33,709 nt of DNA from an uncultured Candidatus Saccharibacteria bacterium (GTDB taxonomy: Bacteria; Patescibacteriota; Saccharimonadia; Saccharimonadales; Saccharimonadaceae), in the NCBI GenBank assembly GCA_949480205.1, contig CASXXK010000010.1, positions 1 to 33,709 of the forward strand. The letters are read 5' to 3'. The notes under the pieces were generated by a model that was not told where the DNA came from, ran no database searches, and saw only the letters and a list, made by a program, of their open reading frames with translations. This document shows positions 1 to 33,709 of the stretch, one piece after another. The stretch's first letter is position 1. Each line of letters starts with the position of its first letter. A program made the translations under genes and the position numbers.

Positions 1-50
1 ATCGTTATGTTGGTCGCCCCCTCCGCTGCCTTAGTACTGTATTAGACATG
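1..50 (+). repeat. Silent FISUMP 3' cassette C1 (partial, cut by window edge)
   Basis: Only the end of the cassette lies in the window. Positions 17-50 are the 34-base terminal block found in all six copies; it begins CCCCCTCCGCTGCC and ends GTATTAGACATG. The reading frame gives G-R-P-L-R-C-L-S-T-V-L-D-M, matching the C-terminus of the complete copies. Unlike four other copies it has no stop directly after ATG: the next codon is TGG and the frame runs on antisense to cysS to a TAG near 123. The cassette end is 9 bases from the cysS stop codon on the opposite strand. There is no gene start or promoter in the visible part. The repeat identity is seen directly; the silent-donor role is inferred. 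Confidence 0.8.
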
Positions 51-59
51 TGGAGATGG

Positions 60-1571
60 TCAATTAATATATTGCCAAAATTGTCCGTCTGGCGTGTCAA
101 GGACAGTGAGATTATATTTCTTTAGTTCATCACGCAGTTTATCGGATTCAGCAAAATCCTTTTTAGCACGAGCTATTGAACGTTCATTTAGCAACGGGAG
201 TATGAGTTTATCTGTGTTTCTTAAATTCTTTAAATAGATATTTTGATTCTTGATTAGATTATCACAAAAAGTGTTTATTGATTTATTATATGTATTCATG
301 ACTGTATTGATATTTTTTACGAATTTCTTCATATAAAGTGTGTTGTTTTTTTCTTGCCCTCCAAATAGTCCTAACCCAAATATGTTTTCAATAAATATCC
401 AAAAGAATATGTTTGTGGATTTCGCTCCATCAATTAGAGCAAAAACTTTAGCAGAATTTAAATCATCATTTAATCCTTCAAGTATTTCCGATACACTAAC
501 ACTATACTCTTCCGCCTGCGCATGAGTTTCCTGTTTTTCTTCTTGATAGCACCTTGCTACTCGGTTTCGCCAATTTAACCTACGTACGCGTGCGGCCTCA
601 AGACCTTCGATGCTAAAATCGCGTTCAGAACGATAATGCCCTTGCAAAACCCACATTTTAAAGTCAAGCGGTGAATAACCTTTCTCTTTGAGCTCAGAAA
701 GTGTATAGCTATTGCCAAGGCTTTTTGATAATTTTTGGCCTTCACTGGTCAGATGATTACAATGCAGCCAATATCTTGAGAGCTGCTTATCAAAGGCTGC
801 TTCACTTTGAGCGATTTCATTTGTATGGTGTACTGGTATGTGATCAACACCTCCAGTATGAATATCAATTGGCTCGCCTAATTCTGTGTGGATAATCGTA
901 GAGCATTCAAGATGCCAGCCAGGGTAGCCTGGGCGGCCAAGAAAATCCCAACGCATGTCGTGTTTCTCGCCAGATCGAATAAACTTCCAGAGGGCAAAAT
1001 CGGACGGATTACGTTTTTCGCTACTAAACTCTACTCGAGCACCAGCTTTTAGATTTTCTAGATTGAGCCGAGCAAAATCAGCATAATGTGAAAACTTGCT
1101 CGTATCATAATAGATTCCATCTTGTGTCTCATAGGCATAGCCTTTGTCAATCAAAGTCTGTACCAGCTTCAAATCCTGCGGAATATAATCCGTAGCTTTA
1201 GCAATCACATTTGGCGGGGTAAGATTTAGAGCTTTGTAATCTCGCAAAAATAAGCCAGCATAATATTCAGCAACTTCCCAAACGCTTTTGCCACTTTGGC
1301 GGGCGCCCTTTTCTAGCTTGTCTTCGCCTTCATCGCCGTCAGAAGTGAGGTGGCCAACGTCAGTCAGATTGAGCACGCGATACGGAGTATAGCCGTTCAA
1401 CTTCAATGTACGAATTAGCAAATCCCAATAGACATACGCGGCGAAATTACCGATATGTGGTGCGCTATAAACCGTCGGTCCACAAGTATAGATTGTAACT
1501 CGCTTTGGATCTTGTGGTTTGAACTCTTCGATTTTGCGCGTAAGCGTATTATAAAGTCTCATTTTACTCAT
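60..1571 (-). CDS. cysS: Cysteinyl-tRNA synthetase
   Basis: Charges tRNA-Cys with cysteine in the cytoplasm (class I synthetase). The 503-residue protein has the HIGH signature as HIGN at residues 39-42 and the KMSKS loop as KLSKS at 280-284. The zinc-ligand pattern of the family is intact (Cys30, Cys223, His248 and Glu252), so zinc use is retained here although lost in RpoC. The C-terminal quarter (about residue 370 onward, positions roughly 190-470) is markedly AT-rich and Asn/Lys/Phe-rich compared with the rest. ATG at 1569-1571 follows an AGGGG site that lies inside the end of the upstream hydrolase gene, whose stop is 2 bases away, so the two are probably co-transcribed. The stop is 9 bases from cassette C1, and I see no terminator between them. 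Confidence 0.97.
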   Translation of the reverse strand: MSKMRLYNTLTRKIEEFKPQDPKRVTIYTCGPTVYSAPHIGNFAAYVYWDLLIRTLKLNGYTPYRVLNLTDVGHLTSDGDEGEDKLEKGARQSGKSVWEVAEYYAGLFLRDYKALNLTPPNVIAKATDYIPQDLKLVQTLIDKGYAYETQDGIYYDTSKFSHYADFARLNLENLKAGARVEFSSEKRNPSDFALWKFIRSGEKHDMRWDFLGRPGYPGWHLECSTIIHTELGEPIDIHTGGVDHIPVHHTNEIAQSEAAFDKQLSRYWLHCNHLTSEGQKLSKSLGNSYTLSELKEKGYSPLDFKMWVLQGHYRSERDFSIEGLEAARVRRLNWRNRVARCYQEEKQETHAQAEEYSVSVSEILEGLNDDLNSAKVFALIDGAKSTNIFFWIFIENIFGLGLFGGQEKNNTLYMKKFVKNINTVMNTYNKSINTFCDNLIKNQNIYLKNLRNTDKLILPLLNERSIARAKKDFAESDKLRDELKKYNLTVLDTPDGQFWQYIN

Positions 1572-1573
1572 AT

Positions 1574-2428
1574 CTATAACCCCTTTTCTCTTATAATGCG
1601 TTTCAGCTCGATCAATAGCTTACTGCGTTTTTGTGCTGAAACATCATGATGGCCAATTACGCTCACAAAACGTACATTAGGGTTGGCAGTTGCGACCTTT
1701 TTAAGGTTGGAGCGCATTACAAGTGGATCAAAATGTCCATGAATAATGAGCGTCGGGATTCTTATTTTGCTATAAGTTTTGTAATTGCGTGGGTTAAGAA
1801 TGATATTATCCATAGAACGATCAAAAGCGGGAGTTTTAATATAGCGACTGCTAAAGCTACTAAATCGCTGTACAAAATTAGCCACTACCTCAATAGCTGG
1901 TTCATCTTTGGCGAGTTTATAGAGCGAACCGTAGGATTTGGTATAGACCTTATCTGGAAGCTTGGCAAGTTCTTCTGACATCAAAACGGGTGGTGATACC
2001 AAGATGAGTCCAGCAAGTTCAAAATCGGATTGAAAGTTAACGGCAAAATCTGCCGCAATTAGCGAACCCATGGAATGCCCCACTAGCACAATTGGACTAG
2101 TGATTTTGAGCTTCTTGAATGAATTCTCGAGTGCCTTTTCATAATCAAGATAATCATAATCTAGCCAACTTGATTGTAGAGATTTGCCGAAGCCTAGTAG
2201 ATCTAGCGCCACCAAACGCACGCCTTTCAGATCGGGATTAGCCGAAAATTGACGAATCGTAGTTCGCCAAGTATCTGATGTGGCAGAAATCCCATGCAAG
2301 AATATCACTGTTAGCCGAGGATTCTTGGCCTTATTGTCGATAGCGACTTTAAGCCGGATTGGACGCCGTAAAAAACGGTGCCAAACGCGCGTGCGCCAGT
2401 TATAAAATTTGCTCAGCGCACGAGGCAT
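1574..2428 (-). CDS. Alpha/beta-fold hydrolase
   Basis: A 284-residue alpha/beta hydrolase of unknown substrate. The catalytic triad is readable: Ser119 in the nucleophile elbow GHSMG (117-121), Asp234 in HGHFDPL, and His260 or His261 in VIGHHD. HG at 45-46 is the usual oxyanion-hole motif. The N-terminus is basic (several Arg and Trp in the first 25 residues) with no clear signal peptide. The start ATG overlaps the stop of the DHH gene as TAATG, so translation is probably coupled to it. The downstream gene is cysS. Serine esterase, lipase or C-C hydrolase activities are all possible; the sequence does not decide among them. Confidence 0.88.
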   Translation of the reverse strand: MPRALSKFYNWRTRVWHRFLRRPIRLKVAIDNKAKNPRLTVIFLHGISATSDTWRTTIRQFSANPDLKGVRLVALDLLGFGKSLQSSWLDYDYLDYEKALENSFKKLKITSPIVLVGHSMGSLIAADFAVNFQSDFELAGLILVSPPVLMSEELAKLPDKVYTKSYGSLYKLAKDEPAIEVVANFVQRFSSFSSRYIKTPAFDRSMDNIILNPRNYKTYSKIRIPTLIIHGHFDPLVMRSNLKKVATANPNVRFVSVIGHHDVSAQKRSKLLIELKRIIREKGL

Positions 2429-3432
2429 TAGGGTTGCTCCGTTTCGGCTTGCTCAATAGCAGCCTGTTCTAATAATTGCGGTAAAATCTTAATTACGTCA
2501 GCAACCACATCGGTATACTCAATATCGTAAGTTCGGAATCCAGCTGCAAATGGATGTCCGCCACCACCAAAATATCCAGCAATTTGGTCAGCAATTGGCT
2601 GGCTGGTACGAATTTTACCGGTAACTTTGCCATCTGGATAAGTTTTGACAGCAATCGCGACGATTACGCCTTCAACTAGGCGCATTTCTTCTAGGATTAG
2701 AACGTTAGGATTGTATTCGTCGGAATACTGTTGGATTTCTTCAAACGGAATATGAATTGTGGCAAGCTGGTTATCTAATGAGTATTCAATGCGTTTAATC
2801 AAATCGGCTTTATAATCCAAAATGCGCGGAGACTTTTTCATAAAATCTCGGCGACGCTCTTCTAGATCGGCAGGGCTAACACCAAGGTCGATTAATCCTG
2901 CCATAGTGCGCATCGTATCAGCAGTGACTGAGGCGCTCACGAGTCCAAGCGTGTCTGAAGAAATGCCCGCATAAATGGCCTCTGCTGCAGCTAGTGGTAT
3001 TGGCAATTTCTGGTCAATAGCAATTTTGTAAATTAGCTCAGTGCAGGCAGGTAAAGTCTCAATAATGGATTCATGCGGAAAATCCAAATCGTCTTCGGTC
3101 TCGTGGTGGTCTAAGACCAAAACTGGTTTACTATATAAAGAATTGCGAATTGCGGTGTCGTCAAGTAGTTTCGACAATAGCACACTTGCGGCCGTATCAA
3201 CAATAATGTAGCCGTCAGCCTTATAATCGAATTCATTTGTCACCCGCGACCAATCTGGAAAATAACGCAGATACTTGGGGATGTCAACTGGACAATAGAG
3301 ACTATTTTCAGTATCTTGCAATAGATAATCTAAGGCAATGGCTGAACCAAGAGAGTCGCCATCAGGGTTCTCTGCTTGGATAATACAAATGCGATTTTTG
3401 CCATTCAAAAAAGTCGTAAACTTGTCATACAT
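2428..3432 (-). CDS. nrnA: DHH/DHHA1 phosphoesterase, NrnA-like (oligoribonuclease / pAp phosphatase family)
   Basis: A two-domain DHH phosphoesterase of 334 residues. Motif I is NPDGDSLGS (22-30), motif II is around VDTAAS (78-83), motif III is the diagnostic DHH at 108-110, and the C-terminal DHHA1 domain carries GGGGHPFAAGF at about 289-299. Family members of this size degrade nano-RNAs or pApA and dephosphorylate pAp using Mn2+. I favour NrnA over RecJ because the protein is short and lacks the RecJ OB domain. ATG at 3430-3432 has no Shine-Dalgarno site, but TATAAT lies exactly six bases upstream (3439-3444), predicting a leaderless mRNA. It heads a transcription unit with the hydrolase (TAATG overlap) and probably cysS. 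Confidence 0.88.
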   Translation of the reverse strand: MYDKFTTFLNGKNRICIIQAENPDGDSLGSAIALDYLLQDTENSLYCPVDIPKYLRYFPDWSRVTNEFDYKADGYIIVDTAASVLLSKLLDDTAIRNSLYSKPVLVLDHHETEDDLDFPHESIIETLPACTELIYKIAIDQKLPIPLAAAEAIYAGISSDTLGLVSASVTADTMRTMAGLIDLGVSPADLEERRRDFMKKSPRILDYKADLIKRIEYSLDNQLATIHIPFEEIQQYSDEYNPNVLILEEMRLVEGVIVAIAVKTYPDGKVTGKIRTSQPIADQIAGYFGGGGHPFAAGFRTYDIEYTDVVADVIKILPQLLEQAAIEQAETEQP

Positions 3433-3438
3433 AATACC

Positions 3439-3444
3439 ATTATA
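3439..3444 (-). promoter_or_regulatory. -10 element of nrnA, leaderless spacing
   Basis: TATAAT on the minus strand, then GGTATT, then ATG. A six-base gap places the expected transcription start on the A of the start codon. A weak -35 candidate TTGTTT lies 17 bases upstream. Confidence 0.65.
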
Positions 3445-3453
3445 TCATCGTCC

Positions 3454-3558
3454 AGCGCAAGAAACAACTCACCTTTCGCTGGTGGCGCTCTCCTCATCTA
3501 AAGATTCGGACCCGCGCCAGCCTAATGATTAGGCTCAAGATAAGTTATTTCTTGCGCT
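3454..3558 (-). other. Structured inverted-repeat element at the 3' end of the PF06541 gene (candidate 3'-UTR RNA)
   Basis: AGCGCAAGAAA plus AACT at 3454-3469 pairs with AGTT plus TTTCTTGCGCT at 3543-3558: 15 of 16 positions are complementary. Three further hairpins sit inside: CACC/GGTG at 3471-3484, GCGC/GCGC at 3485-3517 with an inner ATC/GAT stem and facing GA bases, and AGCCTAAT/ATTAGGCT at 3519-3535. The outer stem includes the last codons and stop of the upstream gene. No U-run follows, so it is not a standard intrinsic terminator. It could be a small processed RNA, an mRNA-stabilising 3' end, or a small mobile palindromic element. The minus strand is preferred from the flanking gene direction. 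Confidence 0.5.
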
Positions 3559-4216
3559 TATTACTTGGTTGTTTATTTGGAAAAGCCTTTTCCAAACGAT
3601 TATTAAGTTTCTTCTTGACTTTTTTATTATTACTAGCGAGAACTTTTTGTGCGCGATGAGAAATTTCTTCTGTGGCGTCGGCTTGAGTAATGTCGGCCGT
3701 GATACGCACACCAAACATCAGCCATAATGACAAAGCAATATCGCAAATCAACCAAGCAAACAAAATTGCTGCCACTACCAGCAGAATCGGTGAGTATAGA
3801 CCATCAAACAGACCATAAAAGAACGGCGTAGTGACTTCAACGATAAGAATCCCGGCCAGACCAAAAGATAGGATTGAGCTCATACAAATACGACCGTTGA
3901 TATTGATGGCTTTTTCGGAATAGTCCCACCAACGCACGTGGAATAATTTTTCCATGATAAAGCTCGCACTGTATTCAAGCACGGCACCCCCGACCAAGGC
4001 AACACAGAAAATTGCTAGGGGATTTTCGGTTTGATTAAGCAAAAGCGAGATTGTGACTGCACCTGTACCGTATATCGGGCAAATTGGTCCAACTAAGAAA
4101 CCACGATTGATAAATTTTTTGTGGTTGATTAGACTAATGCAGACTTCCATTAACCATCCGGCAAAAGAGTAAAACATAAAGAGTAAAAACCAAATTGCAA
4201 CTTTTTCAAGCATCAT
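3545..4216 (-). CDS. Polytopic membrane protein, PF06541 (CmpB / putative ABC-transporter type IV) family
   Basis: A 223-residue integral membrane protein with about five hydrophobic segments in the first 170 residues and a Lys/Asn-rich, basic cytoplasmic tail that ends in KRKK. Recognisable family features are YSFAGWLMEV near residue 16-25 and NRGFLVGPICPIYGTGA near 37-53. The family is widespread in Firmicutes and CPR; the ABC-transporter label is historical and no substrate is established. Its start overlaps the rmuC 3' end by 11 bases, so it is translated from the rmuC mRNA. The 3' end takes part in the inverted-repeat element at 3454-3558. Confidence 0.8.
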   Translation of the reverse strand: MMLEKVAIWFLLFMFYSFAGWLMEVCISLINHKKFINRGFLVGPICPIYGTGAVTISLLLNQTENPLAIFCVALVGGAVLEYSASFIMEKLFHVRWWDYSEKAININGRICMSSILSFGLAGILIVEVTTPFFYGLFDGLYSPILLVVAAILFAWLICDIALSLWLMFGVRITADITQADATEEISHRAQKVLASNNKKVKKKLNNRLEKAFPNKQPSNKRKK

Positions 4217-5366
4217 CTACCTCAATTTTTCCAATTAAATTTGCGCTTTCATTCTCAGGTAAAGTTTCCACGTTTTTGAGTTTGCGTTCAATTTGACGTG
4301 AGGCGGTCTCGGCATCACTAATTTTGTTAGCAGTTTCTTGAAGCTTTTTCTTGGTAGCTGCAAGTAAATCCCCAAACTTGGAAAATTGAGACTTAACTGC
4401 GCCGAGAGTTTGCCAGACTTCAGCGGAACGCTTTTCAATTGCGACGCTTCGAAATCCCATAGTGAGGCCTGATAAAATCATTGGTAGCGTGGAGGGGGAG
4501 GCCAGTGCGACGTTATATTTTTGACGAATTTCATCCGAAAGACCAACGATGCGTAGGATTTCGGCATACAAGCTTTCGGTTGGCACAAACATTACGCCAA
4601 AGTCAGTTGTGGCTGGTGGGTCGAGATATTTGGTGGAAATTTTCTTTGCCTGCTCTTTAACGTCGGTAGCCAGAGCCTTACGAAACTGTTCAATTTCGGA
4701 TTTTTCACCATGATCATAAGCATCAATTAGGCGCGCGTAATTTTCGACTGGAAATTTGGAGTCGATTGGCAAGAACACTACCTCTTCTTCCCTACCCGGC
4801 ATTTTGATAGCAAACTCAACCCGGTCACTGCTGCCTGCTTTAGTAATGACATTTTCTTGATATTGATCGGGTGAAAGACAGTCAGAAATAATATTGCCGA
4901 GCTGAACTTCACCGTAAATTCCTCGGGTCTTGACACCCTCCATGACTTTCTTCAGGTCACCCACGCCATGCGCCAAATTACGCATCTCGCCTAGGCCTTG
5001 ATAAACTTGAGTAAGTTGCCCAGAGATAGCCTTAAAACTTTCGTTAAATCGTTGCTCGACGGATTTTTGAAGTTTCTCGTCGACAGTTTGGCGCATTTCT
5101 TCAAGTTTTTTGGAGTTATCGTCCTGGAGACTTTTGACACGATTGTCAACCGTGCGCTGAATGCCCTGTAAATTATCGGAAATCTCCTTGCGATTTTCAC
5201 GAAACTCACCTTCGATTTTTGGAGCAAGCTTGTCAAGCTCACCTTCAACTCGAATTAAGCGCTCTTCTAAGCGCGAGGTGTCGATTCGGGCTACTGGCTT
5301 ATGCACTAGCAAAAGTAGGAGCAAGACAATAATAACTACACCGAACATGACCAGAACGATATTCAT
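4206..5366 (-). CDS. rmuC: DNA recombination protein RmuC
   Basis: A 386-residue RmuC-family protein. It has an N-terminal membrane anchor (residues about 3-22, starting MNIVLVMFG), a coiled coil of charged heptads to about 120, and the conserved nuclease-like RmuC domain with TRGIYGEVQLGNII and FLPIDSKFPVENY. Family knowledge: E. coli RmuC limits rearrangements at short inverted repeats, which is of interest because repeat cassette C2 lies directly upstream on the same strand. I chose ATG 5364-5366 rather than an upstream in-frame ATG at 5382-5384 because the upstream one overlaps TATAAT at 5373-5378, exactly six bases before the chosen start (leaderless type). The end overlaps the next gene by 11 bases. 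Confidence 0.92.
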   Translation of the reverse strand: MNIVLVMFGVVIIVLLLLLLVHKPVARIDTSRLEERLIRVEGELDKLAPKIEGEFRENRKEISDNLQGIQRTVDNRVKSLQDDNSKKLEEMRQTVDEKLQKSVEQRFNESFKAISGQLTQVYQGLGEMRNLAHGVGDLKKVMEGVKTRGIYGEVQLGNIISDCLSPDQYQENVITKAGSSDRVEFAIKMPGREEEVVFLPIDSKFPVENYARLIDAYDHGEKSEIEQFRKALATDVKEQAKKISTKYLDPPATTDFGVMFVPTESLYAEILRIVGLSDEIRQKYNVALASPSTLPMILSGLTMGFRSVAIEKRSAEVWQTLGAVKSQFSKFGDLLAATKKKLQETANKISDAETASRQIERKLKNVETLPENESANLIGKIEVDDA

Positions 5367-5372
5367 AAGAGT

Positions 5373-5378
5373 ATTATA
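5373..5378 (-). promoter_or_regulatory. -10 element of rmuC, leaderless spacing
   Basis: Minus strand TGT-TATAAT, then ACTCTT, then ATG. The TGn extension makes this an extended -10. It starts 26 bases beyond the 3' edge of cassette C2. Confidence 0.65.
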
Positions 5379-5403
5379 ACACATTTCTGCGTATGATTGT
5401 CTA

Positions 5404-5619
5404 CATGTCTAATACAGTACTAAGGCAGCGGAGGGGGAAAGCATTATAACGATAAGTGGGCCCAGCTGATGGGTAAGCACCATTGTTATTAAGACTGAGA
5501 TGATAAGCCATAGTTGAGATATTTGGCGTATCGCTATCTGCTCGTGATGACCACCAATATCCAACCGAGCCAGGATTCCAGAGTGCGCCATTAATTGGAG
5601 GAAGAGTCCCGCTGCGCAC
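5404..5619 (-). repeat. Silent FISUMP 3' cassette C2
   Basis: A 216-base open cassette (72 codons, GTG to ATG) followed by TAG at 5401-5403. The 5' end is GTGCGCAGCGGG and the 3' end is the 34-base block at 5404-5437. The frame reads RSG, then a variable segment, a YWWSSRADSD core, AYHLSL, and the fixed FPLRCLSTVLDM. This matches the C-terminal half of FISUMP-type domains (WSS core, terminal RC). It lacks an N-terminal half, a Shine-Dalgarno site and a promoter, and an intrinsic terminator directly precedes it. It lies tandem with, and upstream of, rmuC. It is therefore more likely a stored 3' gene fragment than an expressed gene, although GTG could in principle start a 72-residue peptide. 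Confidence 0.85.
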
Positions 5620-5667
5620 AAAAAGAGGTGGCTGGCCTGCCTAATCCAAGGCTGGCTGCCACCTCAT
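5620..5667 (-). terminator. Intrinsic terminator of the CdiA-C-like gene
   Basis: On the minus strand GAGGTGGC pairs with GCCACCTC, with further GCC/GGC pairs inside, followed by TTTTT that runs into the first base of cassette C2. It should shield the cassette from read-through. Confidence 0.7.
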
Positions 5668-5680
5668 TACGGTGATTGTA

Positions 5681-6106
5681 TCAGATTTCTTTAGACAAAT
5701 CAAGTAGTTGATGTTGTTTACTGATTACCAGAAGGTGCCTAATATTTTTCGAGAGTCTTAATTGCCGCGACAGTTCATTGATGCATTTAGTCTGATGAAG
5801 TTTGGTACGACGTAAGTCTACAATTATGTTCGCAGACTGTTTTGAGGCGCGGCGTAATGTGTCTTGGATTGTATATTTCCCCTCACCTTTAGGGGATTTC
5901 ATTTCCCAGGCAATTCCTAACATTTTAATATCAGCTGTATGCTCGCGTTTATTCTTACTAAGTGGAATGAGTTCAACTTTGTATCCAAGATTTAGTAGAA
6001 AGTTTACCGTCTTCTGTTCGTGCGGCTGTAGAATTACGCCATTAGTGATGTATAGGCCTTGTTTATGCTTAACGCTACTGGACTTTTGGGGCATAGTTTT
6101 CTTCAT
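5681..6106 (-). CDS. CdiA C-terminal tRNase-like / PD-(D/E)XK-fold protein
   Basis: A 141-residue standalone protein resembling the CdiA-CT tRNA nuclease domain family (PF18451). The likely active-site pattern is Asp in HTADIKM followed by the E-x-K of WEMKSPKG, then a conserved TIQDTLRRASKQSANIIVDLR segment. The relatives I recall occur as toxin C-termini or as small orphan proteins in mobile elements of Gram-positive bacteria. There is no secretion signal and no adjacent immunity gene: the neighbours are cassettes C2 and C3. It could be a solitary housekeeping or phage-derived nuclease rather than a toxin. The start ATG is at 6104-6106 with only a weak AGG upstream. Confidence 0.65.
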   Translation of the reverse strand: MKKTMPQKSSSVKHKQGLYITNGVILQPHEQKTVNFLLNLGYKVELIPLSKNKREHTADIKMLGIAWEMKSPKGEGKYTIQDTLRRASKQSANIIVDLRRTKLHQTKCINELSRQLRLSKNIRHLLVISKQHQLLDLSKEI

Positions 6107-6195
6107 TGCTCAAGCCTAGCATAGTTTCTTCAAAATTACCAAGCACAAGCATGATAAAACTACAAAATTACATCATGAAACAGAGATAAATTTGA

Positions 6196-6226
6196 ATTGA
6201 ACTAGTAACGGCGTTACTAGTTCAAT
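6196..6226. repeat. 31-base perfect palindrome just upstream of cassette C3
   Basis: Arm ATTGAACTAGTAACG, one central G, then the exact reverse complement. It ends one base before the first base of cassette C3. There is no T-run, so it is not an intrinsic terminator. It could be a protein-binding site, a cruciform or an insertion scar. Confidence 0.8.
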
Positions 6227-6227
6227 C

Positions 6228-6434
6228 GTGCGCAGCGGATATATCCATCTGCCTAATATTGCTGGTACTTCTAGAAACGCTGGTATTGATGCTGATTATT
6301 GGTCGTCGCGGGGTGATGCCCCTATTTCCGCATATCACCTTTCTTTCAACGCTACAGGTGTCTACCCATCACATGGTCCAAACAACCGTTGGCATGGTTT
6401 CCCCCTCCGCTGCCTTAGTACTGTATTAGACATG
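6228..6434 (+). repeat. Silent FISUMP 3' cassette C3
   Basis: A 207-base cassette (69 codons, GTG to ATG) with the fixed start GTGCGCAGCGG and the fixed 34-base end at 6401-6434. The variable part reads YIHLPNIAG, then DYWSSRGDAP, AYHLSFN, VYPSHGPNNRWHG and the fixed FPLRCL tail. Its last 48 bases match cassette C5 base for base, so the two share a longer 3' tract than the rest. No stop follows ATG: the frame continues 20 codons into the antisense of the PPOX gene and stops at 6497. A 31-base palindrome abuts its 5' edge. It converges on the PPOX gene, whose stop is 33 bases away. Confidence 0.85.
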
Positions 6435-6467
6435 AAGAGAAAAAGAAAGGCAAATAGACTGTTTTTG

Positions 6468-6887
6468 CTATTCTACCTCGAAACTTTCACTTTTTAGGTC
6501 GCAATAATATCTGCCGCTCTTTGCCGTAAACTTTAATACGCAATAGTCTGGGTCAGTTCTACCACCTTTATAGAATAAAGTATCGCCCTTCCGCCAAAGT
6601 CTATTTTTTGTTGCTTGGTCAGTCAGAACTTCCATTTCGCCAATTAGCATTACGCCTTCATATTTAATTAGTCCTTTATGATAGAAATAAATGCTAGCAT
6701 TAGGGTTTTGAAGATATTGCTGAGTACGCATCGCAGAAGTATTGGTAGAAAAGTAAAACTCCCTTAAGCCGTTGTGGTGGCGTGGCTTCAACATTGCTTT
6801 AATATTAGGAAAGCCGTTTTCGTCTACCGAGCCAATAAAACTTACTTTGCGTTTATTTATGAATCTTTCTAGTCGTTTCAAGTTCAT
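6468..6887 (-). CDS. Pyridoxamine 5'-phosphate oxidase-like (PPOX, FMN-binding split-barrel) protein
   Basis: A 139-residue split-barrel flavin-binding protein of the general-stress-protein-26/PPOX type. The family pattern is visible as FIGSVDENGFPNIKAM near the N-terminus, FYFSTNTSAMRTQQ, and NASIYFYHKG. Such proteins bind FMN or F420 and often reduce small molecules; the substrate is unknown. A start at ATG 6885-6887 is preferred to TTG 6891-6893 because AGG lies upstream and TTG is rare here. It is the last gene of an operon of four, and it ends facing cassette C3. Confidence 0.85.
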   Translation of the reverse strand: MNLKRLERFINKRKVSFIGSVDENGFPNIKAMLKPRHHNGLREFYFSTNTSAMRTQQYLQNPNASIYFYHKGLIKYEGVMLIGEMEVLTDQATKNRLWRKGDTLFYKGGRTDPDYCVLKFTAKSGRYYCDLKSESFEVE

Positions 6888-6894
6888 GCTCAAC

Positions 6895-7530
6895 CTATAT
6901 CTTTTTAATTGGGTGACGAATGACGGTCTTTAATTTAGTAATATCGCACTTTCTTGGATCGCTGAGATAGATTTCGTGATGGTAACGTGGGTTCTTGATA
7001 TCTAATTCATAGCCACTCCTTGCCATAAACTCGTGCATTTTCGCAACCGTTGCTGGTTCATTGTCGTAACTTCCAATATGTAGACACTGGACGCATAGGT
7101 TTTCGTCATAAGTTATGAACTCTACCTTCGAGAAATCTTGTTTTTTCTTTTGAGCAGCTTCAGCTAACGCCCAGTCAAAATCAGCTTTCGTGACAAAGTC
7201 TGGCAAACGAATTACAGATATAAAATTAAGATCTTCTTTGCAAGAATAATCTATGCCATTATCATTGCCGCTCTGCCACCAAAAACCTTCCAGTGGCGGG
7301 ACGACAAAATCAAAATAGCCGTCAATTTTATGGTCACCCATTTTACTCATTTTAATCGTATAGGCAATACCGTAAAGTAAACCGATAGTATTCTTATATT
7401 CACTATTTTCATCGTTCGGGTCACCTTTGCCGCGCACGGCGATATAGTTCATTTTGGGGACCTCTATGATGCTTGGTTTGTCTTTTGGTAAATAGAACTC
7501 TTTGTATTCTTTTTTATAATCGAATGCCAT
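6895..7530 (-). CDS. GyrI-like small-molecule-binding domain protein
   Basis: A 211-residue single-domain protein of the GyrI-like family (PF06445, SAV2555-type). Characteristic stretches are YIAVRGKGDPND near residue 29, YGIAYTIKMSKM, and the C-terminal YHHEIYLSDPRKCDITKLKTVIR. Family members bind drugs or other hydrophobic ligands, or act as enzymes on them. It is the third gene of the Vat-like to PPOX operon, three bases after the preceding gene and about seven before the next start. The setting next to a Vat-like acetyltransferase suggests a role against xenobiotics, which is inference. Confidence 0.82.
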   Translation of the reverse strand: MAFDYKKEYKEFYLPKDKPSIIEVPKMNYIAVRGKGDPNDENSEYKNTIGLLYGIAYTIKMSKMGDHKIDGYFDFVVPPLEGFWWQSGNDNGIDYSCKEDLNFISVIRLPDFVTKADFDWALAEAAQKKKQDFSKVEFITYDENLCVQCLHIGSYDNEPATVAKMHEFMARSGYELDIKNPRYHHEIYLSDPRKCDITKLKTVIRHPIKKI

Positions 7531-7533
7531 ATA

Positions 7534-8076
7534 CTACCTCGTGCTGCCGTCAGAATAATAGATTTCAGTATCTTCTAGATAATTATAGTGCTCCTTGAGC
7601 TGGGCTTTAATTTTTGAGTCGTCAAAACTGCTGATTTTGAGCATCTTCCTCGCTACGCTACTTGGGAACATTCGCTTGATGGATGGAGCATATTCTGTGC
7701 CGTCTTTTGGAATTTCGTATTTTACTACTTCGTCAGCATCTTTTTTGAAATAAAACTTATACGGCATTGAACCGCCCGTGCCAACACGGATTTTATTATT
7801 CTCATCTACATAGAAACTTTCGTCTAAAATCCACATATAGGCATAACGATATTCATTATCTTCAGTAATCCCGAAACCTTCATAATCGGCAAAGGCTTGA
7901 TAATCTTTTTCGGTCGTTTTGTGAGGGCTATTGTCATGATCTAATAGATATTGAACGGCGATATCGTAAAGTTGATCGCTACCGCTGATAAATTTTGTGC
8001 GGGTAGCGAAACGTAACATCAGTAAAGTAAAAAGTAAAATAGCGCTAAATATAAGTAGGTAGTTCTTCTTTTTCAT
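7534..8076 (-). CDS. Membrane-anchored or secreted protein of unknown function
   Basis: 180 residues. The N-terminus has KKK followed by a hydrophobic segment (about residues 6-22), so it is a signal anchor or an uncleaved signal peptide; no lipobox is visible. The extracytoplasmic part is rich in Tyr, Asp and Lys, with a YRYAYMWIL segment near the middle. I do not recognise a family. It lies between the Vat-like acetyltransferase gene (1-base gap) and the GyrI-like gene (3-base gap), so it is certainly co-transcribed with them. Confidence 0.75.
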   Translation of the reverse strand: MKKKNYLLIFSAILLFTLLMLRFATRTKFISGSDQLYDIAVQYLLDHDNSPHKTTEKDYQAFADYEGFGITEDNEYRYAYMWILDESFYVDENNKIRVGTGGSMPYKFYFKKDADEVVKYEIPKDGTEYAPSIKRMFPSSVARKMLKISSFDDSKIKAQLKEHYNYLEDTEIYYSDGSTR

Positions 8077-8077
8077 C

Positions 8078-8719
8078 TTATACTAACAATTTTTTTAATT
8101 CTTCTTTTACGTACCTTAAATCACTGTTCGTTAGTAGCGGAATGAGGTTTTGGATTTCTTCTATACTTTTATCCCACCACCTGAACTGCTCTAGAAGTTC
8201 AATTAGCTCATCATCGAATCGTTTTCGTAAGATTTGAGCGGGGTTACCGATGACGACCGTGTAGGGTTCGATATCTTTTCGCACTACTGTATTTGCACCA
8301 ATAATTACTCCATCGCCAACTTTTACTCCAGGGAGAAACGTCACATTTTGCCCAATCCAAACATCGTTACCAATTACCGTGTCACCCTTCAATCCCATTT
8401 CTGTTTCTGGCGGCGTGTCCTGTTCCCAACCCTCCAAGGTGTAAAACGGAAAGGTCGTTACGGCATTTCTTTGATGATTTGCTCCGTTCATAATAAACTC
8501 GACACCGGCAGCGATTTGGCAAAACTTACCGATGATTAGCTTATCGCCATTGAAATCGTAATGATGAGAGACATGGCTCTCGAAGTTATCGTCCGCAATG
8601 TAAGTAAAGTCGCCTACGATAATATTAGGATTTTGAATAGTTGGTTTGGCATAAATTTCCTTTTCATAACCAGCAATAGGGTGAATCTGATTTGGATTAG
8701 GAGTCGATGCGTTATTCAT
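8078..8719 (-). CDS. Vat-like xenobiotic O-acetyltransferase (left-handed beta-helix)
   Basis: 213 residues, closely following the virginiamycin/streptogramin A acetyltransferase (Vat) pattern: HPIAGYEKE at the start, LIIGKFCQIAAGVEFIMNGANH, GDTVIGNDVWIGQNVTFLPGVKVGDG, and a C-terminal RWWDKSIEEI. His82 in NGANH sits at the same residue number as the catalytic His of VatD as I recall it. Hexapeptide repeats (I-G-x-x-x-x) form the left-handed helix that binds acetyl-CoA. It could acetylate streptogramin A, but many chromosomal relatives have untested substrates. It is the first gene of a four-gene operon. ATG at 8717-8719 lies about 20 bases downstream of the predicted transcription start. Confidence 0.88.
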   Translation of the reverse strand: MNNASTPNPNQIHPIAGYEKEIYAKPTIQNPNIIVGDFTYIADDNFESHVSHHYDFNGDKLIIGKFCQIAAGVEFIMNGANHQRNAVTTFPFYTLEGWEQDTPPETEMGLKGDTVIGNDVWIGQNVTFLPGVKVGDGVIIGANTVVRKDIEPYTVVIGNPAQILRKRFDDELIELLEQFRWWDKSIEEIQNLIPLLTNSDLRYVKEELKKLLV

Positions 8720-8743
8720 AATATAATGGCAAATTTTGTTTAG

Positions 8744-8777
8744 TCTTTATCTTATTGTATCATAGAACTTCGTTCTA
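8744..8777 (-). promoter_or_regulatory. Candidate promoter and operator of the Vat-like operon
   Basis: The minus strand has TACAAT as a -10 near 8744-8756, and directly upstream the palindrome TAGAAC-GAA-GTTCTA (8763-8777). The palindrome would cover the region between -35 and -10, the usual place for a repressor. No repressor gene is adjacent. Confidence 0.4.
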
Positions 8778-8797
8778 GAAATAACTGCGTCAGCTCA

Positions 8798-8823
8798 GAG
8801 AAAATGTCATTTGACATTTTCTC
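8798..8823. repeat. 26-base perfect palindrome
   Basis: GAGAAAATGTCA, two T, then its exact reverse complement. It lies between the Vat-like operon promoter and the terminator of the next unit. There is no T-run on either side. It could be an operator or an mRNA hairpin. Confidence 0.7.
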
Positions 8824-8866
8824 GTTCGCGATCCTTGTTATATCATCCATTTAAATCAGCTACGCA

Positions 8867-8894
8867 AAAGCGCAGCAACCTAAGGTGCTGCGCT
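8867..8894 (-). terminator. Intrinsic terminator of the DapB-like gene
   Basis: On the minus strand GCGCAGC-ACCT-T-AGGT-T-GCTGCGC followed by TTTT, 25 bases after the stop codon of the gene ending at 8919. Confidence 0.7.
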
Positions 8895-8918
8895 CCCAGT
8901 AATCTAGATTACTCATCA

Positions 8919-9389
8919 CTAGGCACTTTTTTGAATAATCTTGCCTGTAATTTTCGCGTTTTTCACTTCTACAACACAAGCCTCAATCTGCTGCGTAATT
9001 CCAAACAATGTATCTTGCTTGTAGTAATATGCCATAATCGGAATGTAGCTCGCCGCACGCTCCAGAATCATTAAACTATACTCCGGGATATGCGTGGAGC
9101 AAAAGATTAGCGGACGATTAAAACGTACTGCAAGCCGCACAATCTCCGTCAATCCTACTGTAGAAGCGAGCACTACTACGGCTGAGATTTCCGAAAAAAC
9201 TTCGCCATATTCCTTGTCTGTGCTATCTGCATGCAGCCAGTGCAAATCTTGTTGGAAACTTGATGGTATGTCTGCACGTTGAGGCACATAGCTGGCCGCA
9301 ACACAAATGTTACCGGTGTTGTAGAATGTGTTTTTAATAGTAACAATAAGATTACTGTCAAAAGAACTCAAAAGTATACGGTTTACCAT
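8919..9389 (-). CDS. DapB-like Rossmann-fold protein, lacking the C-terminal domain
   Basis: 156 residues from ATG 9387-9389, chosen because a perfect AAGGAG lies 8 bases upstream; a longer frame to 9434 has no such signal. The middle resembles the NAD-binding domain of dihydrodipicolinate reductase: a strand-like SAVVVLAS, then RPLIFCSTHIPEYSLMILERAASYIPIMAYYY, which parallels the GTTG-to-substrate-loop region of DapB. The normal DapB catalytic HHxxK motif and C-terminal domain are absent, so it is not a working DapB. Function unknown. It is monocistronic, with an extended -10 (TGC-TATAAT, 9433-9438) and its own terminator. Confidence 0.6.
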   Translation of the reverse strand: MVNRILLSSFDSNLIVTIKNTFYNTGNICVAASYVPQRADIPSSFQQDLHWLHADSTDKEYGEVFSEISAVVVLASTVGLTEIVRLAVRFNRPLIFCSTHIPEYSLMILERAASYIPIMAYYYKQDTLFGITQQIEACVVEVKNAKITGKIIQKSA

Positions 9390-9432
9390 ATTCTGGACTC
9401 CTTTGCTAAGAATAATGTACTTCCAGTCTGTC

Positions 9433-9441
9433 ATTATAGCA
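9433..9441 (-). promoter_or_regulatory. Extended -10 promoter of the DapB-like gene
   Basis: TGC-TATAAT on the minus strand between the fusA terminator and the gene. It predicts a leader of about 38 bases carrying AAGGAG. No convincing -35. Confidence 0.6.
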
Positions 9442-9448
9442 TAAGTTC

Positions 9449-9478
9449 AACGAAAAAGAGACCCCGTAGGGTCTCTTT
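9449..9478 (-). terminator. Intrinsic terminator of fusA
   Basis: On the minus strand AGAGACCC-TACG-GGGTCTCT followed by TTTTT, 17 bases after the fusA stop. Confidence 0.9.
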
Positions 9479-9494
9479 CCGCAAGAAAAGTGTG

Positions 9495-11594
9495 TTATTT
9501 CGTATTTCGCTTCTCGATGATTTCGGCAGCCACGTTTGGTGGTACTTCCTCGTAGGCTGAGAGCTCCATAGAACTGGCAGCACGACCTTGTGACATTGAA
9601 CGCAGGTCGGAGGTGTAGCCAAAGAGGTTGGCCAATGGGCAAAACGCCTTGATTAGCTTAGCGCCACCACTAAGATCTTCCATACTGTCAATACGACCAC
9701 GGCGAGAGTTAATGTCGCCGATAACATCACCCATGAACTCCTCTGGGGTAGTGATTTCTATTTTCATGATCGGCTCAAGCAGGACTGGTTTCGCTTTCTT
9801 GATACCCTCACGGGTAGCCAGGCTACCAGCAAGCTTGAAGGCAAGCTCGTTAGAGTCGACATCGTGGTAGCTACCATCATAAAGTGTAGCTTTGACATCT
9901 ACGACTGGGTAGCCGGCAATCACACCGCCAGCAAGGGTTTCTTCGATACCCTTTTGGACTGGTTTGCGGAATTCCTGAGGCACCACGCCGCCTTTGATTT
10001 GATCGATAAATTCAAAGCCTTTGCCTGGTTCGTTTGGCTCAAATTTCACCCAAACATCACCATATTGACCGCTACCACCGGATTGTTTGATGTGTTTACC
10101 TTGAGCTTCGGCCGTGCCACGAATGGTTTCACGGTAAGCGACTTGAGGTGCGCCAGTGTTGGTCTCTACGCCATGTTCCTTTTGCAAACGATCAATTGCG
10201 ATTTCGATATGTAACTCGCCCATACCAGAGATAATGGTTTGGCCAGTTTCTTCGTCGGTATGAACGCGCAAGGTTGGGTCCTCTTCGACGAGCTTCTGCA
10301 AACCAATACCCATTTTTTCTTGGTCGGATTTGGTCTTTGGCTCGACGGCGACGGATACTGGTGGATCTGGGAAAGTAATGTCTTCTAGATGAATCGGATG
10401 TGCTGGGTCACAAATCGTAGTACCAGTGGTGACATTCTTCATACCGACCACAGCGGCGATATCACCGGCTGCGATTTCGGTAATTTCTTCGCGCTTATCG
10501 GCGAACATACGGACAATGCGGCCGATGCGTTCCTTATCGCCAGTAGTAGCATTAAGTACAGTGTCACCAGATTTGATTTTACCGGCATAAACACGGATGA
10601 AGATTAACTTACCTACGAATGGGTCGGTAGCAATCTTGAAAGCCAAGGCCGTCAATGGCTCTTTGTCGTCAGCTTTGCGGACGACTTCATTGCCGGTTTT
10701 AGGATCAATGCCAACGGTTTGACCTTGATCACGATCAAGTGGAGATGGCAAATAGTCAGTCACAAGGTCGAGGACTTTCTCGACAATCACACCGCGACCA
10801 TCACCACCAGTAACTAGGAAGAAATCACCGTCGAGTACGCGCTTACGCAAAGCTGCTTTGAGCTCAACTTCAGTGATGGCTTCTTCGCCTTGATTGAAGA
10901 ATTTCTCCATCAAAGCTTCGTCAGCTTGTACAGCTTCTTCAACCAACATCGAGCGCGCGTTCTTGGCCTTCTCTAGCATATCAGCTGGAATTTCTCCAAC
11001 AGTCAACTCATGATCAGCGTAATCCTTGTAGGTGTAGGCCTTCATGTCAATCAAGTCAACTACGCCGCAGATATCTTTTTCGAAGCCGATGGGCAAGTGA
11101 ATCGCAACGGCATTCTTAGACAAGCGTTTGTGAATACTATCAAGAGATTTGTAGAAATCACCACCAATTTGGTTGATTTTGTTGATAAAACAGATGCGTG
11201 GCACGCCATATTTGGTAGCCTGGCGCCATACAGTCTCAGATTGAGCTTCTACGCCCATCTTACCGTCGAAAACAACAACCGCACCGTCGAGCACGCGCAA
11301 TGAGCGCTCCACCTCGGCAGTAAAGTCGATGTGGCCCGGAGTATCGATAATGTTGATTTTGTGATCTTTCCAGTAGACCGTAACTGCAGCAGAAGTAATC
11401 GTGATGCCGCGTTCCTTTTCTTGCTCCATCCAGTCGGTAGTAGCACCACCGGTACCGCCTTTCACGAGGTCAATCTTGTGTTTGAGACCGGTGCGATAGA
11501 GAATCGCCTCGGACGTAGTGGTCTTGCCCGCATCGATGTGGGCAATAATTCCGATATTGCGGAACTTTGATAGATCTTTGACTTCACCTGCCAT
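9495..11594 (-). CDS. fusA: Translation elongation factor G
   Basis: Ribosomal translocase GTPase of normal length (699 residues, five domains). P-loop AHIDAGKT at 18-25, switch I RGITI, G3 motif DTPGH at 84-88, and domain IV with YRETIRGTAEAQGKHIKQSGGSGQYGDV. The G4 motif is odd: residues 138-141 read NKIN instead of the near-universal NKxD, with AAC at 11172-11174 for the last residue. The rest of the G domain is normal, so the gene is not decaying. ATG at 11592-11594 follows AAAGGAAAA. It has its own promoter and terminator, and the ribosomal genes rpsG/rpsL often found beside it are absent. Confidence 0.98.
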   Translation of the reverse strand: MAGEVKDLSKFRNIGIIAHIDAGKTTTSEAILYRTGLKHKIDLVKGGTGGATTDWMEQEKERGITITSAAVTVYWKDHKINIIDTPGHIDFTAEVERSLRVLDGAVVVFDGKMGVEAQSETVWRQATKYGVPRICFINKINQIGGDFYKSLDSIHKRLSKNAVAIHLPIGFEKDICGVVDLIDMKAYTYKDYADHELTVGEIPADMLEKAKNARSMLVEEAVQADEALMEKFFNQGEEAITEVELKAALRKRVLDGDFFLVTGGDGRGVIVEKVLDLVTDYLPSPLDRDQGQTVGIDPKTGNEVVRKADDKEPLTALAFKIATDPFVGKLIFIRVYAGKIKSGDTVLNATTGDKERIGRIVRMFADKREEITEIAAGDIAAVVGMKNVTTGTTICDPAHPIHLEDITFPDPPVSVAVEPKTKSDQEKMGIGLQKLVEEDPTLRVHTDEETGQTIISGMGELHIEIAIDRLQKEHGVETNTGAPQVAYRETIRGTAEAQGKHIKQSGGSGQYGDVWVKFEPNEPGKGFEFIDQIKGGVVPQEFRKPVQKGIEETLAGGVIAGYPVVDVKATLYDGSYHDVDSNELAFKLAGSLATREGIKKAKPVLLEPIMKIEITTPEEFMGDVIGDINSRRGRIDSMEDLSGGAKLIKAFCPLANLFGYTSDLRSMSQGRAASSMELSAYEEVPPNVAAEIIEKRNTK

Positions 11595-11675
11595 AAGTTC
11601 GTTTTCCTTTTATTATTACTTTCTCCCAAGCGCACATATAGCCCGCTTGCAGACATTAAAAATAGACTTTTCTTA

Positions 11676-11684
11676 ATTTTAGCA
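11676..11684 (-). promoter_or_regulatory. Extended -10 promoter of fusA
   Basis: TGC-TAAAAT on the minus strand, about 80 bases upstream of ATG. No good -35 is visible. The leader contains the AAAGG ribosome-binding site. Confidence 0.5.
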
Positions 11685-11731
11685 TAAAAGTTGCAATTTT
11701 GGTAGGGGGATTTTACGGCTAAGATAAGGAA

Positions 11732-11755
11732 ACCCAGCTACAAATGTAGCTGGGT
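11732..11755 (-). terminator. Intrinsic terminator of the coiled-coil gene
   Basis: ACCCAGCTAC with a four-base loop and the exact complement GTAGCTGGGT, followed on the minus strand by TTTCCTTATCTT. The stop codon of the gene lies 16 bases upstream. Confidence 0.75.
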
Positions 11756-11770
11756 CCATAGAACTAACGG

Positions 11771-12694
11771 TTAGTTCTCGGAAGAATCATCTTCTGCATC
11801 TGTAGCAGAATAGCTATCGCCAAAATAATACTTCTGATAGCGTATTTGGCAATCGTTACGCAGGTCAGTTTCATGGCGCTGCTGCAATAGCTGAAGACTT
11901 TCGACCGAAAGGTCTGTGTCAATTTCCGGAACAAACTGCGTGTCGGCAAGCTTGGTTGGAAATGGCAAGACGAAATAAATCTCGTGTACGTTCGGATTAT
12001 CAGCGAGCGACTCGTCTACGATAATATCAGAGGCGTGCGCATCGCGCCATGCCTGCAGTTCCGGAAACTCCAGTATCCAACACTTAACCACCATCGCACT
12101 GGCAACGTGTGGCATGCATAAGAGAAATTCCCGTTCATTGCGGCGATGTACGAAGTGAACGCAAATCTTATCACCTTTTGAAGGTGATGACTGTACTGCC
12201 CATGGTAAGCTACGCAAAAAAGTATTATCCTGCGCTAAAACTGGATATTCCGGACACGAGTCCAGGAACTGAGCAACAAAACCATTATATCGGCGCAAGC
12301 GCTCATACTTTGGTACAATCCAAGTCAGGTCGTGATTGTCGTGGATACAAAAGGCGCTGACGCTGGCTGTGACCGTATTAGGCTTATATGCTTCCTGCAT
12401 TTCCGATAAAGTAACCGGCTGGACTAAGCGCCGATTGCGCTGGTGTAGACGCGCCCCATCTTGTGCGGCACTCCGCAGACGGTTGATATTCTTCTGTAAC
12501 TCCTCATACTTTTCGTCGCTTTCCCTGATTCTCTGTTGCATTTCCGAACGTTCCTTATCCCATTGTTCCTTGAGCGTCTCTATCTCTTGTTCGTGCTCTG
12601 CCTGAAGCTTTGCGATGCGGTTCTCATAGTTTTGAACCATCAGCCTGTGCTCCTGCTCTTTCTCCGCTATGAGCATTTCGTATTCTTTCTTCAA
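11771..12694 (-). CDS. Coiled-coil protein of unknown function
   Basis: 307 residues. The first about 75 are a continuous coiled coil (Glu, Lys, Gln, Arg and Leu heptads), followed by a globular domain of about 200 residues with several Trp and Cys and an acidic Ser/Asp/Glu C-terminus. No signal peptide, membrane segment or catalytic motif that I recognise. The frame starts at TTG 12692-12694, 11 bases after AGGAGG; ATG at 12674-12676 is an alternative. It has a consensus promoter and its own terminator, so it is expressed alone. The expression signals resemble those of the accessory genes at 29513-32808 rather than the housekeeping genes. Confidence 0.75.
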   Translation of the reverse strand: MKKEYEMLIAEKEQEHRLMVQNYENRIAKLQAEHEQEIETLKEQWDKERSEMQQRIRESDEKYEELQKNINRLRSAAQDGARLHQRNRRLVQPVTLSEMQEAYKPNTVTASVSAFCIHDNHDLTWIVPKYERLRRYNGFVAQFLDSCPEYPVLAQDNTFLRSLPWAVQSSPSKGDKICVHFVHRRNEREFLLCMPHVASAMVVKCWILEFPELQAWRDAHASDIIVDESLADNPNVHEIYFVLPFPTKLADTQFVPEIDTDLSVESLQLLQQRHETDLRNDCQIRYQKYYFGDSYSATDAEDDSSEN

Positions 12695-12747
12695 TCTTAA
12701 TCTTCCCTCCTAACTGAAAAAGTGCCTAGTTTTGTGTCTACTTTTCC

Positions 12748-12776
12748 ATAATACAACAGATTACGTTAAATGTCAA
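12748..12776 (-). promoter_or_regulatory. Consensus promoter of the coiled-coil gene
   Basis: TTGACA (12771-12776) and TATTAT (12748-12753) on the minus strand with a 17-base spacer. It directly abuts the stop codon of the helicase gene. The leader of about 50 bases carries AGGAGG. Confidence 0.85.
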
Positions 12777-14699
12777 CTAGGCGGGCGGGTGCTTATCTGT
12801 ACTAAGTAAATACAGTCGTCGTTTGGCTCGTGTCAGTGCGACATAGATCAGCCGTTGTTGGTCGGCAATTTCAGCTGCACGCGTATCACCAAATAATTCG
12901 AAGATTGTAGCATGCGGATGGGCGTTCTGTACGATTTCATGATCAAGTTCAAGCAGGATTACTACGTTAGACTCTAGACCTTTGGACTTGTGCATAGTCA
13001 TACAGCGTACCCGACGGTCAAATTCCGCTGAAGTCATGATCTTCTGCTCGACACTGAGTTGGCGCAACGCGGAAACAAAAATCTCGAGCGTAATACCATC
13101 AAACGAGGTAAAATTATGACGATGCAATAGCATAACATTCTGGCGCGCATGACGCCGTACGATTTTGATGACTGTTTTGAGCAGACGGGCGGCACTGATG
13201 GGGATTTTTTCTGGCGAAATGGTACCATGAGCAGCTTGACTCAGTGCTAACAGGATTTGTCCGTCGCCCAAGCAGTCTTCCTGCAAATCACTAACGTCGA
13301 AACGCGTTTGGTTGGGGTTGAGATGGTATATTTTGCCATTCTTGCGGCTAAATGCCTTGGCCGGAGTGGCCTGGGCGTCATAGTTATTTAGCATATAGCG
13401 GTTAGCCTGTTCAACAATACGGCGAGCACTCCGATAATTAGTGGCTAACGGAATATTAACAACATCTTCAGGAAAATACTCTGCAAAATTAATAAAGTAG
13501 TTTACATCTGAGCCTGCGAAACGGTTGATAGCTTGCCAATCATCACCAACGCAGAAGAGATGAGCGTGGGGCGCAAGCTGGCGCATGGCTTGAACCAGAG
13601 CAAAGAAAAGATAGGAAAAATCCTGATATTCATCGATGAGAATATATTTGAGCGGCGCTACCCGTTGGCACAGGACTTCATGACGGGTTGTAGACGAAAG
13701 TAGTTCGGTGGCAGTAGCCATCAAGAGATTAAAATCGGTTTTGGGTGAACGCAAAGTGGCAAGATATTTTTGATATACTTGGAGCGAAACCTGATGAAAC
13801 CGCACGTTCTTGACGAAATCCGCTTGACTTGAGTACTTGTTGCAATATTCGGCAACTTTTGCTTCTAAATTTTTGAGGCCGGTGCGGCCAGGATAGTATT
13901 GGCCAGCGCGCGTAATAAAATTGCTGACAATGCTAAGCATTTCTTGCCGTTCTTTAGGTGACAGTTTGAGGCGTAGTTCACTAAGCGTCTGTCGCAAAAG
14001 CTTTACAATTAGAATGTCGTGTTCTTCGCTGCTAATAATTACGGGACGTTCGCCAGCAAGTTTCATGAGGTCGAGAGCAAACTTATGAAAAGTTGAAGCA
14101 ATAGAAATTTTAACGCCTAGCCTGCCATCCTTTTCGAGACACGATGTCGCGCCAGCCCGACGTTGCGGGTGTCGCGCATCTTCATCCTCGGCCGTGGCCT
14201 CCGGAGATTCCCGAAAAAGAGATAGGCTAGACGCTGGACTTGCTAAGGCCACCTCTTGTTTTCTTATGAGAACATCCGCAGCTAGTGGACGAATCTTTGA
14301 TTCGGACACACGTGGCGAGGTTGAGGCGGCTCGACCCCGTGACGACAGGGGTCGAGAACGCCGTGTCTCAGAAGAAAATGAGAGGTGGCTTTTAGTGAGT
14401 TCTGCTAGGCCAATACCATCTATTTTTACTTCCGCGATGCGCTGGTTGACTTCAGCCGCGGCGGTACGATTGAACATGAAAATAGCGATTTCGTCTAAGT
14501 TTGCCAGACCATGCGCCACCAAATAGGCAACTTTAGCCACAATCACCCGTGTCTTACCCGAACCCGCACGCGCCGTAACTAAAGTATTCTTGTGATTGTC
14601 GATTGCGGCGCGAACCTGATCGTCATCTAGAGTATATGGCTCGCCAAATAGCGTTACGTGTTCACGAAACCAAATGCTTGCGTTAGTGATATTATCCAA
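12777..14699 (-). CDS. UvrD/Rep-type superfamily 1 DNA helicase with a GC-rich insert
   Basis: 640-residue SF1A helicase: Walker A ARAGSGKT at 43-50, Walker B ILIDEYQDFS, motif III CVGDDWQAINRF, motif IV region NYRSARRI, motif V TMHKSKGLESNVV and motif VI VALTRAKRR. All motifs are intact, so it should unwind DNA in repair or replication restart. Residues about 101-194 (positions 14118-14399) form a Ser/Arg/Ala/Glu-rich, low-complexity insert with no counterpart in UvrD proteins I know; its DNA is more GC-rich and full of palindromes. The start is TTG 14697-14699, with an in-frame stop two codons upstream and AAAGG 9 bases before it; no ATG fits better. Confidence 0.92.
   Translation of the reverse strand: MDNITNASIWFREHVTLFGEPYTLDDDQVRAAIDNHKNTLVTARAGSGKTRVIVAKVAYLVAHGLANLDEIAIFMFNRTAAAEVNQRIAEVKIDGIGLAELTKSHLSFSSETRRSRPLSSRGRAASTSPRVSESKIRPLAADVLIRKQEVALASPASSLSLFRESPEATAEDEDARHPQRRAGATSCLEKDGRLGVKISIASTFHKFALDLMKLAGERPVIISSEEHDILIVKLLRQTLSELRLKLSPKERQEMLSIVSNFITRAGQYYPGRTGLKNLEAKVAEYCNKYSSQADFVKNVRFHQVSLQVYQKYLATLRSPKTDFNLLMATATELLSSTTRHEVLCQRVAPLKYILIDEYQDFSYLFFALVQAMRQLAPHAHLFCVGDDWQAINRFAGSDVNYFINFAEYFPEDVVNIPLATNYRSARRIVEQANRYMLNNYDAQATPAKAFSRKNGKIYHLNPNQTRFDVSDLQEDCLGDGQILLALSQAAHGTISPEKIPISAARLLKTVIKIVRRHARQNVMLLHRHNFTSFDGITLEIFVSALRQLSVEQKIMTSAEFDRRVRCMTMHKSKGLESNVVILLELDHEIVQNAHPHATIFELFGDTRAAEIADQQRLIYVALTRAKRRLYLLSTDKHPPA
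14118..14399. repeat. Palindrome-rich, in-frame insert in the helicase gene
   Basis: Contains TCGACCCC/GGGGTCGA (about 14331-14355) within outer GGCG/CGCC and ACAC/GTGT stems, CGAATC-TTT-GATTCG (about 14290-14304), CCCG-acgttg-CGGG (about 14157-14168) and GACA-CGA-TGTC. The reading frame stays open across it. It resembles in principle the palindromic elements of Rickettsia that insert within genes; no homology is claimed. Confidence 0.5.
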
Positions 14700-14713
14700 G
14701 AGCTAAAGCCTTT

Positions 14714-14792
14714 CTGGGTGGGTGCGGAGGCTGCTGCCGAGCATGCAGTGCGCGAGTCCCGTGAAGACGGGCACGAGCGACACGTCACCCAG
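14714..14792. other. Structured GC-rich element between gatB and the helicase gene
   Basis: CTGGGTG at 14714-14720 pairs with CACCCAG at 14786-14792. Inside are CCCGT-GAAG-ACGGG (14758-14771) and a CTGC/GCAG stem. No T-run follows on either strand, so it is not a simple terminator. It could be a processed RNA, an attenuator for the helicase, or a relative of the palindromes in the helicase insert (both have CCCGTGAxGAC). SRP, RNase P and tmRNA signatures are absent. Confidence 0.45.
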
Positions 14793-14826
14793 GAAAGATC
14801 TTTTGCTCTTGAAATATATCATTGGT

Positions 14827-16245
14827 CTACTGCAGTTTCTTTCGCAGGATTTCTTGCGCTGAGCTTGGGTTGGCTTTACCCTTAGATTCTTTCATCACCT
14901 GCCCCACCAGGAAGCCCAGCACTCTTTCTTGTCCGGCTTTATAATCAGCCTGCGCTTGCTGGGTCTCCGGTTTAGCGAGTACAGCATCAACAATCGTTTC
15001 CAGCGCTCCTAAATCGTTTTCTTGTATCACGCCGAGCTCTTTGGCAATTGTGCGGGTATCTTTGTAATGCATCTCAGGATCGAAGAACTTTAAGAAGACT
15101 TCCTTCATACCGGTGCTCGACAGCTCATTTTTACCATTCATCTCTACCAAGTCAATCAGTTGTTGTTTGCCGGGCAGTTCGTCGTTGAGCAAACTAGTGT
15201 TTTCTTCGGCTAATAACACCGAGGAGAACAAGTTGGCAACTTTTTTGATAGTCTGATTATCTTCTAGCTCGGCTAGTTTACGCATCAACTGGGGGTAATC
15301 CAGCAGAACTTCAACCAAATCTTTGGGTAGAATTTCAGCAAACTTTTGACGATACCACATCGGCATCTTGGGCAAATTAGCACGTTCTTGTTCTACCATC
15401 TCAGCGCTAAGTCGGATTGGCGAAATATCTGGCTCCGGCATATAACGATAATCGGCAGCACCTTCTTTGCTGCGTTGGCCGGTGGTCTCACCCGTAGCAT
15501 CATTCCAGCCTCGAGTCTCTTGAACGACCTGTTCGCCTTTTTCGAGTAGCTTGGTTTGGCGTTTAATCTCGTATTCTACGACGCGCTCCACACTGCGGAA
15601 GGAGTTAAGATTCTTCACTTCCGCTTTGGTGCCTAGCTGATTGCTGCCTTCAGGAGCAACACTGATGTTTACGTCGAAGCGCATGTTACCATTGTAAAGG
15701 TCGCCATAAGTTACGCCAGCGTAAGTCATTACCCGCCAGAGTTCTTTAGTATAATCACGGGCATGTTCGGCACTATGAATGTCCGGCATAGATACAATCT
15801 CAATCAATGGCGTGCCGGCGCGGTTGAGGTCAATTAAGCTATAGCTACTCTCGTGTGTGGACTTACCTGCATCCTCTTCGAGATGCGCATGCTCTACTCG
15901 CACTTTAGTACCGTCAGGAAGTTCAACGTAACCTTCGCCGATAATCGGATGAAAAAGCTGCGTGATTTGATAGCCTTTGGGCAAATCGGGGTAATAATAG
16001 TGCTTGCGATCAAAACGACTTTTGAGGTTGATTGCGGAATTGAGCGCCAGGCCAGCGCGAATTGCAAACGGAATTGCCTCTCGGTTGAGCCGTGGCAACA
16101 TACCTGGCAATCCGTAATCTACTGGAGAGACGCAGGAGTTTGGCTCTTTGCCACGAGCGTCATTGTCAACTTCGGAAAACAGCTTGGTCTTAGTGCAGAG
16201 CTGTACGTGGCACTCAATACCAATTGTAGGAAGATATTTTGTCAT
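14827..16245 (-). CDS. gatB: Asp-tRNA(Asn)/Glu-tRNA(Gln) amidotransferase subunit B
   Basis: Binds mischarged Glu-tRNA-Gln or Asp-tRNA-Asn, phosphorylates the acyl group and receives ammonia from GatA. 472 residues of normal layout: IGIECHVQL at 8-16, KHYYYPDLPKGYQITQ, HLEEDAGKSTHE, DLNRAGTPLIEIVS, and a C-terminal YqeY-like helical domain ending near AQEILRKKL. Its start overlaps the stop of the HEPN-like gene as TAATG, so translation is coupled. It is the last gene of the gatC-gatA-HEPN-gatB operon. Confidence 0.97.
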   Translation of the reverse strand: MTKYLPTIGIECHVQLCTKTKLFSEVDNDARGKEPNSCVSPVDYGLPGMLPRLNREAIPFAIRAGLALNSAINLKSRFDRKHYYYPDLPKGYQITQLFHPIIGEGYVELPDGTKVRVEHAHLEEDAGKSTHESSYSLIDLNRAGTPLIEIVSMPDIHSAEHARDYTKELWRVMTYAGVTYGDLYNGNMRFDVNISVAPEGSNQLGTKAEVKNLNSFRSVERVVEYEIKRQTKLLEKGEQVVQETRGWNDATGETTGQRSKEGAADYRYMPEPDISPIRLSAEMVEQERANLPKMPMWYRQKFAEILPKDLVEVLLDYPQLMRKLAELEDNQTIKKVANLFSSVLLAEENTSLLNDELPGKQQLIDLVEMNGKNELSSTGMKEVFLKFFDPEMHYKDTRTIAKELGVIQENDLGALETIVDAVLAKPETQQAQADYKAGQERVLGFLVGQVMKESKGKANPSSAQEILRKKLQ

Positions 16246-16664
16246 TAGATTGCCCCCAAATCTTTGAGCGCTTGGCGAAAGGCCGCCAAAGCGCGGTTGG
16301 CTTGGCCATAATCAACTTCGAAATCATCGTCATGGGCGATTTGATTACGCATCCTGTGTGCAGCCCAGACGGCACTGGGTTTCTCAAATTTATCCGCTAC
16401 ACGCTTAAGACATTCACCCATGGTCTTCCCTGGCAAGTTTAGCTCATTTAGTGCACGATCTAGCAGCTTATCAGCATTAATCACCGACATACTATACGTA
16501 CGCGGGTCGTCCCGCACTAGTCCATTCTCAATTTTGAGCCAGCGAGTCTGATATTCTTCAACATCAAAAGTGTGACTGTGGCGTCCGGTAAGAGTCATGG
16601 CGAGCAGCGCCAAAATCCCAACGGCAACAATCGCAATTACCAAGAAAATTACTGGTGAACTCAT
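16245..16664 (-). CDS. Membrane-anchored HEPN-like protein inside the gat operon
   Basis: 139 residues from ATG 16662-16664, which follows GGAGGAGG by six bases. A single N-terminal membrane segment (about residues 4-24) is followed by a cytoplasmic helical domain. Its end, RMRNQIAHDDDFEVDYGQANRALAAF split around the motif RNQIAH, carries the R-x4-H signature of HEPN domains, which are often RNases or tRNA-directed toxins. Whether this one is catalytic is unknown. It overlaps gatB (TAATG) and lies immediately after gatA, so it is made with the tRNA amidotransferase subunits. Function unassigned. Confidence 0.75.
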   Translation of the reverse strand: MSSPVIFLVIAIVAVGILALLAMTLTGRHSHTFDVEEYQTRWLKIENGLVRDDPRTYSMSVINADKLLDRALNELNLPGKTMGECLKRVADKFEKPSAVWAAHRMRNQIAHDDDFEVDYGQANRALAAFRQALKDLGAI

Positions 16665-16665
16665 A

Positions 16666-18045
16666 TTATGCCTCCTCCATTTCTGCGGCAAATTTAATTA
16701 AGCTTTGATCACTACGTCGCGGGCCAACCAACTGCAAACCCAAATCTAGCCCCTCAGCCGTCTTGCCGGCCGGAATCGCCAGCCCCGGTACGCCCGCCAG
16801 GTTCAGTGGAACTGACATCACATCTTCAAGATACATCGCCACGGGGTCATTGACTTTTTCTCCCAGCTTGAAGGCGGGGCTAGGGCTGACTGGAGTGAGA
16901 ATAAAATCGCATTTCTCAAAAGCCTGCTTGTATTCGTCAATAATCAGCGTACGCGCCTTGGCTGCTTTGAGATAATAAGCATCATAAAATCCAGAACTTA
17001 GCACGAAGTTGCCAATCATGATCCGACGCTTGTTCTCAGGCATGAAACCTTCATCCCTGGTGTTGCCATAGAGCTCACCCAGGTGAGCTGACTTGTCGCT
17101 GCGATAACCGTAGCGAATGCCATCATGTCGCGAAAGATTACTCGAAACTTCGGCTGGAGTGATAATATAATATACCGCCAAAGCATATTTGAGTGCTGGC
17201 ATCTCGAGATCGACAATTTCGTGCCCCTTAGATTGTAGCAATTCAATCTTCCGTTGTAGAGCCTGACGGATTTCTGGCGCCACGGCGTCATTGTCAAAAT
17301 CTTTAATAATACCAATTTTCTTCGGTCCATCTGCGACCGCTGCTTGGCCATAATAATCTGGCAAGCTGGTCATATCGTAGTCATCTTGACCAGCACAAAT
17401 CTGCATGAGCAAGTCCAAATCTGCGGTATTTTGCGTGAAAAACCCGACGCAATCCAGTGAAGACGTCATCGCTACCACACCGTAGCGACTAATCGTGCCG
17501 TAAGTTGGCTTGAAGCCATAAACTCCGTTGAAGCTGGCTGGTTGCCGAATCGAACCACCCGTATCCGTGCCGAGCGCAAACGGCACAATATCAAGCGCCG
17601 TCGCTACCGCTGAACCACCAGAACTACCACCAGCCACGCGCTCCAGGTCTTTGGAGTTCTTGGTGGGGCCGTAATAAGAGTTTTCGGTACTCGACCCGTG
17701 CGCAAAGGCATCGAGGTTGGTGCGACCAATCATAATTGCTCCCTCTGCTTCCAATTTCTTGACCGCCGTAGCTGTAACTGGGCTAGCAAAGCCATTCAGA
17801 ATCAAAGCTGATGCCGTAGTCTCGCCATCTTGACTAAGGAAGTTATCTTTGAGTGCATAAGGTACGCCCGCTAAGCGCCCCACGTTCTCGCCTTTGGCAA
17901 TGCGTGCATCAATTTCTTTGGCGCGCTCAATTGCAGCGTCGTTAATCCAGGTGAAAATCTGGTAATCAGCTTGATACTGATGCGCCTTGTCCAGCGCCGC
18001 TTGCACTAAGCTGACCGCACTAATTTCTCTACTCGCAGTTTTCAT
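16666..18045 (-). CDS. gatA: Asp-tRNA(Asn)/Glu-tRNA(Gln) amidotransferase subunit A
   Basis: Glutaminase subunit of the GatCAB complex (amidase signature family). The Ser-cisSer-Lys triad is readable: Lys in ALKDNF (about residue 67), the glycine/serine-rich AGGSSGGSAVA, and TGGSIRQPASFNGVYGFKPT. 459 residues, slightly short for the family but complete at both ends (MKTASREISAVSLV, and the C-terminal LGLQLVGPRRSD). The start lies 3 bases after the gatC stop. The gene ends in an AGGAGG-containing sequence that serves as ribosome-binding site for the next gene. Confidence 0.97.
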   Translation of the reverse strand: MKTASREISAVSLVQAALDKAHQYQADYQIFTWINDAAIERAKEIDARIAKGENVGRLAGVPYALKDNFLSQDGETTASALILNGFASPVTATAVKKLEAEGAIMIGRTNLDAFAHGSSTENSYYGPTKNSKDLERVAGGSSGGSAVATALDIVPFALGTDTGGSIRQPASFNGVYGFKPTYGTISRYGVVAMTSSLDCVGFFTQNTADLDLLMQICAGQDDYDMTSLPDYYGQAAVADGPKKIGIIKDFDNDAVAPEIRQALQRKIELLQSKGHEIVDLEMPALKYALAVYYIITPAEVSSNLSRHDGIRYGYRSDKSAHLGELYGNTRDEGFMPENKRRIMIGNFVLSSGFYDAYYLKAAKARTLIIDEYKQAFEKCDFILTPVSPSPAFKLGEKVNDPVAMYLEDVMSVPLNLAGVPGLAIPAGKTAEGLDLGLQLVGPRRSDQSLIKFAAEMEEA

Positions 18046-18048
18046 AAA

Positions 18049-18336
18049 TTATAATACCTTTGGAACTTTGATTTGATAATCGCGCACTTCTTTGGTCAGC
18101 GCCAGCAACTGCTCGCGATTCGCCTCTTGCGGCTGAATCTCATCCGCCCGCCACACATTTTCCATTTCAAAAACTTGATAAGTTGGCTCGATGCCTTCGG
18201 TGTCAAGCTCATCAAGTTGCGAAATGTAGCCGATGATTGATTGCAAATCCCCTTCGAGCGCGCGACTCTGCTCTGGGCTGAGTGCAAAATTTGACAGCTT
18301 AGCCAAATGCCCAATAGTTTCCTGATTAACTTCCAT
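18049..18336 (-). CDS. gatC: Asp-tRNA(Asn)/Glu-tRNA(Gln) amidotransferase subunit C
   Basis: 95-residue small subunit that wraps and stabilises GatA-GatB. The family pattern is clear: HLAKLSNFALSPEQ at about 10-23, YISQLDELDTEGIEPTYQV, and LRAD-like WRADEIQPQEANREQLL. First gene of the operon. No Shine-Dalgarno site, but TATAAT (18343-18348) is exactly six bases before ATG, which predicts a leaderless transcript for gatC-gatA-HEPN-gatB. Confidence 0.95.
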   Translation of the reverse strand: MEVNQETIGHLAKLSNFALSPEQSRALEGDLQSIIGYISQLDELDTEGIEPTYQVFEMENVWRADEIQPQEANREQLLALTKEVRDYQIKVPKVL

Positions 18337-18342
18337 GTTTCT

Positions 18343-18348
18343 ATTATA
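18343..18348 (-). promoter_or_regulatory. -10 element of the gatCAB operon, leaderless spacing
   Basis: Minus strand TATAAT, AGAAAC, ATG. No convincing -35. Confidence 0.65.
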
Positions 18349-18366
18349 CTACAGACGAGGTCGGAC

Positions 18367-18966
18367 TTAGAGATTTTCTGCAATTTCAGGAAATAAGTCA
18401 TAAACGTTATACTCAAGCATATCATCTATTTCAGCTTTGAGTTTAAGTATGGCCAGAATGCAGTTTTGAGTTCCTTCCCAGGTGCCATGGCGACTCAGCA
18501 CGTCAACAATCCGTTTATCAATCGTCATCACCTTATATTTACACATCAGGTCACAGAGAATGACGATTTTTTCGCTCAGGGTGTAGGCATGCCGAGGTAG
18601 AAAATCAAATATCAACCTCTCGCTCACAGGGTCAGGCGGAGTGCTAAGAATGCAGGCGGGATCGTTCTCGGGATAAGAATGCACTAGGCAAATATTGCAA
18701 TATTCTTCTGGAAAACCCTGCTCTTTTAGATAATTATAACCATTTATGATATGCTCGCTACCTGGGCCGATGAGGCGACCGACATCGTGCAGGTAGCCCA
18801 AGGTACGTACCTTGTCGACATCTAGTTCAAAGCCCTTTTCTTTGAGGGCGCCAGCAATCGTAGCAGCGGCATCGCCCACACAGATGATATGCCGAAGAGA
18901 GCTAAATTCGGGATCAGGTGAAATCTGTCGGAGTAGCCTGAGGACGGATTGACTATTTGGCGTCAT
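18367..18966 (-). CDS. HD-domain phosphohydrolase-like protein
   Basis: 199 residues from ATG 18964-18966. HD-superfamily residues are visible: His in SLRHIICVGDAA, the paired HD in LGYLHDVGR, and later His in SEHIINGYNYL and CLVHSYPE. The family hydrolyses phosphate esters, often of nucleotides, with a metal centre; substrate unknown. The start lies 14 bases inside the MerR gene, with AGGAAG upstream, so the two form a coupled pair and the HD enzyme is probably controlled by the MerR protein. A longer frame to 19089 is only overlap with MerR. Confidence 0.82.
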   Translation of the reverse strand: MTPNSQSVLRLLRQISPDPEFSSLRHIICVGDAAATIAGALKEKGFELDVDKVRTLGYLHDVGRLIGPGSEHIINGYNYLKEQGFPEEYCNICLVHSYPENDPACILSTPPDPVSERLIFDFLPRHAYTLSEKIVILCDLMCKYKVMTIDKRIVDVLSRHGTWEGTQNCILAILKLKAEIDDMLEYNVYDLFPEIAENL

Positions 18967-19318
18967 GAACAATTTCTTCCTGTCGCTCAATAAAATCGAT
19001 TGCTTTTTGCCGGGCTTCAATTTCGTGCCAGAGTTGACGCTTGCGCGTGGTGAGCATGGCAAGGCGCTCGGCTTCAGTGCTAGCTCCATGACGATAGAGA
19101 CGTGAATATTGGCGAATTTCTTTGGGACGGAAACCGGCCTGCTTCATGCCTAATAATATTCTAGCCAGTTCCACTTGATGAGCCTCCAGAACGCGACGAT
19201 GATGCTGATCGCGGTGCACATGGGGGATGAGGCCTTGATTACAGAGACGGCTTAGCGTATATTTTGGCACGTTCAGAACTTCACTAGCTTCTTTTACTGT
19301 GTATTTTAATTCAGACAT
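18953..19318 (-). CDS. MerR-family transcriptional regulator
   Basis: 121 residues from ATG 19316-19318. The N-terminal winged helix reads YTVKEASEVLNVPKYTLSRLCNQGLI, followed by a second helix-turn-helix (GFRPKEIRQYSRL) and a long coiled coil that mediates dimerisation. There is no C-terminal effector domain or metal-binding cysteines, so the signal is not evident. TATAAT (19325-19330) lies six bases before ATG. A palindrome AGTT-ATC-AACT at 19337-19347 sits just upstream of the -10, a normal MerR operator position, which suggests autoregulation. Confidence 0.85.
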   Translation of the reverse strand: MSELKYTVKEASEVLNVPKYTLSRLCNQGLIPHVHRDQHHRRVLEAHQVELARILLGMKQAGFRPKEIRQYSRLYRHGASTEAERLAMLTTRKRQLWHEIEARQKAIDFIERQEEIVHDAK

Positions 19319-19324
19319 ATATCT

Positions 19325-19347
19325 ATTATATATCAAAGTTATCAACT
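19325..19347 (-). promoter_or_regulatory. merR-HD promoter and candidate operator
   Basis: TATAAT on the minus strand (19325-19330) with six bases to ATG, and palindrome AGTTATCAACT at 19337-19347. A related CAGTTGATG occurs near 19372. Confidence 0.55.
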
Positions 19348-19407
19348 AGTGCATTTTTTGCTTTTTGTACCAGTTGATGTCTATTCTTGCCCCTGTTAAT
19401 ATTCTAT

Positions 19408-19443
19408 GTAAGTGGTACAATTTTGCATTTTTGCATCACTTAC
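19408..19443. repeat. Hairpin at the 3' edge of cassette C4
   Basis: GTAAGTG at 19408-19414 pairs with CACTTAC at 19437-19443, with TGCA/TGCA inside. It includes the stop codon (TAA) and the final base of the cassette. Meaning unknown. Confidence 0.5.
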
Positions 19444-19661
19444 ATGTCTAATACAGTACTAAGGCAGCGGAGGGGGAAAGCGACGAAACGTGCATCGGGG
19501 CCATTAGATGAATGGACCGCCGTGGTAAAGTTGAGATAGTAAGCGCTGAGCACAGCAGCACCGTCGTAGCGCTTATCCGCTCCGCGTGATGACCACCAAT
19601 CCCCACTAAGGGCAGCATGCCAAAACTTACCATCAGACGGACCAAGAATCCCGCTGCGCAC
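19443..19661 (-). repeat. Silent FISUMP 3' cassette C4
   Basis: 219 bases (73 codons, GTG to ATG), then TAA at 19440-19442. Fixed start GTGCGCAGCGGG and fixed 34-base end (19443-19476). The variable part reads ILGPSDGKFWHAAL, then DWWSSRGADKRYDG, AYYLNF, and RFVA before the fixed FPLRCL tail. It is arranged head-to-head with cassette C5, 14 bases apart, giving a 12-base inverted repeat in the centre and 34-base inverted repeats at the outer ends. No promoter or Shine-Dalgarno site. Confidence 0.85.
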
Positions 19662-19675
19662 GAAGTAAATCCACT

Positions 19676-19891
19676 GTGCGCAGCGGGTATCTCCATCCAG
19701 GTGATGGTAGATCTTTGGGCGCTGGATTCAATGGTCATTGGTGGTCGTCATATGCCGTTACTTATACATCCAACAGTTACGCTAATTCTTATGTGCTCTA
19801 TTTTAACGTTTCCAGCACTTATTCATCACATGACCCAGGCACACGTTGGCATGGTTTCCCCCTCCGCTGCCTTAGTACTGTATTAGACATG
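19676..19891 (+). repeat. Silent FISUMP 3' cassette C5
   Basis: 216 bases (72 codons, GTG to ATG), then TAG at 19892-19894. Fixed start GTGCGCAGCGGG, fixed end at 19858-19891. The variable part reads YLHPGDGRSLGAGF, HWWSSYAVTY, SYVLYFN, TYSSHDPGTRWHG, then FPLRCL. The last 48 bases are identical to C3 although the rest differs, which looks like a shared conversion tract. Its terminal block supplies the stop codon of the convergent gene at 19872-20219. Confidence 0.85.
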
Positions 19892-20219
19892 TAGGAGATA
19901 AAGACACAAACTGGTCATAGTATCGCAACATCTTATCTGGGTCAGTACCCCAACTATTGCCCATAAAGTAATCACAGAACTCTTCCCGCGCGCGGCAAAT
20001 TTCTTTTAAGCGACTAGTCTGGTCAACAGCGCATTCAATCGTCAAGTCAAACAATTCTAGCGCACGATTAAAGGCTGCATTGAAGCGTTTTTCGTTCTTG
20101 CCATACCATTTCAGCGAGCGCGAGACCTCGCTGCCAAGATTTCCCATCTGCAAGCAAAACGGCATCGCGGCCCAACCACCGTTAGCGAGTTCCCGATGCT
20201 GACAGTTCACTGTATCCAT
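19872..20219 (-). CDS. Small protein of unknown function, 3' end formed by cassette sequence
   Basis: 115 residues from ATG 20217-20219. Helical, with GGWAAMPFCLQMGNLGSEVSRSL and FNAAFNRALELFDLTIE; I recognise this pattern from hypothetical CPR and Firmicute proteins but can assign no function. The last codons (T-C-L-I-Q-Y and TAA) are read antisense through the 34-base block of cassette C5, so the native C-terminus was probably lost or extended when the cassette arrived. The start overlaps the DUF5674 stop by 13 bases, so the two are co-translated. Confidence 0.78.
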   Translation of the reverse strand: MDTVNCQHRELANGGWAAMPFCLQMGNLGSEVSRSLKWYGKNEKRFNAAFNRALELFDLTIECAVDQTSRLKEICRAREEFCDYFMGNSWGTDPDKMLRYYDQFVSLSPTCLIQY

Positions 20220-20545
20220 TTTTGCACGATTTCCGTAATTTGCTGGCATAATGCGGGATCTTCTACGCTGCGACTGCGGTTACCCTGTCTTGGACGCACA
20301 TTAATCATGGAGTCAAATTCCACAAAATCTTCGCCATCATCTTCAAACCAGAGGTTAATCCCCCAAACATCATCTTGGCGCGAGCCATCTTCTAGCAGCA
20401 TTCTCTCCAAATCAGCATGTAGGTCGGCATCAATCGCAAGCAGGCCGCGTTCTACATCCACTACACCTTTTACCATTGCCTCGTCAAAAACTACTTCAGA
20501 GGTAGCCAAATCCTCTTTTTTTATCGGGTCGTGTAGAATCTTCAT
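20207..20545 (-). CDS. DUF5674 family protein
   Basis: 112 residues. The family signature is strong: VVDVERGLLAIDADLHADLERMLL, then GSRQDDVWGINLW, EDFVEFDSMINVRPRQGNRSRSVEDP. DUF5674 proteins are small, common in CPR, and uncharacterised. The start at ATG 20543-20545 is preferred over an upstream frame to 20590 because TGC-TATAAT lies exactly six bases before it. First gene of a two-gene unit with the 115-residue protein. Confidence 0.88.
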   Translation of the reverse strand: MKILHDPIKKEDLATSEVVFDEAMVKGVVDVERGLLAIDADLHADLERMLLEDGSRQDDVWGINLWFEDDGEDFVEFDSMINVRPRQGNRSRSVEDPALCQQITEIVQKWIQ

Positions 20546-20551
20546 AAGTCC

Positions 20552-20557
20552 ATTATA
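20552..20557 (-). promoter_or_regulatory. -10 element of the DUF5674 gene, leaderless spacing
   Basis: Minus strand TGC-TATAAT, GGACTT, ATG. It lies only 4 bases from the first base of the divergent cassette C6. Confidence 0.65.
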
Positions 20558-20561
20558 GCAC

Positions 20562-20762
20562 GTGCGCAGCGGGTATTTTGACTTAGCCAATGATGCTGGC
20601 GTTTTGCGAGGTGGTGCTTTTGGCAGTAATAGTCAATCTTCTCGTGGTAATAGTGACACCACGATCTTTTACTTAACCTTTAGCGATATTGTATATACAT
20701 CTTTTAGCAGTTTTCGCCGATTCGCTTTCCCCCTCCGCTGCCTTAGTACTGTATTAGATATG
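20562..20762 (+). repeat. Silent FISUMP 3' cassette C6
   Basis: The shortest complete copy: 201 bases, 67 codons, GTG to ATG, then TAG at 20763-20765. The start is GTGCGCAGCGGG; the 34-base end at 20729-20762 has the only mismatch in the family (GATATG for GACATG). The WSS core has become QSS (GSNSQSSRGNSD), so this copy may be more diverged. It converges on the HAD gene, with the cassette ATG 6 bases from the HAD stop codon, and its 5' edge abuts the DUF5674 promoter. Confidence 0.85.
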
Positions 20763-20768
20763 TAGAGG

Positions 20769-21521
20769 CTATTCGCATTTTTCCAGTAGTTCCGCCACAG
20801 AGTCAACAACCCGAGCAGGATTGGCAACTTCTAAAACTTCGGGTGCAGAATTACGCATGGCATAACCGTTATATTCTTTAATCATAGCAAGGTCGTTTGT
20901 ATCGTCACCAACTGTAATCACCCTCTCGTGCGGAAGACTCTGGCATAATCGGCGAATTGCATTGTATTTGCCCGCATTGATTGACATAATATCTACGAAG
21001 GCGTGATATGCTTCAGGATTTTCAATCCACTTTATGCCCGACATAGTTGAATCGCGTGCGATGAAACCTTGCACTTTATCTGAAAAGCTAGGATCAATTT
21101 CCGCCATCACACGCTGCGCGGCTGCTAAGTCTGGTGCCCAACAACGTATTTTTGTCACACTCTGGTTAAGTTTCTCCCATTCTGTAGAATCATGATAGAA
21201 CACAAATGTAATATTATCATCTGCCAGCTTAGTAATAATACGATTGACAATTTCTTGAGCCACGGTCAATGAAATTGTCTCTTCAAACATAATATCGCCA
21301 TGTTTGTCCATGCAAGTTGCACCATTATCAAAAATTACATAATCTAGATAATCGCCGTATTCTGGCCATGCTCGCTTGAGGCTTGCTTGATTGCGGCCTG
21401 TAGCAAGGCAGAATAGGTTACCTGTTTGGCGAAATCTTTTAATATGCTCTAAATTTTTGGCAAACGTTGCATCATCAGAATATGGATGAAGAGTGTTATC
21501 GAAATCACTAACTACTATCAT
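20769..21521 (-). CDS. HAD-superfamily (Cof-type) phosphatase
   Basis: 250 residues. Motif I DFDNT at 6-10 with the nucleophile Asp6, motif II FYHDSTE, and motif IV VGDDTNDLAMI near the C-terminus, followed by the usual NSAPEVLEVA segment. The C2-type cap between motifs marks the Cof/YcsE branch, which dephosphorylates sugar phosphates and cofactors. Substrate unknown. ATG at 21519-21521 has TATAAT six bases upstream (leaderless type). It follows the rpoBC terminator and is monocistronic. Confidence 0.9.
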   Translation of the reverse strand: MIVVSDFDNTLHPYSDDATFAKNLEHIKRFRQTGNLFCLATGRNQASLKRAWPEYGDYLDYVIFDNGATCMDKHGDIMFEETISLTVAQEIVNRIITKLADDNITFVFYHDSTEWEKLNQSVTKIRCWAPDLAAAQRVMAEIDPSFSDKVQGFIARDSTMSGIKWIENPEAYHAFVDIMSINAGKYNAIRRLCQSLPHERVITVGDDTNDLAMIKEYNGYAMRNSAPEVLEVANPARVVDSVAELLEKCE

Positions 21522-21527
21522 GTAGTT

Positions 21528-21533
21528 ATTATA
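21528..21533 (-). promoter_or_regulatory. -10 element of the HAD gene, leaderless spacing
   Basis: Minus strand TATAAT, AACTAC, ATG. No clear -35. Confidence 0.65.
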
Positions 21534-21574
21534 CCTGTTATTTGCGCGTTTTTGAGATTTTTTATTAGTCTGCT

Positions 21575-21609
21575 AAAAAAGAACAGCCCCCACAGGAGCT
21601 GTTCTTTTG
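21575..21609 (-). terminator. Intrinsic terminator of rpoBC
   Basis: AAAAGAACAGC pairs with GCTGTTCTTTT and is followed on the minus strand by six T. It lies 17 bases after the rpoC stop. Confidence 0.92.
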
Positions 21610-21625
21610 CTATTTGTGCGAGATT

Positions 21626-24600
21626 TTACATCTCCGCCACGTCTTCGGCGCTAGGCCCACTGGCCATATCGGCAGTCTCAGCTAGCTCTTCGTCCTCTTG
21701 TTTCAGAGTAACTTCGAGTGGCTTGACGCCTGTACCGACTGGGATCTTGCGGCCAATAATCACGTTCTCTTTCAAGCCGTTCAAGTGGTCAACGCGACCA
21801 TTAATGGCGGCGTTAATCAAGACGCGAGTCGTATCCTGGAAGGATGCTGCCGACAAGAACGAGTCAGACCAGATGGATACCTTGGTAATACCCAGGAGCA
21901 AGTTCTCATAGGTTGCTGGTTCTTTGCCAGCCGCTTCAAGACGCTTGTTCTCGGCAATAATCGCTGCCTTCGAGACAATATCACCTGAGACAAAGGTAGA
22001 ATCACCAGCTTCATCAATCATCACGCGACTAAACATCTGACGTACGATGATTTCAAGGTGTTTGGCAGAAATCTCGTGACCTTGCGCAGCGTAAACCGAG
22101 ATCACGTCGTTCATGATGTAGCGGGCAGTTTCTTCGGCACCCTTGTACTTCAAGAGGTCTTGGAGGTTCAAAGAACCAGTGGTTAAGCGGTCACCAGCTT
22201 GGACACGGTCGCCAGACTTCACTAGAACTTCAGCATCGCCTGGGATCTCAATACGTACAGCACCACCGGCATTAGCTACCACGACAATCGCATCTTTGGT
22301 CAATTGGGCATTACCATCAACTGGTGAGATTAGAGGCTCTTTACCTTTGCCCTTATCGGCCAAGACATCACCGGCTTGCACGCTAGCACCATCTTTGACG
22401 GTTGCTTTGCGGCCGTCCAGGTCAAAGCGCATGGTTTCACCGGTCTCTGGGGTAATTTGGACAATATATTTATTGTTGTCTTCCCAAACTTCCACTACAC
22501 CAGCAGCTGGAGTAATGTAAGCTTGACCCTTTGGTGAACGGGCTTCAAGCAACTCTTCCACACGTGGAAGACCACGAGCGATGGCGCCTGAACCTGCCAC
22601 ACCGGAGCCGTGCTTCGTATCGAGGGTTAGCTGCGTACCAGGCTCACCGAGAGATTGTGCCGCGATCACGCCAACTGGTTGATGTGCTTCCACGAGTTCT
22701 CGGGTAGACATATCCACACCATAAGCTTTGCGTGGTACGCCACTGATAGCAGTAGTCGTCAAAACGGATTGAATCTTTACACTATCAATGTCGTCGTCGT
22801 TCTCAATTTGCTCAGCAATTTCCTGGCTGATTAGCTGATCGGCGTCAATGTAGCCTGGCACTGGTTCCGCCGTATAGCGGCCAGCAATCCGAGCGGCAAA
22901 GCCAATACCGGTGTATTCACTTTCTGATTTATAGACAGCAAAGCCAGGATCGGCAGCTTCTTCTTCGGTGGTGAACACGTCTTGCGCCACATCCACCAAG
23001 CGGCGGGTGAGGTAACCAGAGTCGGCGGTACGGAGAGCCGTAGACACCTGACCTTGACGTGCACCCCGGGTGGCGATAAAGGATTCTAGGGTGTTCAAGC
23101 CCTTCTTGTAGCTTGACTTAACTGGAAGCTCAATTTCGTTGTTGTTGATATCCACCATGATACCAATTTCGGCCGAAGCGAGTTTGATGTTGGAAATGCT
23201 ACCACGAGCACCGGAGTTCACCATCACTGCGATATCGGTATCCATCTCAGCGAGTTTACTCTTCAAGAAGTCAGAAATCTTCTTGTCGATGTCGCGCCAG
23301 TTAGCAACGGTCAAGTTGTAGCGTTCGTCTTCCGTTACCAAACCCTGATCGAATTGCTCTTGAATCAAGGCTGTCTTGGCGTCACCTTCAGCGATGAAAT
23401 CATCAATTTCCGGATAGGTCGGGTAGTCATCCTTAGCTGTAGACACTGAAGCAATCGTCTCATACTCGAAAGCGAGGTTCTTCACTGCGTCAGCAGTTTT
23501 CACCATAGTGTCAGCACCAAAGTCATCGAAGATATTGGCCATCACACGCTTGAGCTGTTTGCTGGTCTGCACGGAGTTATCATAAGGATACTCTTTTGGC
23601 AGAACTTCGTTAAAGATCACGCGGCCAAGTGTAGTATTGCGGATTTCGCCCTTTGCAAACACACGAATTGGCGTCTGCAAAGCAATCAATCCCTGGTCAT
23701 AAGCCATTTCGGCTTCGTAAACGGAACTAAACGGCTTCACTTCCTTGGATTCGGTACCCGGCTTGTCGTAAGTCAGGTAGTAAATACCCAAGACCACGTC
23801 CTGATAAATTGCAAGTACCGGAGCGCCGTCAGCTGGCTTAAGCAAGTTCTTGCCGGCCGACATTAGTTCGGCAGCTTCTGCCTGAGCAGCATCAGAGAGT
23901 GGCAAGTGTACTGCCATTTGGTCACCATCGTAGTCGGCGTTAAAGCCTGAGGCTACGAGTGGATGCAATTGAATAGCTTTACCGTCAATCAACTTCGGCT
24001 GGAAAGCCTGCACCGAGAGACGGTGAAGTGATGGTGCACGGTTGAGCAAGACATATTTGCCTTTGATACACTCGTCCAAACCGTCCCAGACCACAGCCTC
24101 ACCAGCGTCAATCATGCGTGTAGCTGAGCGGATATTAGCGGCATGCTCATTCGCAATCAACCAAGAAATCACAAATGGTTTAAAGAGTTCAAGCGCCATC
24201 TGCTTTGGCAGACCACATTCGTTAAGCTTGAGTTCTGGACCAACCACGATTACAGAGCGGCCAGAGTAGTCTACGCGCTTACCCAACAAGTTTTGGCGGA
24301 AGCGTCCCTGTTTACCTTTGAGCAGGTCAGAGATACTTTTGAGCTTGCGTCGACCGTTTTGTGCGCTAGCACTGCGGCTACCGTGTACGGCTGAGTTATC
24401 AATTAAAGCATCTACCGCCTCCTGCAACATGCGCATTTCGTTGTGACAAATCACAGCTGGAGCATTCAACTCGAGCAGCTTGCGCAAACGGTTGTTACGG
24501 TTGATTACGCGACGATAAAGGTCGTTCAAGTCAGAGGTGGCAAAGCGGCCGCCAGGCAAAGCTAGCATTGGGCGTAGATCTGGTGGAATCACTGGTACCA

Positions 24601-25489
24601 CGGTCATAACGAGGTCGACTGGCTTGATGCCAGCAGCTTCCATACCCTCAAGCACCTTCAAGCGCTTCATTACACGCTTTTGCTTTTGGCCTTTTGACGT
24701 CTCTGCTTCTTCACGAAGTTCAGAAATCATGGTCTTGAGGTCAATCTCATCCAATAATTTCTTGATGGCAGTAGCGCCCATCTCAACTTCAATGAGATCT
24801 TCGTAATCTTCCGGCAAGTTGCGATATTCCTGCTCGCTGATGACGGCACCCTTTTGCATCTTTTCTAATGCGCTTTTCTTGGCAAGATAATCAGTCTCTA
24901 ATGCTTCAGATTCTTTAGCTTGTTCGTCAGCTAAAGCTGTGATGTTGGCATTAGCGTCCTTCGCCATTTCCTCGTAGCGCAAGCGGATGGCTTCGCGAGC
25001 AGCCGTAGTCTCAGCTTCAAGATCGGCCAAAGTTTGCGCAATCTTTTCGTCTTGAGCACCAACAATCAAGTAAGAGGCAAAGTAAACCACTTTCTCAATA
25101 TTTTTGACGGTCAAGTTAAGCAAGACGCTGAGCGCACTTGGCGTACCGCGCATAAACCAGATGTGTGCTGCTGGCGCAGCTAGAGTAATGTGACCCATGC
25201 GTTCGCGACGAGCAATGCTTTTGGTAACCAAATTCCCTTCTTTGTCCACTGCGGCTTCACGAGAACGAACACCCTTGAGTTTAGAATCATGTGGGTTAAT
25301 ATCTTTGACTGGGCCAAAGATACGTTCACAGAACAAACCATCACGTTCTGGTTTTTGAGTACGATAATTAATCGTCTCTGGCTTCAAGACTTCACCATAG
25401 CTCCAGTTCAGAATGTCTTCTTTACTGGCAACACTCAAACGAATTGAGTCAAAGTCATTGGCGCTGATAAAATTGTCCATCCAAGCCAT
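21626..25489 (-). CDS. rpoC: DNA-directed RNA polymerase subunit beta'
   Basis: 1287 residues, complete from clamp to C-terminus. ATG 25487-25489 follows GGAGAGGAG and lies one base after the rpoB stop. Catalytic Mg site reads NADYDGD rather than NADFDGD (Tyr codon at 23930-23932). The N-terminal zinc module is gone: after GLFCERIFGP (51-60), residues 64-87 contain no cysteine where CxC...CxxC is expected. The second zinc site is also gone: EEEAADPG replaces the Cys-containing EDCGT, and SVLTTTAISGVPRKAYG replaces the three-Cys segment. The trigger loop reads L-D-T-K-H (22610-22624), where M-R-T-F-H is usual. The rest (KGKQGRFRQNLLGKRVDYSGR, bridge and switch regions) is well conserved. Confidence 0.98.
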   Translation of the reverse strand: MAWMDNFISANDFDSIRLSVASKEDILNWSYGEVLKPETINYRTQKPERDGLFCERIFGPVKDINPHDSKLKGVRSREAAVDKEGNLVTKSIARRERMGHITLAAPAAHIWFMRGTPSALSVLLNLTVKNIEKVVYFASYLIVGAQDEKIAQTLADLEAETTAAREAIRLRYEEMAKDANANITALADEQAKESEALETDYLAKKSALEKMQKGAVISEQEYRNLPEDYEDLIEVEMGATAIKKLLDEIDLKTMISELREEAETSKGQKQKRVMKRLKVLEGMEAAGIKPVDLVMTVVPVIPPDLRPMLALPGGRFATSDLNDLYRRVINRNNRLRKLLELNAPAVICHNEMRMLQEAVDALIDNSAVHGSRSASAQNGRRKLKSISDLLKGKQGRFRQNLLGKRVDYSGRSVIVVGPELKLNECGLPKQMALELFKPFVISWLIANEHAANIRSATRMIDAGEAVVWDGLDECIKGKYVLLNRAPSLHRLSVQAFQPKLIDGKAIQLHPLVASGFNADYDGDQMAVHLPLSDAAQAEAAELMSAGKNLLKPADGAPVLAIYQDVVLGIYYLTYDKPGTESKEVKPFSSVYEAEMAYDQGLIALQTPIRVFAKGEIRNTTLGRVIFNEVLPKEYPYDNSVQTSKQLKRVMANIFDDFGADTMVKTADAVKNLAFEYETIASVSTAKDDYPTYPEIDDFIAEGDAKTALIQEQFDQGLVTEDERYNLTVANWRDIDKKISDFLKSKLAEMDTDIAVMVNSGARGSISNIKLASAEIGIMVDINNNEIELPVKSSYKKGLNTLESFIATRGARQGQVSTALRTADSGYLTRRLVDVAQDVFTTEEEAADPGFAVYKSESEYTGIGFAARIAGRYTAEPVPGYIDADQLISQEIAEQIENDDDIDSVKIQSVLTTTAISGVPRKAYGVDMSTRELVEAHQPVGVIAAQSLGEPGTQLTLDTKHGSGVAGSGAIARGLPRVEELLEARSPKGQAYITPAAGVVEVWEDNNKYIVQITPETGETMRFDLDGRKATVKDGASVQAGDVLADKGKGKEPLISPVDGNAQLTKDAIVVVANAGGAVRIEIPGDAEVLVKSGDRVQAGDRLTTGSLNLQDLLKYKGAEETARYIMNDVISVYAAQGHEISAKHLEIIVRQMFSRVMIDEAGDSTFVSGDIVSKAAIIAENKRLEAAGKEPATYENLLLGITKVSIWSDSFLSAASFQDTTRVLINAAINGRVDHLNGLKENVIIGRKIPVGTGVKPLEVTLKQEDEELAETADMASGPSAEDVAEM

Positions 25490-25490
25490 T

Positions 25491-28400
25491 TTACAACTCC
25501 TCTCCGAGGTCAAGGTCGGCATCATCTTCTGCAGAGCTGATATCCTCATCTTCGGCCTCTGTTATTTCTATCCCCTCATCGTCCAGCATTTCTTTGGCTT
25601 CTTCGTCATCCAAATCTACCAAAGTGTCTTCAAAGTTTTGATTTCCGTGCTGGGCGTAAATCAAACGATCATCATGTTGTTTTTCAATTTCGCGGGAAGT
25701 CTTTTCGATGACTTCGCCAGCGTCAGTGGATTCACCGTGATCAAGCAAGTCGACTTTCAAACCAAGCCCCTGGAATTCTTTCACCAAGACGTTGAAACCT
25801 TCTGGGAGTTTTGGCCCTTCAATTGGTTCACGCTTAATAATGGATTCGTAGGCTTTAGCACGTCCGTAAACGTCGTCAGACTTGATTGTGAGCATTTCCT
25901 GCAAGGTAGTAGCTGCACCGTAAGCTTCGAGGGCCCACACCTCCATTTCTCCGAAACGCTGACCACCGTTTTGTGCTTTACCACCAAGTGGCTGCTGAGT
26001 CACGGTAGTGTAAGGACCAGTGGAGCGAGCGTGAATCTTGTCTTCCACCATATGGTGAAGCTTAAGCATGTGCATCACACCGACAGAAGTACGTTCGTTG
26101 AATGGTTCACCGGTCAAACCGTCATAGAGTTGAACGCGGCCATCACGGGAGAATCCAGCTTTTTCGAGCTGCTCAGAGATTGTCTCATCGCTTACGCCGT
26201 TAAACGGTGGTGTAGCGACCTTGTAACCCAAAGCCCGTGCGGCCATACCAAGGTGAATTTCAAAGAGCTGACCAAGGTTCATACGGCTTGGCACGCCCAT
26301 TGGGGAGAGCAAGACGTCAATTGGTGTACCGTCTTCCATAAATGGCATATCCTCAACTGGGAGGATGCGACTCACCACACCTTTGTTACCATGGCGACCA
26401 GCAATTTTGTCACCTACGCTAATCTTGCGCATCTCGGCGACGTAGATCTTGATTTGCATCAAGACGCCAGCCTTGAGTTCATGACCTTGTTCACGAGCGT
26501 AGACTCGGACGCCGACCACTTTACCCATAGACGAACCATTCATGCGTACAGATGTATCACGGACGTCTTTGGCCTTTTCGCCGAAGATTGCACGGAGCAA
26601 GCGCTCCTCAGAGCTGAGTTCCTGTTCACCCTTTGGTGTAATCTTACCTACCAAGATATCACCAGGCATCACCTCAGAACCGACTACAACAATACCATCC
26701 TCACCTAGGTGGCGCAAGCTTTTCTCAGGTACGTTTGGAATATCGCGGGTAACCTGCTCTGGGCCGAGCTTAGTCTCGCGTACTTCCACGTCAAAGTCTT
26801 TAATGTTGATTGAGGTGAGTTTATCGTCCTCTACCAAGCGTGAAGAAATCACGATGGCGTCGTCCATGTTGTAACCACGCCATGGCATGAAGGCTACGAG
26901 CAAGTCTTTACCTAGAGCCAATTCACCATCAGTGACAGAAGCGCCTTCAATTAGGATGTCGCCCTTCTTCACTTTTTGGCCACGGACCACCTTAACGCGT
27001 TGGTTGTAACAGCGGTCGTCATTGGTTTTCTCAAAGTGTTCGACTTTGTATTCTTTCTCACCGTCTTTGTATTTAACAACTACACTTACGCCGTCAGCTT
27101 TGGTGACTTCACCAGCAGCTTCGGCTACTACCACCTGAGAGGTGTTCATTGCCACTACGTGCTCGATACCCGTACCTACAATCGGTGCGTCATTCTTGAG
27201 CAATGGCACTGCCTGTTTCTGCATGGCGCAGGCCATCAAAGAGCGGTCAACACGGTTCTTCTCCACAAATGGAATTAGGCTAGCTGAAGTACCAAGAATT
27301 TCTTTGTGCGCCGCATCAATGTGCGTCACAAGGTTGGAGGCTACCTGAGTCGGGCGCCCTTTCACACGGGCAGACACCCAATCTTCAGCAAATTCACCCT
27401 TGTCGTTCAACTTCACAGAAGCGTCGGCAATAATCATGTCGTTTTCGGTATCAGCGTCAACGTAAACCACTTCATCGGTGACTTTACCGTTCTTTACCAC
27501 ACGATATGGTGCTTCAATGAAACCATATTCGTTAATGCGAGCATAAGTTGCCAAGTTCAACACCAAGCCCACGTTACCACCTTCTGGGGTCTCTACCGTA
27601 CAAATACGACCATAGTGAGTGGGGTGAGCATCACGCACGTCAAAGCCGGCGCGTTCACGAGTCAAACCACCAGGACCCATTGATGACAGACGGCGCTTAT
27701 GTGCCAATTCGGAGTATCCGTTGACTTCGTCCATCAACTGAGACAGCTGAGAGCTAGAGAAGAATTCCTTAACAGCAGCCACTACTGGGCGCGAGTTCAA
27801 AAGTTGTGATGGTGTTACTTCTTCTGGCGATACCATCGACATGCGGTCAAGAATGTTACGCTGCAAGCGAAGCATACCCAAGCGGAACTGGCGTTGTACT
27901 AATTCGCCCACCAGCTTCACGCGACGGTTACTGAGTGAGTCAATATCATCCGGTGCTTCTTGCGTATTATTAAGGCGAATAATCTCACTGATAATCGCAA
28001 TCAAATCTTTCATTTGCAAAGTGCGGTGTGCGGCATCGTTTGGCGTATCGTAGCCTAAACGGCGATTCAACTTAAACCGGCCCACACGGGAGCAGTCGTA
28101 GCGGCGATAATCAAAGAAAGCTCGCTCAATCATAGATTTAGCGTTCTCTACGGTAGCCAAGTCACCTGGACGCAAGCGGCGATAAACTTCCAGCAAAGCT
28201 GCAGATTGACCGCTGGCAGTGTCTTTCTCGAGGGTAGCATTGATGTAGCTGATTGGGCCATTATCTACCTCGGCAAACTTGTCGCGAATTTCTTCGTCCT
28301 TAGCAATGCCCAATGCCTTCAAGAAAGTGGTTACCGGAATCTTACGACGACGGTCAATCTTGACGTTGATACAGCCGCTAGCGGTAGTCTCAAACTCTAG

Positions 28401-28901
28401 CCAAGCACCACGACCCGGGATTACCTTGGCGCCATAATAGCGTTTGCCGTTCATTTCGTCGGCAGTAAAGAATACACCGGCCGAGCGAATCAATTGTGAA
28501 ACCACAACCCGTTCTGTGCCGTTAATGATGAAGGTGGCACGGTCGGTCATCCAAGGATAATCACCGAAGTAGATATCCTGCTCTTTAACTTCGCCGGTTA
28601 CTTTGTTGGTCAGCTCAACTTGTACGTGCAATGGCGCAGCGTAAGTTGAAAGGTTATATTTGGCAGTTTTTTCGTCTTCTGCCGGAGCCTTAAAGTAATA
28701 ATCCTTAAAGCGTAGGGACAATTTCTGTCCGGTATAGTCATCGATTGGGTTCAATTCATTGAACACCTCACGTAGACCTGATTTTACGAAATCCTCCCAG
28801 CTATCCTTCTGATGAGCGATCAGATCTGGAATGGGGAGAGCTTGGTCGCCTTCGGTGAAAAACACCCGGCTACCATCAGCAGCATTAGTTGCTTTACTCA
28901 C
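25491..28901 (-). CDS. rpoB: DNA-directed RNA polymerase subunit beta
   Basis: 1136 residues, compact, without the large lineage-specific inserts. The rifampicin region reads SSSQLSQLMDEVNGYSE followed by LAHKRRLSSMGPGG: Asp516, His526 and Ser531 (E. coli numbering) are kept, but Phe514 is Leu, Pro520 is Gly and Leu521 is Tyr, which may lower drug affinity. The C-terminus is long and acidic (Glu/Asp-rich). Start is GTG 28899-28901 after AGAGGAAAC. It has its own promoter and a leader of about 110 bases; rplJ/rplL are not upstream. Co-transcribed with rpoC. A 431-codon open frame antisense to it is a shadow. Confidence 0.98.
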   Translation of the reverse strand: MSKATNAADGSRVFFTEGDQALPIPDLIAHQKDSWEDFVKSGLREVFNELNPIDDYTGQKLSLRFKDYYFKAPAEDEKTAKYNLSTYAAPLHVQVELTNKVTGEVKEQDIYFGDYPWMTDRATFIINGTERVVVSQLIRSAGVFFTADEMNGKRYYGAKVIPGRGAWLEFETTASGCINVKIDRRRKIPVTTFLKALGIAKDEEIRDKFAEVDNGPISYINATLEKDTASGQSAALLEVYRRLRPGDLATVENAKSMIERAFFDYRRYDCSRVGRFKLNRRLGYDTPNDAAHRTLQMKDLIAIISEIIRLNNTQEAPDDIDSLSNRRVKLVGELVQRQFRLGMLRLQRNILDRMSMVSPEEVTPSQLLNSRPVVAAVKEFFSSSQLSQLMDEVNGYSELAHKRRLSSMGPGGLTRERAGFDVRDAHPTHYGRICTVETPEGGNVGLVLNLATYARINEYGFIEAPYRVVKNGKVTDEVVYVDADTENDMIIADASVKLNDKGEFAEDWVSARVKGRPTQVASNLVTHIDAAHKEILGTSASLIPFVEKNRVDRSLMACAMQKQAVPLLKNDAPIVGTGIEHVVAMNTSQVVVAEAAGEVTKADGVSVVVKYKDGEKEYKVEHFEKTNDDRCYNQRVKVVRGQKVKKGDILIEGASVTDGELALGKDLLVAFMPWRGYNMDDAIVISSRLVEDDKLTSINIKDFDVEVRETKLGPEQVTRDIPNVPEKSLRHLGEDGIVVVGSEVMPGDILVGKITPKGEQELSSEERLLRAIFGEKAKDVRDTSVRMNGSSMGKVVGVRVYAREQGHELKAGVLMQIKIYVAEMRKISVGDKIAGRHGNKGVVSRILPVEDMPFMEDGTPIDVLLSPMGVPSRMNLGQLFEIHLGMAARALGYKVATPPFNGVSDETISEQLEKAGFSRDGRVQLYDGLTGEPFNERTSVGVMHMLKLHHMVEDKIHARSTGPYTTVTQQPLGGKAQNGGQRFGEMEVWALEAYGAATTLQEMLTIKSDDVYGRAKAYESIIKREPIEGPKLPEGFNVLVKEFQGLGLKVDLLDHGESTDAGEVIEKTSREIEKQHDDRLIYAQHGNQNFEDTLVDLDDEEAKEMLDDEGIEITEAEDEDISSAEDDADLDLGEEL

Positions 28902-29019
28902 AGTTTCCTCTCTTTTAGTGGTTAATAATCTTTAGCGCCGAAGATTACTGTGATATTTTGTGCACGTGGCCCGCAATTCCAGCGCATACCAAAAAATCAC
29001 TCACTACTTCTTACGGTCT

Positions 29020-29048
29020 ATTTTAGCGCAAATTCGACAAAAATGCAA
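29020..29048 (-). promoter_or_regulatory. rpoBC promoter
   Basis: TTGCAT (29043-29048) and TAAAAT (29020-29025) on the minus strand with a 17-base spacer. The predicted leader contains a TAATCTT/AAGATTA hairpin and AGAGG before GTG. Confidence 0.75.
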
Positions 29049-29059
29049 TATCTAAAACC

Positions 29060-29148
29060 AAAAAATCGCCTTCCCATGGGCGACTTTTTGAACATATAAG
29101 CTCTCAACTTATCGTTGGCTCGCAGTTAGCCATATGTTCTTTCGAACT
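29060..29148 (-). ncRNA. Candidate structured small RNA upstream of rpoB
   Basis: A complete small transcription unit of about 89 bases. GAACATAT pairs with ATATGTTC (29090-29139), enclosing GGCT/AGCC and ATAAG/CTTAT hairpins. The first GAAC can instead pair with an upstream GTTC across a GAAA tetraloop (29136-29147), so two folds compete. The 3' end is an intrinsic terminator: TCGCC/GGCGA then six T (29060-29083). A promoter lies directly upstream. rpoB has its own promoter further down, so this may be an independent RNA rather than an rpoB leader, but a riboswitch-like attenuator is possible. It matches none of SRP, 6S, tmRNA or RNase P that I know. Confidence 0.6.
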
Positions 29149-29154
29149 GTTTTT

Positions 29155-29183
29155 AGTATAACTCATGCTCAGAAAAATAACAA
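29155..29183 (-). promoter_or_regulatory. Promoter of the candidate small RNA
   Basis: TTGTTA (29178-29183) and TATACT (29155-29160) on the minus strand, spacer 17 bases. Start expected near 29148. Confidence 0.65.
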
Positions 29184-29342
29184 GAGCTTTTTACGAGATT
29201 TTTTCATTTTAAGTGCATAAGATTGTAGGCAAGATGGTGCTCTGATTTTTAGAATATCGGCAATTTCGTGATATTTCGATATATAGTAAAGGCTCTTCAT
29301 CTAGTAGCTTTTTGCGCCTTTTTCTCAAACCAACACAAAATG
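29184..29342. other. AT-rich gene-free stretch
   Basis: No open frame with a start signal, no RNA signature and no repeat of note on either strand. Only short runs of T and A. Confidence 0.6.
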
Positions 29343-29376
29343 CGGTAGCTGGTAGTCTTAAGGTTACCAGCTACCG
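29343..29376. terminator. Strong hairpin, direction uncertain
   Basis: CGGTAGCTGGTA pairs perfectly with TACCAGCTACCG across a ten-base loop. On the plus strand AGGACTTTT follows, on the minus strand CATTTTG. Possibly a terminator insulating the lipoprotein gene or ending an unseen transcript. Confidence 0.5.
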
Positions 29377-29403
29377 AGGACTTTTCCGTCGCTTAACATG
29401 CTA

Positions 29404-29433
29404 TTGACAAAATACTATATTGTGTGCTAGAAT
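29404..29433 (+). promoter_or_regulatory. Consensus promoter of the lipoprotein gene
   Basis: TTGACA (29404-29409) and TAGAAT (29428-29433), spacer 18 bases. The spacer ends TGTGTGC, as does the promoter at 32183-32211. Confidence 0.85.
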
Positions 29434-29512
29434 AAAATAGATAACTTATTGATTGGGGGTTCTTGATAAGTAACTTGCACATTAACCCCTAGGTACCAGA
29501 AAGGAGAGGATC

Positions 29513-31111
29513 ATGAAGAAGTTCCATCTATTAGTAGCCTGTATCATGTTGACGCTGTTCACTGGATGCGCCGCCAGTAATGAAGCGGTCGCAAAACCCG
29601 ACAACAGCATACCGCCTGCATCTGAGGAGCAAAGCATCGCCAATGTTCCAAACGACGAACAGGAAATCCAGCCTGCGTATGAGTATACAGTTGCAGAGGT
29701 TTGTGCCGGTCTTCGGGAAGACAAAGGAGATTGGAAAGAGCGCTACGAAAGGCCGTACTTTTCCTGGGTCACTGTCGATGGTGAGGATTATTACTATCGG
29801 CATACTTACCCCAGCAATGAGTGGAGCGTTAGCGAAGTAGTAGATTATTATCGTGAACACTACTATTATTGGGGCGATGACCCGACGGCGCCTTACGGAG
29901 AATGTACCAAGTTTTATCTTTGGACTCCGGATTATGAGCATCGGTTCGTTGCAAATACCGAGGAACATTGGCTCTATATCGATGGCATCAAATCTGCTCC
30001 ATTAGACTCTACTTCCTACTCTATGGATCCAAAAGATCTGGTTGAGGCTTTTCAGAGCAGAGAGTGGGACGGTATAACCCGTAGGTATTCAGATGATTTC
30101 TCAACCTATGCAACCGTCGTGCCGCAGTATGGCGTCTTGGAGTATAGGTATTATATTGAATATCTTTCTACAGAAAGAGACCCTGATAGTCTGGCTTACA
30201 CTGGCTATCTCGATTCAATACCCTGGTGGGAAGATGAGACAAATGAATACGATGCTATTGCGATGTATGGCTCTGCTTACACTAATGACGGCGGGTTAAA
30301 CACTCCCAGTACTTACGGCTACGGCAGCTATGACGACAGTGGCAGTAGCGGAAGTCGTGGTTCGACCGCTTGGGCTATTGCCTATGTTGACGTTCCGTGG
30401 GACAAGCAGGATAAGCTATGGGCGGTTCGGAGCGCTGGCGATGTTTATCCGGACACCTATTTCGGCGAAAGTGCTTCGTATGCTCTCTATGCAGGGCGTA
30501 CGTCGGACGGACTTTATGCTATTACAGATAGCGGCGTAGAACTCTGGCGGGCTGGACGCCTGCGCCAGACCTGGAGCCTAAAAATGACACCCGATAGCTA
30601 TCTCTCTACAAACCAGTATTATTCGGATAGTATCGTTGTTTATGCAGACGGCAGGCTATACGAACTGTTTGATGATGGTGAAGTCGGCATCATTGTCGAC
30701 AATATCGTCAGCGTCAACCTTGGGTATGTTGATACATTCTGTGGCTTTACTTTATCAAAGGATGGTACGCTTCGGATATGCGGCTTACGTGGTAGCAGCA
30801 ATATGATCTCTGCAGAAATTGCTACAAACGTTGTAGCAGCCGATTTGTCAGATGAGCTTTTGGTGCTTTATACTGACGACTCCGGTAAAACCTATGCAAT
30901 TTATGATTTTCTTGGTTCGGATGCTGGTATGGTAGCCTTGTGTCAAAGCGACAATTATAAAGTTGCTTGCCTGGGTGAAGGCTCCATTGAGCATTTTAAG
31001 GAGCTCTGCGCGACCTACCATCTCGAGCATGATGGCAACCGCTTACAGGAACAGTTTATCGAGGAGGTGGCTGCCAAGTATCTTGCAACTATATCAGGAG
31101 ATGAAGATTAG
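29513..31111 (+). CDS. Secreted lipoprotein of unknown function
   Basis: 532 residues. A lipoprotein signal peptide (KKFHLLVACIMLTLF) ends in the lipobox FTGC with Cys19 as the lipidation site. The mature protein is rich in Tyr, Ser and Asp, with a low-complexity SYDDSGSSGSRGS linker near residue 280. The C-terminal half has repeated strand-like units such as LYELFDDGEVGIIVDNI and GFTLSKDGTLRICGL that hint at a beta-propeller of RCC1 type; this is a guess. It is expressed alone from a consensus promoter, with AGGAGAGG before ATG and its own terminator. It is plus-strand, against the prevailing direction, and probably surface-exposed. Confidence 0.85.
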   Translation: MKKFHLLVACIMLTLFTGCAASNEAVAKPDNSIPPASEEQSIANVPNDEQEIQPAYEYTVAEVCAGLREDKGDWKERYERPYFSWVTVDGEDYYYRHTYPSNEWSVSEVVDYYREHYYYWGDDPTAPYGECTKFYLWTPDYEHRFVANTEEHWLYIDGIKSAPLDSTSYSMDPKDLVEAFQSREWDGITRRYSDDFSTYATVVPQYGVLEYRYYIEYLSTERDPDSLAYTGYLDSIPWWEDETNEYDAIAMYGSAYTNDGGLNTPSTYGYGSYDDSGSSGSRGSTAWAIAYVDVPWDKQDKLWAVRSAGDVYPDTYFGESASYALYAGRTSDGLYAITDSGVELWRAGRLRQTWSLKMTPDSYLSTNQYYSDSIVVYADGRLYELFDDGEVGIIVDNIVSVNLGYVDTFCGFTLSKDGTLRICGLRGSSNMISAEIATNVVAADLSDELLVLYTDDSGKTYAIYDFLGSDAGMVALCQSDNYKVACLGEGSIEHFKELCATYHLEHDGNRLQEQFIEEVAAKYLATISGDED

Positions 31112-31155
31112 CATATATCTCCTCGGTGTGTCGCGGATAGCCATTATATCTAGGG

Positions 31156-31186
31156 AATTCCCCGCCAATCGGTCGGGGAATTTTTT
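31156..31186 (+). terminator. Intrinsic terminator of the lipoprotein gene
   Basis: AATTCCCCG pairs with CGGGGAATT and is followed by TTTT and an AT-rich tail. Confidence 0.92.
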
Positions 31187-31215
31187 ATATTTTGCACGCA
31201 TAGTAAAGTTTCACT

Positions 31216-31271
31216 GGCGCTTAGCCAGTGGGATTTGAATGTAGAAACGCCCCTCAAAGAGGAGCGTTTCA
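31216..31271 (-). terminator. Two hairpins downstream of the HNH-repeat gene
   Basis: GAAACGC...GAGG / CCTC...GCGTTTC at 31245-31271 is placed as the terminator of the minus-strand gene. A second hairpin CACTGGC/GCCAGTG lies at about 31216-31234. The T-run is weak (TTTC), so confidence is moderate. Confidence 0.55.
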
Positions 31272-31292
31272 CCTAACGTTCGACTTAGCCCA

Positions 31293-32090
31293 TCATACCT
31301 CGGATGGTCTCAGTTGTTGTTGCAGAATGCTGATAACGGTTTTCCCGCCGACGTTCTTGCAGTTACAAATCACATGTTCGTCGGAGCTTTCCTCGCCACG
31401 TTTCATTACGCCCAAAAAGAGCCGAGTGTCCACTTTTGACTTCACAGTGGCCGTGATCCGTTGAATTACGCCAATATCGGCTGACAACGGATTCATTGGA
31501 CGAACATCAAACTCGATGTGATCCGAATAGACAGCAGCCCTAAAAATACAGTGTGCCTTACTTTTGCCGTTAAAAATCCGCCGCAAAGTCGCCCGACTGA
31601 AGTCATGATAACATTCGGTTAGTCCCAATCTGTAGGACCCCAGCCATGTTTCCGCTTCTGCCTCATTCAAACTGCCGACCACAATGTAGTACGGGCTCCA
31701 TAGTGCCGTGTTATCATCGGGCACACGCAGTTCTATGAGCGGCTCAGTACCAGCGGGGACTACATAGTTTCGACGAATCTTAACCGCTGCAGCTGCCTGA
31801 CGATTCCTGCGCGCCATTCCTGTAAGCACCTCTGTGCTCTGTACAACGTCGCGTACAGAGCAGAACAGCCTGTTCTCATAAGTAGTATATGGTCCGAGTT
31901 TTGAGAGGATCTGGTCGTGATCCAGACTCGGATCATCTTTGATTTCTCGCCAAGTGATAGGACGACCGCGTTCAATGGATTTTTTCTGCAGGCGGCCAAG
32001 CCATTCCTCTTTGGTTAAATCCGAACGGTCCTTGGTAATACCGGGTCGCAAGACGATAGCTTTACTATCAGCGAAATAAGCCAGTGACAT
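31293..32090 (-). CDS. Protein with an HNH-associated (homing-repeat-like) segment
   Basis: 265 residues from ATG 32088-32090, 8 bases after AGGAAGG; a GTG nine bases upstream abuts the ribosome-binding site and is less likely. Residues about 40-70 (GRPITWREIKDDPSLDHDQI, then LSKLGPYTTYENRL) resemble the short DNA-binding repeat associated with HNH and homing endonucleases (PF18780). No HNH nuclease motif is present. The remaining 180 residues form an unrecognised domain with conserved-looking strands and a few Cys. A DNA-binding or regulatory role is inference. It is divergent from the membrane protein at 32290. Confidence 0.65.
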   Translation of the reverse strand: MSLAYFADSKAIVLRPGITKDRSDLTKEEWLGRLQKKSIERGRPITWREIKDDPSLDHDQILSKLGPYTTYENRLFCSVRDVVQSTEVLTGMARRNRQAAAAVKIRRNYVVPAGTEPLIELRVPDDNTALWSPYYIVVGSLNEAEAETWLGSYRLGLTECYHDFSRATLRRIFNGKSKAHCIFRAAVYSDHIEFDVRPMNPLSADIGVIQRITATVKSKVDTRLFLGVMKRGEESSDEHVICNCKNVGGKTVISILQQQLRPSEV

Positions 32091-32135
32091 ACAATGCACC
32101 TTCCTTTTTAATATTCTTGCAGAGCAACGGTTGCT

Positions 32136-32144
32136 ATTATAGCA
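32136..32144 (-). promoter_or_regulatory. Extended -10 promoter of the HNH-repeat gene
   Basis: TGC-TATAAT on the minus strand, leader about 40 bases with AAGGAAGG. Confidence 0.6.
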
Positions 32145-32182
32145 TAATCATTTGATTTTTGGAAGGGTTTTATTGGTTTCTA

Positions 32183-32211
32183 TTGACTTTTTTAAGCATG
32201 TGTGCTATAAT
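32183..32211 (+). promoter_or_regulatory. Consensus promoter of the small membrane protein gene
   Basis: TTGACT (32183-32188), 17-base spacer ending TGTGTGC, TATAAT (32206-32211). The leader of about 70 bases contains a partial CACCTTA/TAAGGTG hairpin and AGGAGGGG. Confidence 0.92.
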
Positions 32212-32289
32212 GGTACAGATACACCGTATTGCACCTTAAATTTACGGATTTTTCCATAAGGTGTAGTTTATAAACATAGGAGGGGTTAT

Positions 32290-32808
32290 ATGTTAAAAAG
32301 ACAAATTGATCATCTTAATGCGGCGAGCAACTGGTTATTGATTATCGTAGGTAGCATAACTTACGCAATGGTCAACCGACTTATCACCATCTGGAGACTC
32401 GGTGAGCCGGGCGATGCCTATGCATTAACAATCGGATTATGCATCCTTACCCTGCTGCCGCTCTGTCTCTGTGTCATGGTTGGTTTTCCCTTAAAGTGGC
32501 TGCTGGCCAAAGTCTGCCCGGGATACAAGTCGTGCTACATTAAGGATTCCAGCACCACGGACGATGCCATAATGGACGGCATAAAAAGCATCAGTGCAGT
32601 AGTGCTCTTCGGCATAATGCTATGTTATCGCCAGAGCGCAGGACAGTTCGAGTTCATCTGCAACGTGGTCATTTGGGTAGAATTGTTCTACGTGGTAATT
32701 GTATTTTTGACCGCCGTAAGCGATGTTTGTGCCACAATTCACGAAGCTATTAAGCTCTATGTGGCGCAACTCGAGCCGCGGCTTGAGTTGCTGGAAAACA
32801 AGAATTAA
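32290..32808 (+). CDS. Small polytopic membrane protein of unknown function
   Basis: 172 residues with four hydrophobic segments at about 13-30, 44-70, 100-113 and 122-143, and a cytoplasmic amphipathic C-terminus rich in Leu and Glu. Two Cys (CPGYKSC) lie in the loop between segments 2 and 3. I recognise no family. AGGAGGGG lies six bases before ATG. The consensus promoter is shared in style with the lipoprotein gene. Confidence 0.8.
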   Translation: MLKRQIDHLNAASNWLLIIVGSITYAMVNRLITIWRLGEPGDAYALTIGLCILTLLPLCLCVMVGFPLKWLLAKVCPGYKSCYIKDSSTTDDAIMDGIKSISAVVLFGIMLCYRQSAGQFEFICNVVIWVELFYVVIVFLTAVSDVCATIHEAIKLYVAQLEPRLELLENKN

Positions 32809-32823
32809 TCCGTATTTTCCACA

Positions 32824-32858
32824 AAAAAGGGACTGCTTTCGAGCCGTCCCTTACTTTA
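32824..32858 (-). terminator. Intrinsic terminator of the KH gene (possibly bidirectional)
   Basis: AAGGGAC pairs with GTCCCTT; six T follow on the minus strand. The plus strand also has a T-rich tail, so it may serve the membrane protein gene as well. Confidence 0.85.
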
Positions 32859-32866
32859 TTCTAAAA

Positions 32867-33301
32867 TTAGATATCTAGGTCGTCTAAATCAGCTAGTTCG
32901 GCACGGGTCTTCTCAGCTAATTCATTCTCGGCTGCACCGCCATCCATAGGGGCTTCGCCCTCTAATTCTTGATCGGCCAACTCGCCCACAGCTTCTGCTT
33001 CGGCACGAGTCTCAGCCGCTGGTTTGGCCACGCGTGGCTCGCCGCCTTCGACATCATCAGTATTAACCACCTTGAGGTTGTAGCGAGCGCCATTCTTGGT
33101 GCCAAGTACGCGCAGCAAAGTCCGAATACTCTGTGCAGTAGCGCCCCGTTTACCGATGACACGACCAACATCTTCTGGATCTACGCTCAAGCTCAATAAA
33201 ACACCGCGTTCGTCGATTTCGCGTTCGACAACAACTTTATCTGGGTTGTTAACTAGGGTTTTTACGATATATTCTACAAATTGTTGGTCAATGGTTGCCA
33301 T
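32867..33301 (-). CDS. khpA: KH-domain RNA-binding protein (KhpA/YlqC family) with acidic tail
   Basis: 144 residues. Residues 1-80 are a single KH domain with the GxxG loop in VIGKRGATAQSIRTLL, as in KhpA, which binds RNA with KhpB and affects cell division and elongation in Firmicutes. The last about 60 residues are an Ala/Glu/Asp-rich tail absent from standard KhpA (which has about 75-80 residues). It sits downstream of rpsP, the usual rpsP-ylqC order. It has its own TATAAT (33335-33340) and GGAGAG before ATG, and a terminator separates it from rpsP. Confidence 0.9.
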   Translation of the reverse strand: MATIDQQFVEYIVKTLVNNPDKVVVEREIDERGVLLSLSVDPEDVGRVIGKRGATAQSIRTLLRVLGTKNGARYNLKVVNTDDVEGGEPRVAKPAAETRAEAEAVGELADQELEGEAPMDGGAAENELAEKTRAELADLDDLDI

Positions 33302-33334
33302 AAGCTCTCCAGTTATGTTATGTATTTATATAAA

Positions 33335-33340
33335 ATTATA
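33335..33340 (-). promoter_or_regulatory. -10 element of the KH gene
   Basis: TATAAT on the minus strand, leader about 28 bases with GGAGAG. No clear -35. Confidence 0.55.
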
Positions 33341-33374
33341 TCACAAGCGCAAAAAAAAGTGATAAAAATAGCTC

Positions 33375-33400
33375 AAAAAAGCACCCCTAAGGATGCTTTT
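33375..33400 (-). terminator. Intrinsic terminator of rpsP
   Basis: Minus strand AAGCATCC-TTAG-GGGTGCTT followed by a T-run. Confidence 0.85.
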
Positions 33401-33407
33401 AAGAATT

Positions 33408-33709
33408 CTACTCTGCGCTTTCAGCGACAGGTTCTTCGGCTGGAGCCTCTTCCTTTGGCTGGTTCTTGCGCAATTTATCGGCGTGCTTTGCCTTGGCTTG
33501 CTTCTGTGGAGCTTCTTTGTACCATTTTGGCATTTTGATGCCTTCTTTTTTCAAGACCATAGCTACACGGCTAGATGGCTGTGCGCCATGCTCAAGGTAG
33601 AATTCCACCTTTTCTTTGTCCAAGACGGTTTTCTTGGTCTCGGGATTGTAGTTGCCGACCTCGGCTACAACACGACCCGAAAGTGGGTGGCGCTGCGCTT
33701 CTTGGACGA
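33408..33709 (-). CDS. rpsP: 30S ribosomal protein S16 (5' part outside the window)
   Basis: Only the C-terminal 99 codons are in the window. From the edge the frame reads QEAQRHPLSGRVVAEVGNYN, then PETKKTVLDKEKVEFYLEHG and AQPSSRVAMVLKKEGI, which is S16 from the second strand to the final helix. A Lys/Glu/Ala-rich tail of about 40 residues follows (KQAKAKHADKLRKNQPKEE...). Internal TTG at 33621-33623 is not a start. Next to khpA, as in many bacteria. Confidence 0.93.
   Translation of the reverse strand, partial: VQEAQRHPLSGRVVAEVGNYNPETKKTVLDKEKVEFYLEHGAQPSSRVAMVLKKEGIKMPKWYKEAPQKQAKAKHADKLRKNQPKEEAPAEEPVAESAE

Follow-up and report, generated by a model that had tools for sequence, protein, structure and literature searches.

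CsrB/RsmZ-type small RNAs (sRNAs), which sequester a protein, carry repeated short purine motifs (ANGGA) in or beside hairpins together with a terminator of their own, and 6S RNA is about 180 bases long. In other bacteria KhpA interacts with RNAs including sRNAs, as far as the accessible parts of two reports go (PMC12456014, PMC10117718). We analysed an RNA gene on the minus strand of a 33,709-nucleotide stretch of DNA (the window) from an uncultured Candidatus Saccharibacteria bacterium. Like the CsrB/RsmZ-type RNAs it shows short purine motifs in or beside hairpins and its own terminator, but its motif is UGMGAG rather than ANGGA, it has one to three copies of it, and CsrA was encoded in none of 20 genomes (found in 3 of 14 controls). 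Membership of the CsrB/RsmZ sponges was rejected on this last ground, and that of the Hfq-dependent sRNAs because Hfq was also encoded in 0 of 20 genomes (controls, 5 of 14). The likeness to KhpA/KhpB-bound sRNAs is one of setting, namely KhpA as a candidate partner and the want of Hfq; KhpA is only a putative partner here, and the accessible parts of the two reports give no KhpA sequence motif.

With 6S RNA it shares a single-copy, housekeeping-like character and a long hairpin with an asymmetric bulge, but at about 89 bases it is much shorter and has no similarity in Rfam searches; the 6S model (RF00013) did not match it, and exceeded its cut-off in 0 of 40 genomes; of 14 controls 5 gave a match, 4 of them above the cut-off. 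One order member has a sub-threshold 6S-like match (L255, G590:C51:16563-16716; 32.4 bits, cut-off 46.4, E 2.7e-5), which is either a diverged 6S RNA or a contaminating contig. In the window and in 10 relative loci no Rfam 15 family reached its gathering cut-off, as the first-pass annotation had anticipated in recognizing no known family, and ARAGORN returned no tRNA or tmRNA match. The best sub-threshold match was RNAI (RF00106), which likewise has hairpins followed by a GC-rich terminator, but the score lies below the cut-off (22.1 bits versus 47) and the shared letters fall largely in the terminator. We found no report of Saccharibacteria small RNAs in the open-access literature, with the subscription literature mostly outside this search and an earlier mention there possible; in the accessible main text of a TM7x transcriptome paper (PMC10768705) the terms 'noncoding' and 'small RNA' are absent. 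With no Rfam family and no open-access report, we assign the RNA to a new family among the independent structured small RNAs, an established kind.

Promoter, terminator and conservation of a compact small RNA gene

The features of the locus are as follows.

29060..29148, minus strand: small RNA gene, about 89 bases, from the estimated start to the end of the T run (family and order searches)
29155..29183, minus strand: small RNA promoter, TTGTTA (29183-29178), 17 bases, TATACT (29160-29155) (promoter scan and relatives)
29060..29089, minus strand, 3' end approximate: intrinsic terminator of the small RNA (covarying stem, 0/500 shuffles)
29136..29147, minus strand: H1, the GTTC-GAAA-GAAC hairpin (column shuffles and swap test)
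29128..29139, minus strand: P1 5' arm, GAACAUAUGGCU, common to H1 and H2 (covariation, swap, folding)
29090..29102, minus strand: P1 3' arm, AGCUUAUAUGUUC, including the conserved UUAUNUG (covariation, swap, folding)
29105..29117, minus strand: H3, the CAAC...GUUG hairpin, covarying across the order (partner swaps and covariation)
29117..29131, minus strand: H2, GGCU...AGCC, predicted alternative to P1
29119..29126, minus strand: motif ACUGCGAG, in the bulge between P1 and H3 of the predicted fold, invariant in 30/30
29101..29108, minus strand: motif GUUGAGAG, closing H3 and entering P1, invariant in 30/30
28902..29012, minus strand: conserved rpoB leader RNA, separate from the small RNA (relatives' loci and alignment)
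32867..33301, minus strand: khpA, KH-domain protein (Pfam PF13083, E 1.8e-22), about 3.7 kb upstream of the small RNA

On the minus strand a sigma-70-like promoter precedes the unit and its terminator; next come a second promoter, which is weak (29048-29020), and then rpoB, which starts at 28901. The promoter match taken alone is within chance for the region (5 promoter-like sites, 3.1 expected), and the fold without the terminator is equalled by 10 of 200 shuffles (z -1.74); with the terminator included none of 200 is equally good (z -3.81). It is because of its conservation, in the promoter of the relatives and in invariant blocks, rather than through the promoter match or the fold alone, that the unit stands above chance. 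A promoter matching at 9 or more of 12 positions lies at the corresponding place in 98 of 108 non-redundant small RNA sequences (counted after leaving out three parsed entries, L132, L197 and L230), and mean promoter scores by group are 8.8-9.7, versus 5.6-6.1 after shuffling. The first-pass annotation, which had proposed an unannotated small RNA unit with this promoter, hairpins and an intrinsic terminator, is thereby borne out. It had further proposed a separate rpoB promoter, of which TTGCAT-17-TAAAAT can be read at the second site but is weak by consensus and absent from the promoter scan.

Of the features expected of an independent trans-acting sRNA, a predicted promoter and terminator of its own and a conserved structure are present. 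A small peptide was considered, since the 3' part with its GAG, spacer and AUG resembles a ribosome binding site, and was rejected: the ATG shifts in position and is missing near motif 3 in 13 of 108 sequences, and the frames, of 1 to 252 codons, are unconserved. We regard it as nearly certain that the compact small RNA gene is real; by comparison of sequences, it is a mostly single-copy, structured RNA that has a promoter and terminator to itself and is neither coding nor a cis leader.

Elsewhere in the window (12777-14699, minus strand) a helicase-like frame has an apparent insertion, a long Ser/Arg-rich stretch at about residues 110-200.

Distribution across the order

A DNA search of the window's own genome and 100 genomes of the genus yielded 30 loci that show the full pattern, counting the one in the window; two 15-base matches in its own genome (L002, L003) were dropped as chance. 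The covariance model R1, built from the alignment of these 30 sequences and used at E <=0.1, matched 92 of 121 genomes in the family and 130 of 195 in the class. These counts are slightly high, because seven weak matches that were inspected (L086 and L092 within the order, L106-L110 from the other orders of the class) lack the core and were dropped as false. RNAalifold gave no base pairs on an order-wide MAFFT alignment, and the model R2 is therefore sequence-only; it matched 94 of 148 order genomes at E <=0.001. In a set of 286 phylum genomes it gave no convincing match beyond the order; the matches there had E 2.6e-4 or worse and were taken as chance. A pattern scan of named genomes recovered at least 116 stretches, and the matches listed carry titles of Saccharibacteria/Saccharimonadia or TM7 oral taxon 348, apart from a few labelled 'bacterium' or Patescibacteria metagenome-assembled genomes. 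Most genomes have a single match.

In 22 genomes without a convincing model match we inspected the region behind khpA. The gene was present in 21, and it was followed by a diverged or reduced copy in seven (G104, G106, G121, G122, G125, G150, G227) and a truncated remnant in one (G113), with no small RNA visible behind it in the other 13 of these 21 genomes chosen for lacking a convincing match. H3 is missing from three of the reduced copies (G104, G150, G227), although letters resembling GCGAG or GAGAG and a UUUAU segment remain in them. The remnant in G113 (L279) stops after GCGAGCAAACC, with unrelated sequence beyond, apparently a natural loss. The small RNA was not seen in four genomes read from other orders of the class. 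As judged from these matches it occurs widely, though not universally, in the order and is inherited across it, the named matches being Saccharibacteria.

Gene neighbourhood

Of 170 parsed loci, some of which are not independent of one another, 143 have the gene for the KH-domain RNA-binding protein KhpA upstream in the same orientation, and in 97 of the 170 its last codons come within 90 bases of the small RNA core. In a typical relative the Asp-Ile-stop codons of khpA (GATATATAA) form part of the TATAAT box; in L047 and L111, for example, the end of khpA (Asp-Leu-Asp-Ile-stop) also serves the small RNA promoter as its -10 box. The distance is 0.6-1.3 kb in several other relatives (L007, L008, L011, L085, L089, L105), where the element is intact. 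Because the distance varies while the element stays whole, we consider the small RNA an independent gene that usually stands behind khpA. In the window three frames separate the two (29513-31111 plus, 31293-32099 minus and 32290-32808 plus); they have no Pfam matches, one is lipoprotein-like, and they look inserted. The gap separating the small RNA from the divergent lipoprotein-like gene contains an inverted repeat, GGTAGCTGGTA/TACCAGCTACC, at 29339-29380.

The downstream gene is trmD in 79 and rpoB in 47 of the 170 parsed loci. A cis leader or attenuator of rpoB or trmD was rejected on the ground that this gene is not fixed. The first-pass annotation had placed the unit before rpoBC, which holds for the window; however, with rpoB downstream in only 47 loci and khpA the usual neighbour, the link is incidental and a feature of this part of the family.

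The second promoter is followed by a conserved rpoB leader that the first-pass annotation did not include. It has the sequence AGAAGUAGUG...CAGUAAUCUUCGGCGCU...AACACUAA, is found in 33 non-redundant loci and has a long covarying helix with double changes at 7 of 13 predicted pairs in 20 aligned sequences; the window and 10 relative loci gave no Rfam match to it. By these signs it looks like a cis-regulator of rpoBC.

Helices and competing folds

The best-supported helix is H3, in which 92.3% of cells pair and 20 double changes are seen among 13 diverse sequences; its covariation of 0.650 compares with 0.183 (sd 0.047) after shuffling, and none of 500 shuffles reaches it. When partners were swapped between sequences, which leaves their relatedness in place, the mean H3 stem was 6.44 versus 3.81 in group O (18 sequences) and 5.85 versus 4.45 in group F (52 sequences), no swap round reaching the observed value in either group. 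In group G (41 sequences) there was no clear difference (6.71 versus 6.52), because the letters hardly vary there. The terminator stem also covaries strongly, as its shuffles show, and relatives occur across the order; the absence of covariation in relatives, named in advance as grounds for abandoning the unit, is thus not what the comparison gave.

It had also been proposed that a GAAC segment pairs either upstream, in H1, or downstream, where GAACATAT (29139-29132) is complementary to ATATGTTC (29097-29090) on the minus strand. H1 is paired in 86.7% of cells; its covariation score is reached by 5 and its pair count by 145 of 500 column shuffles, and by the swap test it is equalled in 0 of 100 swaps. 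P1, which comprises the downstream pairing together with an inner extension, is nearly always possible but lacks column covariation, its values being reached by 57 to 190 of 500 shuffles for the downstream pairing and by 67 to 500 of 500 in a second P1 test. Over the 41 group-G sequences, however, the arms of the same sequence pair better than swapped ones (-4.69 versus -3.57, sd 0.25; 0/200), mainly because in a sister group all three arms have changed from GUUC/GAAC/GUUC to AUGC/GCAU/AUGC with both pairings kept. For H2 column shuffles lend no support to covariation (473/500).

For the RNA of the window ViennaRNA gives nearly equal energies, -26.0 kcal/mol for P1+H3 versus -25.7 for H1+H2, and neither fold uses up the terminator; the program ranks P1 ahead of H2 in 34 of 41 group-G sequences, in 49 of 51 from group F and in 15 of 16 from group O. 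The structure derived by RNAalifold from the genus alignment agrees only partly with the P1+H3 fold argued for here. A kink-turn in the internal loop between P1 and H3 was judged by eye and rejected, since the bulge sizes do not fit. Of the two proposed pairings, then, both are backed by the swap tests and by the near-equal computed energies, the upstream hairpin is weakly backed by column shuffles, and the downstream helix is not. Two folds are plausible from this modelling, with P1+H3 the more widely kept, and we infer that the RNA may switch between them in vivo.

Conserved motifs

The most conserved parts of the small RNA are ACUGCGAG and GUUGAGAGC-UUAUNUG. At the DNA level ACTGCGAG and GTTGAGAG are invariant in all 30 aligned sequences (the window and 29 relatives), followed by a nearly invariant CTTAT.TG, and of the 108 non-redundant sequences 104 have UUAUNUG, UUAUCUAUG or UUAUAUAUG. 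The strict UGMGAG is present in two copies in 33 of the 41 group-G RNAs, in three copies in 31 of the 51 from group F and in a single copy in 12 of the 16 from group O; like the other motif counts, these are drawn from related sequences. Of the 51 group-F RNAs, 32 have an additional copy in their 5' part (shuffles: mean 1.7, maximum 6), and 9 of the 41 group-G RNAs have related copies beyond motif 3, where the terminator lies (shuffles: mean 0.8, maximum 6). Group G has lost the GCUC partner of GCGAG and retained GCGAG itself, which for this reason is probably recognised in its own right, beyond any role in a stem.

No recurrent long complement of the conserved blocks was found in 60 genomes. 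There CTAACTGCGAG had 64 matches, mostly the gene itself by position (reversed control, 23), and GTTGAGAGCTTA had 43 versus 6 for the reversed control. The idea of antisense targets for these long blocks, of 11 and 12 bases, was dropped for want of an excess of further sites.

Function: a proposed protein-binding RNA and its rivals

The explanation that we tentatively place first, at somewhat less than an even chance, is a standalone trans-acting RNA that binds protein rather than mRNA, with KhpA as the likeliest partner. Its stable fold would be P1+H3, in which the ACUGCGAG bulge faces GUUGAGAG; this composite site, with the extra UGMGAG copies of many lineages, would be read by the partner, and the RNA would tune the activity of KhpA or its supply of RNA. 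The competing H1+H2 fold would take the composite site apart, as an off state or a co-transcriptional intermediate. We counted as support the distribution, the RNA's own promoter, the covariation of H3, the invariant motifs, the additional UGMGAG copies and the lack of a recurrent antisense partner, and also that khpA remains the RNA's usual neighbour whether trmD or rpoB follows downstream. KhpA is suggested as partner because of this synteny, the absence of both Hfq and CsrA in the 20 genomes, and the reports of KhpA-sRNA interaction elsewhere, so far as their accessible parts go. Against this explanation stand the khpA-bearing genomes without such an RNA, the reduced copies without H3 and the mostly single UGMGAG of group O; the synteny may be inertia.

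A mostly single-copy RNA with its own promoter and terminator and partly unpaired invariant segments could also be a trans-acting sRNA that pairs with mRNAs through the exposed UGCGAG and GAGAGC-UUAUNUG as short seeds, with KhpA or nothing as chaperone. The lack of excess sites for the two long blocks speaks against this, and we think it rather doubtful. That the element belongs to the 3' UTR of the khpA mRNA and controls khpA in cis, its promoter having been gained secondarily, would account for the position and closeness of khpA in most loci, but it sits poorly with a promoter in 98 of 108 sequences and with an intact element 3.7 kb from khpA in the window and 0.6-1.3 kb in several relatives; we consider it improbable.

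Two nearly isoenergetic folds and an internal loop with invariant letters would also suit a riboswitch-like RNA answering a metabolite or ion, yet no cis output is visible, since neither fold uses the terminator and no downstream gene is fixed, and this reading is very unlikely. No more credit can be given to a functional analogue of 6S RNA, a rod whose asymmetric bulge binds RNA polymerase: the predicted rod with a bulge and the failure of 6S to exceed the cut-off in any of 40 genomes would fit, whereas the RNA is only about half as long as 6S, lacks a large bubble at its centre, has invariant purine motifs that do not resemble a promoter and shows no Rfam similarity. Returning to the protein-binding RNA, the more specific proposal that an order-wide RNA tunes KhpA as CsrB tunes CsrA, toggling between folds that display or hide the ACUGCGAG/GUUGAGAG site in organisms where Hfq and CsrA were not found, is in our estimate unlikely.

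Post-transcriptional regulation in the Saccharibacteria, which are ultrasmall parasites, appears nearly unexplored in the open-access literature. An RNA gene that is retained in most of an order whose genomes are strongly reduced, and with changing genes around it, likely matters to the cell, and its tie to khpA offers a concrete entry into what KhpA binds.
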